From a candidate division BRC1 bacterium HGW-BRC1-1 (GTDB lineage Bacteria; Sumerlaeota; Sumerlaeia; Sumerlaeales; Sumerlaeaceae), in the NCBI GenBank assembly GCA_002842095.1, contig PHCB01000009.1, positions 9,468 through 73,467 on the forward strand: a DNA stretch of 64,000 nucleotides, given 5' to 3'. The translations under genes and the position numbers were made by a program. The notes beneath the pieces are model-generated. The model worked only from the letters and a program-made list of their open reading frames with translations, had not been told where the DNA came from and did no database searches. Below, piece after piece: positions 1-64,000 of this stretch (position 1 is its first letter; each line of letters begins with the position of its first letter).

Positions 1-828
1 GAAACTGGCGCAGTTGGTGAGGATCTGGTCGGCATGGTGCTGGCGGGCGATGCGCACAGCCAGTTCGAATTCACCCGCCATGACGGGGTCCACGGCAGAG
101 AGATCGGCGGTGGTGAAACGGGCGCGACCATCGGGTCCCGCGGGCAGGCCGAGGCGCGAGGCGAGGTCCCAGATGTGGGCGTCGTAGCGCACATGGGGGT
201 CGGGGGAAACCTGATTGAGGCCATCGCGAACCACGCGGATGAGGTCGTCGATCCCCTCGCCCTTGAGGGCATTGGTGCAAACCACCGGCACGCCGAGGCG
301 GTGGGAGAGGTCGACCGTGTCGATCTGCACACCGAGGCGGTGGGCCTCGTCCATCATGTTGAGCACCAGCACCACGCGGCGGCGCAGTTCCAGCAGTTCG
401 AGGGTCATGGGCAGCATGCGGCGCAGGTTTTTCGCGTCGACCACGTGCACGACGATGTCGTCGGGCGAGTCGAGCAGCATGTCGCGGGCGACGCGCTCCT
501 CCTCGGTGATGGGCATGAGGGAGTACGTGCCGGGGGTGTCGAGAATCTCGATGCCCGGCAGGCGCGGGGAGGTGCCATGGGAGACAGTGACGGTGGTGCC
601 CGGGTAATTGCTGACGGCGGCATAGCGACCCGTGAGCAGGTTGAAGATGAGGCTCTTGCCAACGTTCGGCTGGCCGCACAGCACAAGGCGCTGCAAACCG
701 GTGGTGGGTGCGACAGATGCCTCAGCACCTGATTGTGTGGGAGTAGCGTTCACATCCATGGGCTTTTTCGAAGAATCCCGTGGGTCTTCTTCGTAGTCGA
801 AGTCTTTGAAAAAAGCGTTATGGGCCAT
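1..828 (-). CDS. feoB: Ferrous iron transport protein B, GTPase domain (partial)
   Basis: FeoB is the inner-membrane Fe(II) permease with an N-terminal G domain. Reading the minus strand from ATG at 828 gives 276 codons open to the window edge, so only the N-terminal cytosolic part is present and the membrane core lies outside. The G1 motif GQPNVGKS is at residues 52-59, followed by NYPGTT (G2 region), DTPGTYSL (G3) and NMMD (G4), the usual FeoB order. The first roughly 45 residues are an acidic, low-complexity extension before the G domain; most FeoB proteins start almost at G1, so a later start such as the internal ATG at residue 24 is possible. No FeoA gene is visible upstream and no strong ribosome site precedes 828. 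Confidence 0.9.
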   Translation of the reverse strand, partial: MAHNAFFKDFDYEEDPRDSSKKPMDVNATPTQSGAEASVAPTTGLQRLVLCGQPNVGKSLIFNLLTGRYAAVSNYPGTTVTVSHGTSPRLPGIEILDTPGTYSLMPITEEERVARDMLLDSPDDIVVHVVDAKNLRRMLPMTLELLELRRRVVLVLNMMDEAHRLGVQIDTVDLSHRLGVPVVCTNALKGEGIDDLIRVVRDGLNQVSPDPHVRYDAHIWDLASRLGLPAGPDGRARFTTADLSAVDPVMAGEFELAVRIARQHHADQILTNCASF

Positions 829-1157
829 CGGTTAGTTTGCGACGATCGTGCCCGCCATGGAATGCGCAGAGGGGATGCCTGAAGGAGCAGGGCGTCTTGG
901 GGGATAACACAACGACAACCGCCTTGTGATTCGCGGGGATTGTGGAAAATCGAAGAAATTTATATCGGGAGATGGGGCCCATGACGAGTGATAAGATGAA
1001 GCGGCGAGGCGCAACAAATTGGCTCATTTGAGCCGGTCCGGCGGCGGATTTCAGCCGGTGGGCGGCACACAGGTATTTTGATTTGCGAGCGACGTGGCAA
1101 TGGGTGTTGGATTAAATCAGGTGGATCAGCTCTTTGACGCAGGGAAGGAATTACGCG
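829..1157. other. Intergenic region between divergent feoB and pilT-like gene
   Basis: This 329-base gap separates two genes that point away from each other, so it must hold both promoters. Short open readings on the minus strand here look like no known protein and have no ribosome site. A T-rich patch near 945-970 could be promoter material, but I cannot match a convincing -35/-10 pair. The only clear signal is the ribosome site of the downstream gene at 1141-1149. Confidence 0.5.
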
Positions 1158-2978
1158 ATGGTATCAGGACCATTTTTCGACCGGATGAATCCGAAAACAC
1201 TCGGGTTGCTGCTGCAAGAAGGCGGCATCATAACCGCAGCGCAGTGTGAGACAGGTTTGGAGCACGCACGTCAACATGGGGTGAAGCTGGGCGAGGCTCT
1301 GGTTGCGCTGGGTTATGCACGCCCGGAAGAAATTACTCATGTGCTGGGCAACCAGTTTGGTTTGAAGCCGCTGGACCTGACCGTGGAAATGGTTGATGAG
1401 GAGTTGGTGAAGCGCTTCCCCGCAGAACTGCTTCAAGCGCATTGTATGATGCCGCTGGTGAGCCACGGTCAATGGCTGGTGGTGGCCGTGCGCGATCCGA
1501 ACGACTCGGAGGGTCTGGAACAACTGGCGCGGCTGACACCGGGGTTGCGTCTGGCACCCCAGATTGCCGATGCCCGACAGATCCGGCGATGTCTGGCGCA
1601 GGCCTGGGGCATGGCGGGGTCGGGCAGCGGCGCGGGCGACAACGACGGGGAGTGGCATGAGGAAGGTGTGGGTGGGGCTGTTGGTGTAGCTCCCGCGCTG
1701 AAGAACCTCCCCACGGAGGAGTCCACCGAGGCCGAGCATGAAGAAAGATCTGACGTGGGGGGCAAACCCGCACGGCTGACGCCGGGGCGCGACATGAACG
1801 CACTGCTTCTCGCCGCACGCGACATGAAAGCTTCCGATCTCCATCTGGCGGTGGGAAGCCCGCCCTGCTACCGGGTCAACGGGACCTTGCGACGGCTGGC
1901 AGGTCCACCGGTTACGAACGACGAGGCTTCGCGACTGCTGACCGGTCTGCTGAACGATGAGCAGCGGGCGCATCTGGAGCAGCAATGGGAACTGGACTTC
2001 GCGCTGGAAATGGCCGACGGCCTGCGTTTCCGCATAAATGTTTACAAGGGACGCAATGGCATGGGCGGTGTGTTCCGGTTGATTCCCGCGCTGGTGCGCT
2101 CCCTCGACGAACTGAACATGCCCGAGGTGCTGAAACGTCTGTGTCGCCTGCCGCGCGGGCTGGTGCTGGTAACGGGTCCCACCGGCAGCGGCAAGAGCAC
2201 CACCCTGGCGGCAATGATCGATTACATCAACACGAACGTGGCGGGGCACATCCTCACCATCGAGGATCCCATCGAGTTCGTGCATGGGCACAAGCGATGT
2301 CTGGTGAACCAGCGCGAGGTGGGGGTGCACACGAAGGGCTTCGCGGAGGCTCTGCGCAGCGCGTTGCGCGAGGACCCCGACGTGATTCTGGTGGGCGAAA
2401 TGCGCGATCTGGAAACAATAGCGCTGGCAGTAACGGCGGCCGAAACGGGGCATCTCGTGTTGGGCACGCTTCACACAAGCAGCGCACCAAAAACCGTGGA
2501 CCGTCTGATTGACGTGTTCCCGCCGGAGCAGCAGGAGCAAATTCGCATCATGCTGAGTGAGTCGCTGCAAGGGGTGGTGTGTCAGGCGCTGGTGCCCCGG
2601 GCGAAGGACGAAGGACGCGTGTGCGCCATGGAAATCATGATCGCCACCACGGCGGTGCGGGCACTCATCCGGGAAGGGAAAACATTCCAGCTGCCGTCGA
2701 TGATTCAGGTGGGATCAAAATTTGGAATGCAGAGTCTGGACCAGACACTGAAGGAGATGGTGTTCGCCGGAACCATCACCCGGTTGGCGGCGGCGGAACG
2801 GGCCAACAACAAATATCTGTTTGAAGGGCAGGGCGAGACGGCTCCCCCCCCGGTGGAACCGTCTGCACGGAAGGAGTCGGCGGCGGGAGCGCAGCCGAAC
2901 AGCCCGGCGCCGGTCAAGACCAAGACAGAAGAAGGCGGCGAAGATAGCTGGATGCAGGTATATGGGCGCAAAAAATGA
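1158..2978 (+). CDS. Type IV pilus PilT-like ATPase with N-terminal MshEN domain
   Basis: Predicted cytoplasmic hexameric ATPase that drives pilus retraction. Of 606 residues, roughly 12-140 match the MshEN/GspE N-terminal fold (helical part, then LVVAVRDPND). A charged linker follows, then a full PilT core from about residue 215: NALLLAARDMKASDLHLAVG, Walker A GPTGSGKSTT from residue 340, Walker B DPDVILVGEMRD, the His box HLVLGTLHT, and a PilT-style C-terminus (GMQSLDQTL). Classical PilT is about 350 residues and lacks MshEN, so this is an extended version. MshEN domains often bind cyclic-di-GMP, which would make retraction c-di-GMP-responsive; that is inference. ATG at 1158 was chosen over the upstream TTG at 1134 because AGGGAAGG ends 8-9 bases before it. 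No other pilus genes adjoin. Confidence 0.88.
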   Translation: MVSGPFFDRMNPKTLGLLLQEGGIITAAQCETGLEHARQHGVKLGEALVALGYARPEEITHVLGNQFGLKPLDLTVEMVDEELVKRFPAELLQAHCMMPLVSHGQWLVVAVRDPNDSEGLEQLARLTPGLRLAPQIADARQIRRCLAQAWGMAGSGSGAGDNDGEWHEEGVGGAVGVAPALKNLPTEESTEAEHEERSDVGGKPARLTPGRDMNALLLAARDMKASDLHLAVGSPPCYRVNGTLRRLAGPPVTNDEASRLLTGLLNDEQRAHLEQQWELDFALEMADGLRFRINVYKGRNGMGGVFRLIPALVRSLDELNMPEVLKRLCRLPRGLVLVTGPTGSGKSTTLAAMIDYINTNVAGHILTIEDPIEFVHGHKRCLVNQREVGVHTKGFAEALRSALREDPDVILVGEMRDLETIALAVTAAETGHLVLGTLHTSSAPKTVDRLIDVFPPEQQEQIRIMLSESLQGVVCQALVPRAKDEGRVCAMEIMIATTAVRALIREGKTFQLPSMIQVGSKFGMQSLDQTLKEMVFAGTITRLAAAERANNKYLFEGQGETAPPPVEPSARKESAAGAQPNSPAPVKTKTEEGGEDSWMQVYGRKK

Positions 2979-3071
2979 AGTGCTTCACCCCACGGATGCA
3001 TCGAATTCCCGGCCCGTGGCGCTGTTCGATTATTTTAACAAGCCCCGACGTCTGAGAAGGAGAATCATCCC

Positions 3072-3761
3072 GTGTCACTTCTGAAAATCATCAATTACGG
3101 CCATCCCCTGCTGCGTGAACGCGCCGCGGAAGTGACAGAGATGAACGACGCCATGCTGGATATCATCGAGGGGATGGCGGTGACGATGTACGAAAACGGT
3201 GGCGTGGGGCTGGCAGCTAATCAGGTCGGTCTGCTCAAGCGGGTTTTCGTGGTGGATGGAGCAATCATCGACGACGAAGATTTTGCGGATGAGGACGAGG
3301 ATGAGGATGGGGTCGATGGGGATCAGGAGTCGGACGACGAAGAGGGTGAAGAAGCCGACGAAGATGACGCGGACTATTTCGATGATCTGCTGGTTTTCAT
3401 CAACCCGGAAATAATCGAAGAGTCAGCCGAAGACGGCCCCTATGACGAGGGCTGCCTGAGCATCCCCGACGTGAGGGGCGAAGTGTACCGCCCACTGCGC
3501 GTGAAGGTGCGCGCGATGGATGAGCACCTCGAGCCGTTCGAAGTGGAAGCCGAGGGTCTGCTGGCGCGGGTGATCCAGCACGAGTTGGACCACCTGAACG
3601 GCGTGCTGTTTGTGGATCACCTGCCGCTGATGAAACGCACCCTGCTGGCGGGCGATTTGAACCGCCTGAAGAAGGCATCGCTGGAAGAACTGCCCTCGCT
3701 GGAAGGCGTGGAGTATCCGATAGTACTGGCCCAGGACGTGGACGCAGAAGCAGAAGTATAG
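3072..3761 (+). CDS. def: Peptide deformylase with long acidic insertion
   Basis: Removes the N-formyl group from nascent proteins using a bound metal ion. All three family motifs are present: GVGLAANQ (residues 44-51), EGCLS with metal ligand Cys128, and QHELDH with ligands His170 and His174 and catalytic Glu171. At 229 residues it is longer than the usual 165-190. The extra length is mostly a stretch at residues 67-105, in which about 27 of 39 residues are Asp or Glu and none is Lys or Arg, plus a C-terminal tail after the last helix. The insert lies between motifs 1 and 2, in the surface strand region. GTG at 3072 is the start: AGAAGGAGA lies 8 bases upstream. It stops 23 bases before the convergent symporter gene. 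Confidence 0.93.
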   Translation: MSLLKIINYGHPLLRERAAEVTEMNDAMLDIIEGMAVTMYENGGVGLAANQVGLLKRVFVVDGAIIDDEDFADEDEDEDGVDGDQESDDEEGEEADEDDADYFDDLLVFINPEIIEESAEDGPYDEGCLSIPDVRGEVYRPLRVKVRAMDEHLEPFEVEAEGLLARVIQHELDHLNGVLFVDHLPLMKRTLLAGDLNRLKKASLEELPSLEGVEYPIVLAQDVDAEAEV

Positions 3762-3782
3762 GTGGAGGAAGGTCCCTCCACC
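3761..3782. terminator. Hairpin between convergent def and symporter genes
   Basis: GGTGGAGG and CCTCCACC form a perfect 8-bp stem around a 6-base loop, exactly in the 23-base gap between two convergent stop codons. Neither side has a proper U-tract, so this is only a possible bidirectional terminator. Confidence 0.4.
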
Positions 3783-3784
3783 CC

Positions 3785-5149
3785 CTATTCCCCGTCGTCG
3801 CCGGAGGCGTTTATGTCGCCTTCCCAGAGGAACTTTTTGGTTTCGGCTACCACCACGCCGCTCAGGGCCAGGAGCGCTATCAGGTTCGGGAGGGCCATGA
3901 GACCGTTGGCCAGATCGGCAAAACTCCACACGCTGCTGGGCACGATGGCTCCCACATATACCGCCCCCACCCACATCCAGCGGTAGGGCTTCACCACGCG
4001 GCGACCGAACAAATATTCGGCTGCCTTCTCACCGTAATAACTCCATCCAAGAATCGTGGAAAATACGAACGTAAACAGGCCCAGGGTCAGCACCGTGGTG
4101 CCAATGTAAGGAATATCCTGAAACGCATGACGCGTGAGTACCCGTGCTTCTTCGCCTGCGGTCCATGCGCCGGAGTTAACGATGACCAAGCCCGTAATGA
4201 GGCAGATGACCACGGTGTCCCAAAAGGTGCCGGTGGCAGAGACGAGCCCCTGCCGCACGGGGTTGCGGGTGCGTGCCGCCGCCGCCACGATGGGTGCGCT
4301 GCCAAGGCCCGATTCGTTTGAGAACAACCCGCGCGACACACCCATGCGTATCGCCTCGCGGATGGTTGTGCCCACAAAGCCACCAATGGCGGCATGGCCG
4401 GTAAAGGCGCTTTTGAAAATCAACTCAAGGGAGCCGGGAATGCGGTCGGCGTGCATGACGAGCAACACAATACACCCCGTGACATAGAAGACCGCCATGA
4501 AGGGGATCAGGCCCTCGCACACGCGGGCGATGTTGCGAATGCCTCCGAGGATGACCATGGCCGTGAGGACCATCAAGATGAGTCCCGTCCATTGGGCTTT
4601 GATGCCAAATTCCTCGCCCACAAGCTCGGCAATTGAATGCGACTGCACCATGTTGCCGATGCCGAAGGCCGCCACGGCCGTGAGGGCCGCAAAAATGGTT
4701 CCCAGCCAGGGCATCTTCAATCCCCGGGCGAGCACATACATGGGGCCGCCGGCCTGTTCGCCCTTTTCATTGGTCACGCGATACTTAACCGCCAGCACCG
4801 CCTCGCTGTATTTCGTGGCGATGCCAAACACGCCCGTGAGCCACATCCAGAAGACAGCACCGGGACCGCCCAGGGCGATGGCCGATCCCACGCCCATGAT
4901 GTTTCCAGTGCCGATGGTGGCCGCCAGCGATGTGGTCAACGCGCCGAACTGGCTCACGTCGCCGCGACTACCCTTGTCGGGGGTCACGCTGAGTTTGATG
5001 GCCTTGCCGATATAGCGTTGGATAAAACGAAGCCGAAAGGTGAGGAAAATGTGAGTGCCGAAAAGAAGGATTACCAGTGGGTAGCCCCACAAAAAATTGC
5101 TGGTGGTGTTGATAGCCTTTTCGAGGCCATGCAGTAATTCCATTAACAT
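3785..5149 (-). CDS. Sodium:alanine symporter (AGCS family)
   Basis: Inner-membrane transporter that couples sodium entry to uptake of alanine, glycine or related amino acids. The 454-residue product has the AGCS layout: an N-terminal membrane helix (YPLVILLFGTHIFLTFRLRF), the signature GALTTSLAATIGTGNIMGV, then GGPGAVFWMWLTGVFG with YSEAVLAVKYR, and about ten further hydrophobic segments; NESGLGSAPI is also typical. The start was set at ATG 5149, which has GGAG ten bases upstream; a longer reading to 5206 adds a Arg/His-rich stretch unlike the family. It is divergent from the HAD gene, with 119 bases between them. Substrate specificity cannot be read from sequence. Confidence 0.9.
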   Translation of the reverse strand: MLMELLHGLEKAINTTSNFLWGYPLVILLFGTHIFLTFRLRFIQRYIGKAIKLSVTPDKGSRGDVSQFGALTTSLAATIGTGNIMGVGSAIALGGPGAVFWMWLTGVFGIATKYSEAVLAVKYRVTNEKGEQAGGPMYVLARGLKMPWLGTIFAALTAVAAFGIGNMVQSHSIAELVGEEFGIKAQWTGLILMVLTAMVILGGIRNIARVCEGLIPFMAVFYVTGCIVLLVMHADRIPGSLELIFKSAFTGHAAIGGFVGTTIREAIRMGVSRGLFSNESGLGSAPIVAAAARTRNPVRQGLVSATGTFWDTVVICLITGLVIVNSGAWTAGEEARVLTRHAFQDIPYIGTTVLTLGLFTFVFSTILGWSYYGEKAAEYLFGRRVVKPYRWMWVGAVYVGAIVPSSVWSFADLANGLMALPNLIALLALSGVVVAETKKFLWEGDINASGDDGE

Positions 5150-5268
5150 GGGGCGTGTGCTCCGATGAGCATGGGAATGAGTGAATCTGGTGCGAAAGAG
5201 GCGCAAAAGTGCTGGGGGGCTGCGGAAAAGTCACCAGAAAAATGGTGTCGGTGGTATCTGAGTTCGTG

Positions 5269-6084
5269 ATGACTTCTCAGACCCCCTCAACGCCGCGGGC
5301 AACACGGCTCATTGTTGCCGACATCGACGGATGCCTTTCGCGCGGCAGCCGCTCGCATTTTTCGCGCAAACTGATCGACAAGCTGGTGGCCACCAACCAC
5401 GCATCGCGCATCGATCCACTGGTGCCAGCCGTGACCCTCTGCACGGGCCGCCCTCAGCCTTACGTCGAGTGCCTGTTGCAGGTGATCCACTCCGACACCC
5501 CCGCGCTGTGCGAGGGAGGCACGGTAATGTTTCACCCGAAAAAACATCTGGTGGAATTCCACAAAGACTTTGGTGTACGGGAGAACGAACTGCTCGACCG
5601 CCTGCGCGTGCGGGTGGACGAAGTGTTACTGCGCCCCGGCGTGGTGCATGAGCCGGGCAAGGCCACGCACGTGACGCTGCTGGTGACGGACCCGTGGAAG
5701 CCAACCGATCTGATGGAGCAGGCCGAAGCGGTGCGCGCGGAATTCGGCGGCACCTTCACGCTGGATTATAGCCGCATCGCGATGCACTTCCTCTTTCGCC
5801 ATCTGAACAAGGGCAGCGGCATCACGTGGCTGGCGCAACGCACCGGGGTGGCGCTGGACGAAATGGCTGCCATCGGCGATGCGACGCCGGACCTGCATTT
5901 CATGCGACGCACGGGACTGTCGTGCGCACCCGCCAATGCGTTCGATCCGGTGAAAGAAATCGCCACCCATGTGAGCAAGCTTGAAGACGCCGAGGCTGTG
6001 ATGGAATTTATCGACATGGTACTTCAGCGAAACCGCGATCTGGCCACAGCCGCGGCGACAACGAGCGGGGTCAAGGCGCGATGA
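5269..6084 (+). CDS. HAD-superfamily hydrolase (sugar-phosphatase-like)
   Basis: Cytoplasmic phosphatase of the HAD superfamily, 271 residues. Motif I is DIDGCLS with the nucleophile Asp near the N-terminus, motif II is TLCTGRPQPY, a Lys-containing region follows (NKGSGITWLA) and motif IV is GDATPD. The CTGRP form and the C2-type cap between motifs II and III resemble the Cof, sucrose-phosphatase and mannosyl-3-phosphoglycerate phosphatase groups, but no substrate can be named. ATG 5269 was chosen because conserved sequence begins 12 residues later; upstream in-frame starts at 5209 and 5242 add unconserved residues, and no start has a strong ribosome site. The stop overlaps the start of aroE by 4 bases (ATGA), indicating translational coupling. 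Confidence 0.8.
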   Translation: MTSQTPSTPRATRLIVADIDGCLSRGSRSHFSRKLIDKLVATNHASRIDPLVPAVTLCTGRPQPYVECLLQVIHSDTPALCEGGTVMFHPKKHLVEFHKDFGVRENELLDRLRVRVDEVLLRPGVVHEPGKATHVTLLVTDPWKPTDLMEQAEAVRAEFGGTFTLDYSRIAMHFLFRHLNKGSGITWLAQRTGVALDEMAAIGDATPDLHFMRRTGLSCAPANAFDPVKEIATHVSKLEDAEAVMEFIDMVLQRNRDLATAAATTSGVKAR

Positions 6085-7004
6085 CACAATCGGTGGACGG
6101 ACGCACGCGCGTGGTGGGTATCATCGGCTGGCCCGTAGAGCACAGCCTAAGCCCGCTGATGCACAACGCAGAATTTGAGCGGCTTGGGTTGAACTGGATT
6201 TACACGCCATGGGCCGTGTCGCCGGATAACCTGCCGCAGGCCGTGGCCGGACTGGTGGCGCTGGGCGTGGCGGGGTTCAACGTGACCGTGCCCCACAAGG
6301 AAACCCTGACGGCACTGATGGATACGCTGACCGACGAAGCACGTATGATCGGCGCGGTGAACACGGTGCGCATCGACAACGGACTTCTGACGGGAACCAA
6401 CACCGACGCCGCCGGTTGGAGCGCGGACATCGCGCAAGGCATGAACGCGCTGGCCGGCACTGCGCTGGAGGCGAAAGACGCACCACACCCGCTGGCGGGC
6501 AAGGCGGTGTTTGTCATCGGTGCGGGTGGCGCGGCGCGCGCAGTGGTTGCCGGGGCGTGTCTGGCCGGAGCGGCCCGCGTGGTGGTGGCGGCCCGACGGT
6601 TCGAGCAAGCCGGCGCGCTGGTGGGCGACATGCAAGAGCATCTGCCCGGCGCGCATTTGTTGCCCGCGCAACTCGCCGACTCCGCCACGCAAACCATTAT
6701 CGCCGGATGCGACGTGGTGGTGAACACGACCCCCGTGGGCATGTCATCGCACCCCGGCTGCCCCGTGCCCGATGAGTGGCTGCTCCCCCATCATTTTGTT
6801 TACGACACGATTTACGCCCCCGCCGAAACACCGCTGCTGGCGGCGGCGGCGGCCCGGGGCGCGCAAACCCGCAACGGCCTTGGCATGCTGGCGCGTCAGG
6901 GGGCGGCGGCATTTGAATTCTGGACCGGCAAAAAGCCCGACGCCGACCGCATGGAACAATTGCTTCTCGCGCGTCAAAATGCTCCAACACCCACGAAGAA
7001 ATAG
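6081..7004 (+). CDS. aroE: Shikimate dehydrogenase
   Basis: Catalyses NADPH-dependent reduction of 3-dehydroshikimate to shikimate in chorismate synthesis. The N-terminal substrate domain has the family signature WPVEHSLSPLMHNAEF and NVTVPHKE with the catalytic Lys, followed by NTDAAGW. The Rossmann domain starts with VFVIGAGGAARAVV and is followed by NTTPVGMSSHPG and the C-terminal NGLGMLARQGAAAFE. At 307 residues it is slightly longer than the usual 270-290, through a short insert before the nucleotide-binding loop. It is coupled to the upstream HAD gene by a 4-base overlap and followed 21 bases later by an amidotransferase gene, so the three probably form one operon. Confidence 0.95.
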   Translation: MTQSVDGRTRVVGIIGWPVEHSLSPLMHNAEFERLGLNWIYTPWAVSPDNLPQAVAGLVALGVAGFNVTVPHKETLTALMDTLTDEARMIGAVNTVRIDNGLLTGTNTDAAGWSADIAQGMNALAGTALEAKDAPHPLAGKAVFVIGAGGAARAVVAGACLAGAARVVVAARRFEQAGALVGDMQEHLPGAHLLPAQLADSATQTIIAGCDVVVNTTPVGMSSHPGCPVPDEWLLPHHFVYDTIYAPAETPLLAAAAARGAQTRNGLGMLARQGAAAFEFWTGKKPDADRMEQLLLARQNAPTPTKK

Positions 7005-7025
7005 TCTCAGGAGGAAACCAAAATT

Positions 7026-7772
7026 ATGTGCCGCATGTTAGCTTTTATCGCCCGCGAACCGCAGGCCCTCGCACCGTACATTCAATCGCTGGTCATGCAA
7101 TCACGCGAAGGCAACCGCCCGCCGGGTTGCGAGCGTTTCCATGAAGACGGCTATGGCGTGACCGTGTGGCAGGGCGACCACTGGCTGACGTGGCACGAGC
7201 AATGCGCCGTGTGGGAGGGTGCGATCACGGCGCTCGACGGAATCAAGTCCACCATTGCAATCCTCCACTCGCGCCTCGCCACGGACGAGGGCACCATCAA
7301 CATCACCAAGTTGCACCCGTTCCTCGCGACCGCAAAAGACGGCAACACGCTGGCCTTATGTCACAACGGCAGCATCATTGGGCACGAACAGTTGTTCGAC
7401 GCCGCGGACATGAACTGGGCTAACGAGTTGAGCAAAGACCAACAGCCCATCGACACCGAAGTGTACTTCCGCATGGTTACCAACGCGTACAACGCCCACC
7501 ACGACATGACCCGCGCCATCAAGGATGCGACCGAAACCATATACGACACCGTGGGCAAGGATAGCGCCCGCAGCCTGAATGCGCTGTTCAGCGACGGCCA
7601 CAGTTTGCTCGCCTTAAAGGGCAGTGTCCTGCCGCGCTACATCGATTACCACACCCTCCACACCACCAGCGGCGACGGCATCGCAGTGGTGTCCACGCAA
7701 ACCTGCGACGTACCCTTCGCCAAAACCGAAGAGTGGCGGCGGGTCAATGGCGTGGAGATTTTGAAAGTCTGA
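7026..7772 (+). CDS. Class II glutamine amidotransferase (YafJ-like)
   Basis: Ntn-type glutamine amidotransferase domain, 248 residues, with no fused synthase domain. The start MCRMLAF places Cys2 as the N-terminal nucleophile once Met is removed. Family residues follow: HEDGYGV, LHSRLATDEG, KLHPF and LCHNGSIIGHE. This stand-alone type is common and hydrolyses glutamine or a gamma-glutamyl compound; the real acceptor is unknown. A strong ribosome site, AGGAGG, sits about 11 bases before the ATG. The gene is convergent with rlmD, whose 3' end overlaps a dispersed repeat. Confidence 0.85.
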   Translation: MCRMLAFIAREPQALAPYIQSLVMQSREGNRPPGCERFHEDGYGVTVWQGDHWLTWHEQCAVWEGAITALDGIKSTIAILHSRLATDEGTINITKLHPFLATAKDGNTLALCHNGSIIGHEQLFDAADMNWANELSKDQQPIDTEVYFRMVTNAYNAHHDMTRAIKDATETIYDTVGKDSARSLNALFSDGHSLLALKGSVLPRYIDYHTLHTTSGDGIAVVSTQTCDVPFAKTEEWRRVNGVEILKV

Positions 7773-7778
7773 ACGATG

Positions 7779-7829
7779 CTTTAGCTTTTCTTTGTGTCTT
7801 CGTGACTTTGTGTCGAAGCATTTGGCTTC
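7779..7829 (-). repeat. GCAAAGAC-family repeat at the rlmD 3' end
   Basis: On the minus strand this reads as degenerate CACAAAG/CACGAAGA units followed by AAAGCTAAAGC, related to the copies at 33612, 42451, 42568 and 43752. It lies inside the last codons and stop of rlmD, so it encodes the protein's tail. Confidence 0.7.
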
Positions 7830-9238
7830 TCTCCCAGCCTTAGTTTCAGCACGCTTTCCACGTGCCAGGTGTGGGGGAACATGTCGACGGGTTGCACGGC
7901 CTCCACATTGTAGCCGGCCTCGGCCAGTTGCACCAGATCGCGCGCCAGGGTGGCGGGGTTGCAGCTCACGTACACCATGAGCGGCGCCTTCAGGTCGATC
8001 AGTTGCCGCAGGGCGCGCTTCTCCATGCCGCCGCGCGGAGGGTCGACAATCACGCGGTCGAACCGCACGCCCATGGTTTTTGGGATGGACGGCATCACCT
8101 CGCGCATGTCTCCGGCGAAGAACGTGCAGTTGTCCGCGCCGTTCTCGCGGGCGTTGTAGCGTGCGTCCCACACAGCGTCGCGCACCAGTTCGATGCCCAC
8201 CACGCGCTCGGCCTGCGAGGCCACATAGATGCCGATGGTCCCCGTGCCGCAATACGCATCCAGCACCGTTTCGCGTCCGGTCAGTTCGCAGAAGTCCCGC
8301 ACGACATCGTACAGCAATTCCGCGCCGGCGGTGTTGGTCTGGAAAAATGAGAACGTCGACACACGAAAAGTTTTGTCGCCGAGACGCTCCTCAATGAAGC
8401 CATCGCCGAGTTGCAGACGCTGGTGCTCCATGCGGGCCACGTCGCTGAGGCTGTCGTTCGTCCCCCAGATAAATCCGCGGCACATGGGGAAACGCTTCAT
8501 CACCGCGAGGGCGAAGTCCTCCGCCCCGGGCCACGGGTTGCCGGCCGTGAGCAACGCCGCCAGCCAGTGGCCGGTCGTGTGGCTGTAGCGAAAAATCAGG
8601 TGGCGCAGAAAACCCTCATGGCTTTTGGGGTGATACGGCAGGAACCGCTGGGGCGCGCGGGCGGCCTCGTGGTTAATCATTTCACGAAAACCATCGAGGG
8701 CGTCGCTCACCGCCTGGGGCGCGATCAGGCAGCCGGGCACGTCTATGATCTGCTCGAAACGACCCGCCGCGTGCAGGCCGATGTCGACGCGTCCACCCGG
8801 CGCGGGACCGAAGGAGAATTCCATCTTGTTGCGATAGTGCCACTGACTGGGCGACGCAATGATGGGGCGCACCTCCACCTGCTGGCGGCGTGCGATGTGA
8901 GTCAGCGCCTCGCCCACGTGACGCTGCTTCGCTTCAAGCTGGCGGGCATATTCGAAGTTCTGCCACTTGCATCCGCCGCAAATCCCGAACACCGGACAGG
9001 GCGCTTCCAGTCGGTGGGGCGAGGGCGTCACCACCTCCGTGGCGCGGGCCTCGGCGTACTGCGGCTTGCGCTTGGTGATGCGCGCGCGCACCACGTCGCC
9101 CTCCAGCGCGCCCTCCACAAAAATAACCATACCTGCGTGGCGCGCCACACCGCGCCCACCGAACGCGAGCGAGTCGATGGATAGCTCGACCTCGTCGCCC
9201 TTGCGAATTTCGTTTGCCGTCATGATGAGGACAAACAT
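7781..9238 (-). CDS. rlmD: 23S rRNA (uracil-5-)-methyltransferase, RlmD/RumA type
   Basis: SAM-dependent RNA m5U methyltransferase of the TrmA/RumA family, 485 residues. An N-terminal TRAM domain (about residues 8-65) is followed by the iron-sulfur cluster cysteines CPVFGICGGC and a fourth Cys in VPGC. The SAM site includes VLDAYCGTGTIGI, and the catalytic Cys is in VYVSCNPATLARDL. The family is mixed, so the modified position (RlmC, RlmD or TrmA-like) is not certain; the four-cysteine cluster favours the RlmD group. The last dozen or so residues (from about NASTQ) fall in a dispersed repeat and are unlikely to be part of the ancestral fold. The start at 9238 or the internal ATG at 9223 is equally possible; neither has a clear ribosome site. 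Confidence 0.88.
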   Translation of the reverse strand: MFVLIMTANEIRKGDEVELSIDSLAFGGRGVARHAGMVIFVEGALEGDVVRARITKRKPQYAEARATEVVTPSPHRLEAPCPVFGICGGCKWQNFEYARQLEAKQRHVGEALTHIARRQQVEVRPIIASPSQWHYRNKMEFSFGPAPGGRVDIGLHAAGRFEQIIDVPGCLIAPQAVSDALDGFREMINHEAARAPQRFLPYHPKSHEGFLRHLIFRYSHTTGHWLAALLTAGNPWPGAEDFALAVMKRFPMCRGFIWGTNDSLSDVARMEHQRLQLGDGFIEERLGDKTFRVSTFSFFQTNTAGAELLYDVVRDFCELTGRETVLDAYCGTGTIGIYVASQAERVVGIELVRDAVWDARYNARENGADNCTFFAGDMREVMPSIPKTMGVRFDRVIVDPPRGGMEKRALRQLIDLKAPLMVYVSCNPATLARDLVQLAEAGYNVEAVQPVDMFPHTWHVESVLKLRLGEKPNASTQSHEDTKKS

Positions 9239-9309
9239 ATCTTGAGGATGGTTTGCTCAAGGCAAACCTGAATTCGATTAACCTTTTCATAGTGGGAGAC
9301 TGCGCGCAC

Positions 9310-10257
9310 ATGGCAAAATTGGTGCTGGGAATCGATCTGGGCGGCACGGATTGCAAGTTCGGGTTGATGGACGAGACCGGTCATATCGTGCGCAAGGCGA
9401 AGTACCCCACGCGCGGCGAACTGGGCCCTCAGGGCGTGCTGGAGAACATGGCCGAAAACGCCCGCAAGCTGATGGGCGACGACGTTATGCGCGCCGTGGG
9501 GCTGGGCGTGCCCGGCGTGATGAGTTCGGCGCGGGGCTTCGTGTATGAAGCGCCCAACCTTCCCGGATGGGTGAACGTGCCCGTGGGGGCGATGCTGTCG
9601 CAGGCGCTGGGTTTGTCGGTGGCCGTGAACAACGACGCCAACGCCGCGGCCTACGGCGAGTTCTGGGCCGGCGCGGGTCGGGCCGTGGAAACGATGATCA
9701 TGTTTACGCTGGGCACGGGTGTGGGCGGCGGCATTATTCTGGATGGCAAGCTTTACACCGGCCCCGACGACACCGCCGCCGAGTTGGGGCACATGTGCGT
9801 GAAGTACGACGGACCGCGCTGCGGCTGCGGCGCGTTCGGTTGTCTGGAAGCGCTGGCCAGCGCCACCGCCGTGCGTCGCATGGTGATGGAAGCCCTCGCG
9901 GCCGGGCGCAGCACACGGATCGAAATTCCTGACAACGAACTGGAACTGGGAGCGAAAGCTGTGGCCGATGCTGCCATGGCGGGCGACCTGCTGGCGCGCG
10001 AAATTTTCGACACGGTGGGTCAGGCGCTGGGCGCGGCGGTGGGCACGGTTATCAACATCTTCAACCCCGACATGATCGTCTTTGGCGGGGCCATGGCCAA
10101 CGCCGGCGAGTTAATCTTCGACCCCGTGCGCCGCGAAGCGCGCGCCCATTCCTTCGCCAAACCGTTCTCCCGCGTGCAAATTGTCCGCGCAGACCTGGGC
10201 GAAGACGCCGGAATCGTGGGAGCCGCAGGCCTGGCGCTAAAAGCCGAACGCGGGTAA
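9310..10257 (+). CDS. ROK-family sugar kinase (glucokinase-like)
   Basis: ATP-dependent hexose kinase, 315 residues. LGIDLGGTDCKFGL forms the phosphate-binding loop, NNDANAAAYGE contains the catalytic Asp, and GTGVGGGI follows. The ROK zinc motif is intact (CGCGAFGCLEALAS, with an upstream His in ELGHMC). The sequence resembles bacterial glucokinases, but mannose, fructose or GlcNAc kinases look alike at this level. ATG 9310 was chosen because conserved sequence begins at once and GGGAG lies upstream; an earlier start at 9253 adds an unconserved stretch. It is convergent with mutS, with a 9-bp repeat between them. Confidence 0.88.
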   Translation: MAKLVLGIDLGGTDCKFGLMDETGHIVRKAKYPTRGELGPQGVLENMAENARKLMGDDVMRAVGLGVPGVMSSARGFVYEAPNLPGWVNVPVGAMLSQALGLSVAVNNDANAAAYGEFWAGAGRAVETMIMFTLGTGVGGGIILDGKLYTGPDDTAAELGHMCVKYDGPRCGCGAFGCLEALASATAVRRMVMEALAAGRSTRIEIPDNELELGAKAVADAAMAGDLLAREIFDTVGQALGAAVGTVINIFNPDMIVFGGAMANAGELIFDPVRREARAHSFAKPFSRVQIVRADLGEDAGIVGAAGLALKAERG

Positions 10258-10308
10258 CTCACCACCACCGCTCCAAGCCCGATTGCACACGCTCTTCCTT
10301 CAGCACCC

Positions 10309-10350
10309 GTCCATTTCGTCCATAGTGTCCATATCGTCCATATAGTCCAT
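10309..10350 (-). repeat. 9-bp tandem repeat (ATGGACnnn), 4.7 copies
   Basis: On the plus strand GTCCAT occurs every 9 bases five times; the three bases between vary. It sits 20 bases after the mutS stop codon, in the gap between convergent genes. Sister arrays are at 19182, 36985, 39695 and 52461. Confidence 0.9.
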
Positions 10351-10369
10351 CCCCCGCGCCCCCCTGCCC

Positions 10370-13165
10370 CTACTGCACCAGCCGCCGCAGTTGCGCCAGC
10401 AGGTTCAGCGCTTCCAGTGGCGTCAGTTTTTCCACGTTCACCTCGCGCAGGCGCTCCACCACCGGATGACCCATCACGTCGAACAGCGTCAACTGCACCA
10501 TCCCGCCGCCGCTGCCCGCACCACTGTCGCCGCCGTCGCCGGGATGCACCACTTCCACGGCGTTGCCCATTTCCAGACTGCCCAAAATTTCCTTCGCCCG
10601 CGACACCACCGCCTTCGGCAGGCCCGCCACCTGGGCGGCATAAATGCCGTAGCTGTGGTCGGTGCTGCCGCGCACAATTTTGTACAGGAACGCCACGCGC
10701 TCGGCTTCCTCCAGCACGGCCACGTTGTAGTTTTTCAACCGCGCCAGCGGGCCTTCCAACTCCACCAGTTCGTGGTAGTGGGTGGCGAACAACGTGAGGG
10801 GTCGCCTGCCGGGCGTGTTGTGAAGATACTCGATCACCGACCACGCGATGCTCAGTCCGTCGTAGGTGCTCGTGCCGCGTCCTATTTCATCGAGAATCAC
10901 CAGACTCTCATCGGTGGCGTTGTTGAGGATGTTCGCCGTTTCGCTCATCTCCACGAGGAACGTGCTCTGGCCCTTGGCCAGTTGATCCATGGCCCCCACC
11001 CGCGTGAAAATGCGGTCGACCAGCGGCACCACCGCCGACGACGCGGGCACGAAGCCACCCATGTGGGCCATGAGCGTAATGAGCGCCACCTGCCGGATAT
11101 ACGTGCTCTTGCCAGCCATGTTGGGTCCGGTGATAAGCAGAATCTGGTGGTCCTCGGGATCGAGCAGCGTGTCGTTGGGTACGAAGGGTTGATCGAAATT
11201 CAGGGCCTCCAACACGGGGTGGCGGCCATCGGTTACGTTGAACGCAACGCCCTCACCCACCACGGGCCGCGCGTAGCGCCCGGCCACGGCGGCCTGCGCC
11301 AGCGACACGATGACATCCAGCGCCGCCACGGCCCGCGCGGTGCGTTGAATCTCGCGGGTGCGCGCGCACACCTCGTCGCGCAGGGCCTCGAACATTTCAA
11401 ACTCGAGCTCCTGAATGCGCTCCTCGGCGTGGAGAATGATCTCCTCTTTTTCCTTCAACTCGGGCGTCACATAGCGTTCGCCGTTTGCCAGCGTCTGCTT
11501 GCGGATGTAGTGCGGCGGCACGCGATCGACCTGCGCTTTGGTCACCTCGATGTAGTAACCGAAAACGCGGTTGTAGCCAATTTTGAGGTTCGAGATACCC
11601 GTGGCTGCGATTTCGTCGGCGCGCATCTGGGCGATCCAGGATTTCGAGTCGGTGCTGATGGCGCGCAATTCATCCAGCCGCGCGTTGCATCCTTCGCGGA
11701 TCATCCCACCTTCGCGCACCGTCAGCGGCGGCGTGTCGATGAGGCTCAGTTCCAAGCGTGTGGTGAGTTCTTCGAGGGGGTCCATCTCGTCGCGCAGGCG
11801 GTCGAGGAGCGGACGGGGTGCGGGCTTCGAAATTTTGGGTTCTGCTCCAGGCGTTTCCGAACAGGTGGCCGGATCCGCTACAGTTGCTGGATCATCGGTC
11901 AGGTTTGGAAACAATCCGTCGTCGGGTTTTTTCGCGCCGGGTTCGGTGAGCGCGCGCAGGCGCGGGACCTGGCGCAGGCTCGCACGCAGCGCCACGAGAT
12001 CGCGTGCATTGGCAGTTTTGCATGCGGCCCGCGACACGATGCGTTCGAGATCGTTCACACCGCGCAGACACTCCACCCCGCGGCGTCGACGCTCGTGGTC
12101 ATCCACAAACGCCTGCACCGCATCCAACCGAGCATTGATTTCTGCGCGGGTGCGCAGCGGTTGCAAAATCCACGACCGCAGTGCCCGCCCGCCCATGGCC
12201 GTGCCGGTGTGGTCCAGCACCTCCAGCAGCGTGTGGCGGCGCGTGGCATCGCTCAGGTTGCTCACCAGTTCCAGGCTGCGCTGGGTCACCGCGTCGAGCA
12301 TCATAAACTCGCCGGGGTGCGTCACACGCAACTCGTTCACGTGTAACATGGCGGTGCGCTGGGTCTCGCGCAGATACTCGAGGATTGCCCCGGCGGCGCG
12401 CACTGCGGTGGGCGATTCCTCCGCCCCGAAGCCGTGCAGATCACGCACGCCAAACTGCCGCAACAGCGCCGTGCGTGCCGCGTGGGAAGTAACGGCGCTT
12501 GCCTCAACCACGGCCATGCGTCCGCCCCCCGCGCCCGCGCCGGAAGCGGCACCCAGCGCGTTTTCTACCAACGGCAACAGGGCGTCGTGCTGGTCGCGGG
12601 CCGTCACTACTTCCGATGGCGAGAGGCGGGTCAACTCGTGGCCGCAACGCTCCTCGGCCCGCGCGCCGATAAATTCTGTAATGGAGAAATGTCCCGTGCT
12701 GAAATCGAGTGATGCCAGCCCCAGCGCATCTTTTTCGCGCACCACCGCCGCCAGATAGTTGTTCGCCTTGCCGTCGAGCAGGTTCTCTTCCAGCAGCGTG
12801 CCGGGCGTGACGACGCGCACCACCTCGCGACGCACCACGCCCTTGGCCTGCTTGGGGTTTTCCATCTGCTCGCAAATGGCCACGCGATGGCCGGCGCGAA
12901 TCATGCGCGCCAGATAGGGCTCCAAGGCGTGGTACGGAATGCCCGCCAGCGGGATCGACTCGCCCTGGGAATTTCGTCCGCGAGCCGTGAGCGTGATGCC
13001 CAACACCGCCGCACCGAGTTTGGCGTCGTCGTGAAACATCTCGTAAAAATCGCCGCAGCGAAAAAATATCACATGGTCGGGATGCTGCGCCTTGATCTGC
13101 GCATACTGACGCAGCAACGGCGTGGTGCCATCTCCGGCGGATGATTTGGATGAGCGGGTCGTCAT
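10370..13165 (-). CDS. mutS: DNA mismatch repair protein MutS
   Basis: Recognises mismatches and small loops and starts repair together with MutL. The 931-residue product has the mismatch-reading Phe-x-Glu in GDFYEMF near residue 40, the connector and lever domains, then the ATPase: Walker A GPNMAGKSTYIRQ, Walker B LVILDEIGRGTST and LFATHYHEL. The usual length is 850-880; part of the excess is a Pro/Asp-rich insert at roughly residues 405-455 in the lever region, which is probably a flexible loop. ATG 13165 was chosen because TTRSSKSS leads straight into the conserved domain; upstream in-frame sequence to 13309 is Arg-rich and unconserved. No mutL is present in the window. Confidence 0.95.
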   Translation of the reverse strand: MTTRSSKSSAGDGTTPLLRQYAQIKAQHPDHVIFFRCGDFYEMFHDDAKLGAAVLGITLTARGRNSQGESIPLAGIPYHALEPYLARMIRAGHRVAICEQMENPKQAKGVVRREVVRVVTPGTLLEENLLDGKANNYLAAVVREKDALGLASLDFSTGHFSITEFIGARAEERCGHELTRLSPSEVVTARDQHDALLPLVENALGAASGAGAGGGRMAVVEASAVTSHAARTALLRQFGVRDLHGFGAEESPTAVRAAGAILEYLRETQRTAMLHVNELRVTHPGEFMMLDAVTQRSLELVSNLSDATRRHTLLEVLDHTGTAMGGRALRSWILQPLRTRAEINARLDAVQAFVDDHERRRRGVECLRGVNDLERIVSRAACKTANARDLVALRASLRQVPRLRALTEPGAKKPDDGLFPNLTDDPATVADPATCSETPGAEPKISKPAPRPLLDRLRDEMDPLEELTTRLELSLIDTPPLTVREGGMIREGCNARLDELRAISTDSKSWIAQMRADEIAATGISNLKIGYNRVFGYYIEVTKAQVDRVPPHYIRKQTLANGERYVTPELKEKEEIILHAEERIQELEFEMFEALRDEVCARTREIQRTARAVAALDVIVSLAQAAVAGRYARPVVGEGVAFNVTDGRHPVLEALNFDQPFVPNDTLLDPEDHQILLITGPNMAGKSTYIRQVALITLMAHMGGFVPASSAVVPLVDRIFTRVGAMDQLAKGQSTFLVEMSETANILNNATDESLVILDEIGRGTSTYDGLSIAWSVIEYLHNTPGRRPLTLFATHYHELVELEGPLARLKNYNVAVLEEAERVAFLYKIVRGSTDHSYGIYAAQVAGLPKAVVSRAKEILGSLEMGNAVEVVHPGDGGDSGAGSGGGMVQLTLFDVMGHPVVERLREVNVEKLTPLEALNLLAQLRRLVQ

Positions 13166-13389
13166 GGGAAACACCACTCTTGCGAGTCCACCAAGGAAAC
13201 CAACGAAATTTTTACGTGGGACAAACTCCACCCTCGTGTTTCGCTCCCGGAGGGGGCGCGGCCAGTAGCTTGCCCCATCAATCTTATGCTTCCCCTTTCT
13301 CCCATCCATTTTTTACTTCGTTCTCATCAACCGTCATGTTCTACTGATCTGTAAAATCAACTATCTCGACTTTCGGGAGAACCCCATTC

Positions 13390-14391
13390 ATGACACGCCC
13401 CGTTACGCTCTTCACCGGCCAGTGGGCCGATTTGCCGCTTGAGACCATGTGCGCCAAGGCGGCGGGGTTTGGTTATGCGGGTTTGGAACTGGCCTGCTCC
13501 GGCGACCACTTTGATGTCCAACGCGCCGTCAACGATCCCGATTATTGCAACATGCGCCGCGAGCTTCTGGCGCGCCACGGGCTGAAGGTGTTTGCGATTT
13601 CCAACCACCTCACCGGTCAGGCCGTGTGCGACCGCATCGACTCGCGCCACCGCTCCATTCTGCCCGAGCGCATCTGGGGCGACGGCGAACCCGAGGGGGT
13701 GCGCCAGCGCGCCGCCGAGGAAATGATGGCCACCGCCACCGCTGCAAAAAATCTTGGCATCAACGTCGTCACGGGTTTCACGGGCAGTCCCATCTGGCAC
13801 ATGATTTACGGTTTCCCACCGCCCGCGCCCGATGCCATCGACGAAGGGTTCGACGAATTTGCGCGCCGCTGGACGCCCATCCTCGACGAGTTCCAGCGCC
13901 TCGGCATTCGCTTCGCCCTTGAGGTGCACCCCACCGAGATCGCCTTCGACATCGCCAGCGCCGAGCGCGCCCTGCAGGCTGTCAATCACCATCCCGCCTT
14001 CGGTTTCAATTATGACCCCAGCCACCTCGGCTATCAGGGCGTCGATTACGTGCTGTTCATCCAGCGCTTCGCCGACCGCATTTTCCACGTCCACATGAAG
14101 GACGTGGCCTGGAGCCTGACCCCCACCGAGGCCGGCGTATTCGGCGGCCATACCGACTTTGGCGACCCGCGCCGTTTCTGGGATTTCCGTTCGCTTGGTC
14201 GTGGCAACATCAACTTCGAAGCCATCATCCGCGCGCTCAACCACGCCCGCTACACCGGCCCCCTCTCAGTTGAATGGGAGGACAGCGGCATGGACCGCGA
14301 ACACGGAGCCACCGAGGCGGCGGTCTTTGTGAAGCGTCTCGATTTTCCTCCATCCGATTTGAAATTCGACGCAGCCTTTTCCGAGCACTGA
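13390..14391 (+). CDS. Sugar phosphate isomerase/epimerase-like TIM-barrel protein
   Basis: Member of the AP-endonuclease-2/xylose-isomerase-like TIM-barrel group, 333 residues. Acidic and His residues at strand ends suggest a divalent metal site: [30 protein letters not shown] and [12 protein letters not shown]. Proteins of this kind act in inositol and sugar catabolism, but the substrate cannot be inferred here and the neighbours give no pathway. GGGAGA lies about ten bases before the ATG. A histidine kinase gene begins 2 bases after its stop, so the two are probably cotranscribed, perhaps only by proximity. Confidence 0.8.
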
Positions 14392-14393
14392 CG

Positions 14394-15578
14394 ATGGCTG
14401 AAAACAAAATCGGCGGGGTCCCTGACAACGAGATGCAGGATCGCACATTTTTCCTGCCTGCTCCCCGCGCGTCCGCGCAGGTGGTGTCCGCACAGTCGCA
14501 ACTCGTCGGCTCTCAAACGCTTCTGGCAATGCTGCTCGACAACATTCCCGACCTGCTGGTCATCCTCAATTCTGAGCGGCAAATCGTGTTCGCAAACCAG
14601 AGCCTTACAAAATTTCTGGGCCTTGGCGATCTTTCGTCGATTCTCGGGCGTCGCCCCGGCGAAACTCTGGATTGCATCCACGCCTGCGAAATGGAGGGCG
14701 GATGTGGCACCAGCCCCTCGTGCACCACGTGCGGTGCGGCGCTGGCATTAAACAGCGCGACTGCGGGTCAAAGCGACGTGCAGGAGTGCCGCATTCTACG
14801 CCGAAACAATAACGAAGCCCTCGACTTCCGCGTGTTTACTAAACCGTTCAAAATTGGCGAGGAAAAGTTCATTCTGTTCACTCTGGCGGATGTGAGCCAC
14901 GAAAACCGCCGCCGCGCCCTTGAGCGCATTTTCTTTCACGACGTGCTGAACACCGCCGGCGGCGTGCATGGTGTGGCTCAGCTTATGGCCATTGTGGAGG
15001 ACGATGAACAACCCGAATTGCGCGGCATGATGGAGCGCCTTTCAAAGCGCCTTATCGACGAAATCATCGCCCAACGCGCACTGGCCGCGGCAGAAATTGA
15101 CGAATTGGTGCCCGAAAAAACACCCGTCAACCTTGCCGACCTAATGCACGAAACCGCCGAACTGTATCGCAATCACTCCGTGGCCACCGAGCGCCACATT
15201 GCCGAGACAGCACCCACTGGTTCCTGTGCAGAAAAACCCCTCATCATTTCGGACCCCAATCTGCTGTCGCGGGTGTTGGGCAATCTGCTGAAAAATGCGC
15301 TCGAAGCAACCCCATCCGGTGGAACCGTGACCCTGTCTCTCGAATGCAATTCTGACTATGCTCAGTTGAGTGTGCACAATACGGGGGTGATCCCCAAGGA
15401 TGTGCAGATGCAATTGTTCCAGCGCTCTTTCAGCACGAAAGGGAAGGGCCGGGGCTTGGGGAGTTACAGCGTCAAACTGCTCACGGAAAAATATCTCGGC
15501 GGGACGATCCAGTTTGAAAGCTCGCCCAAAGAGGGAACAACTTTCCACGCCCGCTACCCGGTGGATTCAGACGACTGA
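14394..15578 (+). CDS. PAS-domain sensor histidine kinase with cysteine cluster
   Basis: Soluble sensor kinase of 394 residues with no membrane helix. A PAS domain (about 42-170) contains an inserted cysteine group: Cys94, 98, 104, 110 and 113, with Cys132 further on. Next come the dimerisation helix with His182 in FFHDVLNTAGG, the N box NLLKNALEAT, a degenerate G1 box (HNTG rather than DNGxG) and GRGLGSYSVKLL. The cysteines suggest a metal, iron-sulfur or redox sensor; that is inference. ATG 14394 starts 2 bases after the isomerase stop; a longer frame to 14274 runs inside that gene and is rejected. No response regulator adjoins, so it is an orphan kinase. Confidence 0.85.
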   Translation: MAENKIGGVPDNEMQDRTFFLPAPRASAQVVSAQSQLVGSQTLLAMLLDNIPDLLVILNSERQIVFANQSLTKFLGLGDLSSILGRRPGETLDCIHACEMEGGCGTSPSCTTCGAALALNSATAGQSDVQECRILRRNNNEALDFRVFTKPFKIGEEKFILFTLADVSHENRRRALERIFFHDVLNTAGGVHGVAQLMAIVEDDEQPELRGMMERLSKRLIDEIIAQRALAAAEIDELVPEKTPVNLADLMHETAELYRNHSVATERHIAETAPTGSCAEKPLIISDPNLLSRVLGNLLKNALEATPSGGTVTLSLECNSDYAQLSVHNTGVIPKDVQMQLFQRSFSTKGKGRGLGSYSVKLLTEKYLGGTIQFESSPKEGTTFHARYPVDSDD

Positions 15579-15601
15579 GGTGTCCCGCGCCGGGCGAGTA
15601 A

Positions 15602-17062
15602 CTACTCGGCTGCGGATGTTTTCTTGATGGCATCCAGCCAGCGACGTACTTCCGCCGCGCGACTGCCACGCAGGTCAAGATAACGCTCATAGTACTTTGC
15701 GGCCTGCTCGTCGTCGGACAAATTGTCGTCGTAAATAATGCCCAGGTTCAGCACGGCCTTGTCGTAGGCCGGGTCAATTTCCACCACCCGCTTGAACGAT
15801 TTGACCGCGTTGGCGTAGTCGCCCTTCTCCATGTAAACCACACCCAGGTTGTTATGGACGAACTTGTCGTTGGGATCGAGATCGATGGCACGGCGATATG
15901 CGCCGATGGCCTGATCCTGTTGCTTCTGATCGCGATAGACGTTGCCCATGCGATAGTACACTTTGGGATCATTCGGCGCGAAGGATTCGGCCTTGGCCAT
16001 TTGGGCCTCCGCCAATGCAGGCTCGCCGGAGCGCGCCAGAGCCTCGGCGTACACGGCCCGCAGCCCGCTTTCGTTGGGGCGCAGTTTCAACGCTTCGTAA
16101 TATTCCATGGCAGCATCGCCCCAGCGGTTGGCCGCGCCGTAGCGGTCGCCCTTGTCCTTGTGAAAGGCGTACGTACCCAGCACCACTTCCGTGGGCGACT
16201 CATAGGACAGCGAAGTTTTCTCGGGCTTGCTATCGGCCGTGGGACCAAAGGCGGCGGCGTTCACCTCATCGGGCGACGGGGCAGCGATGGTCTTTGAGGC
16301 AGGCATACCTCCCTGCGCCGTGGGGGCTGCACCGCCCTGCGAGGCGGGCGGTACCACAGCGGGGGCTTCATCGCTCGAACGCTGGGCAGCCTTGGGAGCA
16401 GGCTCCACCGGAATCGCTCGCGACGTTTTCTCGCCCATGGAATTGTCATTCACCAGCGGTGCGGTCTCGTTGACCACTTTCACGGGTTGCTGCGGATGAA
16501 GCGCGTCCCGGCCTGCGGGTGGCGCCACGACTTGGGGTACAGCGGGTACCGCCGGCGCATCGCCCGCGCCGTAGCGCTGAGGCGCGGCGGGAAGGGCCGC
16601 CTGGGCCAGTTGCGGATCAGCCGCTTCCTCTGCAACCATGACAGGATTAACCAGGCTGGTCATGGTCTGATGCTCGCGCTGAATCGTATCAACATTCGTG
16701 GGCGATGCCTGTGCGTCGCTCTCCGCGCCGTCACCCAACCGAGCCAGTTCGGCCTTGGCCAGTTGGTAATCAGGGTTAAGCTCCAGAGCCTTGCGAAGGT
16801 AATCTTTCGCGGCGGCCTTGTCGCCCTGAACCGCGGCCATCCGGCCGAGATTGTAATAGGCAGCGGGGCTGGGAGCCAGTTGCGCGCTTTGTTCATACGC
16901 GGTAAATGCGGCGGTTTTGTTGCCCTCGGCCTCCAGCGATTGTCCCTGCGCCAGCAGATCAATCGCCTGTCCACGCCCTTCGGCGGGCTTGGCTTTGCGA
17001 GCGCCCGGCGCACCGGAAGCCACCACACACACGGCCAACGCCATCAACAATGTCTTCTTCAC
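15602..17062 (-). CDS. Exported tetratricopeptide-repeat protein
   Basis: A 486-residue protein with a signal peptide (KKTLLMALAVCVVASG) and TPR helices at both ends: two or three repeats at about residues 38-110 and four or five at about 290-470 (for example PKVYYRMGNVYRDQKQQDQA and KFVHNNLGVVYMEKGDYANA). The middle 170 residues are rich in Pro, Ala and Gln and look disordered. It probably acts as a periplasmic or outer-membrane scaffold; no enzyme motif is visible. The GWxTD-like gene starts only a short way upstream on the same strand, so the two may be cotranscribed and work together. It is convergent with the histidine kinase gene, 23 bases apart. Confidence 0.8.
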   Translation of the reverse strand: MKKTLLMALAVCVVASGAPGARKAKPAEGRGQAIDLLAQGQSLEAEGNKTAAFTAYEQSAQLAPSPAAYYNLGRMAAVQGDKAAAKDYLRKALELNPDYQLAKAELARLGDGAESDAQASPTNVDTIQREHQTMTSLVNPVMVAEEAADPQLAQAALPAAPQRYGAGDAPAVPAVPQVVAPPAGRDALHPQQPVKVVNETAPLVNDNSMGEKTSRAIPVEPAPKAAQRSSDEAPAVVPPASQGGAAPTAQGGMPASKTIAAPSPDEVNAAAFGPTADSKPEKTSLSYESPTEVVLGTYAFHKDKGDRYGAANRWGDAAMEYYEALKLRPNESGLRAVYAEALARSGEPALAEAQMAKAESFAPNDPKVYYRMGNVYRDQKQQDQAIGAYRRAIDLDPNDKFVHNNLGVVYMEKGDYANAVKSFKRVVEIDPAYDKAVLNLGIIYDDNLSDDEQAAKYYERYLDLRGSRAAEVRRWLDAIKKTSAAE

Positions 17063-17133
17063 AGGTTCCTCAATTCATCTCTCATCGCGAGTTGAAACTA
17101 CTTACCATTCCCTGCCTCGGGGGCGGGGGGATG

Positions 17134-17820
17134 TTACATGCCTTCCTGCTGCTGACGAACGATTAACTTACCATTTGCAAAACTGAACAACATCTCATGA
17201 CCGCTGAGGAATGTGGGGCGATATATCCACGTTTCACGTCGAATGTTCGGTTCCAGAATGACCAGCTGCACTTCCTTCGGTTCGCCGTAGGTGATCATGG
17301 TGCGGTCCTGGTCGGTCAACGGGCCCTCATACACCATTTTACGGTCCACAAACTGGAATAAGCGGTTCAGTGGATGATACGCCCACTCCACCACGTGCTC
17401 GCCACGGTCGCTTTTGTATGGCCCGCGCAGATAATCAGGCTGGCCCCACTCGCGCAAAATGGAGCGCTGCTCCTCGCTCAGGACTTCCTCCGGCTTGCGC
17501 TGGAGTTTCTCGCAGGGGTCCACGTGAAAGATGCCGCCCTTGTTCTCCACGAATTTGTAGCGGATATAGTTGGGGAAGGTCTGCCCCTGAAAAAACGGGT
17601 GGCGCTTGAGCATGATCGCCTGACCGTCGTCCGTGTACTCGAACTTCGGCACAGGGTGGTTGATCTGGCTCGGCTTGTAGCTGACCGGGTCGGCGTTGCT
17701 GTTGGAGGATATCGTAAGCGAGCGACCGCGCCCCTGCCCCTGAGCGGGAAGCACACCGGCCAACAACACCGCTGCCACCGCAAGGAACAACCAGGCGCGC
17801 CCGCCGTGCATGACTGCCAT
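17134..17820 (-). CDS. Exported protein with GWxTD-like C-terminal region
   Basis: 228 residues with a clear signal peptide (WLFLAVAAVLLAGVLPAQGQ). The C-terminal part, YGEPKEVQLVILEPNIRRET then WIYRP and a Phe-rich strand, resembles the end of GWxTD domains, which are found in exported proteins of Acidobacteria, Bacteroidota and candidate phyla; I could not test this by search. An earlier part repeats the theme (REWGQPDYLRGPYKSDRGEH, VVEWAYHP), suggesting two related modules. ATG 17820 was chosen because AAGGAC lies 9 bases upstream and the signal peptide follows; frames to 17859 or 17916 add residues before the signal peptide. The function is unknown; it is possibly cotranscribed with the TPR gene downstream. 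Confidence 0.65.
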   Translation of the reverse strand: MAVMHGGRAWLFLAVAAVLLAGVLPAQGQGRGRSLTISSNSNADPVSYKPSQINHPVPKFEYTDDGQAIMLKRHPFFQGQTFPNYIRYKFVENKGGIFHVDPCEKLQRKPEEVLSEEQRSILREWGQPDYLRGPYKSDRGEHVVEWAYHPLNRLFQFVDRKMVYEGPLTDQDRTMITYGEPKEVQLVILEPNIRRETWIYRPTFLSGHEMLFSFANGKLIVRQQQEGM

Positions 17821-17968
17821 GGCGCGTTTGTCCTTCACTGAATTGATCTGCGTCCTCATTGAGCAAAAGCCGCGCCAAGTCAAGGCGATTGAAAAGGGGG
17901 TGCTCACGCACGCCAAAACCTTTTCATTTGCACCCTGCGGGGCATTTTGACTGTCTCATCACGCTATT

Positions 17969-19150
17969 ATGTTCAACAACATGTCCGACATGAAGCTCAC
18001 CTATCTCCTGTTTTTTGTACTATCTGCCACCCGACTGGTATTGGCAGTGGTGATCGCAGCCATTTCCTCGCTGGTGGCTGTGCGATGGTCCATGGATGCG
18101 GCCCGGCGCAACAAGGTGCTGGCGCTGCCGGGGCGTCGCATGTCGCACACCACCCCGACACCGCGCCTCGGAGGTCTGGGCATCGCGGTGGGTTTGCTAA
18201 TGGTCATCGTGATAGCTCCGGCGTGGATCACCATGCGGCCCTCGCTTTGGCTGGCGGCGCTTTTTCTGGGCGGCGGACTGGCCTTCGGCGGCGGACTTCT
18301 CGATGACATTCTCGATCTTCCCGCACGATTTAAGGCGCTGTTTCAAGTGGGAGCCGCCGCCAGTGTGGCCGTGGCCGGGGTCTGGCCCCCAGAAATTTCG
18401 CTCCCCCCCGATATCATCGCCCAACTTGGACCGGTATGGGGACCAGCGATAAACACCGCGTTGGGCGCCATCTTCGCCTTCGCCTTCGTCATGTTCGTGA
18501 TGAACGCCGTCAACTTCATGGACGGCATGGATGGGCACGCCGGCCAGTACGCAATGTTCGTGACCTTCACGATGCTCTTCCTGTGGCTGCTGGATACCAT
18601 CGTTTACATAACGCCCGAGCACCTGTTGCTGGCCGGCCTGCTGGGCGGGTTAATCGGGCTTAACCACTACAACCACCCCGGTCGCAAAGGGCCGCAGAAA
18701 ACCTTCATGGGCGACTGCGGCAGCCAGTTCATCGGCTTCGTGCTGGCCGTGCTCATGCTGCGGGCGCGGCAGGTGCAGATGGATGACAAGCTGCCGATGG
18801 CCGTGCTTTTCATCCTGCTGCTGCCCTTCGCGTGGGATGTCGTGTACACGATTATCCGCCGTGCGGCGCGCCGCGAAAATCTTTTTCAGGCCCACCGCAG
18901 CCATCTGTACCAACGGCTCTTGGTGTGCGGTTACAGCCACTCGGAATCGCTGGGAGCAAGCAAGGCAACATGGGTGATTTTGTTCGTGCTGGCGATTATG
19001 TTCCCCATTGCACAGCAGAAGTTCGGCACGGCCGGCGCTCAACTATCAGTGCTGGGAGCATTGCTGACCATGAGCCTGTACACCCTGCACGTCCTCGCCG
19101 TGGAACGCCGCCGCAACGCATCGAGTGAAACGGATACACCGACCGGCTAA
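17969..19150 (+). CDS. WecA/MraY-like undecaprenyl-phosphate sugar-1-phosphate transferase
   Basis: Integral membrane enzyme that moves a sugar-1-phosphate from a UDP-sugar onto undecaprenyl phosphate, the first lipid-linked step of surface polysaccharide synthesis. The 393 residues contain about ten membrane segments and family motifs: TPRLGGLGIAVG, the Asp pair in GGGLLDDILDLP, NAVNFMDGMDG and MGDCGSQFIGF, with a His-rich RAARRENLFQAHRSHLYQRL near the end. The length and HRSHLYQ motif fit the WecA/TagO group better than MraY. Starts at 17969, 17981 and 17990 are all plausible because no ribosome site decides between them. It is convergent with the PqiA-like gene. Confidence 0.85.
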   Translation: MFNNMSDMKLTYLLFFVLSATRLVLAVVIAAISSLVAVRWSMDAARRNKVLALPGRRMSHTTPTPRLGGLGIAVGLLMVIVIAPAWITMRPSLWLAALFLGGGLAFGGGLLDDILDLPARFKALFQVGAAASVAVAGVWPPEISLPPDIIAQLGPVWGPAINTALGAIFAFAFVMFVMNAVNFMDGMDGHAGQYAMFVTFTMLFLWLLDTIVYITPEHLLLAGLLGGLIGLNHYNHPGRKGPQKTFMGDCGSQFIGFVLAVLMLRARQVQMDDKLPMAVLFILLLPFAWDVVYTIIRRAARRENLFQAHRSHLYQRLLVCGYSHSESLGASKATWVILFVLAIMFPIAQQKFGTAGAQLSVLGALLTMSLYTLHVLAVERRRNASSETDTPTG

Positions 19151-19181
19151 GGTGTTGTGTGGAGCATCATCATACATTACA

Positions 19182-19227
19182 GTCCATTTCGTCCATCCCC
19201 TCGCCCCCCATGTTCCCCGTCCATCAC
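19182..19227 (-). repeat. Degenerate 9-bp ATGGAC repeat, 2 tandem units plus 1
   Basis: Two tandem GTCCATnnn units (19182-19199) and a third at 19219-19227 that overlaps the stop codon of the PqiA-like gene. This is a shorter copy of the 9-bp family, again between convergent genes. Confidence 0.6.
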
Positions 19228-20324
19228 GCTCCCTCAAGCGTCCTCCTCCGACTCCGGCGCGTCGCGGTCAACGCCCCCAGCGCGGGAATCAACAGCGCCA
19301 CAACGAGACACGACCACGCGGCCACGCGCATGATGAACCGCTGACGCGCGACCTCCAACCCCGCCACCAGCGTGAACCGGTACACCGCGCCATCGGTCAC
19401 GGCATCAACGTGATCCACGCGATCCAACGGTTTCGCACCACGGAAGAAACCGACCGTGCGTGACATAACCCCCTCATCGCGCGGATCGAACAATCCGATC
19501 TCTCGCACGTTCTCGCGCTTCACGGGCCTCACCAGTTTGAAATCCAGTCCGCCCCCCACCACCTTGCCGCGTATCGTTTCACTACCCACGTCGCCCGCGG
19601 GTGTTGCCACCACCACGGTCATGTCGCGCGCTTCACCCAGCAGGCTTGTCACCGTGATGTCGGGCATTTTCAGGCCGGGTTGCTGCTCCACACGCACGGC
19701 AGCAATAGGTGCTGTTTCGCCCACCCACCAAGCGCCCCCGCCCAACCCCACGGCTGCAATCGCGAACAACACTGCCATTACCCACGCAAAACCTGTAGGC
19801 ATCGCCACGACGCCGTTCACAGAAGTTTGCTCCGAAGCATCCTCTGCCATGTGTGCCACCTCGTCGTTCGATCTGGGTTGCTTGGTCCGCACCACATAAT
19901 GGGCCGCGACCATCGATAACAATATCGCCACGCAAAATAGCACAATGCCGTATCTTGGTTCCGCCTTCAGCAAATCACGCATCTGGATAAGCGTAACCAC
20001 GACGGCCAACACAAACACATCCAACAGCGACAAAGGGCCCAGCTTGTAGACCCAACCATGCAGGGTATTGTCCCATCCACCCCTCTGCGCAGCCACTGCC
20101 GTAATGATCAGTTTCAAATATGGGAACACAACGGAGAACAGAAGCAAGACTACGGCAATGAACCATTGCCGGGTTTTAAACAGCAACCAGATGCCGCCGA
20201 ACAACGAGTAATTGGTCTCCACGCCAATGGCATTGTAGGTAATAATAGGCGACACCATCGCCACCGTCAGCAACCCCGCAGCCGCACAGACCAGCCCCAG
20301 GGCCAGCGCGTTGTTACCTCTCAC
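19224..20324 (-). CDS. PqiA-like integral membrane protein
   Basis: 366 residues: an N-terminal block of four membrane helices resembling paraquat-inducible protein A (about residues 8-165: SLFGGIWLLFKTRQWFIAVV, then PYLKLI and LDVFVLAVVVTLIQM), a fifth helix near 180-200, a soluble domain of about 130 residues, and a final helix before a basic tail. PqiA proteins work in envelope lipid transport with an MCE-domain partner; no MCE gene is here, and the extra soluble domain is not typical. GTG 20324 is preceded by GGAG 7 bases upstream and starts 13 bases after the response-regulator stop, so it is the last gene of a kinase-regulator-membrane-protein operon and may be its target or partner. 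Confidence 0.7.
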   Translation of the reverse strand: MRGNNALALGLVCAAAGLLTVAMVSPIITYNAIGVETNYSLFGGIWLLFKTRQWFIAVVLLLFSVVFPYLKLIITAVAAQRGGWDNTLHGWVYKLGPLSLLDVFVLAVVVTLIQMRDLLKAEPRYGIVLFCVAILLSMVAAHYVVRTKQPRSNDEVAHMAEDASEQTSVNGVVAMPTGFAWVMAVLFAIAAVGLGGGAWWVGETAPIAAVRVEQQPGLKMPDITVTSLLGEARDMTVVVATPAGDVGSETIRGKVVGGGLDFKLVRPVKRENVREIGLFDPRDEGVMSRTVGFFRGAKPLDRVDHVDAVTDGAVYRFTLVAGLEVARQRFIMRVAAWSCLVVALLIPALGALTATRRSRRRTLEGA

Positions 20325-20337
20325 CCCCCGGCTCCGC

Positions 20338-21696
20338 TCAGACCAACCGGCCGACCATGTTCAGGCAGGCGAAGGAGGTGTTGCGGATTTTGCTCAGCTT
20401 TTCGAGGTCGTTGATCTCGGGGTGGATATACGGGTTGCGGTAGTGTTGCAGGCTGATGAGGTGGTCGGCAAAACCGAGCACTTCTTCCTCGCCGTCGAGG
20501 CCCTTCACGCCCAGCGGGTTGCGCACTTCCATGGGCACGCTCTGCTTGGTCCACGTGTACACGCGTCCGAAGCAAAGGATCATGATGCCCAGCGCTTTCA
20601 GGCCGTCGGGCTTGTAGCGGCCCTGATGTTCCAGAATGCGCCGGAAGGTCTGGCGCACGTTGTCGATGGTGAAATCCATCTCGTGGCCCCGGGTCAGCAT
20701 GAGCAGGTATTGGTGATAGAAGAGCGACAGGTGCTGATTGTTCTGCTCCATCATGTCGCTCACCAGCAGATATGTGTTGGTGTTCGCGAGGAAGCGCTGC
20801 AACCGCTTGGCCATGGCCTGCTTGGCTTCGTTCTCCACGGCGAAGCAGAACGAAAACCCGATATTGCGCGAGAAATCGATGGCGCCGGGCTCGCCCTGTT
20901 GCTGGTGGCTGTACAGGTACTCGGCGATGCGCAGGCTTTCCTTCGAGTCGTCCGAAAAATTGTCGTAGGTCGGGATCTCGCGTCGCAGGATGGCGTCGAT
21001 CTGGTCAAGCTTTTGCGGCGCCACGGTGGATGCCTGCTCGGCCTGGCGGCGCGCCTCTTCCTGGAGGCGGTGGTTGTTCATGCGCGTGTAAAGGTTGTAC
21101 GCCTCGCCGCGCAAATACGGGTGCGTGGCGGGGTCTGCCAGCAGCGCGGCCAGTGATTCCGCAGCCTGCGCGGCGACCTGGGGATCGACAGGCGCGTCAT
21201 CGGCGGCGGCGTCATCGGTGCCCGCAGCCTTGCGCGCGCGGGCGATGGTTTCCTCCTGCGCCCGGGCCCGGGCAACTTCCTCGCGGGCCCGACCGACAGC
21301 CTCGTACAAGCGGTCTATTTCTTCCTCGATGCGGCTTTTCGCAATGACGCTGGACGCGCCATACTTCTGCGCCAGCGCGCCTTCCTCGAAGGTGCCCACG
21401 GCGCTGATCATGATGATGGGCAGCAGCGGCCAGGTGCTCTTCACCTGACGAATCAGATCGAGCCCCTCGGTTTCCGTGCGCATTTGCAGGTCGGTGATGA
21501 CGACGTCAGGCATGGACTGGTGGATGGAAGCGAGAGCAGATTCGGCGTCCTCGGCCTCGGCCACCGAAAACTTCTGGAGCATGAGGTTGCGGCGGAAGGC
21601 TTCGCGATAAATTTTGTTATCGTCGACGATGAGCACGGCGGGGGCTGCGGAAGCCGTGGTCTGCTGCGGGGATGTTTGGGGGGGTGTCTGGCCCAA
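20338..21696 (-). CDS. Response regulator with uncharacterised C-terminal domain
   Basis: 452 residues. The receiver domain (about 20-135) has the acidic pair Asp25/Asp26, phospho-acceptor Asp69 in VVITDLQM, and Lys120. An Ala/Arg-rich coiled-coil linker follows (about 125-165), then a roughly 290-residue helical domain that I do not recognise; it is not a DNA-binding, GGDEF, EAL, HD or ATPase output domain by eye. TTG 21696 is the start: AAGGAG lies about 10 bases upstream, and no in-frame ATG exists before the receiver domain. It follows the 698-residue histidine kinase gene by 93 bases and precedes the PqiA-like gene, so the kinase is its likely phosphodonor. Confidence 0.8.
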   Translation of the reverse strand: MGQTPPQTSPQQTTASAAPAVLIVDDNKIYREAFRRNLMLQKFSVAEAEDAESALASIHQSMPDVVITDLQMRTETEGLDLIRQVKSTWPLLPIIMISAVGTFEEGALAQKYGASSVIAKSRIEEEIDRLYEAVGRAREEVARARAQEETIARARKAAGTDDAAADDAPVDPQVAAQAAESLAALLADPATHPYLRGEAYNLYTRMNNHRLQEEARRQAEQASTVAPQKLDQIDAILRREIPTYDNFSDDSKESLRIAEYLYSHQQQGEPGAIDFSRNIGFSFCFAVENEAKQAMAKRLQRFLANTNTYLLVSDMMEQNNQHLSLFYHQYLLMLTRGHEMDFTIDNVRQTFRRILEHQGRYKPDGLKALGIMILCFGRVYTWTKQSVPMEVRNPLGVKGLDGEEEVLGFADHLISLQHYRNPYIHPEINDLEKLSKIRNTSFACLNMVGRLV

Positions 21697-21789
21697 GGTT
21701 TGCGATCTCCTTCGAGGGGGGGATAGTGGCGGGTGAATCCGTCCTGCGTCCCCTGGGGGGAAAGTAGCGAACGCAGGCGGCTAAATTCT

Positions 21790-23886
21790 TTAGTTGGTGA
21801 TGCGCGCTTCGCTGGCCTCCATGCTGCGGATGAGAAGTGTGATGCGGGCACCGCCCCCGGCGAGGTTCTCCGCGCTGACGCGTCCCGCATGAAAATCCTG
21901 CACAATGGTGCGAACCCAGTTGAGCCCCAGCCCCTCGCCCTGGTCGGCCTTGGTGCTGATGCCGTACTGGAAAATCGAATCGATGCGGGCCCGATCGAGC
22001 AACTCGCCGGCCGCGTCGCGGATGCCCGGCCCATTGTCCGTTATCTGAATGAGATACGCCTGCGCAGCCACATCCAGTCGCGTGGAAACCGTAAGGCAAG
22101 GTTTGGCGTCGGCGTCGTTCATCCGCTTGAAGGCATCGAGGGCGTTGGTCAGCACGTTGAACAGCGCCAGCTTCAGCAGGCGCGGTTCGAGAATCAGCGA
22201 AGGGATGTTCTCCTGCAAATCTCGACGGATTTCGAGGCGCTTGGACACTGTGGGCTCGAACACCGTGAGGAATTTTGCGACGAGGTCGTTCAGGTCATGG
22301 CGCTCGTAGGCGGGGCGTTTCACGTAACTGAAACTGCGGTAGATGTTAACGATTTCCTGCAGGAAGCGCATGGTTTCCAGCAGCCCCTGCACGCTTTGTT
22401 GAAGAAGTTCGGCATGGGACGCGTCGACTTCGCCACCCGCGGCGGGACCGGCCAGAATCTGCCGCACGGCCAGCAGGTCAAGACGACCCGTGGCAATGAT
22501 ATTTGTGAGATCGTGTCCCAGGTTGCGGGCCAGCGTGATGTTGGCCTCGCTGCGCTGGCGGAACATATCCTGCCGGTAGGCGCGCAGCCCGAGAAAGGCG
22601 ACGCGCACGGCGTCGCAGGCGCGGCGGGCGATGGTCAGACGAAATGCCGTGTCAAGCGTGCCGGGCGCAAGGCGACCCCACGCCAGCAGAGTTTGCCCCG
22701 CCGATTGGTCGATGTACTCGAAGCTGCCATCGGCGGATGCGACGAAACCATTCAGATGGGAGTTGGTCGCATGAGACGCAGCCTCGGAGTTCGGTTCCGC
22801 GCCATGGGCAGCGAGACGCGAAGCGGCGAGCAGTTGCGAGGCCGCAACGGACATCTCTGCGGGTGTGCGCGTGGTGGTGCCTTGGGGTGCGGTGATGGCT
22901 TCCGCCACGAGGAAAGCGTGGGCTCCATCGTCCGCACCATCATCGGAGCCAGCAGGGGTCAGTTCCGCCACCGCGAAATGCACAAGCCCGAAATCCTGCG
23001 CGGCGCGGCTGAGTGTTTCCAACAAAAGCGCCGAACGCGCATCGCCATCTGCGGCACGGGGCAGTTCATCCAAACGCGATTGCAGCGCCTGCAACAGCGC
23101 CTGACCGGCGATGTCGTTGTACGACCGCTCAAGCCATCCGCTGGGGGAGGGAATCAACTCGGGACTTTTCAGGCGCGACCGTTCGAGGTAGTGTGTGATG
23201 CGTTGCAGCGGGCGCAGGAGGTATTTATAGAGGAAGAAGTAAACCACGAGCCAAAGACCCGCCATGGCCGCACCAATGAACCGGTAGCGCACCGTGAGGG
23301 CGCGGATGGCCGGGTTGTCGGGCGGCGAAGCGTAGTGCCCCACGATGCGGCCCGACCCTTTGATCAGCAAATCGGTGGTGCGGTCGAAACTGCGGATGAA
23401 GAGGTTGTTATCCCACGTGTTCATGCGCGTCGGTTTGTCAGTGTTGGTGACCATCATCAGCGGCACGCCGGCGCGGTCGCGCACTTCCATGGAGTACATG
23501 CTGGTGGGCCCGGCCACGACCTCATTCAGCTTTTCGCGCAGGCGATCGGCGGCGGCTTCGCGCACGGTGGGGGTGGTGGCGTCGAGGGCCGGGCGGGCAA
23601 GCTCCTCAAGGTTCTCGGGCAGGGCAAAAATATCGCGGAAGCCGTTGCGGATAATCTCCGCCTTGCGCTCGGTGTAATGCTGGCGGTCGAGCTCATACAG
23701 CGCCAGGCCCAATGTGAGCATGTAAAACGCCGTGCCCACGGCGATGAGCACCGCGGGTCTCGCACCACGTCGCGGCGAAGCCGACGCTATGGGTGCGGGC
23801 GTCAGGTGCCCGGCGGCGGGTGCGTCGCCGGGCGAAAGAGAATCGCGCGGGGTGCTCTGAGTAATGTTGTCGCTTGCGTCGGTCAT
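21790..23886 (-). CDS. Membrane-bound sensor histidine kinase
   Basis: 698 residues. Helix 1 (about 45-66) and helix 2 (about 205-228) bracket a periplasmic sensor region of roughly 140 residues. A juxtamembrane segment (YLLRPLQRITHYLER) looks like a short HAMP-type linker. A GAF-like region spans about 280-430 (LLLETLSRAAQDFGLVHFAV). The catalytic core has an H box with phospho-His in LARNLGHDLTNII, N box NVLTNALDAF, DNGPGI and GEGLGLNWV. The signal it senses cannot be read. It heads a three-gene operon with the response regulator and the PqiA-like protein. Its upstream neighbour is divergent, so 23887-23988 must hold the promoter. Confidence 0.88.
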   Translation of the reverse strand: MTDASDNITQSTPRDSLSPGDAPAAGHLTPAPIASASPRRGARPAVLIAVGTAFYMLTLGLALYELDRQHYTERKAEIIRNGFRDIFALPENLEELARPALDATTPTVREAAADRLREKLNEVVAGPTSMYSMEVRDRAGVPLMMVTNTDKPTRMNTWDNNLFIRSFDRTTDLLIKGSGRIVGHYASPPDNPAIRALTVRYRFIGAAMAGLWLVVYFFLYKYLLRPLQRITHYLERSRLKSPELIPSPSGWLERSYNDIAGQALLQALQSRLDELPRAADGDARSALLLETLSRAAQDFGLVHFAVAELTPAGSDDGADDGAHAFLVAEAITAPQGTTTRTPAEMSVAASQLLAASRLAAHGAEPNSEAASHATNSHLNGFVASADGSFEYIDQSAGQTLLAWGRLAPGTLDTAFRLTIARRACDAVRVAFLGLRAYRQDMFRQRSEANITLARNLGHDLTNIIATGRLDLLAVRQILAGPAAGGEVDASHAELLQQSVQGLLETMRFLQEIVNIYRSFSYVKRPAYERHDLNDLVAKFLTVFEPTVSKRLEIRRDLQENIPSLILEPRLLKLALFNVLTNALDAFKRMNDADAKPCLTVSTRLDVAAQAYLIQITDNGPGIRDAAGELLDRARIDSIFQYGISTKADQGEGLGLNWVRTIVQDFHAGRVSAENLAGGGARITLLIRSMEASEARITN

Positions 23887-23988
23887 GATGTCTTTGTGTA
23901 GTTTTGAAAAGCATCACGACGCGACAGGCCAGATATTTCGTATGGTACCCCCCGGGCCGGTCGAGCCCGAAGAAAAGGATTGCGCCCC

Positions 23989-24405
23989 ATGGAAGAGACT
24001 TTTTTTGAGACCCTCGAGCGAACGCGCTTCGTGGACACGCTGCTATTGTGGGCCGCGCTGTTGGGTCCGTTGGTGATTTTGGGGGTCGCATGGGCGCTGC
24101 GCAAACATGAGTCAGTTACGGCATACCGCCGCCGCTGGGCGCTGGCCGCCATGGCCGCGCCAGTCGTGTGGCTGCTATGGCTTATCTTCAACGCGATCAT
24201 GAATCACTACGGGCTGGACAGCGTGTTCGGGTTCGCGGTCTCCGCCGTGATATTTCTGGTAGCCGCGCTCTTCATGGTAGCCGCCGCCGATCTTCTGGAA
24301 GGTTTGCTGGCTGGCCCGACCATCGAGAGCAAGGTAGCCGAACAAAAACCAGCCCCCGCCAACCCCGACGAAACACCCCCGGCCGGAACGATCCCGCCGC
24401 TCTGA
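23989..24405 (+). CDS. Small integral membrane protein, unknown function
   Basis: 138 residues with three hydrophobic helices (LLLWAALLGPLVILGVAWAL; AAMAAPVVWLLWLIFNAIM; FAVSAVIFLVAALFMVAAAD) and a Pro/Ala-rich cytosolic-type tail. No recognised domain and no charged catalytic motif. ATG 23989 was chosen because AAAGGA lies about 9 bases upstream; the in-frame TTG at 23980 lies within that ribosome-site region. It is divergent from the sensor kinase and convergent with dnaK, with a repeat and the dnaK terminator between them. Confidence 0.6.
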   Translation: MEETFFETLERTRFVDTLLLWAALLGPLVILGVAWALRKHESVTAYRRRWALAAMAAPVVWLLWLIFNAIMNHYGLDSVFGFAVSAVIFLVAALFMVAAADLLEGLLAGPTIESKVAEQKPAPANPDETPPAGTIPPL

Positions 24406-24434
24406 AAAGCTTGGACGCAAATGGTCGCAGAAGA

Positions 24435-24479
24435 CTTTTCATCTGCGCAACTCTGCGCCATCTGCGGATCCTAAACCCC
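24435..24479 (-). repeat. CTGCG-type short periodic repeat
   Basis: The plus strand shows ATCTGCG, CTCTGCG and ATCTGCGG in succession, spaced by 10-11 bases. It is a single copy here, in the gap between the small membrane protein gene and the dnaK terminator. It resembles the other junction repeats in style but not in sequence. Confidence 0.55.
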
Positions 24480-24482
24480 ACG

Positions 24483-24513
24483 AAAAAAGGCGCCCGTCTT
24501 TCGACGGACGCCT
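24483..24513 (-). terminator. Intrinsic terminator of dnaK
   Basis: An 11-bp stem (AGGCGTCCGTC on the minus strand, one mismatch) closes a 4-base loop GAAA and is followed on the minus strand by six T. It begins 27 bases after the dnaK stop codon, the standard arrangement for a factor-independent terminator. Confidence 0.9.
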
Positions 24514-24539
24514 GTCAGTTCATTTGTTATCGGTTTGGC

Positions 24540-26453
24540 TTACTTCTCGTCCTTCTCGTCGACGATTTCCGCGTCCACGATTTCCGGATCCTCGGGGCTT
24601 CCGCCACCGGGTCCGTTCGCCGCACCGCCGGCTTCGGGGCCACCGCCGGGCTGTTGCGCTCCGGCGTACATCGCCTCGCCGATCTTCTGGGAGAGCGTTT
24701 GCAGATTTTCCATGGCCGCCTTGATGGCGTCCTTGTCGTCCTTTTCCATGGCGCTTTTCAGGTCCGCCAGTGCGCCTTCAATCTGTCCGCGCACATCGGT
24801 GGGCACCTTGTCGCCGGCGTCCTTCAGCGCACGCTCGGTCTGATACACGACCTGGTCGGCGCTGTTGCGCAGCGTCACCATCTCGCGTTTCGCGGCGTCT
24901 TCCTTGGCGTGCTCTTCAGCGTCGCGCATCATCTTCTTGATCTCCGCCTCGTCCAGGCCGCTGGAGTTCGTGATGGTGATATGCTGTTGCTTGCCGGTGC
25001 CGAGGTCCTTGGCGCTCACCTGCACGATGCCGTTGGCGTCGATGTCAAACGTGACCTCGATCTGCGGCGTACCGCGCGGGGCGGGGGGAATGCCGTCCAG
25101 GTTGAACTCGCCCAATATCCGGTTGTGAGCCGCGAACTCGCGCTCGCCCTGGAAGACCTTGATCGTCACCGCCGGCTGGCTGTCGCTGGCCGTGCTGAAG
25201 ATCTCGCTCTTCTTGGTGGGCACCGTGGTGTTGCGCTCGATGAGCTTGGTCATCACGCCGCCCAGTGTCTCGATGCCGAGGCTCAGGGGCGTCACGTCCA
25301 GCAGCAGCACGTCAGTCACTTCGCCACCAAGCACTCCGCCCTGAATGGCCGCACCCACGGCAACCACTTCGTCGGGGTTGACGCTCTTGTTGGGTTCCTT
25401 GCCGAAGAATTCCTTCACCTTCTGCTGCACCAGCGGAATACGCGTGGAGCCACCCACGAGGATAACCTCATCAATGTCGCCCACCTTCACGCCGGCGTCG
25501 GCCACGGCCTTGCGGCACGGTTCGATGCTGCGCTCCACCAGATCCATCACGAGGCTTTCAAACTTCGACCTCGAAATGTCTTCGGTGAGATGCTTGGGCC
25601 CGTTGGCGTCGGCGGTGATAAAGGGCAGATTCACGCTTGTGCTCATGGAGCTTGAAAGCTCGACCTTGGCCTTCTCCGCTGCTTCCTTCAGCCGCTGGAG
25701 TGCCATGGGGTCGTTGCGCAGATCCACACCGTTTTCCGCCTTGAAGCGGTCGGCCAGATAGTCGATCAGAACCTGGTCGAAGTCGTCGCCACCCAGGTGG
25801 GTGTCGCCGTTGGTGCTCTTCACCTCGAAAACACCATCGCCCAACTCCAGAATGGAGATGTCAAACGTACCGCCACCAAGATCGTACACGGCGATGCGCT
25901 CGTCGTGCTTCTTGTCCAAGCCGTAAGACAGCGCGGCTGCCGTCGGCTCGTTGATGATCCGTAGCACTTCGAGGCCCGCAATGCGTCCGGCGTCTTTGGT
26001 GGCCTGACGCTGCGAATCGTTGAAGTATGCCGGCACCGTAACGACGGCCTGCGTGACCTTTTCGCCCAGGTAATCCTCGGCGGTCTGGCGCATCTTCTGC
26101 AGAATTTTCGCCGAAATTTCCGGCGGCGAAAGCGTTTGATCGTGCACCTGCACGGCAGCGTCGCCGTTGTCGCGGGCGATTACCTTATAGGGCACCTTTT
26201 TGATTTCTTCACTGACTTCATTGAACTTGCGTCCCATGAAGCGCTTGATACTGAACACCGTGTTCTGGGGGTTGGTGATGGCCTGGCGCTTGGCCACGGC
26301 TCCCACCAGCAACTCGCCCTGCTTCGTGTAGGCGACCACGCTGGGGGTTGTGCGGCTGCCTTCCGCGTTGGTAATAACAACGGGTTCGCCACCCTCCACC
26401 ACAGACACGCAACTGTTCGTTGTGCCCAGATCGATTCCGATTACTTTACCCAT
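24540..26453 (-). CDS. dnaK: Chaperone protein DnaK (Hsp70)
   Basis: ATP-dependent cytoplasmic chaperone, 637 residues, the usual length. The start [19 protein letters not shown], the ATPase motifs [19 protein letters not shown] and [10 protein letters not shown], and the linker plus substrate domain ([19 protein letters not shown]) are standard, and the Gly/Pro-rich tail ends in an acidic EIVDEKDEK. No grpE or dnaJ flanks it, so it appears to be transcribed alone, with its own terminator. I looked for a CIRCE element (TTAGCACTC inverted repeat) upstream and did not find one; regulation is therefore unclear. Confidence 0.97.
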
Positions 26454-26757
26454 CGTTGATCCTCGATTTTCCGTTTAATGCCCGACGCACCCGGAGTTGG
26501 CTGTCAGGCCATTTAACGTGGCCAAAGCAGCGGCGTCGAGGGTGCCCCGAACGACTCAATTTTAGCTCTATATAGTGCAAGAGTAGTGCCGGAGTGAGGG
26601 GAGGCCGAGAGTCGTTGGTTAAGTCGAACAATAACAATAATCGGAACGATAAATAGTGAGGTCGAAATAACGAAGTTTTGTCAACAGTGTGTCATTATGC
26701 TGCACACCGTCGATTTTCATCTTGTCACAATGTCCCCACCGATGGAACGGGGTGGGA
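26454..26757. other. dnaK upstream region
   Basis: A 304-base gene-free gap between dnaK and the 3' end of the next minus-strand gene. It must hold the dnaK promoter. A perfect minus-strand TTGACA lies at 26684-26679, but no good -10 lies 16-18 bases on. No sigma-32 or CIRCE match was convincing. The stretch around 26600-26700 is notably AT-rich. Confidence 0.45.
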
Positions 26758-27639
26758 TCAGCGGCCGGGCAGCCAACTTTTTCGGGCCGGTTTCTCGGCG
26801 GGGTCGCCGGCAGACGGTGCCGCACCGCCCGAGAGAAGCGCGCGAATCTGAGCGCTGTCGACAAACAGTCCCTGATTGTCGCCGAGCTTCTGGGGCTGGA
26901 CGGTGGCGGAAGCACCACTGCCAAGGTTGAAGGTGACAAACGAGGTGGCGCCCTGGGGCGTGACTCCGCCCAGCAGCACGTCGTCGGTCGCCTCGCTGTA
27001 GTCGAGCACCTTGAGGCCGGCGGGCAGGCCGCCCAGCGCGATGGGTGCCTGTTCCTGAATGCGGCCCTCCACCACCTCGAGGGGACGCGCTTCCATCTGG
27101 CCGGTGGCGGGGTTGGAGCCGACCAGCACAAGCGCCCGCTTGCGCACAAAAATGCGCTGGGCATCAAAATCGAGGCTTTTTAAAACGCGATAGGCTTCGT
27201 TGACGGCGGTGATGGTGCTGGTGGTGCCGTGGCTGGTGACCATATACTGGCCGCTGCGCTCCACATCGAAACGGCGGCCGCGCATTTCCACTTCGCGACC
27301 CACGAGGATCAGGTCGCCCTCGCTCTTGCGAACCTTCTGGGCCGATGGATTGCCGGAGTCGTCGCGCCAGATGTCGTAAACGTCATCGTCGAGCTTGTTG
27401 CACGTGCCCGGCTGGGTGCCGTAGAGCACCGCCTCGCGGTGATTGACCACGAAATAAACCATCGTGCCGGCGGAATTGCGGTGGGCCGGGCCAACCTTGC
27501 CGGCTTCAGGCGTAACGGCACACATGCCCGTGGCCACGCGGGCCAGATCGCCCTCGGAAAATGTAACCACAGCAGGCCTTGCCCACGCCCCTGCACACAG
27601 CCAACCCGCAAACGCCAAACCCATCGTAATGCGCTTCAT
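26758..27639 (-). CDS. Exported protein of unknown function
   Basis: 293 residues with a short signal peptide (KRITMGLAFAGWLCAGAWA). The rest alternates short hydrophobic strands and polar turns (for example VYFVVNHREAVLYG, GDLILVGREVEMRG, IFVRKRALVLVGS, FVTFNLGSGAS), which suggests a beta-propeller or beta-rich periplasmic protein. Two Cys in the N-terminal half (MCAVTP, TCNKLDDD) could form a disulfide. There is no enzyme motif. ATG 27639 is used instead of the overlapping TTG at 27642, with GGGGA upstream. The gene is followed by the dnaK promoter region. Confidence 0.65.
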   Translation of the reverse strand: MKRITMGLAFAGWLCAGAWARPAVVTFSEGDLARVATGMCAVTPEAGKVGPAHRNSAGTMVYFVVNHREAVLYGTQPGTCNKLDDDVYDIWRDDSGNPSAQKVRKSEGDLILVGREVEMRGRRFDVERSGQYMVTSHGTTSTITAVNEAYRVLKSLDFDAQRIFVRKRALVLVGSNPATGQMEARPLEVVEGRIQEQAPIALGGLPAGLKVLDYSEATDDVLLGGVTPQGATSFVTFNLGSGASATVQPQKLGDNQGLFVDSAQIRALLSGGAAPSAGDPAEKPARKSWLPGR

Positions 27640-27711
27640 CAATTAAATCCCCATCCGCTTAGCGGAATCAAAATGTCTTACATCCACGGGACAAGCCGCG
27701 ACTGCAAATCT

Positions 27712-28180
27712 TCAAGGGAGACGGCGGGCGGTGGCCTCGAAGTGCATGGGGTCGGGGCGTGTGAAGCGTCCACCCCAGGCCCACCCTTCGGCCTCGAACA
27801 GGGCGACCACGGGCGGCGGCATAGCGGCAGCGGAAGCCGGGCAGCCCATGGGGTTGTGGTCGGGATCGAGGTCGATGGCGGCACCATAGGCGTGGAGGCT
27901 GAGGGACGTATGCGAGCCGCGAACGACGGCGAATGGCGGCGAGAATCCGGGCGAGAGACGGAGCGACAAAGCGGTGACATCGGATGACGCGCAGGGGCTG
28001 GTCGGGCTGCCAGGCAAGCACCATGGGAAAGGGCGGGGTGAGGAAAACGAGATGATCGGATTCCCAGCGAGCAAGGGCGGAGGGTGACGGGGTACCGTAA
28101 TATGTGTTGAGGGAGGAAGCCGAAGGCTGCGGCCATGGAGGCCCGGGGGCGGGGTCTGGAGTGAAGCCAAGTGTTTTCAT
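27712..28180 (-). pseudogene. Frameshifted M15-family (VanY-like) peptidase
   Basis: The remains of a zinc D,D-peptidase-like gene. From ATG 28180 the frame gives an intact N-terminal part: HLVFLTPPFPMVLAWQP, then VIRCHRFVAPSLARILAAI. Near 27918-27937 the homology jumps to another frame, giving the catalytic half: SLHAYGAAIDLDPDHNPMG (zinc ligands His and Asp) and GWAWGGRFTRPDPMHFEA (catalytic Asp-x-x-His). The 10-15 residues usually found between the two halves are also missing, so a deletion seems likely, not just a one-base error. Neither frame alone codes for a working enzyme. A sequencing or assembly error remains possible for the frame change but would not explain the missing residues. 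Confidence 0.7.
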
Positions 28181-28253
28181 GCGGACGCAGATAGCCCGCG
28201 CGCCGCGCCAACGACAATGGCCTTGGGTCACCTGAAAGGGCAGTGGGCCCGAA

Positions 28254-28289
28254 GAACGATGGGAAGAATGGGAAGGATGAGAAGAATGA
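28254..28289 (+). repeat. 9-bp GAAGAATGR tandem repeat, 4 copies
   Basis: Four consecutive 9-base units (GAACGATGG, GAAGAATGG, GAAGGATGA, GAAGAATGA) lie in the gap downstream of the roadblock gene. The period matches the ATGGAC family but the unit sequence differs. Confidence 0.7.
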
Positions 28290-28334
28290 AAATTTTGGAA
28301 TTGTGAGAAAACCGCAGACGCATGCTGCCTGCGG

Positions 28335-28802
28335 CTACTTTTCGAAAATCTGGTTCAGCTTCTGTTCGATGAAGCTTACGTTGTCGATGCGGCGGTCGGT
28401 GGTTTGTTCTTCGGTGAGGCTGTTGCGGGCGGCGTTGGCCAGTTCGCGCAGGGCCAGGCGCACTTCTTCCTCGGCGCCTTCATCGGCGTAATAGGCCAGA
28501 AGAAACAGCCGCTTGTCCACGTCGCAGAATTGGAGGTTGGAATTATTTTCGGGGATCCGCACGATGAACTCGGCGGCGCGACTGGCGCGGATCATGGTGG
28601 ACATGCTCTGGATGGTTCCCGCCGCAACGGCTCCCAATTCATCGGGATGCAGGGGCGGGTCGCCCGCCGAGGCCAGCACAAGGCCCGAGCGATCGATAAG
28701 CAAAATGGCCGACGCCCGGGTTTGGGCGAGGAGTAAACCAAGTTTGTTTTCCACCCGCTCGAGAATTGCCGGGTCTACATAAAGAATGCTGGTTCGCGAC
28801 AT
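28335..28802 (-). CDS. Roadblock/LC7-domain protein
   Basis: 155 residues with a roadblock fold at about 12-110: ILERVENKLGLLLAQTRASA, ILLIDRSGLVLASAGDP, LGAVAAGTIQSM and LQFCDVDKRLFLLAYY. Such proteins (for example MglB) act as GTPase activators or scaffolds for Ras-like GTPases in cell polarity. The gene lies directly after an MglA-type GTPase gene, 22 bases away, which is the classical pairing. Roughly the last 35 residues are charged and helical and may bind a partner. Confidence 0.85.
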   Translation of the reverse strand: MSRTSILYVDPAILERVENKLGLLLAQTRASAILLIDRSGLVLASAGDPPLHPDELGAVAAGTIQSMSTMIRASRAAEFIVRIPENNSNLQFCDVDKRLFLLAYYADEGAEEEVRLALRELANAARNSLTEEQTTDRRIDNVSFIEQKLNQIFEK

Positions 28803-28824
28803 ATTGGTTAGGTCCCCCTGACCT

Positions 28825-29424
28825 TCAGGCTTTCACCGGGATGTCCGTTGTGAGACGCCCGACGACTTGTCCGCAAATGGCTTTAAAGGTCTCGACGACA
28901 CCAATGGAATCGATGGCGACGGATTCAAAATGAGGGACGCCTTTGTCGTTGAGGGCGGCTAGCATCTCGTTCACGGACAGGGTGGACGGAAGATCACGTT
29001 TGTTGAGCTGGATCACGAGAGGCATGCTCTGGTAATCGTAACCATGTTCGATAAGGAGCGCCTTCAGATCGGCCAGGCTGGCGATGTTTTCGTCCATGCG
29101 GCTGGCGTCGCTGTCGGCGACGAACACGATACCGTCAACGCCCTGCAGAACCATCTTGCGCGTGGCTTTATAATAGTCCTGACCAGGCACCGCATAAACC
29201 AGAAATCGAGCGCGCATGCCGCAAATCTGGGCGAGGTCGAGTGAAAAATAATCGAAGAAGAGCGTTCGGTCATCGTTGGTGTCGATGATCTGAAGCTCGC
29301 TCTTATGGGGAGACGGCAGGGCCGAGTAAATGGCCTTGATGTTAGTAGTCTTGCCGCCAAGGCTTGGTCCGCAATAAACAATTTTGCAGTTCACTTCCCG
29401 CGCCCGGTAATTAATAATCGGCAT
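28825..29424 (-). CDS. mglA: MglA-like Ras-type GTPase
   Basis: Small GTPase that marks the active cell pole in gliding and twitching bacteria, 199 residues. G1 is CGPSLGGKTTN, the switch region is DTNDDRTLFFDYFSLDLAQI (the MglA group has this DRTLFFDF-like motif), G3 is the atypical VPGQ, and G4 is NKRD. Together with the roadblock gene 22 bases downstream it forms a polarity module; the PilT-like ATPase at 1158 is a plausible end-point through type IV pili. A GGGGAG lies 13 bases upstream of the ATG, a little far. Confidence 0.93.
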   Translation of the reverse strand: MPIINYRAREVNCKIVYCGPSLGGKTTNIKAIYSALPSPHKSELQIIDTNDDRTLFFDYFSLDLAQICGMRARFLVYAVPGQDYYKATRKMVLQGVDGIVFVADSDASRMDENIASLADLKALLIEHGYDYQSMPLVIQLNKRDLPSTLSVNEMLAALNDKGVPHFESVAIDSIGVVETFKAICGQVVGRLTTDIPVKA

Positions 29425-29533
29425 TTTGGATTAGTGTCTCCCCAGAACTCAATAAAGCTAATCAGATGAAATGTGCGGTGGTTGTTTGGTGATGTCAAAA
29501 TGAAATCTTTACGCAACGCGGAGACAGTTTGCC

Positions 29534-31024
29534 TTGAGAAGTGATGGAAACGGCGAGGGTTTGAACGGCGCTGACGTGGCAGCGGTGATGGAACGGCTGC
29601 GACTTGCGCTGGCAGAGGTGCGCACTCCCGCCCGCGAAGAATTGGGACGTATCCACACGGCGGCGCTGGACCTGCAAGTCGCTCGATTAACCGAAATGGT
29701 GAACGCGCAAACCGCGGCCAACGAGACGTTGTCGGATCTGGTGGCCTGGCAGGCGTCCGACATTGAAGCCCTGGCGATGTTGGCCGAGCCACCGGGAAAC
29801 CGCCGCCCATGGTGGAGCCCCAAGCGCTGGTGGACGACGTTATACAAGGCGGGATGGGGTAGGCAAACAGCGTTCAACGAAGCTCTGCTGGCTCGTCTGG
29901 AAAATGATCGCGTTCGCACGGATCGCGTAATGACGCTGGCAACCCAACTGCTGGGCAGCACAAACGCGCTGGTAACAGAGTCGGCCGCCCGGGCCGGAGC
30001 GGGGGATCTTGAAACAGCGCAGGTGATGGCGCGGTTGGAAGTGCTGGCCGAACGCATGGCCGCTGCCGCGCGGGCCTCAGCGTGGAATGACGCGCAAGGA
30101 TTGAAACAGTCTCATCCATCCGACGCTGTCGAAGAAGCGACGCTGGCGGTGCGCGAGGAACTTGAAGCGCAGTTGGAAAAATTGCGCGGTGTGGTTGAAC
30201 TTCAAATCACCGCCTTGATGGACCGCGTGCGCGCTGCCGAGACCGACCACCAGTGGGTGGCGCAATGGTTACGCACGGCCCCGCAAGCGGCACCTGTCAC
30301 CCCTGAGCGGCCCGACGGAGTGGAACCTCAGGAGTTCGATTTCCTCGCCTTCGAAGGCTTGACGCGCGGCAGCGAAGCGAACATCGCCGCCGAGCAAAAG
30401 CGTTATGTGGAACTGTTCCGCGAGGCACCCGGCGAGGTGCTGGATGGCGGCTGTGGGCGGGGTGAGTTTCTGGAGCTTCTGCGCGATGCGAACGTGACGG
30501 CGCGCGGCCTCGACACCGACACCCAGATGGTGGCACATTGCCGCGCCAAGGGGCTGGCGGTTGAGGAGGGCGAAGTGTTTTCGCATCTGGCTTCGCTCGA
30601 CAATGGTTCGCTGGGCGGAGTTTTCCTCGGACAGGTGGTGGAGCATCTGCCACCCGATGTGCTGGCTGCCCTGTGCCCGCTGGTGTTTCGCAAGCTTGCG
30701 CCCGGGGGAATTTTCGTCGCCGAGACGGTGAACCCCATGTGCCTGACCACGTTCTCGGGGGCGTTTTACGCCGACCCAACCCACGTGAAACCGATCCATC
30801 CGAAGGCGCTGGAATACTATCTTTGCGCGGCAGGTTTCACGACGCCTGAGTTGATCCTTGGTGCTGCTGTGGCCGAGCAGGACAAGCTGGCTCTGCTGAA
30901 GGAATCTGAACCCATTGATCCGGTCCTGAAGGAACTGGTGCTGGCGGCCAACGCCAACTTTACGCGTCTGAACGTGCTGCTCTATTCCCACGGCAACTAC
31001 GCGCTGGCGGCCCGCAAACCATGA
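29534..31024 (+). CDS. Coiled-coil plus SAM methyltransferase protein
   Basis: 496 residues. The first 270 are mostly helical and coiled-coil-like (MERLRLALAEVRTPAREELG, IHTAALDLQVARL and two later helical blocks). From about 290 to 430 there is a class I methyltransferase: motif I VLDGGCGRGEFLELL, acidic motif II GLDTD, then QVVEHLPPDV and KLAPGGIFVAETVNP. This layout is shared by O-antigen and capsule chain-end methyltransferases whose coiled coil measures chain length. The start is TTG 29534 with GGAG 10 bases upstream; the next ATG is 29588. The 4-base ATGA overlap with the glycosyltransferase gene supports joint work on a surface polysaccharide. Confidence 0.8.
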   Translation: MRSDGNGEGLNGADVAAVMERLRLALAEVRTPAREELGRIHTAALDLQVARLTEMVNAQTAANETLSDLVAWQASDIEALAMLAEPPGNRRPWWSPKRWWTTLYKAGWGRQTAFNEALLARLENDRVRTDRVMTLATQLLGSTNALVTESAARAGAGDLETAQVMARLEVLAERMAAAARASAWNDAQGLKQSHPSDAVEEATLAVREELEAQLEKLRGVVELQITALMDRVRAAETDHQWVAQWLRTAPQAAPVTPERPDGVEPQEFDFLAFEGLTRGSEANIAAEQKRYVELFREAPGEVLDGGCGRGEFLELLRDANVTARGLDTDTQMVAHCRAKGLAVEEGEVFSHLASLDNGSLGGVFLGQVVEHLPPDVLAALCPLVFRKLAPGGIFVAETVNPMCLTTFSGAFYADPTHVKPIHPKALEYYLCAAGFTTPELILGAAVAEQDKLALLKESEPIDPVLKELVLAANANFTRLNVLLYSHGNYALAARKP

Positions 31025-32238
31025 CGAAAACCATCGCCCTGGTGACGCCCTGGTTCGGCAACACAAACGGCGGCGCGGAGGTTTTTTGCGGCGGTCTGGC
31101 GCGGGCACTGTCCGCCGCCGGGTTCAACGTGGAAGTGTGGACCACCTGCTGCCGCGATCCGTTTCACGACTGGGGCACCAACCATCTGCCCGAGGGAGAG
31201 AGCGAGGCAAACGGGGTGCGCGTGCGGCGGTTTCCAGTCGGCCCGCGCAACGCTGATTTGTACGCCCATTTGTACGGCGTCGTGGCCAACGGTGGCGGCC
31301 TCGCGGCGGCACAGGAAGACGAACTGCTGACCAACAGCATCAACAGTCCGGCGCTGGTAGCGTACATCCGCTCGCAACGCGATTCGGCGCGGTGCTTCTT
31401 TCTGCCTTACATGTACGGCACCACGGTGAACGGCCTGCGGGCCGCCGACCCGGCCAATCGCTTCCTCATCCCCTGCCTGCACAACGAGCCGTTCGCTTAT
31501 CTGGAGATCATGCAGCGCACCTTCGAGCGTGCCACGGGTTGTCTTTTTCTCAGCACCCCGGAGCGCGATTTCGCATCGGCACTTTACGACCTTTCCCACA
31601 AACCGACCGCACTGCTGGGGGGCGGACTGTCACCTGATGTGTTGGGCGACGCCGCGCGTTTTCGCCAGCGCACGGGCATCACCGGAAAGTTTGTGCTGAG
31701 CGTGGGCCGCAAAGTGCCGGGCAAGGGCGCCGATATTTTGCTCAACCATTTCGGCGATTACCTCGCCCTGAACCCACGCGAGGAAGTGAATCTGGTGATG
31801 GTGGGCAGCGGCGATTTGGACGTGCCCGCCGACCTGCGCGAACGGGTATTGAGCGTGAACCCGCAGAGCAGTCAGGATGTGTACGACGCCATGGCGGCAT
31901 GCGAATTTCTCATCCACCCGAGCCTTTACGAGAGCTTCTCGCTGGTGATGATGGAAGCCTGGATGAACGGCAGGGCCGTGCTGGTGAACGGCGAGTGCGA
32001 GGTGACTCAGTCGCACGTAGTGCGGTCCAACGGTGGCCTTTATTTCTCCAGCCTGGGCGAATTCTGCGAGGCGATGCACCTGCTGCGCACGCGCCCGACG
32101 ATGCGCGGTGCCATGGCGCGCGCCGGCAGGGCCTATGTGGAAGCCAACTGGTTGTGGCCCCACACGGTGGGACGCTTCGCGCGGTTCATCGCCGAGATGG
32201 ACCGCAAGTCAGAGGCCGCCGCGACCGCTAAAAGCTGA
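31021..32238 (+). CDS. Glycosyltransferase, GT4-like
   Basis: 405 residues with a GT-B fold. N-terminal acceptor domain: LVTPWFGNTNGGAEVFCGGL; C-terminal donor domain: FVLSVGRKVPGKGADILLNH, then HPSLYESFSLVMMEAW, carrying the E-x7-E motif, and CEVTQSHVV. It transfers a sugar from a nucleotide donor to a growing glycan; the sugar is unknown. It is translationally coupled to the methyltransferase gene before it. The 3' end overlaps the stop of the convergent NlpC/P60 gene by 11 bases (32228-32238), so neither gene can have an intergenic terminator there. Confidence 0.88.
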   Translation: MTKTIALVTPWFGNTNGGAEVFCGGLARALSAAGFNVEVWTTCCRDPFHDWGTNHLPEGESEANGVRVRRFPVGPRNADLYAHLYGVVANGGGLAAAQEDELLTNSINSPALVAYIRSQRDSARCFFLPYMYGTTVNGLRAADPANRFLIPCLHNEPFAYLEIMQRTFERATGCLFLSTPERDFASALYDLSHKPTALLGGGLSPDVLGDAARFRQRTGITGKFVLSVGRKVPGKGADILLNHFGDYLALNPREEVNLVMVGSGDLDVPADLRERVLSVNPQSSQDVYDAMAACEFLIHPSLYESFSLVMMEAWMNGRAVLVNGECEVTQSHVVRSNGGLYFSSLGEFCEAMHLLRTRPTMRGAMARAGRAYVEANWLWPHTVGRFARFIAEMDRKSEAAATAKS

Positions 32239-33550
32239 CCCGCCGCGCAAAAAGCGTGCGCTCGATAAGCGGTTCCGTGGTTCCTTTTTCCGCCGTTAAA
32301 AGCTGGCCGATGTGCACACCGCTGGCGTTGTTGCTGTGCATGACCCGGTCGCCTCCCAGCGAAATTCCGACATGGCTGATCTTGCCGCGCTCGTTGAGGA
32401 AGAAAATGAGATCGCCGGGTTGCGCCAGCCGGGCCACGTCCTCGCCCTCGGCCACGAGGTTGCCCACGATGGACTGTTGCTCGGCGTCGCGCGGCAGGAA
32501 AATTCCGCGCGACTTGAAGATGAACTGTGTGAAGCCAGAGCAATCAATGCCATGCTCGGTGGTGCCGCCCCACTCGTAGCCGGTCTGCATCAACGGCGAT
32601 GCCATGGCGATGATGTCGGCGGGCTCCAGCGTGGCTGCCCGGGCGCGCGCCACGGTGGCATCGGCGGGGATGGCGATGGACTTGCCCTGGAAGTTGACGC
32701 TCCAGCCGTCACCCGCACGACGCAACCACGCGCCCAGAGGCACCGTGAGGCCGACGTCGGAATCCGCCAGCGCCACATGGATGGGTTTCATCAACATGGC
32801 GTCGGCTTCGAAGGTGTTCCCGATGGGGTGCAGGTCGTCGGAGGAAACGAAACCCACGTAGCCTTCCGGCGACTGGCCCAGAAACCATCCCTGCTCGAGG
32901 GGCGCGGTGCTGGCAGGGTTGCGCCGGGTGGAGCGGGCCGCGAGGCCGTCAAGATCAGACGGACGGGCCGCGCGCAGGAGGCGCACCCAACCGCCGAGGG
33001 GGACGCTGTTCATCTGCTCGGAAGCATGGCGCGGGAAGCGGCGCAGCGATGCGGCGGAAGTCGTGGCTTCGCCGTAAGGCATGGTGTCGGATGGAAGTTG
33101 CGGCAGCACGACGATGGCATTGCGTGCCACGTTGAAGCCGAGACCGGTCATCGTCGATTCGATCCCCGAGCTGTAACGGGGCACAAGAACATCGCCCGTG
33201 AGCATGACGGTGCCCGTGGTGCCCGGCTGATGCTCGGCGCGCACGTCGCACACCGTGTAGCGCGGGTCGTATACGTTCGCCTCGATGTAACGAGCAATGT
33301 AATCGGAGAGGCGTTCGACCGAAGGCTTGCCGGTCGGCTCGATACGCGACAGATATCCCGCCGAGGCCCGACGCATACGCTCTGCCGGCGGGAGACGGTG
33401 AAAGCCCGCGTCGAACAATTCCACACTAACCGTGCTCTCGGCATCCGCTGGGGTGGCGTCTGCGGCCTGCGCAGCGAAAGAATTTGAATTGAACAATCCC
33501 AAAAAGATGACAGCAAATCCAGCCACAACAACTTGCTTGTTAGATAACAA
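32228..33550 (-). CDS. Exported NlpC/P60 cysteine peptidase
   Basis: Cell-wall endopeptidase, 440 residues. A signal peptide (GFAVIFLGLFNSNSFAAQA) is followed by about 150 residues of unknown fold, then a region of SH3-like strands (about 165-300), and the NlpC/P60 domain at about 310-430. The catalytic Cys is in TEHGIDCSGFTQFIF, the His in KISHVGISLGG, and the third polar residue in VMHSNN. It cleaves stem peptides of peptidoglycan. TTG 33550 is the start; AAGGGAAA lies about 7 bases before. It overlaps the glycosyltransferase 3' end by 11 bases and follows the DUF2339 gene on the same strand. Confidence 0.88.
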   Translation of the reverse strand: MLSNKQVVVAGFAVIFLGLFNSNSFAAQAADATPADAESTVSVELFDAGFHRLPPAERMRRASAGYLSRIEPTGKPSVERLSDYIARYIEANVYDPRYTVCDVRAEHQPGTTGTVMLTGDVLVPRYSSGIESTMTGLGFNVARNAIVVLPQLPSDTMPYGEATTSAASLRRFPRHASEQMNSVPLGGWVRLLRAARPSDLDGLAARSTRRNPASTAPLEQGWFLGQSPEGYVGFVSSDDLHPIGNTFEADAMLMKPIHVALADSDVGLTVPLGAWLRRAGDGWSVNFQGKSIAIPADATVARARAATLEPADIIAMASPLMQTGYEWGGTTEHGIDCSGFTQFIFKSRGIFLPRDAEQQSIVGNLVAEGEDVARLAQPGDLIFFLNERGKISHVGISLGGDRVMHSNNASGVHIGQLLTAEKGTTEPLIERTLFARRVSF

Positions 33551-33611
33551 TATAGTTTCCCTTAACTTAAACCAGTAATGGCACTATTTGCATAGACGCC
33601 ATTTCTTTGGC

Positions 33612-33650
33612 AATTCTTTGCGCCGTCGCGTCTTTGCGTCAGGCTTTAGC
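33612..33650 (-). repeat. GCAAAGAC-family repeat at the DUF2339 gene stop
   Basis: The minus strand reads ACGCAAAGACGCGACGGCGCAAAGAA directly after, and just into, the DUF2339 stop codon (33639). It runs in the same direction as that gene. Confidence 0.75.
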
Positions 33651-36074
33651 CTCTTCGTTTTCCGGGTCGGTTCCCTCTGCCTCGATCGTCACCGCGAACC
33701 GGTTGTAGAGGAAGCCCGCCACCATCAGGAAAGCACCGGTGCCGAGGAACGATACGATTCGGTAGGCGGTTTCAAGGCGCGCGGTATCGACCAGCAATAC
33801 TTTTGCGATTGTCACGCCGAACAGCGCAAACCCCAGCCAGCGACGCAGGGGGCTGCGAGTCACGATGCCCGCCCAGATGAGTCCGGCGGCATAGATTGCC
33901 CACACAGCCGACACCACTCCCACGCCCAGCCGCCATCCACCGCCGCCCCCGACCCAGACATCCGACCATCGGATTAACTCGGCAGCGAGGAGCAGCACCA
34001 GAGCGATGTGCCCGACCGACTCGACCGTCTGGCGCAGATTGCGGGGCGTGCCCGAGCCCTTCATCAACCACGAGAGGAAGAACAACGCCGCGGGAAAAGC
34101 CAAACGGGGAAGGCTGATCCAGTTGAGTATGAAGCGCTGTGTGGCCCAATGCTGCTCGGAGTAACCAAAAGCTATAATGAAGTTGAAAAAGAGTGCCACC
34201 ACGCCCGCCGCCAAAGGCAACAAAACCAGATTCCCACCCAACCGGCTGTTTCTGCGCAACGCCACGGCCGATATCATTACAATGAGACTCCACATCAGTA
34301 TTACCGAACTGAACATGGGTGTCTGAACATGCGCCACTTCGATGCGCAGAATCTTCCAATAGGCCATAATTTCGGCCGTGAAAGCGTGACCCAGAATGGC
34401 AAACGCCAAAGCCGCTGTGAGTTCGATCAGACCGCTTTCATCTTTATGCAGGAGCTGGCGTTTCCGTTGCAACACGGTGGCGCCGGCGACCGCCGATAGA
34501 CCCACCACCATCCACGAAGTGAAGGCGATGTTTATCACCGGGCGGAACGCTTTAACGTGCATGGGCAGGCGATAGACCAGACCACCCCCCGCCAGACACA
34601 GCGCAAGCAAGCCCATGACACGCATCGTTCTGCTTGTAAAGATCAGCCCCACAGACAACAACAGCAAACCCTCCAGCGCCCAGACAATGGGGATCGCGTA
34701 AAGGTCCAGATGCAGCGGCACAGAATACGTGGCCAGTGCTATGGCGATAACAAGCAGTGCCTTCGCCGTGTTGGTTTCCATGCCCCGCCGCGCCACCCAC
34801 ACGCCAAACATCACCGCCACCAAACCAGCCTGCGCCAGAGCGATCCAGCCCAGCCAATGGGGGTGCCACATATAAAGCGTGTAATGCGCCATGCTGATGA
34901 AAAAAATACAGCTGGCCACAACGATTTGAATGCTCAGACGGCTCTCGCCCTCGCGCCGCACCAGTTGATTGAGCAGGGGAATGACCAGATACAACCCGCA
35001 GAGGAGCGACAGGTATCCGAGAGTGTGAAGCAGACGATCGTTCTCGAGGGGTGGCTTCCCAAAATGCGAATACCACGTGAGATAAACCACCACGGTGCCG
35101 ACAAACGACAGCACCTCCAGCGGCGGCCACGATCTCTTCCACGAGGCGGCCAGCGCCGTGAGATTGATTATCGTGAGATAAAGAAAAAACGCATGGGGCC
35201 GATACTCGGGTTCCATCAAAAGAACGGGACTGAGGAAGCCGCCCACGACCGCGAGGATGGCGATGGGCTGGGCATTGCGCGCCACGGCTGAAACCACGGC
35301 CATCACCACCACGCCCAACGCCAGCACCAGACCGATCGAGGACGGAATGAAATTGTGCACCTGCGTGGCGAAATAAATGCAGGTAAACAGGATGGCATAA
35401 CCAACGCCCGCCGTCGCCTGAAAAACCACGGTCAGTCCGCGGCGCAATGATCTCTCGGAAAAGAGGAGGGCCGCCACGCCGGCGATGATGCCTCCCACCA
35501 GTCGCTGCTTGGGGCCGATGATACTGTTGTCATACGCAAATTTCATAAGCAACGCCATGCCGATGATCAGCATCACAGCGCCCGCCCAATTGAGCCAGCG
35601 CGTGCCGACCATCATCTCGGTGGTCATCGAGGACAACGAAGGCCGGGAAGAAGGGACGGGCGGATTGATGCCTATCTTGGTTTTCAACGAATCCAGGGGC
35701 GAGGAAAGTGCGGGCAACTGCCATTCGCCCTGGGGAGCGGCGGGCGCAGCGGTGGGTTCCGATGGTGATTCAGAAGATGTGACCGATGGAGTGATCGGCG
35801 GGGGCGACGTGATGGTTTCACCGACAGAGGCCTCGTCCAGTTGCGGTGGTTGCGCAGTGACCGTCATCTCGCGCGGAGCGTCCACAAATACAGACTTGGG
35901 TGCGCCATTTGGAGTTTCTGCTGAACCCTGCCACACCTGATTCTGCAACAATTGAACCCGGGATTCGAGACTCTTAATCTGGTCGCGCAGACTATGGGAC
36001 CGGATGAAAGCAACCAGCGCCAGAATGGGTGTGGTAATGAGGATCAACACCGCCACCAAGATTAAAAGTTCCAT
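33639..36074 (-). CDS. DUF2339 polytopic membrane protein
   Basis: 811 residues. It starts with a membrane helix and a short coiled coil (IRSHSLRDQIKSLESRVQLL), then a 110-residue Pro/Ser-rich segment, then about 20 membrane helices of the DUF2339 family. The family hallmarks WLNWAGAVMLIIGMALLMKF and FKSERSLRRGL-like FSERSLRRGLTVVF are present. Molecular function is unknown; these proteins are common in envelopes of several phyla. It is followed 88 bases later by the NlpC/P60 gene, with a repeat in the gap and overlapping the stop codon. tRNA-Ala is divergent upstream. Confidence 0.85.
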   Translation of the reverse strand: MELLILVAVLILITTPILALVAFIRSHSLRDQIKSLESRVQLLQNQVWQGSAETPNGAPKSVFVDAPREMTVTAQPPQLDEASVGETITSPPPITPSVTSSESPSEPTAAPAAPQGEWQLPALSSPLDSLKTKIGINPPVPSSRPSLSSMTTEMMVGTRWLNWAGAVMLIIGMALLMKFAYDNSIIGPKQRLVGGIIAGVAALLFSERSLRRGLTVVFQATAGVGYAILFTCIYFATQVHNFIPSSIGLVLALGVVVMAVVSAVARNAQPIAILAVVGGFLSPVLLMEPEYRPHAFFLYLTIINLTALAASWKRSWPPLEVLSFVGTVVVYLTWYSHFGKPPLENDRLLHTLGYLSLLCGLYLVIPLLNQLVRREGESRLSIQIVVASCIFFISMAHYTLYMWHPHWLGWIALAQAGLVAVMFGVWVARRGMETNTAKALLVIAIALATYSVPLHLDLYAIPIVWALEGLLLLSVGLIFTSRTMRVMGLLALCLAGGGLVYRLPMHVKAFRPVINIAFTSWMVVGLSAVAGATVLQRKRQLLHKDESGLIELTAALAFAILGHAFTAEIMAYWKILRIEVAHVQTPMFSSVILMWSLIVMISAVALRRNSRLGGNLVLLPLAAGVVALFFNFIIAFGYSEQHWATQRFILNWISLPRLAFPAALFFLSWLMKGSGTPRNLRQTVESVGHIALVLLLAAELIRWSDVWVGGGGGWRLGVGVVSAVWAIYAAGLIWAGIVTRSPLRRWLGFALFGVTIAKVLLVDTARLETAYRIVSFLGTGAFLMVAGFLYNRFAVTIEAEGTDPENEEAKA

Positions 36075-36274
36075 GGATCACCTGCTCCGATTTTGACTGG
36101 AGGTGTCGCGAACCACCGCGATGATTCACCGGAGTGCATCATCGCAAAAAAAGACAATCAATAAAGGATTACGCCCGCCGCCCCCGCAGGCAGGATGAAG
36201 CAACCCGCCAAAGAATTTCCCCCGCACAACGAAGTAAACACCGTGTGCGGCACCCCCACACGCCGCGCATTGAT

Positions 36275-36350
36275 GGGGCGGTAGCTCAGCTGGGAGAGCA
36301 TCGGCTTTGCAAGCCGAGGGTCAGGGGTTCGATCCCCCTCCGCTCCACCA
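36275..36350 (+). tRNA. tRNA-Ala (anticodon TGC)
   Basis: A 76-base cloverleaf with acceptor arms GGGGCGG and CCGCTCC, D-arm AGCTCAGCTGGGAGAGCA, anticodon stem CGGCT/AGCCG around TTTGCAA with anticodon TGC, T-arm GGGGTTCGATCCCC, and encoded CCA. The third acceptor pair is G3-U70, the alanine identity element. A T-rich run follows at once and may end transcription. Confidence 0.98.
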
Positions 36351-36690
36351 TTTTTTTCCTCTCAACAAAGGTTTCTACTTAAGAAACGGGTTGGTGTCTG
36401 GCAATTCACTCCGTGTCAGGATCGTTTGACTATCCCTATATCAACCAGCTTTCCAGATTTGTTGGGCCTGTTGAACTTTAATGTTTCCGCAACGGGATGC
36501 GTTCTGTTGACGGTTTTTTTATGCGCAAGTCGGGGGTAACGGGCTGCAGTTGGAGGTGAAGGGATACATGCAAGGCGTCCAATGTTGACAACCAATAATC
36601 CATGCAAACATCCTGCCCGAAGCTGCGGTGGATTCTTCAGCAGTCCCTTTTCCTCTCCAGGTCGGCACCTCGCCCCACTTTTTCGTCGAA

Positions 36691-36730
36691 TTGCAACTGG
36701 AGTGCGACCGGTGTGCAACCGGTGTGCAAG
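36691..36730 (+). repeat. 11-bp GTGCAACCGGT repeat, about 3.5 units
   Basis: Successive 11-base units TTGCAACTGGA, GTGCGACCGGT, GTGCAACCGGT and a partial GTGCAAGCCCC. The related array at 53467 has nearly identical units. The period is one helical turn. Confidence 0.75.
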
Positions 36731-36984
36731 CCCCCAAAACACCCGCCCTGATATTGCATTCCTCCGTGTCTTTGCGGGAAACCTTTCCTGCTCTGCGGGA
36801 TGAAAATGAAAGGCAATTAGCGCCCGCACTCAAAAAAGACTCGCTTCCCTATCCGAAAATAATTAATCGCAAGGTTGAAATCATAAGGGAGAAGAGGCGT
36901 TCTTTCGAAGAGACCTTTTGGTTTCAGTGAACGCATTGTGGTGACGGGCGGGGACTCCCGTCCTCCTTTAAACACATCGGCGGC

Positions 36985-37029
36985 GTCTATAGTGTCCATG
37001 CCGTCCATAATGTCCATCTCGTCCATTAC
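36985..37029 (-). repeat. 9-bp ATGGAC repeat, 5 copies
   Basis: Five consecutive 9-base units beginning GTCTAT or GTCCAT on the plus strand, starting 14 bases after the stop codon of the ROK-type regulator gene and read ATGGAC in the same direction as that gene. Confidence 0.9.
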
Positions 37030-37043
37030 CGCCACCCGCCCCC

Positions 37044-38285
37044 TTACCCCTTGCCGTTTTTGTCGTTTAGTTCCTGCAGGGAGTCGGCGTAGCGGTAGGC
37101 GTAGAGTTGCGACACCCACGGCAGGGCGAAGCCCATGGCGGCGCCGTAGGCTACGGCGTCGGCGGGGTTGGAAGAGGTTTTCACCAAGGCCGGGGGTGCT
37201 TGAGTGCCGTGGTTGTCGTAGGTCATGGCGGCGGTTATTTCCTCAGTCAGCGACGGATAGCGCTCGACCATATCTCCACCCAGCACCACACGGTCGGGGT
37301 CGATCAGCATGGCGGCGTTTTGAATTTGTTGCGCGATGGTTTTAACCATGCGCGCGTGCAGATCGCAGGCGGCGGCATCGCCCTGGCGCATGAGGTCGAT
37401 GATGGCGGGCCATTTGAGCAGGGCGAATTTCTCGCGCACGGCGGGCGTGGCTTGCACCAGCCAGGCCTGCTGGACGGCGTTTGCACCGGGCATTTCTCCG
37501 GCGGCACCGCTGCTGCCGGCCCACATGTTGCCCGAGAACATAAATCCGGCACCGAGGCCGAAGTTCGGGTTCAACACGCAGAACATCAGGCTCATGGCCT
37601 CGCCCTCGCTATGCAGCCACTCCGCGAAGGCCGCCGCGTGGGCATCGTGGTGGAGACACACGCCCACTCCCGGGAATTCCGCTTCGAGCTTTTCGGCGAG
37701 GGGGAAATCGCGCAGACCGAGAGAGTACGAAAGACGCACCTGGCGGTTGTTGCGCCCGATGACGCCGGCCATGCCGATGCCGATGCGCAGCGGGAGACTT
37801 TCCTCGGCAGAGAGGCCCAGCTTCTCGTGGATTTTTTCCTGCTGCAACCAGCGGCGGATGCGGCCGGCGATGACGCGCGCAACGACGCCCGGTTTGGGCT
37901 TCGTGTCCCAATCGCCGAGGTCGGCCGTGGCCAGAACTTCACCGCACGTGTTGACGCAAATTCCGCGCAGGCGGTTGGGCTGAATGGAAACGCCCACCAC
38001 CAGACCGCGCTTCGGGTTGATGCGCCATTCGGACGGCGGACGTCCGCGGCCGCTGGCCGGGGCAGGGTCGTGCTCCACCACCCAGCCGTCTTTTTCGAGG
38101 GTGCGCAAAATGCTAATGGCGGTGGAACGGGGCACGCCGATGCGCGTGGCAAGAATGGGAGCCGTGACAACGCCAAGGGCGTAGATCAAACCAAGAGCCA
38201 GGCGCGTGTTCACCACCCGACTGGTGTGCGTAGCCAGTTTGGCACTGATTTTCTTGCGAGGTTTCACAGCTTTGCGAGGCGTCAT
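37044..38285 (-). CDS. ROK-family transcriptional regulator (NagC/XylR-like)
   Basis: 413 residues. An N-terminal basic tail is followed by a winged helix-turn-helix (ILATRIGVPRSTAISILRTL; about residues 45-85) and a ROK sugar-binding domain (LVVGVSIQPNRL; IGIGMAGVIG; HHDAHAAAFAEWL; VLGGDMVERY). The zinc-binding CxCGxxGC cluster and its His are absent: after GAAGEMPG the sequence has no Cys. ATG 38285 was chosen because GGGA lies 6 bases upstream, instead of the overlapping TTG 38297. It probably represses sugar-use genes, but no target operon adjoins it; nagA and GH20 elsewhere in the window are candidates. Confidence 0.78.
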   Translation of the reverse strand: MTPRKAVKPRKKISAKLATHTSRVVNTRLALGLIYALGVVTAPILATRIGVPRSTAISILRTLEKDGWVVEHDPAPASGRGRPPSEWRINPKRGLVVGVSIQPNRLRGICVNTCGEVLATADLGDWDTKPKPGVVARVIAGRIRRWLQQEKIHEKLGLSAEESLPLRIGIGMAGVIGRNNRQVRLSYSLGLRDFPLAEKLEAEFPGVGVCLHHDAHAAAFAEWLHSEGEAMSLMFCVLNPNFGLGAGFMFSGNMWAGSSGAAGEMPGANAVQQAWLVQATPAVREKFALLKWPAIIDLMRQGDAAACDLHARMVKTIAQQIQNAAMLIDPDRVVLGGDMVERYPSLTEEITAAMTYDNHGTQAPPALVKTSSNPADAVAYGAAMGFALPWVSQLYAYRYADSLQELNDKNGKG

Positions 38286-38497
38286 CAGTTTTCCCAATCA
38301 GAGGCGCATGAAAAATAGTGGAACCGAATGGTTCGCGATTTGTTGTTTTGACTACAAAAGCGGATTCATGCGATGAAAGCAAAGGGGGAGTGTCAAACAG
38401 AAAGGCATGGCATGCAGAGCACCGCCTGACATAGTTTCACGCAGGCACCGCAACACGGTGCTTGAATGTGGGTGACGGGGGCGTCAGACCTTGGCGG

Positions 38498-39664
38498 GTG
38501 AGTGCAAAACGTGTAATAGTTCTCGGGTCCACGGGCTCCATAGGCGTGAAGGCGCTGCAGGTGATGGAAGATTTTCCGTCACGGTTTGATGTCGTGGCGA
38601 TCAGCACCAACGAGCGCGTGGATTTACTGCTGCGGCAGGCGTCGCAATTTAAGCCCGAGGGGGTTTGTGTCTGCTCGCCCACGGCGCGCGACACGGGTGC
38701 AGAAATAGCCTCGGCAGTGGGCGCACAATTCCACGAAGGCGAAGCGGGCCTGACCGAGATGGTGGCGCGCTATGATGCCGACATCGTGGTGGTGGCCACG
38801 GTTGGGTTTGTCGGATTAATGCCGACGCTGAAAGCCATCGAGCGGGGCATCACCGTGGCGCTGGCCAACAAGGAAGTTTTGGTAACGGCGGGCGACCTGG
38901 TGATGGCGGCGGCGCGCGAACGCGGAGTGAAACTGCTGCCCATCGACAGCGAGCACAACGCGCTGTTTCAATGTCTGAACGGCTGCGGAGAGCAGAGTGT
39001 GCGGCGACTAATTCTCACGGCCAGCGGTGGCCCTTTCCGAGGGCGACAGCCGGAAACGCTGGCAGCGGTGACGCCCGACGAGGCGCTGGCACACCCGACG
39101 TGGAACATGGGGCGCAAGATATCCATCGACAGCGCAACCATGATGAACAAGGGCTTCGAGATGATCGAAGCGGCGCACCTTTTCGGCGTGCCACCGGAGC
39201 GCATCGAGGTGGTCATCCACCCCCAGAGCACAATCCACTCCATGGTGGAATATGTGGACGGGTCGATCCTGGCGCAGCTCGGTCGCACCGATATGTATCT
39301 GCCCATCCAGAACGTGCTGATGTGGCCCGACCGCGTGGAGAATGGTTTCGAGCCGCTGGATTTTGCGCAACTCGGGCAGCTGACATTTGAGAAACCGGAC
39401 CCCGAGGGATTCCCGTGTCTGGCGTATGCCTACGAAGCGGCGGCCCGGGGCGGGACATGTCCTGCGGTGCTAAACGGCGCTAACGAAGTGGCGGTGGCGC
39501 GGTTTCTCGCGGGAGAAATCGGGTTCCTCGGGATCGCGCGCAGCATCCGTAACGCACTGGACGCCCACACACTGGTGAGCGACCCGACGCTGGAGCAGAT
39601 TCATGAGGCGGATAAAGAAGGCCGCGATGCAGCGCAGGCCGTGGCGGCGGGAACGCTGGGGTAG
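38498..39664 (+). CDS. dxr: 1-deoxy-D-xylulose 5-phosphate reductoisomerase
   Basis: Second enzyme of the MEP isoprenoid pathway: rearranges and reduces DXP to MEP with NADPH and Mg2+. 388 residues, the family length. VIVLGSTGSIGVKALQV is the NADPH loop, ANKEVLV follows, metal and substrate residues lie in LLPIDSEHNALFQCL and TASGGPFRGRQPE, then HPTWNMGRKISIDSATMMNK and EVVIHPQSTIHSMVEYVDGS. GTG 38498 is preferred because SAKRVIVLGS starts the fold; the in-frame TTG 38462 adds 12 unconserved residues. Its presence means isoprenoids, including undecaprenyl phosphate used by the WecA-like enzyme, come from the MEP route. Confidence 0.96.
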   Translation: MSAKRVIVLGSTGSIGVKALQVMEDFPSRFDVVAISTNERVDLLLRQASQFKPEGVCVCSPTARDTGAEIASAVGAQFHEGEAGLTEMVARYDADIVVVATVGFVGLMPTLKAIERGITVALANKEVLVTAGDLVMAAARERGVKLLPIDSEHNALFQCLNGCGEQSVRRLILTASGGPFRGRQPETLAAVTPDEALAHPTWNMGRKISIDSATMMNKGFEMIEAAHLFGVPPERIEVVIHPQSTIHSMVEYVDGSILAQLGRTDMYLPIQNVLMWPDRVENGFEPLDFAQLGQLTFEKPDPEGFPCLAYAYEAAARGGTCPAVLNGANEVAVARFLAGEIGFLGIARSIRNALDAHTLVSDPTLEQIHEADKEGRDAAQAVAAGTLG

Positions 39665-39694
39665 GGCGACCGCGCGGGGCTGTGGCGGCGGGGG

Positions 39695-39739
39695 ATGGAC
39701 GAAATGGACTGTATGGACGAGATGGACGCTATGGACACA
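39695..39739 (+). repeat. 9-bp ATGGAC repeat, 5 copies
   Basis: Five 9-base units each starting ATGGAC on the plus strand, 30 bases after the dxr stop codon. It lies between convergent genes and is the only array of its family in this orientation. Confidence 0.9.
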
Positions 39740-39751
39740 CTGGCCGAGTTT

Positions 39752-42349
39752 TTAAAGTGTGGGAGTGGTGCCCTCGCCTCTCGTGGACTGGCCGGGTGTG
39801 GATTCCTCGTCATCGTGGAGCGTTATGATGCGGTCGATATAACGCGGGTCGATGGTCGTCACCCGGGAAGTGATGGTGTCATCCGTGTCCGCATCGGTGG
39901 AGGCGCTCAGTTCCTTGGGCTCAGAGCGCTGCTCCGCAGGCGGGACTGGCAGCGTGCTTACGTCGACGTCCTTCTTCACCTGATACAATGTGGTGCCGGC
40001 GATGCGCAGCACCTCGTCGGCGATCAGGGTAAACTTCACCTCATCAAGCTCAGTGTATTGCCGCCGCTCCTGCGCACCCACCACGACCAGCTCAATCTTT
40101 TCCGCGCGCAACGCCAGCAGCGCTTCCCCCGCCGATCGCGTTTCGTAAATTCGCCGCGCCAGTTCGGTGCGCCGCTCGCGCTCTTTCAGGAAACTCGCGC
40201 CACGCCACGCCCACGAGTGATACAGCCACCCGCCCAGCGCGGGCCGTCCCGTGTTGGTGCCCATGCGCCCGCTGTATTGGTACTGCGTGCCGACGGCCTC
40301 CAGCAGGCGCGTCTCGGGAGGTGTCTTAAGCAGGATGTATTGCATCGCCGCGTAGTCGCCCGCGTGCTCGGTGAGGAGGTAACGCATGCCGTCGAGGGCA
40401 TCAAAGCCCCTGGCAATTTCCGACGAAGCGGGGCGCCCGGTTTGGGCCAGACGTGCCAGCGGTGCCGCCACGGGATACGCCGCGCCGAGAACCACCAACG
40501 GTGCCAGCAAACACAACGCGCGCCGGCGACGGCGTCTCTCTCCCGCCCAACGGATAGCCCGGCGCGAAGCCAGCACCATCGCCGCCGCGGCCACGGGCCA
40601 CAGTCCGTAATAAATTTTGAACACCGTGTTGATACGTTCGATGGAGCGGTCGTCGCCATCGCCGAAGATATCGTCGAGATGCCACCATTCGCAAAAGAGC
40701 GCCAGCGTGGTGAAGACCAGCATCAAGCCCAGCATGAAAGCCACCGCAGGCGGCATGGCAGCCAGAAGAAGCGTCACGACCAAGGCCACCGTTGCCGTGG
40801 CCAGCAGCGCGGCGGTGAGCCCCGCACCCGCCGCCCACATGACGGCAACCGTGGCGACTGCCAGCGCCGTCAGCCCCCAGAAAACTTCGCCGGGGATGCG
40901 GCGGCGGCCGACCGTGGGGCTGGGGCGTCCGCGCCCTGCGCGCCAGGCCAGAGCCAGCGCCACGGCCACGGGCAACGCCATGAGCAACAACCAATGCGCC
41001 ACAAATTCCACGGGGGCGGTGTGGTTGCTCTCGGCGGTTTGCTTGATGGGCAGAACCAGACCCTCCCACGTGCGGGGGAAACCTTCCGGCAAGTGAAACG
41101 GCAGGGGCGATTGGAAGACGCGTGAAAAAGGCCGAAACAAAACCTGCGATCCGATAAGCGTGAGCACGCCCGACAGTAACAGCGCCTCGGCAGCCTGCGC
41201 CAGACGCCACGCCACGCGCCGGATGGGTGATTCGGGTGGTGCCCATGGGCCGTTGGTCGCGGCCGCCGCAGGGGCGCGACGCCCCGCCCAGAAGGCCACC
41301 GCCATCACGGCGGCGAAGGTGATGGCATCCCATGAGTTCGCCGCGTACATCGCCCCCGAAAGCAGCGCCGCGAGAAACAGCTCGCCGGGGTTTCGCAGTT
41401 CGTAATGCAGCAACGAACCGCGCCCGCGCAGCCCCCGCGCTATCTGCAAGACAAGCAGCAATCCCGCACCGAAAATGACCAGCGACGAGAGATGCGCATG
41501 AAGATCGCCCAGCACAAGACTGAACGCGGGAAACTCCGTGATGGTATTCTCAACGGCCCGCGAGGCACGCCAATAGTCGTAGCGACCCCACCACAGGGCA
41601 AAGTGCGTGCCGTGCTCCGCCGCTCTGCCGATGAGTTGAAGGGCACCATCAAGATTGCCCGCAAGCACGGTGAAGAACAACGCGAGGAACCCGTAGCCCA
41701 CGCGTCGCGTGAGGTTGTAACCCAGCGAAAACGCCTGCACGCATGCCAGCGCAAATATGCTCGCGAGCCCGAGATTGAACCCGACCCCGGCGGACACACC
41801 CGACAGCTTGATGAGCGTCGCCCACAGCAGGTGGCCGAAGTAATAATAATTGAGAGGCGCGCCGGAAACCCACGCATCGTGGGGCGGAAACATGGGCGAC
41901 GCCAGCAGGCTGTTCAGCACCGCGAAGTCGGTGAACTTCTCCGCCGCGCCGTCGCCGATTACATAAGTGATCTGCGGAATGACCGACCGGAAAAGCACCA
42001 TGGCGAGGAAGGCCCCGAGGAACAACGTCTCCTGCACCAGCACCAGTCGCCAGCGCGCAGAGAGGAACTCCAGCAGATCGCGCCAACTGTACCACAACGC
42101 CGCCACGGACAACATCGCCAGCATCCCCATGGCCGCGAGCACCGCCGGTCGGTCGAACGCCAGCAACCCATGGGCGGCAAGCCACGTGAAATAGGTGACG
42201 AGGATCAGCCCGATGGATTTCGTCAGGCCGTAACCGCGATCATGCAGTCGCGTGCAAACCCCGAACACCAGAGGCAACGCCAACAGGGCCACGAGTTGCA
42301 GATGCAAATACCAGGGAAGCGCGGCGATGGATATTTCCAGCCACTTCAT
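39752..42349 (-). CDS. DUF2298 (YYY-domain) polytopic membrane protein
   Basis: 865 residues with about 16 membrane helices. The signature of the DUF2298/Chlor_Arch_YYY family is clear: MFPPHDAWVSGAPLNYYYFG with GHLLWATLIKLSG, preceded by an acidic DGAAEKF segment and followed by FSLVLGDLHAHLSS. These are thought to be GT-C-like lipid-linked-sugar glycosyltransferases, first noted in archaea and Chloroflexi; the function is not proven. The C-terminal 150 residues form a soluble domain (AMQYILLKTPPETRLLEAVG). ATG 42349 or the overlapping TTG 42358 could be the start; no strong ribosome site helps. It is convergent with dxr. Confidence 0.83.
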   Translation of the reverse strand: MKWLEISIAALPWYLHLQLVALLALPLVFGVCTRLHDRGYGLTKSIGLILVTYFTWLAAHGLLAFDRPAVLAAMGMLAMLSVAALWYSWRDLLEFLSARWRLVLVQETLFLGAFLAMVLFRSVIPQITYVIGDGAAEKFTDFAVLNSLLASPMFPPHDAWVSGAPLNYYYFGHLLWATLIKLSGVSAGVGFNLGLASIFALACVQAFSLGYNLTRRVGYGFLALFFTVLAGNLDGALQLIGRAAEHGTHFALWWGRYDYWRASRAVENTITEFPAFSLVLGDLHAHLSSLVIFGAGLLLVLQIARGLRGRGSLLHYELRNPGELFLAALLSGAMYAANSWDAITFAAVMAVAFWAGRRAPAAAATNGPWAPPESPIRRVAWRLAQAAEALLLSGVLTLIGSQVLFRPFSRVFQSPLPFHLPEGFPRTWEGLVLPIKQTAESNHTAPVEFVAHWLLLMALPVAVALALAWRAGRGRPSPTVGRRRIPGEVFWGLTALAVATVAVMWAAGAGLTAALLATATVALVVTLLLAAMPPAVAFMLGLMLVFTTLALFCEWWHLDDIFGDGDDRSIERINTVFKIYYGLWPVAAAAMVLASRRAIRWAGERRRRRRALCLLAPLVVLGAAYPVAAPLARLAQTGRPASSEIARGFDALDGMRYLLTEHAGDYAAMQYILLKTPPETRLLEAVGTQYQYSGRMGTNTGRPALGGWLYHSWAWRGASFLKERERRTELARRIYETRSAGEALLALRAEKIELVVVGAQERRQYTELDEVKFTLIADEVLRIAGTTLYQVKKDVDVSTLPVPPAEQRSEPKELSASTDADTDDTITSRVTTIDPRYIDRIITLHDDEESTPGQSTRGEGTTPTL

Positions 42350-42450
42350 GAACGACAACTAAAGAGAGAGATGAGCACGGTAGGGAGTGGTTTGGTGGCA
42401 AGGACCCCCGGAGTCCAGCAAAAACCCAATTCGAAATTTAAAACTAATAT

Positions 42451-42482
42451 GACGCAAAGACGCAAAGAGCGCAAAGAAAAAT
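42451..42482 (+). repeat. GCAAAGAC-family repeat
   Basis: GACGCAAAGACGCAAAGAGC followed by GCAAAGAAAA on the plus strand, in the gap between queA and the DUF2298 gene. The copy at 42568-42630 lies in opposite orientation, so the two form a large inverted repeat. Confidence 0.85.
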
Positions 42483-42567
42483 CCGAAATTCAAAACATGA
42501 AGATCACCTAAATAAGGAGGATCCCTTTCCTTTTTTCTCTTCTTTGCCTCTCTTTGTAAGTTAGTTC

Positions 42568-42630
42568 CTTTGTGTCAAAGCTTTGGCTTTTGCTTTTCTT
42601 TGCGCTCTTCGCGTCTTTGCGTCCAAGCTT
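42568..42630 (-). repeat. GCAAAGAC-family repeat next to the queA stop
   Basis: The minus strand, a few bases after the queA stop codon, reads GGACGCAAAGACGCGAAGAG then CGCAAAGAAAAGC, with a looser second half. It has the orientation of queA. Confidence 0.85.
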
Positions 42631-42631
42631 T

Positions 42632-43729
42632 TCACCCGATCAGCATCGCGTCCCCGTAGCTGAAGAAGCGGTACTTCTCTGTAACCGCCTCATGGTATGC
42701 GGCCAGCACATTTCCTCTTCCGGCGAAGGCCGACACCAGCATAAGCAACGTGCTTTTCGGCAGATGGAAATTCGTGAGGAGCGCATCGACCGCTTTGAAG
42801 CTGTAGCCGGGGGTGATCATGAGACGGGTTTCGTACTCACCGGGAATTACGATACCCTGATCATCGGCCGCGCTTTCGAGGCTGCGCACGGCGGTGGTTC
42901 CCACGGCCACCACGCGTCGGCCAGCGCCGCGGGCGGTGTTCACCGCAGCGGCGGTTTCGGGAGAGATGACGAACCGCTCGCTGTGCATCACGTGGTCGCT
43001 CACCTCTTCGGTTTCCACGGGCTTGAACGTGCCCGCTCCCACGTGAAGTGTGACGGCAGCACGCTGCACGCCCATGGCTTCCAGTTTGGTCAGGAGATCG
43101 TTGGAAAAATGCAGCCCCGCAGTGGGGGCGGCCACGCTGCCGGGGGCGGCCGCGTATACGGTCTGATACCGCTCGCGGTCCTCGGGGGTGTCGAAACGCA
43201 CAGCGTGCTCCTCGTTGTTCTCCGTTTCGCGGCGTCGCTGCACAATGTACGGAGGCAGCGGAATCTCGCCCAGCTTTTCGAGCCAGGGCAGAATGTCCGC
43301 TGTGGCAAAAGCGATGTCGCGTTCCGACGCAGTGGGCTCGCCCAACACGCGCCCCCGGGGGCCACCGCCGGGCAGTTCGATATCCTCGCCGACTTTCAAC
43401 TTTCGCGCCGGACGCGCCATCACGCGCCATGTATCGGTGTCAGCCCCGGCAACGGTGTCGGTCGGCCGCAACCGCTCCAGCAGCAGCAGTTCCACCAGAG
43501 CGCCGGTGGCCACGCGACGCACGTGAAGCCGCGCCGGCACGACGCGGCTGTCGTTCACCACCAGTAGGTCGGTCGGGCGCAGAAGCGTGGTGAGGTCAGT
43601 AATGGCACGGTGGCTCAAGCCTCCCGTGGCACGATCGAGGACGAGCAGACGCGCATCCTCGCGCCGTGCGGGGGGATGTGCCGCGATAAGTTCGCGAGGA
43701 AGTTCGTAATCGAAGAGGTCGGTTTTCAT
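42632..43729 (-). CDS. queA: S-adenosylmethionine:tRNA ribosyltransferase-isomerase
   Basis: Makes epoxyqueuosine in tRNA by transferring the ribosyl part of SAM to preQ1 at position 34. 365 residues. MKTDLFDYELPRELIA opens the family, then DLLVVNDSRVVPARL, the substrate region PTAGLHFSNDLLTKLEAMGV, HVGAGTFKPVETEEVSDHVM and TNFHLPKSTLLMLVSAFAG. ATG 43729 replaces the longer frame to 43771, which adds repeat-derived residues. No tgt or queC-E gene lies nearby. It is on the same strand as nagA and tsaB; a repeat lies between queA and nagA. Confidence 0.95.
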   Translation of the reverse strand: MKTDLFDYELPRELIAAHPPARREDARLLVLDRATGGLSHRAITDLTTLLRPTDLLVVNDSRVVPARLHVRRVATGALVELLLLERLRPTDTVAGADTDTWRVMARPARKLKVGEDIELPGGGPRGRVLGEPTASERDIAFATADILPWLEKLGEIPLPPYIVQRRRETENNEEHAVRFDTPEDRERYQTVYAAAPGSVAAPTAGLHFSNDLLTKLEAMGVQRAAVTLHVGAGTFKPVETEEVSDHVMHSERFVISPETAAAVNTARGAGRRVVAVGTTAVRSLESAADDQGIVIPGEYETRLMITPGYSFKAVDALLTNFHLPKSTLLMLVSAFAGRGNVLAAYHEAVTEKYRFFSYGDAMLIG

Positions 43730-43751
43730 GGGGGGGAAAGCCAAAAGCAAA

Positions 43752-43800
43752 TCTTTGACGCAAAGACGCAAAGGCGCAAAGAAAAGCTAAAGAAGAATAG
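43752..43800 (+). repeat. GCAAAGAC-family repeat upstream of queA
   Basis: TTTGACGCAAAGACGCAAAG then GCGCAAAGAAAAGCTAAAG on the plus strand, between the queA start and the nagA stop. Unlike the other copies it opposes the direction of its neighbours. Confidence 0.85.
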
Positions 43801-43878
43801 GGAAAAGCTAAAAACTTACAACGCGCCGGTTGCGCTGATTAGCGGCGCAACCGACGCGCTAATGGACTTGCTATTTAA

Positions 43879-45081
43879 TCAGGCGCCCGCGACCAGCAGG
43901 CCGTCGCGGATTACGGCGGTGGGTTGGCCGGTGGTGTCGAGCACGCAGAAATCGGCACGTTTGCCGGGTTCAATGCTGCCGATGAGTTTGTCGCGGTGGA
44001 TGCTGACGGCGGGCGTGAGGGTTGCCATCTCGAGGGCGTCCTCCCAGGGGATGCCGCCCAACTCGTGGGCGCGTTGCACGGCGTCGGCCATGAAGATGTT
44101 GCTGCCCGTGAGCGTGCCGTCGGCCAGAAAGATGCCTTCATTTTTCACGATGCGCGCACCGGCGGGACCATCCACGCTGGCACCCAGGGGCAGTCCGGTG
44201 GCGGCGCAGGAATCCGTAACGAGGATCAACCGCTTGGAACCCTTCAGGCGATGCAGCAGTGTAAGAGTCGGCGGCGCAAGGTGTTGCCCGTCGGGGATCA
44301 TTTCACACGTCACATCGTCATTCAACAACGCCGCGCCTATCAGGCCCGGCTCGCGGTGGTGAAAGCTGTGCATGGCGTTAAAGGCATGAGTGACCTGCCG
44401 CACGCGCGGGTGGGCGAAATGCTTTTGAGCAAATTCATACGTAGCGGTGGAGTGACCCAACGAAACTTCAACTTCTGTGCCGGGGTTGCTCGTAAACAAT
44501 TCGATCAACTCGTCGGCATTTTTCAACTCGGGCGCCATGGTGATTTTCAGCAGCAGATCGCCGCAGATTTCCAACATGTGACGCGCACGGTCGATGTCGA
44601 TGGTGGCCAGATAATTTTCGCGGAACGCTCCGCGGCGTTCTGGATTAAGAAACGGCCCCTCGAGGTGAATGCCGATGAGCCGCGCCCCGGCGGGACGAAA
44701 CTCGCGCAGCTTTTTCGTGAACGCAGCCAGACCTTCCAGTTGCGGGTCGTCGTTGGCAAACGTGATCGTGGGAACAATCGTTGTGGTTCCGCCGGCGGCG
44801 GCTCTCATGCTGATGGTCTGCAGGTCTTCGGTGCTGGCGTCGAGAAAATCGACACCACCGCACCCGTGATTATGCACGTCCACCATGCCCGGCACCACAT
44901 GAACCCCAGCGCCGCGAGCGTCAAAATATCCGGGAGGCGCGGACCCGGCGAAATCGCCCATCACGCCAATATCGGTGCCATCAAATTCGATGAGGACGTT
45001 GTCGAGAATCATGCGGGGAGTATGCAACCTACGGATAGCGATGCCTTTGAAGCTTTGAGGTGTTGTGTGCGATTGAATCAT
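43879..45081 (-). CDS. nagA: N-acetylglucosamine-6-phosphate deacetylase
   Basis: Converts GlcNAc-6-phosphate to glucosamine-6-phosphate plus acetate during amino-sugar and peptidoglycan recycling. 400 residues of the amidohydrolase superfamily: VVPGMVDVHNHGCGGVDFLD with the metal-binding His pair, IGIHLEGPFLNPERRGAF with the metal Glu, SLGHSTA, THAFNAM and LVTDSCAATGLPLG with the catalytic Asp. ATG 45081 is the likely start; GGAGG lies 14 bases upstream, rather far, so an unusual start cannot be excluded. Frames extending to 45642 run into tsaB and are rejected. nagB is absent; the GH20 hexosaminidase at 49432 could feed this pathway. Confidence 0.92.
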   Translation of the reverse strand: MIQSHTTPQSFKGIAIRRLHTPRMILDNVLIEFDGTDIGVMGDFAGSAPPGYFDARGAGVHVVPGMVDVHNHGCGGVDFLDASTEDLQTISMRAAAGGTTTIVPTITFANDDPQLEGLAAFTKKLREFRPAGARLIGIHLEGPFLNPERRGAFRENYLATIDIDRARHMLEICGDLLLKITMAPELKNADELIELFTSNPGTEVEVSLGHSTATYEFAQKHFAHPRVRQVTHAFNAMHSFHHREPGLIGAALLNDDVTCEMIPDGQHLAPPTLTLLHRLKGSKRLILVTDSCAATGLPLGASVDGPAGARIVKNEGIFLADGTLTGSNIFMADAVQRAHELGGIPWEDALEMATLTPAVSIHRDKLIGSIEPGKRADFCVLDTTGQPTAVIRDGLLVAGA

Positions 45082-45130
45082 GATGAAACAAAAATACCTC
45101 CGGAGAGATTTGTGATTTGAAAATTGGTGG

Positions 45131-45889
45131 TCACGGGCGCGGCTTCTTCGCCTCCGTGTAACTTTGGCGCAGGTACTCGGGCTCCAGCGCGGCCAGATTG
45201 TCGGTGTCGCCGAGAGCGAGCCGCTGCATGGCAAGAATGCCGACCTCCTCCGCCGATAGCATGAGGCGCACGGGCGGCGCCAGGAGAAACCGCGAGCCCA
45301 GCCGGTCGCGCAAAAGTTCTGAGAGGTGCACCGCGCCGTCGCCCGCAAAAAGCGTGGGCGCATCGATCCAACCGCAGACTTCCTCGACGGACCCGGCAAA
45401 TTCGTCGTGCAGTACTTCGAGGGTGGGCGACGCAAGGTGCAGCGATGGTTGCTCCGTTGCGATGTCCACCGGCAGAAGCGCCCGCGCCAACAGCGCATAC
45501 ACCTGACCCTGTCGCGCATCCAGCAGGGCACACACGGGCATCCCCGCAGGCGCGGCTCCGGCCACGCGCAACGCCAGCGCATGAAGCGTGGAGATGCCCA
45601 GAATGGTCGCCCCCGCCGCATAGGCCACCGCCTTCGCCACACTCATCCCGATGCGCAACCCGGTGAACGACCCCGGCCCCCGCGCCACGGCCACGGCGTC
45701 GAGATCGCCGGGCGCCAGACCGGTGCGCTCGAAGAGCCAGTCGATGGACGGCATCAGCCGCTGCGAATGCAGCGTGGCACTCGTAAAGGTGAGGCTCGCG
45801 GGCATCTGGTGGGGGGTGAGCAACGCAACGCTGCCCGTGGTGCCAGACGATTCGATGGCCAGAAGCAATGGATGAGTGATGGAGGTCAC
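45131..45889 (-). CDS. tsaB: tRNA threonylcarbamoyladenosine biosynthesis protein TsaB
   Basis: Partner of TsaD in making t6A37 in ANN-decoding tRNAs. 252 residues with the ASKHA fold: LLLAIESSGTTGSVAL, LHSQRLMPSIDWLFERTG, and the diagnostic AVARGPGSFTGLRIGMSVAK, then LDARQGQVYALL. GTG 45889 was chosen because the first strand begins a few residues later; no ribosome site is evident, and the TTG at 45925 is an alternative. nagA starts 49 bases after its stop, on the same strand. Confidence 0.9.
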   Translation of the reverse strand: MTSITHPLLLAIESSGTTGSVALLTPHQMPASLTFTSATLHSQRLMPSIDWLFERTGLAPGDLDAVAVARGPGSFTGLRIGMSVAKAVAYAAGATILGISTLHALALRVAGAAPAGMPVCALLDARQGQVYALLARALLPVDIATEQPSLHLASPTLEVLHDEFAGSVEEVCGWIDAPTLFAGDGAVHLSELLRDRLGSRFLLAPPVRLMLSAEEVGILAMQRLALGDTDNLAALEPEYLRQSYTEAKKPRP

Positions 45890-46140
45890 GTCATTGAATG
45901 AGGGCTGACGCCGGCAGGGGGTCAAGCATTGTGTTCGGTTAACGGTCTGTCGAAACCCATCGCCCTCATCCCTCCCATAAAACCCGCCGCGCGCCCACTG
46001 TTCCGCTGGTTTCGGGCACTGCCAGACAATGTTTAGCCGCCATTACGTTACTTGATATTGAAAAACGCACGAAAACGCTGTCGCCGGAGGATCAGTCAGC
46101 CCCTGTCGGCACGTCAATTTCCCATCACGGAGATGCCTCA

Positions 46141-47868
46141 ATGAAAACAGGAATTGTCGACACGCTGGCCGCCGCTGCGGCCGCATTAGTTTTATCCGTA
46201 TCCGCCCTCCCGGCCCACGCCGTGGAAGCCCCCGTCGCCGCCGCCGCCACGCCCGCTGCACTGGAGCAAATGAACTTCACCGGAGTTGTGGGCGATGTTC
46301 ACGGCCTCACCGAAAAGGCCGCAGCCTTCGCCCGCAATGTCATGCCCACTATCAACGGCGACCAGATTCGCGCCATGCTTGGCAACTTCGTGGGCGACCC
46401 CAGCCTCGAAGGCATGAAGCCCGGCGCCGGTGCCGCACTGCTGCTGCCCCCGCGCGGCGGCATGGTGCTCTTCCTCGAAGTCTTGCCTGACAAAATCGAT
46501 GCCTACGAAAAGGTTTTCAAAGGCCCGGCCATGAACGTGGAAAAGACCGAGGGCATGTTGATGATCTCGGAGCGCACAGTGAAGTTGCCCGATGCCAAGG
46601 CGCTGGCATCCACGGTGAAGAAGTCTCTTCTGGGTACCGCTCGCAAAGCCGATCTCGACATCGACATTCGCCTCGCGCGTCTGCTGACCGAATACGATGC
46701 GAAAATCACATCGGGCGTCGAGATGATGACAGAGGCCATGAACCAGGCCGAACCGGAAGTAACCGGACAGGACCCCAAAGCGGTTGCCCGCCTGTTGAAG
46801 GCAGAAGCGCTGATTGGCGTGAAGCTGGGCAAGCGCGTTGAGCATCTGCGCGTGAACATCGCCCCCTCCGCCGACGCTCTCGACCTGACCTATAATATCT
46901 CTGGCCCGACCCTCAAACCTGTTGGCTCTCCAGCCACCACCGCCACAGCCATCACCGCCGCACGCATGCTGCCCATGACCGGGGCCATCCGCATGAGCGG
47001 CGACATTAACATGAAGGCCATGTACGCCGACGCGGCCACGTGGGTTCCCGAACTTATCACAGGTATGGGCGGCACCCCGGCTCAGGCCGAAGCCACCCGC
47101 AAGATGACCCAGGACTGGAGCAAGTTCGCCGGACGTCTCGTTGCCGCCGATTACCTGACCCCCGACACCAGCCCCACCGCCAGTTCCATTCTTGTGGAAG
47201 TGACCGATGAGGCTGCGGCCATGGCCTTTTTGGAATCAATGCCCGAGCTAATCAAAGCCACGGGATGGATGGAGCTAACGGTGCCCGGCATGACTCTCGA
47301 GGAATTTTCCTTCACGAAAAACGTCCGCACCGTCGCCGACACACCCATTCATAAACTGGTCATGAAATACGACAGCACGAACAAAGACCAACAGCAGATG
47401 ATTAACGCCATGTACGGCCCTGATGGCATGACCATGGAAATAGCCATCGTGAACAACATGATCATCTATACCATGGGTGATGCGAAGATCGCAGACCTCA
47501 TCGCCGCCGTGAAGGCCGGCAAGGCCCCTGCTTCGAAACCCCTCGAGGCCGAGAAGCTCGGCGAGGGTGCCATGGCTCTCATGGACATCAACGTGGCCGA
47601 CATCATGAAGGTCGTATTCCAGATGGTTTCGCCCGCGCTGGACGCAAAAGATCGCGGCGCTGTCGAGTCGATTTTCAAAGGCATGAAGGCGGCGCCCCCC
47701 ATCACCGGCGCGGTATACCGCGAGGCTGAAGGATACCGCATCCACTGGCAGATACCGGGCAAGCTGGTTTCCTCGCTGGTGGAAAGCGCCCAAAGCGCCA
47801 TGATGCAACAACCCGGCGTGGCTCCCACCAAAGACGCCCCCGCCATACCCGACGCAGACAACAACTGA
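46141..47868 (+). CDS. Large exported protein, unknown family
   Basis: 575 residues with a signal peptide (TLAAAAAALVLSVSALPAHA). The rest is rich in Ala, Met and Lys, with no Cys in the mature protein and no recognised motif. Alternating helices and strands recur with a theme of strand plus charged helix (for example GGMVLFLEVLPDKIDAYEKV; ILVEVTDEAAAMAFLESMPE; ALMDINVADIMKVVFQMVSP), so it may be built from three or four similar modules of about 150 residues. GGAG lies 8 bases before the ATG. A strong terminator follows, so it is transcribed alone. It could be a periplasmic or surface protein; the function is unknown. Confidence 0.7.
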   Translation: MKTGIVDTLAAAAAALVLSVSALPAHAVEAPVAAAATPAALEQMNFTGVVGDVHGLTEKAAAFARNVMPTINGDQIRAMLGNFVGDPSLEGMKPGAGAALLLPPRGGMVLFLEVLPDKIDAYEKVFKGPAMNVEKTEGMLMISERTVKLPDAKALASTVKKSLLGTARKADLDIDIRLARLLTEYDAKITSGVEMMTEAMNQAEPEVTGQDPKAVARLLKAEALIGVKLGKRVEHLRVNIAPSADALDLTYNISGPTLKPVGSPATTATAITAARMLPMTGAIRMSGDINMKAMYADAATWVPELITGMGGTPAQAEATRKMTQDWSKFAGRLVAADYLTPDTSPTASSILVEVTDEAAAMAFLESMPELIKATGWMELTVPGMTLEEFSFTKNVRTVADTPIHKLVMKYDSTNKDQQQMINAMYGPDGMTMEIAIVNNMIIYTMGDAKIADLIAAVKAGKAPASKPLEAEKLGEGAMALMDINVADIMKVVFQMVSPALDAKDRGAVESIFKGMKAAPPITGAVYREAEGYRIHWQIPGKLVSSLVESAQSAMMQQPGVAPTKDAPAIPDADNN

Positions 47869-47894
47869 TTCCGCTTTTCGCACGCTAAACTAAA

Positions 47895-47945
47895 GCGCAC
47901 GCTCCGATTGGATTAATTTCCCGGGGCGTGCGCATTTTATTTTTT
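47895..47945 (+). terminator. Intrinsic terminator
   Basis: GCGCACGC and GCGTGCGC form an 8-bp stem, extended to 11 by TCC/GGG, followed by ATTTTATTTTTT. It begins 26 bases after the stop of the large exported protein gene. Confidence 0.88.
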
Positions 47946-48072
47946 GGGGACACACTTGACTTCCCCTTTACCTGCAACGATACTCGTTCACCAAAGCTGT
48001 AGAATTCCCGGGCCGGAGACATGCATTCTGTGTCCGGAACATGCACCTTCAACACAGGGGCTGGGACGACTG

Positions 48073-49308
48073 ATGCAACAGGAAGCCACACGACATTATA
48101 ACGTTTATGTCATCGAGGCAGATGCCGAAATTGCGCATAGCATAAAGGAATTGGTGACCCGAGTGGCGGGCACACCGCCCACGGTTTTTACCAATGGGCG
48201 AGAAGGGCTTGCGGCCTGCCTGGAAACCCCGCCCCACTTGCTCATTACGGCTCCCCATCTACCGGGTGTGCTGGGCAATCAGATTTGTCGACTGCTGCGG
48301 TCCAGCCCGGGACATCGCCACATCCCCATTATCCACTGCTCCACCATCCCCGATGAAATGCGCCACGAATTGGACATGCTGGACATAGGTGCCAACGCAT
48401 ACATCGCCAAACCCATCGACATGGAACTCCTCGGATCGACCATACAGCAATTGCTGCCGAGTGTGACCGCCCCACGGCCGACTCCAGTGGAGTGCCCACC
48501 GCAGGAATTCGCGGGATTTCGCCTGGAGAGCGTCCTCGGTTCCGGTGGAATCGGAACAACATACAAGGCCACCCAGTTAGTGCTCAACCGATCCGTGGTG
48601 CTCAAGGTGCTGCTCCGCACATCGGCCGAAGAAGAACCAGAGATAACCCGCTTCTTCAGCGAAGCCCAGGTCATCGCGAAACTCAATCATCGAAACATTG
48701 TAAAGGTATTCGATGTGGGCAAAACGAAGGCTGTGTATTACATCGCGCGCGAATTCATCGAGGGGGTGCCGCTGACGACGCTCTACGGCAGAGACAGCAA
48801 AGAGCCGGCCTGGGTCGACACGCTTGCCATTATTCGACAAATGATCGACGCGCTCGCTTACCTACACGACATGAACATTGTCCATCGCGATGTGCGGCCG
48901 GGTAATTTTTTGATGGCGGATATCGGCGTCTTAAAGTTGACGGATTTTGGTATCAGCCGCGCCAGCGGCCTGCACGATGTGGGCTATACCCCCCGAGGGT
49001 TGTCCCTGAATACTCCCATCTTCACGGCCCCCGAGCAGTTAGAGGGCGAACGGCCCACCGGCCGGAGCGACCAATACTCGCTGGCCCGCACCATCCTGCA
49101 CCTGTTCGAGCGCGGCGCAACCGTCACCCCCGTGCGCAACCTGTGGCAGTTCCGCCCCGACCTGCCCGCAGACCTAAGCGCGGCCCTGGAACGCTGCATG
49201 CAATCCGATCCCGACCAACGCTACGCCACCATGCGCGAAGCCGGCAAAGCCATTCTATCCGCCTGCGCCCTTCACAACCCCGAACCGCTAATGCCCAGCG
49301 CGCATTAA
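48073..49308 (+). CDS. Pseudo-receiver/serine-threonine kinase fusion
   Basis: 411 residues. A receiver-like domain (about 8-125) keeps the fold and Lys113 (NAYIAKPID) but has Ala60 where the phospho-Asp should be (LLITAPHLPG), and an altered first acidic pair (EAD). An Hanks-type kinase domain follows from about residue 150: G-loop LGSGGIGTTYKA, VVLKVL Lys, HRDVRPGNFLM catalytic loop in which Arg replaces the usual Lys, DFGIS and APE. The kinase should bind ATP and may be active. Signal input would not be phosphorylation of the receiver. ATG 48073 has GGGA 6 bases upstream; a longer frame begins inside the previous terminator. Promoter unknown. Confidence 0.85.
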   Translation: MQQEATRHYNVYVIEADAEIAHSIKELVTRVAGTPPTVFTNGREGLAACLETPPHLLITAPHLPGVLGNQICRLLRSSPGHRHIPIIHCSTIPDEMRHELDMLDIGANAYIAKPIDMELLGSTIQQLLPSVTAPRPTPVECPPQEFAGFRLESVLGSGGIGTTYKATQLVLNRSVVLKVLLRTSAEEEPEITRFFSEAQVIAKLNHRNIVKVFDVGKTKAVYYIAREFIEGVPLTTLYGRDSKEPAWVDTLAIIRQMIDALAYLHDMNIVHRDVRPGNFLMADIGVLKLTDFGISRASGLHDVGYTPRGLSLNTPIFTAPEQLEGERPTGRSDQYSLARTILHLFERGATVTPVRNLWQFRPDLPADLSAALERCMQSDPDQRYATMREAGKAILSACALHNPEPLMPSAH

Positions 49309-49311
49309 AAA

Positions 49312-49383
49312 ACAGGAGGGGGGCATTCTTGGCCCCCCTGGCTTTTCATGGCTCTTGGGGGGCAGGAATGCCCCCCCTCCTGT
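49312..49383 (-). terminator. Long inverted repeat after the GH20 gene
   Basis: Arms ACAGGAGGGGGGCATTC and GAATGCCCCCCCTCCTGT pair over 17-18 bases, with an inner G/C-rich hairpin. On the minus strand the stem is followed by six T, so it can terminate the GH20 transcript. It also looks like a palindromic repeat unit of the kind that is dispersed in many bacterial genomes. Confidence 0.75.
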
Positions 49384-49431
49384 AAAAAACACACGCCCCG
49401 CGCAGGGGCTGTATTGTTATTGTTCCGTCTG

Positions 49432-52272
49432 CTATTCCGGCGAGACGCCGCTTATGCCGAACAGCAGCAGGCCCGAGGCCTGGTTGTTTGATTGGAACGT
49501 GATCGACTTAACCTTTTTGGCGGGTTGGGGGTTGCGCCAAACGAATTGGTGCACCACCTCGGCCATCGCTCCCTCGGGGGTATTCTTCCATGCCACGGGC
49601 GAGGTTGCGCTGGCGCGCGGGTCATCCACGGCGAATGCGGTTTGGCCCAGGTTCCACGTAATCCCCTCGGTGGTGCCGTCGTCATAGGTGAATGTCGAGT
49701 CGGCTATGGCCGGTGATGCCGGACCCGGCAGCGTGGCCGCCACCGCAAACCCGATGGCCGCCGCCGTCTTGTCCACAGGAACCGAGAGGCGGTCCAGCCA
49801 CTTGCCGTCGGGATTCATCTGGCCAGACATCAGCACCGCCTTTGGTGCCCCCTTCTTGCCGGGAATGTTGAACACGAACCTTCCCAGCCGTGCCTCGCCC
49901 ACGGGCAGATTTACCATGCCCGCCGCGCCGGCGTGGCCCAGCCAATCCGCTTTGCCCTTGGCCGTGGCATCGAAATTCGCCACTGCGCTCAGGTCCACCG
50001 TCCACCCCGCGCGCTTGCCGCGGGGCAAATCCGAGCCCGTCCACATGCGCGAAAATTCCGCGCGGTAATCGAGGTCCATCTCGTCGAACGGTTTGGGCGC
50101 ACCGGTCCACGCCGCCTCTGCCGCGAGGAAGTATGCCGCGTACTGCTCCTGGTTTGCCTCGAACGATTCCTGACCAAACGAATAGCCCGCCCAGGTCGTA
50201 TCCAGAACTCCAAGCGTCTTGCCGCCGGTGCTTTTTGCCGTGGCGTCGTATTGCAGCTTGGCGGCCCGCGTGAAGTTGACCACGTTTACCGGTTCATACC
50301 ACGGGCTGGCCACGGTATCGAAGCCAGCGTCGTTGAGCAGTTTCAAGCTCGTGAACTTCTCCACCGGAACCGTATCGTAGTGCCAGTCGGTGATGAACAC
50401 GTCCTTGGGTAAACGCTCACGGCGCTCCCTGGCTGCTTCCTTGGTGTCCGCATGCGTCGCGTCGGTCGCTTCGCCCGGCCCCAGGAACATATCGCCCCAC
50501 AGCATGGTGCGCACGCCGCGCGCTTTGAGGAAGTTGTAGTGGTGCATGATGTCGTTCATGATCAGGTTCGTCGACCCGACCTTCTTGTTTGCTTCCTTGA
50601 AGGGGAAGCCAGAAATGGTGATCTCGTCGTGGCCGATGTGGAGCATCCGTGGCTTGAAGAACGCCAGAACCTCCTCGTGAATCTTGTCCGTCAGCGCATA
50701 GACCTCCGGGTTGGAGGGGTCGTAGGCGAACGGCGTTTTCGGGCTGTCCGACAGGTGCCCGTAGACTTTGTTATCGAGGAGCCACTCGCTGTGGCCGAAG
50801 GTGTTGATGAGCGGCGTGATCTCGATGCCCTGCCGCTCGCACTCTTCCACCACGGCGCGCGCGTCGTCCTTCGTCATGGCGAACTTGGGGTGATGCACCA
50901 GGCGCGTCGCGTCCCACATGATGTACTCGCACTGGTAGACAATCTGGTTGATCTTCAGCGCACCCAGGATGTCGCGCACCATCTTCAGTTGCAGCTCGCG
51001 GGCATCCTTGCCCGAGAAGAAGTGGATGCCGCGATACGGCATGGCCGGATAATCATCCACGCTGCACCCGCGCAGAGAAACCTTGTCGCCCTCCGCACGC
51101 ACGAGCTGCTGCAGGGTCTTGATGCTGTTCATCAGACCCGCCGTGGTGTTCGCGGTGCACTCTGCGGTTTTGCCCACGCGCACCTGATACTGCTCATCGT
51201 TGTCGGGGGCAACGTCCACGCTACCCGGCTTGCACGTGAGCACAATCTGGTTCGCGGATTTTGCGTCCGTCTGGCGCAGGGTCAGCGCACATTCGCGCTT
51301 CACGAAATTCGTCAGGCCGGCCACGGCGGGCTTCAGTTGCGCCGCGGCGGCGGTGTCTGCGTCCACACGAATCGTGGTCTCCGCGTTGATCGCGAAGTTA
51401 GTCTCGCTCCACGTCGCCTTCTTGGGCGTGGGGAAAATGCGGTCCTCGACCTTCACGGGCATCAGCATGGTCTGCGCGTCTGCGGGCGCGGCGGACACTT
51501 CCGCCGTGGTGGATCTCATCTCGCGCTTCGGAGGGAATCGGAACTCGACGCTGTACGACAGCACCTTGTTGGGGGTGAGCATCTTTCCCAAGACGCCCAG
51601 CCAGTAGTGGGGCGTTAGTGCGGAATATTTATTTTTTCGATAGTCGAGAAGCGAGGCCTTCACATCGCCCTTGGAGATAAGCTCCACCGGGCCCATGCGC
51701 GTGTCGATGGTCACCTTTTCAAAAAGAGGGGCCAGCCGCGTTTCGCCCTCTTTCGCCACCGACGGCGCCAGCATCGTGGGCGTTTTGGCCTCACCACCGG
51801 TTATGGTTAATTGCCGACCAGCGATCCAGGCAGGGTTGATTCCGCCCATCTGGTGCTCCAGCATACCGAAGGAATTCGTGGTGAGCAGCGCGTCGGTCGA
51901 CAGGCGCACCACGCGCCCGGGAAGCAGCTCCAGCGTGTGGGTGGCCTCGAAGGTGTTGTCTACAGACTTTAGACCGACTGTGAAAACGTCGCCCCCATCG
52001 GCGGACTTAGCGTGTGTTGCGCGGCTCATGGCGCGCGGGTCGTTGTCGTAACCAAACCAGCGCCCGTTCCAGTCTTTCTTAACGGCGTAAAGCGTGCTCT
52101 GGTTCGTGAAGGGGATACCGTCCACGCTGATATAAAGCCCGGCCAGCCCGCCCATGATAACTTGCACGCCGTCGCGCTCAGCCTTGATCTCATTTACACT
52201 CATCGCGTTCAGGGAAACACTCCCTGCAAACAGGGTCAGGGCGGCAGCGAAGCCAATAATACGATTTTGCAC
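49432..52272 (-). CDS. Exported GH20 beta-N-acetylhexosaminidase
   Basis: 946 residues with a signal peptide (IIGFAAALTLFAGSVSLNA). Domain order: a beta-rich N-terminal region (about 25-270), a GH20 accessory domain (about 280-430), the TIM-barrel catalytic domain (YPAMPYRGIHFFSG onward, catalytic pair Asp549-Glu550 in MLHIGHDEIT, where most relatives have GGDE), and a C-terminal beta-sandwich. It cleaves terminal GlcNAc or GalNAc from glycans by substrate-assisted catalysis. GTG 52272 is the start: GGAGG lies 8 bases upstream and the signal peptide follows. It probably supplies GlcNAc to the pathway containing NagA. Termination is by the hairpin at 49312. Confidence 0.85.
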   Translation of the reverse strand: MQNRIIGFAAALTLFAGSVSLNAMSVNEIKAERDGVQVIMGGLAGLYISVDGIPFTNQSTLYAVKKDWNGRWFGYDNDPRAMSRATHAKSADGGDVFTVGLKSVDNTFEATHTLELLPGRVVRLSTDALLTTNSFGMLEHQMGGINPAWIAGRQLTITGGEAKTPTMLAPSVAKEGETRLAPLFEKVTIDTRMGPVELISKGDVKASLLDYRKNKYSALTPHYWLGVLGKMLTPNKVLSYSVEFRFPPKREMRSTTAEVSAAPADAQTMLMPVKVEDRIFPTPKKATWSETNFAINAETTIRVDADTAAAAQLKPAVAGLTNFVKRECALTLRQTDAKSANQIVLTCKPGSVDVAPDNDEQYQVRVGKTAECTANTTAGLMNSIKTLQQLVRAEGDKVSLRGCSVDDYPAMPYRGIHFFSGKDARELQLKMVRDILGALKINQIVYQCEYIMWDATRLVHHPKFAMTKDDARAVVEECERQGIEITPLINTFGHSEWLLDNKVYGHLSDSPKTPFAYDPSNPEVYALTDKIHEEVLAFFKPRMLHIGHDEITISGFPFKEANKKVGSTNLIMNDIMHHYNFLKARGVRTMLWGDMFLGPGEATDATHADTKEAARERRERLPKDVFITDWHYDTVPVEKFTSLKLLNDAGFDTVASPWYEPVNVVNFTRAAKLQYDATAKSTGGKTLGVLDTTWAGYSFGQESFEANQEQYAAYFLAAEAAWTGAPKPFDEMDLDYRAEFSRMWTGSDLPRGKRAGWTVDLSAVANFDATAKGKADWLGHAGAAGMVNLPVGEARLGRFVFNIPGKKGAPKAVLMSGQMNPDGKWLDRLSVPVDKTAAAIGFAVAATLPGPASPAIADSTFTYDDGTTEGITWNLGQTAFAVDDPRASATSPVAWKNTPEGAMAEVVHQFVWRNPQPAKKVKSITFQSNNQASGLLLFGISGVSPE

Positions 52273-52460
52273 GATTCGATCCTCCGGTATTTTAAACGTA
52301 ACGTCCGCGCCCCAAATACAAACCCGGGCGCGACGCAGTGGCAGCAACAGGATACCAACCCCAACGTTTAAAAGCGAAGGAAGCGTGACAAGCGAATTCG
52401 GTTAAAGCTGCCTATCACAGCCAACCATCAGTCGCGGCAACCGCCTAACCCCAACCCAAA

Positions 52461-52505
52461 GTCCATGCTGTCCATACCGTCCATAGTGTCCATAAAGTCC
52501 ATAAC
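52461..52505 (-). repeat. 9-bp ATGGAC repeat, 5 copies
   Basis: Five consecutive GTCCATnnn units on the plus strand, 59 bases after the HPF-like gene stop, read ATGGAC in its direction. Confidence 0.9.
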
Positions 52506-52564
52506 GCCATCACTCACGTCAGGTCGCCGCCCGGACACCACCGCCGGTCACAACCCCGCCGTGC

Positions 52565-52939
52565 TCACGACTCTTCCTCGTCCTCCGCCTCGTCCGGGTC
52601 GATCGGTTCAGCAGGCTGCCTGCCCTTGTCGCTCAGTCGGCCTATTGTGCTCTCGATCTTTCGGGTCAGCTTGCCCGCAGCGCCGTCGACGGCCTCGTCC
52701 ACCGTTGCAGCCTGCTGGGTGACCGCGATGGGCTGGAGACCTTCGAGGCGGGCTTCCATCACGCAACGCATATCGTCCTGGCCGCCCTTCTTGTTGCTGT
52801 TCTCATCGCTCAGATGCACCACCACCCGCGTGATGCGGTCGCTCAGCCGGCCCAGCGCATTCTCCACCACGCCGCGAATCTCGACGAACAGAGCCTCGGT
52901 GCCATCTATGTTGTTGTCGGTGGTAATTTGGATCTGCAT
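52565..52939 (-). CDS. HPF/RaiA-family ribosome-associated protein
   Basis: 124 residues of the sigma-54 modulation/S30EA group: a beta-strand with a helix (EALFVEIRGVVENALGRLSD), ITRVVVHLSDEN, a Met-Arg-Cys strand, and VDEAVDGAAGKLTRKIESTI, followed by an acidic 20-residue tail. Members bind the decoding centre and inactivate ribosomes in stationary phase. It is a short form without the dimerisation domain of long HPF. AAGGAG lies 6 bases before the ATG. It is followed by a repeat, then by the GH20 gene 292 bases on. Confidence 0.8.
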   Translation of the reverse strand: MQIQITTDNNIDGTEALFVEIRGVVENALGRLSDRITRVVVHLSDENSNKKGGQDDMRCVMEARLEGLQPIAVTQQAATVDEAVDGAAGKLTRKIESTIGRLSDKGRQPAEPIDPDEAEDEEES

Positions 52940-53736
52940 ACTATTCTCCTTTGATGTCGTGATGTCATATCAGTGTTGGTCGAGCAAGTCATCAACTTTC
53001 GGGATGCCGCCGATGGGTCGGCTGGTAAAGCGACAGGCGCGGCGACTGGGGATTCGACACCAACTTCGCCTGCGATTCGTTTGTCAGGGCATTGTTCTTC
53101 GGTGTCATTGTTGCCTATAGTTTTATGAGTGGATATCGGCGGGAATGTTCCGGTGCACACTGTAAGATTTCGGAAATCGCCTCGCGACCTGGGGCCCCTT
53201 AACGTTCAGTAAGCCCGCATTTGGCGACTCGCCAGGGAGCAACGCCCCCCGTAAAACGTATCAGATGCCAGACCCGTGCCACAACTCCTTACGCGGTGCC
53301 CTGCGACACTATAGCGTTTTCGATTCAAATGATTACATACTCGTGGTGCGCTTGGATGTCGCATTGTGACCGCCCATCCCTGACGTCGGTGGCAACCACG
53401 GCCCCGCCCGGGCGCCCGATGCGACCGCCCTCCCATTTACCCACTTGCTGGCGGATGGCAACCTCGGTGCAACCGGCGTGCAACCGGCGTGCAACCGGCG
53501 TGCAAGCAGTGTAACTGGCGCGCAATCAACAAGTCGTTATCCACCCATCGGTCTGTCTCAGCCCTCCACGCGGCCTGCAATTGCATTCGTTGGACGAACA
53601 ACCAGAACAACTACCGTGCCGATCTGCCGGAAGGGGCGCACTACCTGAATAGCCGTAACAAATCCGCACTTCTATATCTCCAAGCCGGAGACGTTTAATC
53701 AAACTACTGAAGGGGGCTATTGCCACGGCATTATCC
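52940..53736. other. Gene-poor gap before the RHS-like locus
   Basis: About 800 bases without a supported gene; short frames on both strands have no recognisable product. It holds the 11-bp repeat array at 53467 and presumably the HPF promoter. It marks the border between the G+C-rich core and the AT-richer region that follows. Confidence 0.55.
53467..53521 (+). repeat. 11-bp GTGCAACCGGC repeat, about 5 units
   Basis: Three identical GTGCAACCGGC units, then GTGCAAGCAGT and a degenerate fifth. This is the second copy of the family at 36691. Confidence 0.9.
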
Positions 53737-54210
53737 TCATGGAGCAGGCTTTCGTAACGGAGCCCAATCTCGCTGAGTTCCGCTCGACAATATATTAAAG
53801 AACACTTCCGGCATCTCTGAAACTATTTTCAATCGGTTACCAACCCATTCCATCGCGTAGTCACCATTTGAATCTTTCGACCAAACAGTCGTTCCCATAT
53901 CACTGGATTGAAACCAAAGACGATTTGTCTTCGCTTCCCAATAAAGCGTCCAACGATGAAGCGCGCTGGCTCCTTCGGCGGACTTAAGTTCGGTCACCCC
54001 TTGGGCATCGACCAACTTAAACTCAATAATCTTATTGGGTACAATATAGGCCTCGATGCACCCGCCCGATGAAAGCCGGTAACGGCCCGTACGAGTGATC
54101 AAGGTATCATCATGTGTTGACGCATTCAAGTCAGGCCTGCGCGAACAACCACCCGTCATCATTCCAGCATAGACAATGAGGATAATAAGAGCAGTAAGGA
54201 TTGTTCTCAT
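53737..54210 (-). CDS. Small lipoprotein, unknown
   Basis: 157 residues with a lipoprotein signal (TILTALIILIVYAGMMTGGC) and Cys as the lipid attachment site. The mature part is beta-strand-like, with several Trp (RWTLYWEAKTNRLWFQSSDM) and no recognised motif. GGGAGA lies just before the ATG at 54210; a longer frame to 54462 carries unrelated residues. It is the last gene of a long run of small minus-strand secreted or membrane proteins and could be an immunity or surface protein of the RHS locus; that is inference. Confidence 0.65.
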   Translation of the reverse strand: MRTILTALIILIVYAGMMTGGCSRRPDLNASTHDDTLITRTGRYRLSSGGCIEAYIVPNKIIEFKLVDAQGVTELKSAEGASALHRWTLYWEAKTNRLWFQSSDMGTTVWSKDSNGDYAMEWVGNRLKIVSEMPEVFFNILSSGTQRDWAPLRKPAP

Positions 54211-54313
54211 CACTTCTCCCAGATACTTCGTTATTATTCTTGAAACGGCCAGCCCGTGGCTTTGATAATTCTGTTCCTGCAAATATATACTTCGCTGGCT
54301 GGCGACAGGAACG

Positions 54314-54895
54314 CTACTTCCCAGGAACCCCAACCACGGATTCCGGCTCGCCAAAGGATTCGCGCAGTTGGTCCTCCGCGATGGGGAACAGAACCGGCTG
54401 GCGGCCCGGTACGGAGAGCATGAACGGGCAGACAGCACGTTTGTGCGAATAATGATGTGCATAGAACCCGCAAAGCCGTCCGTTCTTGAGATAAAACTCC
54501 ATGCCAGAGTGAGGAAATCTGTCTTGTTTGTTCATGAATGCCTCGGTAATTCCGTTCCCAAGATCCTCAGTGCTTGCCCCCATCTCAGCCAACTCAGCCA
54601 ATCCAATCTCGCGAACGAGATACACTCGTCCGTTCCAATGGAACTGAAGGTCACAGTCGGCAGGAATTGCCTCCGCATCACGATCGCCGCATTGCACGCT
54701 GGAATACTCGATGCGCCCTTTCTTGACCCACGCCCCAACAAACTCCATATTCTGTTCGTAGTTTGCGTAATACCACTGGTTCCATTCACCCGTGGCGTGG
54801 TTCTCGGCGATATGTTCGCAAGCCGTTAGGAGCATGGCCGCAAGCGGCACCCACAAAAGCCAACCCGCAACCCGCGCGACTCGATTATTGTTCAT
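54314..54895 (-). CDS. Small lipoprotein, unknown
   Basis: 193 residues with a lipoprotein signal (AGWLLWVPLAAMLLTAC). Mature sequence: VQCGDRDAEAIPADC contains two Cys that may pair; WNGRVYLVREIGLAELAEMG and FYLKNGRLCGFYAHHY follow. There is no known domain. ATG 54895 is preferred over 54910. It is in line with the neighbours on the same strand. Confidence 0.65.
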   Translation of the reverse strand: MNNNRVARVAGWLLWVPLAAMLLTACEHIAENHATGEWNQWYYANYEQNMEFVGAWVKKGRIEYSSVQCGDRDAEAIPADCDLQFHWNGRVYLVREIGLAELAEMGASTEDLGNGITEAFMNKQDRFPHSGMEFYLKNGRLCGFYAHHYSHKRAVCPFMLSVPGRQPVLFPIAEDQLRESFGEPESVVGVPGK

Positions 54896-55004
54896 TCTGC
54901 TTTCTCTCATTCCCAGCGACTATGGCCGGAATCTGCAGGTTGTCATCGTGCTGCTCTTCGCCCACTCTTGGCAATCAATGCCTTTGCCTAATACTCTTTC
55001 GAGA

Positions 55005-55448
55005 CTAACGAAGCCCCGGTATTACTGTCGATTCACTAAACAGAATACGCTCGCTGGCCACGACAGTAGTTCCTTCCGCATCAAAGCTGATCTCTATAGC
55101 CTTTGGCCCTCCATCACTATAATATAGACTCGCAGATGTCTGATTTGAATCAACCACTCGCAGGCCGTACTCTTTAGCATAACTTCTTATCCGACGTTCT
55201 ATATGGTCGACAGTATGGTCCGAATGCTGTTCGAGTTTGATGTCTATCCATTCTGAGCATTGGTCTGCTATGTATTTTGACGATGGATCGCAAGTAAGAA
55301 TCGGAAAATATTTGACATAATCAATAACAATATCGTCATCATATTTCACGATCTGAAACGGCGAAGGGCGGTTAAAAAACACTATTCCCAGTGCCCCAAT
55401 GAGAATAAGCGTGATAGCAACTATCCACAAACATAATCTCCTACGCAT
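55005..55448 (-). CDS. Small membrane-anchored protein, unknown
   Basis: 147 residues with one N-terminal membrane helix (LCLWIVAITLILIGALGIVF) and an external domain with a Cys pair (LTCDPSS, DQCSEW) and a mixed alpha/beta pattern (HIERRIRSYAKEYGLRVVDS, KAIEISFDAEGTTVVASERI). It is preceded by a strong AAGGAGG. It starts 101 bases after the RHS gene stop, the position of an immunity gene for the RHS C-terminal toxin, so it is the best immunity candidate; no homology proves this. Confidence 0.6.
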   Translation of the reverse strand: MRRRLCLWIVAITLILIGALGIVFFNRPSPFQIVKYDDDIVIDYVKYFPILTCDPSSKYIADQCSEWIDIKLEQHSDHTVDHIERRIRSYAKEYGLRVVDSNQTSASLYYSDGGPKAIEISFDAEGTTVVASERILFSESTVIPGLR

Positions 55449-55548
55449 GAGTGCCTCCTTGGCTCCGCATGTAATCCGAAGTAAAAAATCAATTATACGG
55501 ACGAGAAAAGCTTATTAATAATAAGGTTGAATTTGCCATGAATCCCGA

Positions 55549-56748
55549 TCATTGAAAACTTCCGTCGCTCTCGGCTTTCCACTGACGCCAACGCCTCGAT
55601 TCACGAATATATGTGAATGGCCATTTGGGAGTGTCAGTGCAAGAACATGTCTTATGAAAAACTGGCGTAAAGTTGTGATTCGTACCCAAGCCACCATCTC
55701 TGCGCCAAATATCCTTTGATTCATCTGGATCAACCACTTTACATAATTCCCTCACCACTGTTTCGTCCAATATACGGGTAATCATGCTACCATGATTCGA
55801 TGCCGCAATATAGTAACTAATGATATCCGAAGGAAGATCCTCTTCCGAAAAACTGGAGCTTTGTGAGGGCAGAAAGCGGGCTTGATACTTCTCAAATATC
55901 ATAGCATAGTCTTTAAATATTCCCAGTCCAACACCTATCCCTTCGTCCGGCCTAAGCCCCAAAGGCACGTAATAATTATCACCGGCTGCCAAGCCAAAAT
56001 ATTTCCCAAATATTGTTCTTCCCATTGTCATCTCGCCCCGTATATAAAAACCCATACCAGTCTTGGATCGCTTTCCATCTTTGTTTATAATTCTATTGAT
56101 GAGGGAGGATGCGTTATCGGGTTTGGCGTGTCCCCAATCTATCCAACCACAGTTGCACGAATATTCCAACTTTTTAGGAATATCCTCGAATACACTCAAA
56201 CCCAAATAATCAAAAACTTGATTGACCATATTATGACTTACTGCATACAAATTAACGCCCCCCAACTCCCCGATGGGATCCCGGCTCAGCCAGCGTCCCG
56301 TGTCGGGGTTGTAGTAGCGGTATCCGTAGTAGTAGCACCCGCTGGCGGTGTCGAGCAGTTCGCTGCTGAAGCGCACGGGGTTGGCCTTGGCCAGGGGGCC
56401 GGTGGCGCGCAGGGGTTCACCGAAGGGGCCGTACTCGTACTCGGCACTCATCTCGCGGGCGTGCGTGGTCATCGAGACCAGCCGCTTCTCGCCGTCCCAG
56501 GTGTACGCCCAGCGCCCGTCCGACAGCAGGTTGCCGTCGTCGTCATGCACAAACGCCCCGGGCGTCTGCGGCACGAATACTTGACCGCCCGCCTCCGAAA
56601 CGCCGCTCTGGCTCTTTGTCGCACACACAGTGATGTCGGGGTACCGCGGCCCGGAGGCGTTGTCCACGGAATTGCGCTGTTGAAATAGTCTCGCATGCGC
56701 GCGGCGGTCAAGGTTCCGAAAAAAAGAACGTCCCCGTATCCCAATCAT
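55549..56748 (-). CDS. RHS-repeat C-terminal fragment with novel tip domain
   Basis: 399 residues. Residues about 66-184 are the end of an RHS core: DDDGNLLSDGRWAYTWDGEK, GCYYYGYRYYNPDTGRWLSR, then DPIGELGGVNLYAV. After the core border (FDYLGL, about 184) a 215-residue C-terminal domain follows, with CNCGWIDWGHA at 198-208, SSSFSEEDLPSDIISYYIAA, ELCKV and CSCTD. The thousand or more residues of shell expected in front are absent; the ATG at 56748 overlaps the previous gene by 4 bases. It is thus a truncated, displaced RHS tip. The C-terminal domain is variable in RHS proteins and is often toxic; I do not recognise this one. It may be expressed by coupling or be a silent cassette. Confidence 0.75.
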   Translation of the reverse strand: MIGIRGRSFFRNLDRRAHARLFQQRNSVDNASGPRYPDITVCATKSQSGVSEAGGQVFVPQTPGAFVHDDDGNLLSDGRWAYTWDGEKRLVSMTTHAREMSAEYEYGPFGEPLRATGPLAKANPVRFSSELLDTASGCYYYGYRYYNPDTGRWLSRDPIGELGGVNLYAVSHNMVNQVFDYLGLSVFEDIPKKLEYSCNCGWIDWGHAKPDNASSLINRIINKDGKRSKTGMGFYIRGEMTMGRTIFGKYFGLAAGDNYYVPLGLRPDEGIGVGLGIFKDYAMIFEKYQARFLPSQSSSFSEEDLPSDIISYYIAASNHGSMITRILDETVVRELCKVVDPDESKDIWRRDGGLGTNHNFTPVFHKTCSCTDTPKWPFTYIRESRRWRQWKAESDGSFQ

Positions 56749-57089
56749 GGCATTATCTGGAGGCCGCGCATGGATTGGAACAGTAGCCAGACGAGCCACG
56801 TATAAACGATCCCATAGGTCAGCACCCCAGCGAAGACAGAAAAGGCAACTGCGGCGGACCTACCCCGAGACGCCTCTGGACCAACGTAGGACAACGACAA
56901 CGCCACGGAGATGAATGCGCAGAACAGAAAGATCAAGTTTTCCAGAACGATAACAGGAGGGGCGACCCGCGCCCCCCACGGAAGGTGATTGTAAGCCGCA
57001 TAAGAAAACCTCCAGTAGATCCACGAAAACACGCCCACCAACAGCGCCAATCGGAAAGCGAATTGTCGGCTACTCTGAGGTTTTGCCAT
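56745..57089 (-). CDS. Small membrane protein, unknown
   Basis: 114 residues with three hydrophobic helices (RLALLVGVFSWIYWRFSYAA; PPVIVLENLIFLFCAFISVA; VAFSVFAGVLTYGIVYTWLV). GGGAGG lies 7 bases before the ATG and overlaps the stop of the preceding gene, so the two are tightly coupled. Its own stop overlaps the ATG of the RHS fragment. It is an orphan-immunity-like membrane protein by context only. Confidence 0.65.
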   Translation of the reverse strand: MAKPQSSRQFAFRLALLVGVFSWIYWRFSYAAYNHLPWGARVAPPVIVLENLIFLFCAFISVALSLSYVGPEASRGRSAAVAFSVFAGVLTYGIVYTWLVWLLFQSMRGLQIMP

Positions 57090-57092
57090 TCA

Positions 57093-57638
57093 TCAACCTC
57101 CCGAAAGATTAAGGTTAGGTCCAACAACCGTCCGAGGCCGGGTTGCTGCATTTGTTTGTTTCCGGTAGCCCCGATCAGCGTGGTTCCGATAACTTTTCAA
57201 GTATCTCGTGTGCCATTGTATTCGGCCTTGTTGGTTTTTTGTCAATCTACTAAATTCGCTCGTTTGCATAAATCGGTCGAGGTGATCATATAAAGCAGCG
57301 GCATCACCGTTGATAAGCTCATAAAAGATCTGGGATGTCACAGCGTTCTTAGCCATCTCACAGGTCGCAATAATAGTCTGAAAAAATACCAACCGGTCTG
57401 ATAAGCTACACTGCACCAATACCGGCTCCTGCTCGTCGAGGCTATAATACCAAAGATTGTCTGAGAGAAGGCTCCTGTAATAGGCAACCAACACCGGCCT
57501 CACCATGGAGCTTGCTTTAGAGCTCATCTCGATATGGGCCACCGGGCTGAGGTTATAAAGAAAAAGAACTCCCAACACAGCAAACGCTGCCACGCCCGAT
57601 ATCCAGTATCTCGCCTTAAGAAAACGCTTTTCATTCAT
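57093..57638 (-). CDS. Membrane-anchored protein, unknown
   Basis: 181 residues. One N-terminal membrane helix (YWISGVAAFAVLGVLFLYNL) then a mostly helical domain (VRPVLVAYYRSLLSDNLWYY, FYELINGDAAALYDHLDRFM) and a basic C-terminal tail. ATG 57638 with AGGTGA upstream is preferred. It begins 31 bases after an RHS relic, which suggests that it once partnered that RHS tip. Confidence 0.6.
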   Translation of the reverse strand: MNEKRFLKARYWISGVAAFAVLGVLFLYNLSPVAHIEMSSKASSMVRPVLVAYYRSLLSDNLWYYSLDEQEPVLVQCSLSDRLVFFQTIIATCEMAKNAVTSQIFYELINGDAAALYDHLDRFMQTSEFSRLTKNQQGRIQWHTRYLKSYRNHADRGYRKQTNAATRPRTVVGPNLNLSGG

Positions 57639-57667
57639 ATCATCACCTGACCCGTAGATAACCATAC

Positions 57668-57776
57668 AAATCCCACGTGTAAGCCCACCGCCCGCCGGAA
57701 AGCAGGTTTAATTGTACCTGAAATAATGCTCTGGCCGATCGTCGCACGCACTGTAACATCCGGATACCGCGCCGCA
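57668..57776 (-). pseudogene. RHS core relic
   Basis: The minus strand encodes RYPDVTVRATIGQS in one frame and NLLSGGRWAYTWD in another. The intact RHS gene at 55549 has RYPDITVCATKSQS and NLLSDGRWAYTWD with about 24 residues between. The relic thus lost most of that segment and shifted frame; about 100 bases remain, between two small membrane-protein genes. Confidence 0.8.
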
Positions 57777-57794
57777 CCCATGTGTTTGGAGATA

Positions 57795-58865
57795 TCAGTC
57801 ACGCCAGTAGACCATACCTCCACCAGGCCAAAGCCCCTCTGAACTAAGTGTCACAACTGGATAGACACGGTCGCGCTCCGTGTCGAACACCGAAAAGCAC
57901 ACGTCCAGGTTCGCCCCCACGTCGGTTGAGTTCGGCATCTGGGACGTCGATTTCAGAACAACCCATCGACCCGATGGCGAGAAGCCCCCAAATGCTGTAT
58001 CCACCACCGCTTCATAGCGAACAACCAATCGATTCCACAGTCCCTCACCACAAATCCTCATCTTCCGCAATTCCGGAAATGGATTATCAATGATGACTCT
58101 TCTTCCCTTCGAATCGCGACCAAGCCCGATGGCCGCCTTCCTCGTCAGTCGGTCTAGCGCAAAATCATAATGCCACAGTTGTTCCCCAGTGTTTTCGAAA
58201 CCGTACACCTGGGGCTCGCTCATGAGAAACAACGCATCAGAACTTCGCGCATCCACCACGAGGTGGACGGGACGGACCGCTTCAGAGCCGTGGCAGGCAG
58301 CGAATGGTCTTGTCGTCGAGGTTTGCCCGTCAAGCGAGTAAAGCACGTAGGCGTCCCCGGCGGTGTTTATGCCGATCACATGGTTCTCCGTGATGCGTGG
58401 CCACGGACTCGTGGTGAGTCCATCGGCCCGCCAAAGGTATTGCACCCCGCTGGATTGAAGGTCTTTGACCACAACCTCCCATGGTCGGGTCCCGTCCAAG
58501 CGCTGCCAACCCAACATATAACGCCCGGAGGGCGAAACCGAGTCCGCAATACCCTGCCACTCGCCTGCATAGGTCACTGTCCGTGAGCTCACATCCAAAT
58601 ACGCTGCCTGGGATCTGCACGCCCCCCAATCTCTAACCCCAGACTCGGGAACCGTTATGAGCAACTGTTTAATCACCAACTTGCCAGTCACGAAGTCGGG
58701 GTAGTTGTGAATCACCCCGCGCAGCGGTCCTGCCGTGAAGGGAATACCCGCACTGCTCGAGGAATCGTGGGGCCGAGAAACCCAATGCAAGATGAATCCG
58801 ACACCTAACGACATGACGGCAGCGAACAAGAGAATAAAATAAAGTCGTTTACGACTCATCACCAT
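57795..58865 (-). CDS. Membrane-anchored beta-propeller-like protein
   Basis: 356 residues with one N-terminal membrane helix (RLYFILLFAAVMSLGVGFIL). The rest has repeated Trp and SPSGR motifs (SVSPSGRYMLGWQRLDGTRP; GGFSPSGRWVVLKSTSQMPN) and a WLW/LWHYD pattern, suggesting a TolB/WD40-like beta-propeller, possibly periplasmic. AGGAGG lies 6 bases before the ATG. It is followed at once by the RHS relic. The function is unknown. Confidence 0.65.
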   Translation of the reverse strand: MVMSRKRLYFILLFAAVMSLGVGFILHWVSRPHDSSSSAGIPFTAGPLRGVIHNYPDFVTGKLVIKQLLITVPESGVRDWGACRSQAAYLDVSSRTVTYAGEWQGIADSVSPSGRYMLGWQRLDGTRPWEVVVKDLQSSGVQYLWRADGLTTSPWPRITENHVIGINTAGDAYVLYSLDGQTSTTRPFAACHGSEAVRPVHLVVDARSSDALFLMSEPQVYGFENTGEQLWHYDFALDRLTRKAAIGLGRDSKGRRVIIDNPFPELRKMRICGEGLWNRLVVRYEAVVDTAFGGFSPSGRWVVLKSTSQMPNSTDVGANLDVCFSVFDTERDRVYPVVTLSSEGLWPGGGMVYWRD

Positions 58866-58993
58866 TAAAGTCCTCCTGACTTAACAGACCAGTCTAAAAA
58901 GAGAGCATTTTGCCTGAAAGAAGGCGAGAACGGAAACATGAAACACACGCGAGAAAGAAGTACAGATCAGACAATATACATCTGGAAGCTGTG

Positions 58994-59422
58994 TTAGGGG
59001 AGATAACGTGATAAAAGCCCGCCGACCCAATACAAAACCAAGGCGCAACACAATTCACCCGAGAGCAAGAAAAAGTCGCGCCATACCCACCGGTGATGAG
59101 AGTAAACGTCACGCAGGAAAACCAAAAGCGCACCCCCCCATGCCAGCGCGCCGAGCAGGTTTAGAAAATAGAATATCCACATCTCGCCGAAACCGTATAG
59201 ACCAATAACGGCATCACGTAATATATAGGCATCACCACCAGATGCCTCGATAAGACCTCGCATCACAAGGATCTCTATCACCATTGTTGGAAACACGATA
59301 CATATCGGCAACCAGTAGATATCGACACGAAATCTAAAGGGCGGTTTGCCAACTATGGCGGGCTGTACCGGTTCGTCCTGATTCTCTTCCACAAAGCCTC
59401 CTTGTGAAGCAGTCTCGTTCAT
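58994..59422 (-). CDS. Small membrane protein, unknown
   Basis: 142 residues with about three or four membrane helices (WLPICIVFPTMVIEILVMRG; FGEMWIFYFLNLLGALAWGG; LLSGELCCALVLYWVGGLLS). The N-terminus is polar and acidic. ATG 59422 and GTG 59437 are both possible. There is no family assignment. Confidence 0.55.
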   Translation of the reverse strand: MNETASQGGFVEENQDEPVQPAIVGKPPFRFRVDIYWLPICIVFPTMVIEILVMRGLIEASGGDAYILRDAVIGLYGFGEMWIFYFLNLLGALAWGGALLVFLRDVYSHHRWVWRDFFLLSGELCCALVLYWVGGLLSRYLP

Positions 59423-59564
59423 GCCCAGATACGACACAAGCCCGGCGTTGCCAGGGCGTCATTCTCACGGGTTCTTCGTCAGCGAGGTCAAGGAAAACAA
59501 ACTACGCAAGAATGGGTTCTCACAGAGGACGGGTCATTGCCCACGACAGGCGAAAAACCCGAAT

Positions 59565-59981
59565 CTATTTGGGATTGGGTTCTTTATAAAACACGATATC
59601 TTCGGGAGTATCCAAAAGGACCAAGACCTTTTGTGAATACCTGAAAGCATGTTTGAAACGTGCTCCGCCACTGGTGGGGAGATCGGCTCCCGCCAGGACA
59701 AATGGAAAGATCATGTCTGAGGCGATACTCCAAGAGCCCACTATATCCTGTCGCTCTTTTAGCTCCAGACCCGAATGCGGGTAAAAGAAGAAATTCGGCA
59801 CATCCCGACCGACAAACCGCCCATTGTCAGAGAATTCGAAAATGATTACGCCTGACTGATCTGAAGCCGAAGGCTTCGTGCGATACACACCCACGACATC
59901 CTCGTGCCGCAGATTACTTCGCACACAACCCGTTGTGGACATAAAAATGCAAGCGATCAAGATTAACAGCATTGGCTTCAT
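59565..59981 (-). CDS. Small lipoprotein, unknown
   Basis: 138 residues with a lipoprotein signal (MLLILIACIFMSTTGC). The mature part starts SNLRHEDVVGVYR and continues with strands (GVIIFEFSDNGRFVGRDV), a pattern seen in small beta-barrel lipocalin-like domains, but this is a weak guess. ATG 59981 was chosen because the signal peptide starts there. It follows the duplicated membrane genes by 39 bases. Confidence 0.62.
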   Translation of the reverse strand: MKPMLLILIACIFMSTTGCVRSNLRHEDVVGVYRTKPSASDQSGVIIFEFSDNGRFVGRDVPNFFFYPHSGLELKERQDIVGSWSIASDMIFPFVLAGADLPTSGGARFKHAFRYSQKVLVLLDTPEDIVFYKEPNPK

Positions 59982-60020
59982 TGGCGAGTTCCCGTCTGAC
60001 CAGCAGGTCAACTATTAGCC

Positions 60021-60281
60021 TTACTTCATATAGTGAAACAATATGACGAAGTAGAATGGGGCATGAGCCAACCATCCGACTTTAACCGCTGTGTATTGTG
60101 AAAGCCAGAACGATAGCCCATACATCGCAAAAACGACCATCCAGCAGACTGGCGTGGGATATGCCGGGTCCTTGTAGAGCATGGGAGCGATAAGATAATA
60201 ATACGCGAGGACGAATATGCTTAACAACGTGCAAACGACAATCATAGGCACAGCCCATTTTTGTAGGGACAATAACTTCAT
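60021..60281 (-). CDS. Small membrane protein B2 (duplicate of A2)
   Basis: 86 residues with about three hydrophobic segments. Its C-terminal half (WMVVFAMYGLSFWLS, then HAPFYFVILFHYM) matches the gene at 60658 (WGVVFILYALSLYLC, NAFFVFVILFHNL) at many positions. Start ATG 60281 has GGAG 11 bases upstream. It is the second member of a two-gene unit with the gene at 60304. Confidence 0.62.
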   Translation of the reverse strand: MKLLSLQKWAVPMIVVCTLLSIFVLAYYYLIAPMLYKDPAYPTPVCWMVVFAMYGLSFWLSQYTAVKVGWLAHAPFYFVILFHYMK

Positions 60282-60303
60282 GTCAGCATTTGCTCCGCAT
60301 TTT

Positions 60304-60561
60304 TTATAACATGGAAGAGATGAGTAATATTGCAATTGGTATCTGAGCGCCTGCAAGTCGAAGAGCCGTCTGTCCACAAACAATAGAAGCCACAATGGTC
60401 ATCAGGTAGGAAATCGAGACCGGAATAATATATATCAATAAAAACTCCAAAGCATCTTCCTCGTAAGCATCCTTCTGAAGACGGCCCATTTCTATAGCCC
60501 ACCAAATATTAAACAGCAGGAAGAACCAATACCCAATGGCCAAAAATCTTTTGATATTCAC
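60304..60561 (-). CDS. Small membrane protein B1 (duplicate of A1)
   Basis: 85 residues with three hydrophobic segments. Shares FNIWWAIEMGRL, YIIPVSISYLMT and AQIPIAILL with the gene at 60990 (FNIWASLEFVRL, YGIPVIVCYLFT, AQLPLAVIFL). Start GTG 60561; the ribosome site is weak. It lies 22 bases upstream of its partner B2. Confidence 0.62.
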   Translation of the reverse strand: MNIKRFLAIGYWFFLLFNIWWAIEMGRLQKDAYEEDALEFLLIYIIPVSISYLMTIVASIVCGQTALRLAGAQIPIAILLISSML

Positions 60562-60657
60562 TTGAGAAAAATCCAGTCCATGTGGTGTGCAAAAAGCTCA
60601 TACAGGAATTGTCAGCCATTGAAGCGGCGTCTCCGTCATTGTTTTAAATCGCTCCAA

Positions 60658-60960
60658 TTACATTGGATACTCCGATGATCTCATCAAATACGGCAAGGCG
60701 ACCGCGAGGTTATGGAACAATATGACGAAGACAAAGAAAGCGTTAGCCACCCAACACATTATGCGGGGAGCGAATCGACACAGGTAAAGGGACAGAGCGT
60801 AAAGTATAAATACAACGCCCCATACCACCACAAAAGGGTTGGGAAGATTCATCATAAAGTCCGGATATACGAATCGATACAAGTATAGCGTAAAGATGTT
60901 GATCGCCGCAAAGACGCCAATGGATATCGAGGCTCGGAATGGTGTCATTAATGTTCGCAT
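60658..60960 (-). CDS. Small membrane protein A2
   Basis: 100 residues with three hydrophobic segments. Paralogue of the gene at 60021. ATG 60960 has AAGGA close before it; a longer frame to 61185 enters A1 and is rejected. It follows A1 by 29 bases. Confidence 0.62.
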   Translation of the reverse strand: MRTLMTPFRASISIGVFAAINIFTLYLYRFVYPDFMMNLPNPFVVVWGVVFILYALSLYLCRFAPRIMCWVANAFFVFVILFHNLAVALPYLMRSSEYPM

Positions 60961-60989
60961 GGTTCCTTCATTCTGTTCATATGTAAGAT

Positions 60990-61400
60990 TCATTGGGTGA
61001 GGAAAATAACGGCCAATGGTAACTGGGCCAGAAGAAGATAGAGTAGGGCCGGTTTCATCCAAAACGCTCCCAAAACCGTGAAAAGATAACAAACAATTAC
61101 AGGAATTCCATACATGATCCCAAAATCCATGGGTTCTTCCTTGGATTGGTAAGTCACAAGGCGCACAAATTCCAAAGATGCCCAAATGTTGAAGCCCAGG
61201 ACGAACCTGTAGGCGCAGTTGAAAATTTGCATCTTAGTGGGTGGGGGGCTGTTTAGTGCATGGTGAATGCGTGAAGAGATATTCGAGCCGGCGAGGGGAA
61301 CGGTTGCTTCGCCCGGGTTTCCAGCGGGCGTTGGGGCACCAGCTTCGGTCGGCGGGTCGGGATCGTTTTCTTTTGAATTGGGGAATGGTTTTGAATTCAT
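60990..61400 (-). CDS. Small membrane protein A1
   Basis: 136 residues. A polar Pro-rich N-terminus of about 55 residues precedes three membrane helices homologous to the gene at 60304. AAGG lies 8 bases before the ATG. It is the first gene of the A pair, 31 bases after the lipoprotein gene at 61432. Confidence 0.62.
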   Translation of the reverse strand: MNSKPFPNSKENDPDPPTEAGAPTPAGNPGEATVPLAGSNISSRIHHALNSPPPTKMQIFNCAYRFVLGFNIWASLEFVRLVTYQSKEEPMDFGIMYGIPVIVCYLFTVLGAFWMKPALLYLLLAQLPLAVIFLTQ

Positions 61401-61431
61401 CTTGGGGACCTTAGGAGATTCATCATCTGCT

Positions 61432-62484
61432 TTACTGCGAAATGAGCTGTTTCTTAATGGAATCGGTCATGCCGCCGACCCTTCCGCGCCTAATCGCATC
61501 CTCCATATCCACGCTGTTTTGCGTGGAGATGATGGCCCTGCGAGGTCCCTGCCCGGGGTCCCACTTGACCGGCAGTAGCCAAGTCACGCGTTCTACATCG
61601 GACTGGTGGTACGCGTATATCACATACGTATCCTCTGCGATTTGCTGAAACTCAAAGTCCCCCTCGGCATCGACCACTGTTTCATCAACAGTGCATGAGT
61701 CGATCATGGCGACAATGTCGCGTGTGCCGCGGAAGACAATCTCGCCCTCGGAGTGGTTGCCGTCCAGGGCAATCTCAAGGGCTCCCGCGCGTTCCGTGGG
61801 TGCGGAGCATTTCAATTTCGGGTTCATGGTCGCGAGTTCCCGCATTTTGGCATCGAGTCGGGTCTCCAATTGCATGTCGAGTGCATCAAACCGGGGCAGC
61901 ATTTGTCGAACCGCCTCTATGCGGTCCTTCATGTGCGCTTTGGTCTTTTCGTTCACTTCTATGACGTTGCCCTTCCCTGTTATCGGATCGATGTAGTTGC
62001 AGGTCGACCAACCAACCTTGTTGCAATGGGAGAGTTCGCTTTCCTTTGCTGCCAACGCGGCAACCCAGAGTTGTTTGGTTTCTTGGTTGGAGTTCTTTTG
62101 TTTAGCGATCTGAAAGGCGTCGTAGGCCACGAACCTCGTCTGCATTTGGTGCATCGTGGCCTCCCACTTAGGCCACAGGGTTTTTGCTGCCACGAGCTGA
62201 ACCTTCATGCCCGACAGCGTATCTTGTCCTCGAGCCAGTTTCAGGAATGCCTGTCCGGACAACGAAAAACGGCGAGCTTCGGGCGAACCGCCATTCCCCA
62301 CTTTTGCCGACACGGGTGAGGCGGACGCAGTTCCCTCCGGTTGATGTTGAACGGATGATTCCTGTGGTTGCGCGACGTTAGCGCCTGTGCCTTTATTGTC
62401 GCCTGCGCACCCTGCAACGAAAAGAGCGGCTGAGATAGAAGCGCATAGAACCCATGATGGTGTAAGGAATCTTGTACCGGACAT
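61432..62484 (-). CDS. Lipoprotein, unknown, with beta-sandwich-like C-terminus
   Basis: 350 residues with a lipoprotein signal (SWVLCASISAALFVAGC). A Ser/Gly-rich linker precedes a helical region (about 80-210: KTLWPKWEATMHQMQTRFVA; RIEAVRQMLPRFDALDMQLE) and a C-terminal part with Cys pairs (LKCSAPTERAG, DSCTVDETV) and FEFQQIAEDTYVIYAYH, which resembles a carboxypeptidase-regulatory beta-sandwich. ATG 62484 follows a GGGG-rich ribosome site. It is the first gene of the small-protein run and lies 31 bases upstream of A1. The function is unknown. Confidence 0.65.
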   Translation of the reverse strand: MSGTRFLTPSWVLCASISAALFVAGCAGDNKGTGANVAQPQESSVQHQPEGTASASPVSAKVGNGGSPEARRFSLSGQAFLKLARGQDTLSGMKVQLVAAKTLWPKWEATMHQMQTRFVAYDAFQIAKQKNSNQETKQLWVAALAAKESELSHCNKVGWSTCNYIDPITGKGNVIEVNEKTKAHMKDRIEAVRQMLPRFDALDMQLETRLDAKMRELATMNPKLKCSAPTERAGALEIALDGNHSEGEIVFRGTRDIVAMIDSCTVDETVVDAEGDFEFQQIAEDTYVIYAYHQSDVERVTWLLPVKWDPGQGPRRAIISTQNSVDMEDAIRRGRVGGMTDSIKKQLISQ

Positions 62485-62793
62485 ATCTTTTTCCCCCCTG
62501 CAATCTCGGAAATTCCAAGCGAGTCGAACATTGATTCCCACGTGAAATCATTGATGTCAACTCAGAGATTGCGTGCGTGATTGTTTCGTGGAAACAAGCT
62601 CTCGTGGCCCTGTACCCTTCTATCTTTCCCGCGCTGGTTTTTTTTATTGCGCGCGCGGATCATTTCCTGTCAGATTAAACTGTTAACTAAACACCGGAAC
62701 GTAGTTGAGGCGCAGGCGGGCGGGCCGGGGTTGTTGATATGTTCCTGCTACTGTTAGTATCATGTTGCCAGCGTAAGGAGTGCAGACTTCCCC
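62485..62793. other. Divergent promoter region
   Basis: 309 bases between the lipoprotein gene and the MerR-type gene, which point away from each other. It contains an AT-rich run near 62636-62650 and a possible plus-strand promoter at 62731. Confidence 0.5.
62731..62760 (+). promoter_or_regulatory. Possible promoter of the MerR-type gene
   Basis: TTGTTG, 18 bases, TAGTAT, ending 33 bases before the ATG. The match is moderate and the gene is the only one downstream. Confidence 0.3.
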
Positions 62794-63201
62794 ATGAGCG
62801 CGATTGAACAGGTGCAAATTCCGGAAAAGCTTTTTTATCGTATCAACGAGGTGGCCACCATCACGCAGGTGAAGCCCTACGTGCTGCGCTATTGGGAGAC
62901 GGAATTCCCAACGCTGGCGCCCGAGAAGGACGACAACGATCAGCGGCGCTACCGCAAGGGTGACATCGAGGTGGTGTTGCAGATCAAGCGGTTGCTGTAT
63001 GAGGAGAAGTTCACCATCGCGGGCGCGCGCAAGCAGTTGAAAGAGATGGGCTCGAACCATGGCGCGGCGACTGCCGCGGCGCGGTCGGCCAGTGGCCCGG
63101 CTCCGGTGAAGGTGGACCTCGACCGCTTCCAGCGCATCAGCACTTCGTTGGGCGATCTGCGGCGCGACCTGACGGAGCTATACCGCCTGATTTCGCAGTA
63201 A
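62794..63201 (+). CDS. MerR-family transcriptional regulator
   Basis: 135 residues. The N-terminal winged helix reads LFYRINEVATITQVKPYVLR then YWETEFPTL, with the Arg-Tyr pair and wing RYRKGDIEVVLQIKRLLYEE, and a short dimer helix (FTIAGARKQLKEM). A coiled coil follows, ending near residue 130 (FQRISTSLGDLRRDLTELYR). This is the short type without an effector domain, often linked to the cell cycle or competence in several phyla; the target is unknown. AAGGAG lies 13 bases upstream of the ATG, a long spacing. Confidence 0.85.
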   Translation: MSAIEQVQIPEKLFYRINEVATITQVKPYVLRYWETEFPTLAPEKDDNDQRRYRKGDIEVVLQIKRLLYEEKFTIAGARKQLKEMGSNHGAATAAARSASGPAPVKVDLDRFQRISTSLGDLRRDLTELYRLISQ

Positions 63202-63232
63202 CGCCCGCCCCCGACCGCAGCGCGCCGCCGCA

Positions 63233-64000
63233 TCAGCGCCCGATGCTGTAGTAGCGGAACCCGAACTTGCGTGCCTTCTCGGGGTGGTAAATGTTGCGCC
63301 CGTCGAACATCACGCGCTCCTTCATGCCCTCGCCCAGTTTCTCGAGGTTGAGCAACTTGAATTCGTTCCAGTCGGTCACCACGATCACGGCGTCGGCGCC
63401 CTCGGCCGCCTCGTAGGCGGTGCGGGCAAAGGTCACGCCGGTGAGCATGGTCCTGGCCACATCCATGGAGACCGGATCGTATGCCTTCACGCTGGCACCG
63501 GCCTCCTGCAGGGCGGCGATGATCTCCACGCTTTTTGCCTCGCGCATGTCGTCGGTGTTGGCCTTGAACGCCAGGCCGAGGATGCCGATGGTTTTGCCCT
63601 TCAGTTCATCGCCCATCTCCTGGCGGATGCGGCGCACGAAGCGCGGCACGCGGTCTTCGTTGGTCGCAATCACGGCGTCAAAAATCGCGGTGTCTTCGCC
63701 AAACTCGCGCGTTACATGGCGCAGGCTGAGCGTGTCCTTGGGGAAGCACGAGCCACCGAAACCGAGCCCGGCCTGCAGAAATTCTTTGCCGATGCGCGAG
63801 TCGTAACCCATGCCCTTGGCCACGGCGGTCACGTCGGCGCCGGCGCGCTCGCAGATATTGGCGATGGTGTTGATGAAGGAAATCTTCGTGGCGAGGAATG
63901 CATTGCTGGCGTACTTGATCATCTCGGCGCTTTCCACGTCGGTGATGAGCATGGGCACTTCCAGCGGCGCGTAAAGCTCGAGCAGGGCCATGGCCACGTG
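63233..64000 (-). CDS. ugd: UDP-glucose 6-dehydrogenase, C-terminal part (partial)
   Basis: Oxidises UDP-glucose to UDP-glucuronate with two NAD+. The frame stays open to the window edge, so about 255 C-terminal residues are present and the N-terminal NAD domain is outside. Central helix SAEMIKYASNAFLATKISFI, the catalytic Cys in GLGFGGSCFPKD, KGKTIGILGLAFKANTDDMR and the tail DGRNIY are diagnostic for the UDP-glucose/UDP-ManNAc dehydrogenase family. Related dehydrogenases of other sugars cannot be excluded. It would supply glucuronate for the envelope polysaccharide made by the WecA-like and GT4 genes. Confidence 0.9.
   Translation of the reverse strand, partial: HVAMALLELYAPLEVPMLITDVESAEMIKYASNAFLATKISFINTIANICERAGADVTAVAKGMGYDSRIGKEFLQAGLGFGGSCFPKDTLSLRHVTREFGEDTAIFDAVIATNEDRVPRFVRRIRQEMGDELKGKTIGILGLAFKANTDDMREAKSVEIIAALQEAGASVKAYDPVSMDVARTMLTGVTFARTAYEAAEGADAVIVVTDWNEFKLLNLEKLGEGMKERVMFDGRNIYHPEKARKFGFRYYSIGR

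Follow-up and report, generated by a model that had tools for sequence, protein, structure and literature searches.

An array of displaced RHS toxin-immunity leftovers is, in our judgment, probably what occupies a minus-strand run of 14 intact genes at positions 53737 to 62484 of the window, the 64,000-nucleotide stretch of DNA analyzed here. Loci of this kind are known, and this would be a new example. An earlier note on this DNA had likened the run to arrays of displaced RHS tips and their immunity genes that build up beside a full rhs gene. The likeness holds for the displaced tip, for a relic of an RHS core, for the envelope-anchored neighbors and for two sister arrays elsewhere in the genome, but no full rhs gene stands beside the run.

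A dense, AT-rich run of envelope-anchored genes

The earlier note had described an unbroken run of 14 minus-strand genes, lower in G+C than its flanks, coding mostly for lipoproteins or small membrane proteins and including a duplicated two-gene unit, and our measurements bear this description out (Table 1). The 14 open reading frames cover 89% of the run and overlap by at most 4 bp. Automatically called frames of at least 85 amino acids cover 85% of its minus strand; in 200 Markov-resampled copies this coverage averages 22% and never exceeds 42%. The G+C content is 50.4%, versus 59.2 to 63.2% across windows of the same length in positions 1 to 53736. By simple hydropathy and lipobox scans combined with reading, a hydrophobic segment is present in all non-RHS products (13/13), of which four carry a lipobox, three have a single transmembrane (TM) segment and six (w02-w05, w07 and w11) appear to be multi-pass. 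The two-gene unit is duplicated with its order kept, w02 and w04 sharing 35% amino acid identity (E = 2e-10) and w03 and w05 sharing 39% (E = 2e-9), with E-values that refer to a small database.

Table 1. Features of the run, in window coordinates
Feature	Position	Strand	Basis
w15, lipoprotein	53737..54210	-	Lipobox scan
w14, lipoprotein with a 46-residue match in G014	54314..54895	-	Lipobox scan and class search
w13, single-TM-anchored protein, likely immunity protein of the tip	55005..55448	-	Position and topology
w12, shell-less RHS frame (core stub plus tip)	55549..56748	-	TIGR03696, E = 1.2e-19
RHS tip, predicted Lipocone domain of CapCone/DUF4056 type	55549..56257	-	Motifs, profile comparison
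RHS core stub	56258..56660	-	DNA identity to third C2 core
w11, multi-pass membrane protein, translationally adjoining the RHS frame	56745..57089	-	Hydropathy, overlap
w10, single-TM-anchored protein	57093..57638	-	Hydropathy
RHS core remnant, frameshifted, tipless	57671..57771	-	Alignment with intact core
w08, single-TM-anchored protein, 356 aa	57795..58865	-	Hydropathy
w07, multi-pass membrane protein	58994..59422	-	Hydropathy
w06, lipoprotein	59565..59981	-	Lipobox scan
w04-w05, copy 2 of the two-gene membrane unit	60021..60561	-	Amino acid identity
w02-w03, copy 1 of the two-gene membrane unit, 4-bp gene overlap	60658..61400	-	Amino acid identity
w01, lipoprotein, 350 aa, absent from seven family members	61432..62484	-	Lipobox scan, family search

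One shell-less RHS fragment and one decayed core

As the earlier note had also proposed, the window contains one RHS C-terminal fragment without a shell and one decayed RHS relic, and no full-length rhs gene. Profile searches recognized the core of the fragment, w12, as TIGR03696, and returned nothing usable for the neighbors with Pfam and NCBIfam. The w12 frame begins with an ATG at 56748 that overlaps the stop of w11 by 4 bp, and G+C content drops at the tip boundary, from 68% in the core stub to 42% in the tip. Over 196 bp, the stub is 93% identical in DNA to the third of three core copies on another contig of the assembly (C2), relative to which it carries an internal deletion. The identity stops at GGGGAG, the point where the tips start, and no similarity was found between the window tip and the third C2 tip. 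We thus find two features of an orphan module: a C-terminal tip joined to an RHS core stub with the shell absent, and a core in common with another rhs copy whose tip is unrelated. The relic consists of two colinear core blocks (57771-57728 and 57708-57671) with 75% and 84% nucleotide identity to an intact core; the spacing between the blocks is 53 bp shorter than in the intact copy, so they fall in different frames, and no tip is attached. The term graveyard, used in the earlier note, suits this one decayed core, but the tip, its predicted active site and the neighboring frames are all intact.

The tip resembles CapCone-type Lipocone enzymes

Because relatives of the tip end a complete RHS protein of 2031 amino acids, with YD repeats and a hydrophobic N-terminus, in a Sedimentisphaerales metagenome-assembled genome (L035), and an RHS fragment in an Anaerolineae one (L036), the window tip is, judged by homology, a genuine RHS warhead. 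A weaker relative is a stand-alone protein of 233 amino acids from Pantoea plasmids. Next to all three relatives is encoded a small protein with an N-terminal hydrophobic segment, and we found no convincing kinship of these proteins with each other or with w13. On the Pantoea agglomerans plasmid NZ_OW970316.1 (L037:4944-6070), the stand-alone relative is followed, with a 4-bp overlap, by the gene for a TM-anchored protein of 142 amino acids; this plasmid may therefore carry a toxin and its immunity gene as a shell-free pair.

Two motifs and a profile comparison suggest that the tip belongs with the CapCone/DUF4056 Lipocone enzymes, predicted cleavers of lipid head groups. Phospholipid or polyisoprenoid lipid head groups are the predicted substrates of Lipocones, and CapCones carry two motifs, a Gly six residues ahead of the H2 His and an S/GxxSxx preceding the H4 Asp (PMC12419801). 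Both are present in the window tip: GWIDWGH, at about 56148-56128 and invariant in the four tips, supplies the Gly six before the H2 active-site His, and SSFSEED, ending at 55837, matches S/GxxSxx before the H4 Asp. In hhalign, these align with GGxIDxxH and SAFSWED of DUF4056. The alignment of the tips against DUF4056, represented by ten domains from genomes of the phylum of G061, gave a probability of 91% (P = 1e-6, 22 columns), versus at most 0.4% in 20 column-shuffled controls. The Pfam DUF4056 profile matched weakly in two tip relatives only, with E-values of 0.0031 and 0.018 that are both below the cut-off, and AlphaFold run on the tip with three sequences gave a pLDDT of 30, too low to show the four-helix core and beta-hairpin clasp expected of a Lipocone.

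Neighbors as possible immunity genes

Immunity proteins of Lipocone toxins are all said to be TM proteins or lipoproteins (PMC12419801). From its position and predicted anchor, w13 is probably the immunity protein of the tip. It is the only neighbor tied to the tip, and by position alone, which counts against the displaced-array reading. The other 12 non-RHS genes would be orphan immunity genes, as judged from position, topology and comparison rather than homology. The earlier note's proposal of orphan immunity agrees with the comparison, in that envelope-anchored products such as these follow RHS tips in relatives, but for 12 of the 13 neighbors we only infer the role. In one family relative (G007:C199), two tandem RHS tips are each followed by a gene for a TM-anchored protein, which overlaps the end of the tip gene by four bases, and in the class relatives G013 and G020 a lipoprotein follows a long RHS gene. 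No homology of w01-w11, w14 or w15 to toxin-tip immunity proteins was found in Pfam, NCBIfam, the class, two phyla and plasmids.

A comparison with relatives, proposed in the earlier note, showed no conserved gene set. Searches for the tip and w02-w15 in 38 other genomes of the class gave a single match, of 46 residues to w14 in G014, and w01, searched for in the family only, was absent from seven family members; the group therefore does not share this run as a conserved operon. Beside the array lie MerR and UDP-sugar dehydrogenase genes, which are differently arranged in family members, and the HPF-like gene was not found in these members. Searches with the concatenated neighbors in the class, 392 genomes of the phylum of G061, 400 of the phylum of G062 and plasmids returned only w14, w15 and weak matches. 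A neighbor match in G141 was rejected as antisense to an ABC ATPase. The relatives of w15, in 2 of the 392 genomes, have no RHS neighbors, so w15 may not be an immunity gene; this too counts against the displaced-array reading.

We also considered whether the toxin system comprises only the RHS tip, the relic and w13, the rest being an unrelated AT-rich island of envelope proteins at the same place. This would agree with the lack of homology between the other genes and known immunity proteins and with the solitary relatives of w15, but all 13 products are envelope-anchored, both RHS pieces are interleaved with the neighbors, and the arrays on C2 and C9 (see below) share the make-up of RHS tips and small genes, so that we regard an unrelated island as unlikely. 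Less likely still is that the shell-less tip is used as it is, for example in an intracellular toxin-antitoxin pair, the role proposed for a Salmonella orphan rhs (PMC7043789). The frame is intact, starts with an ATG of its own and overlaps the preceding gene by 4 bp, which would agree with such use, but both the target predicted for Lipocones and the anchor predicted for w13 point to the periplasm, which the tip could not reach without an export part.

In another family relative (G005:C65, L067:1-4437), an RHS gene of a different kind follows VgrG-like and PAAR-like frames identified by reading, an arrangement suggestive of a T6SS-linked RHS within this family.

RHS loci elsewhere in the genome

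The assembly, in which the window is C5:9468-73467, comprises 3.77 Mb in 34 contigs and is 94.8% complete; there was no genus mate among the genomes compared. It contains six RHS core matches, three on C2, one in the window and two on contig C9. None of them lies in an open frame of more than about 600 amino acids, the shell family PF25023 has no match in the assembly, and YD repeats above the family cut-off occur, assembly-wide, only on C9; every detected RHS gene is thus shell-less or broken. In the C2 array, small genes separate three core-plus-tip frames and an IS5-family transposase follows the last of these; the C9 array has two core-plus-tip frames, additional broken RHS pieces, and genes for a WD40-like protein, a lipoprotein and a membrane protein. 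The search for a full rhs gene elsewhere in the genome, suggested in the earlier note, therefore detected none and added two more shell-less arrays. A parent full rhs gene near an orphan module, usual in enterobacteria and not strictly required, is found neither in the window nor detectably in the assembly, which counts against the displaced-array reading.

This raises the possibility that a full rhs gene exists and was missed by the assembly, the arrays being ordinary reservoirs, an explanation compatible with the displaced-array reading. Long repetitive genes can break assemblies, and this one is in 34 contigs and incomplete, but the six core matches are interior to contigs and not even an isolated shell piece was found in the assembly; we consider a missed gene somewhat unlikely, though less so than an unrelated island. 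As unlikely as that island, in our estimate, is that the lineage discarded all RHS shells and that the three arrays form a standing tip reservoir and immunity bank with no resident delivery gene. In pairwise comparisons, the core copies of the genome gave dS values of 0.17 to 0.81 and dN/dS ratios of 0.05 to 0.29, over short stretches that make them indicative only; such ratios suggest that the copies diverged while within functional genes.

Three further observations concern the arrays. In all three C2 cores (L031:7480-7560, 9590-9670 and 11420-11520), the change of partner falls at one shared short GCGGCGGA(C/T) stretch, apparently a site of recombination within the core. The first C2 tip (L031:8012-8539) has a His and a late GRNCSDLL, reminiscent of permuted NlpC/P60 lipid-targeting toxins such as Tox-Act1; it has no Pfam match, so this likeness, noticed by reading, is no more than a lead. 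Each of the three RHS arrays has an 11-bp tandem repeat (GTGCAACCGGC/T) no farther than about 550 bp from its edge (window 53458-53505, C2:82240-82280 and C9:3147). The repeat was rejected as a boundary mark because it is dispersed through the genome, with 16 matches in the 860 kb scanned, and its link to the arrays may be chance.

Comparison with known systems and implications

The closest known systems are the orphan rhs-CT/rhsI modules of Enterobacteriaceae (PMC3967940; PMC3150448), in which a tip with a core stub likewise lacks the shell and export part and adjoins a small immunity gene, tested there and inferred here. Core identity to the partner copy is 95% in those modules and 93%, to another array, here. 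The enterobacterial modules lie downstream of a full main rhs gene, whereas those of this genome occupy three separate arrays, with no full rhs gene detectable. In Vibrio cholerae, sequential effector displacement has left arrays of immunity genes; like the run described here, these contain more immunity-like genes than tips, but they follow T6SS effector genes (PMC5361080). CapCone-1 and CapCone-2 form tips of polymorphic toxins whose immunity proteins are TM proteins or lipoproteins, and CapCone Lipocones include Pfam DUF4056 (PMC12419801), both motifs of which the window tip shares. In sequence it is closest to DUF4056, which is not among the toxin-tip families given in that study and is found here on RHS proteins. 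A DUF4056 T6SS effector candidate has been described in Salmonella (PMC11669294). This locus differs from the known orphan rhs and Vibrio arrays in having no detectable full rhs gene and in its predicted CapCone-type tip.

The following history would account for the displaced array. Recombination in the common RHS core may have repeatedly supplied an ancestral secreted RHS toxin gene with new tip-immunity modules, leaving older tips with a core stub; some tips would later have been lost or decayed while their membrane-anchored immunity genes were retained. One intact module would remain: the core stub, the tip with its CapCone/DUF4056-type Lipocone domain and, probably, w13 as immunity protein. 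Cleavage of phosphate-containing lipid head groups, from lipid II or a phospholipid in a target cell's envelope, is the predicted activity of the tip; the anchored proteins would stop toxins of this kind at the membrane. Lacking an export part, the tip would have to recombine onto a shell before it could act on other cells; short of that, the array would serve as an immunity bank.

On this interpretation, the range of displaced RHS modules takes in a lineage with little sampling, and RHS proteins are linked to a DUF4056-like (CapCone) Lipocone domain. A Lipocone tip on RHS leads to a testable prediction, cleavage of envelope lipid head groups countered by membrane-anchored immunity. This genome may also be a case where displaced tips seem to outlast every full shell.
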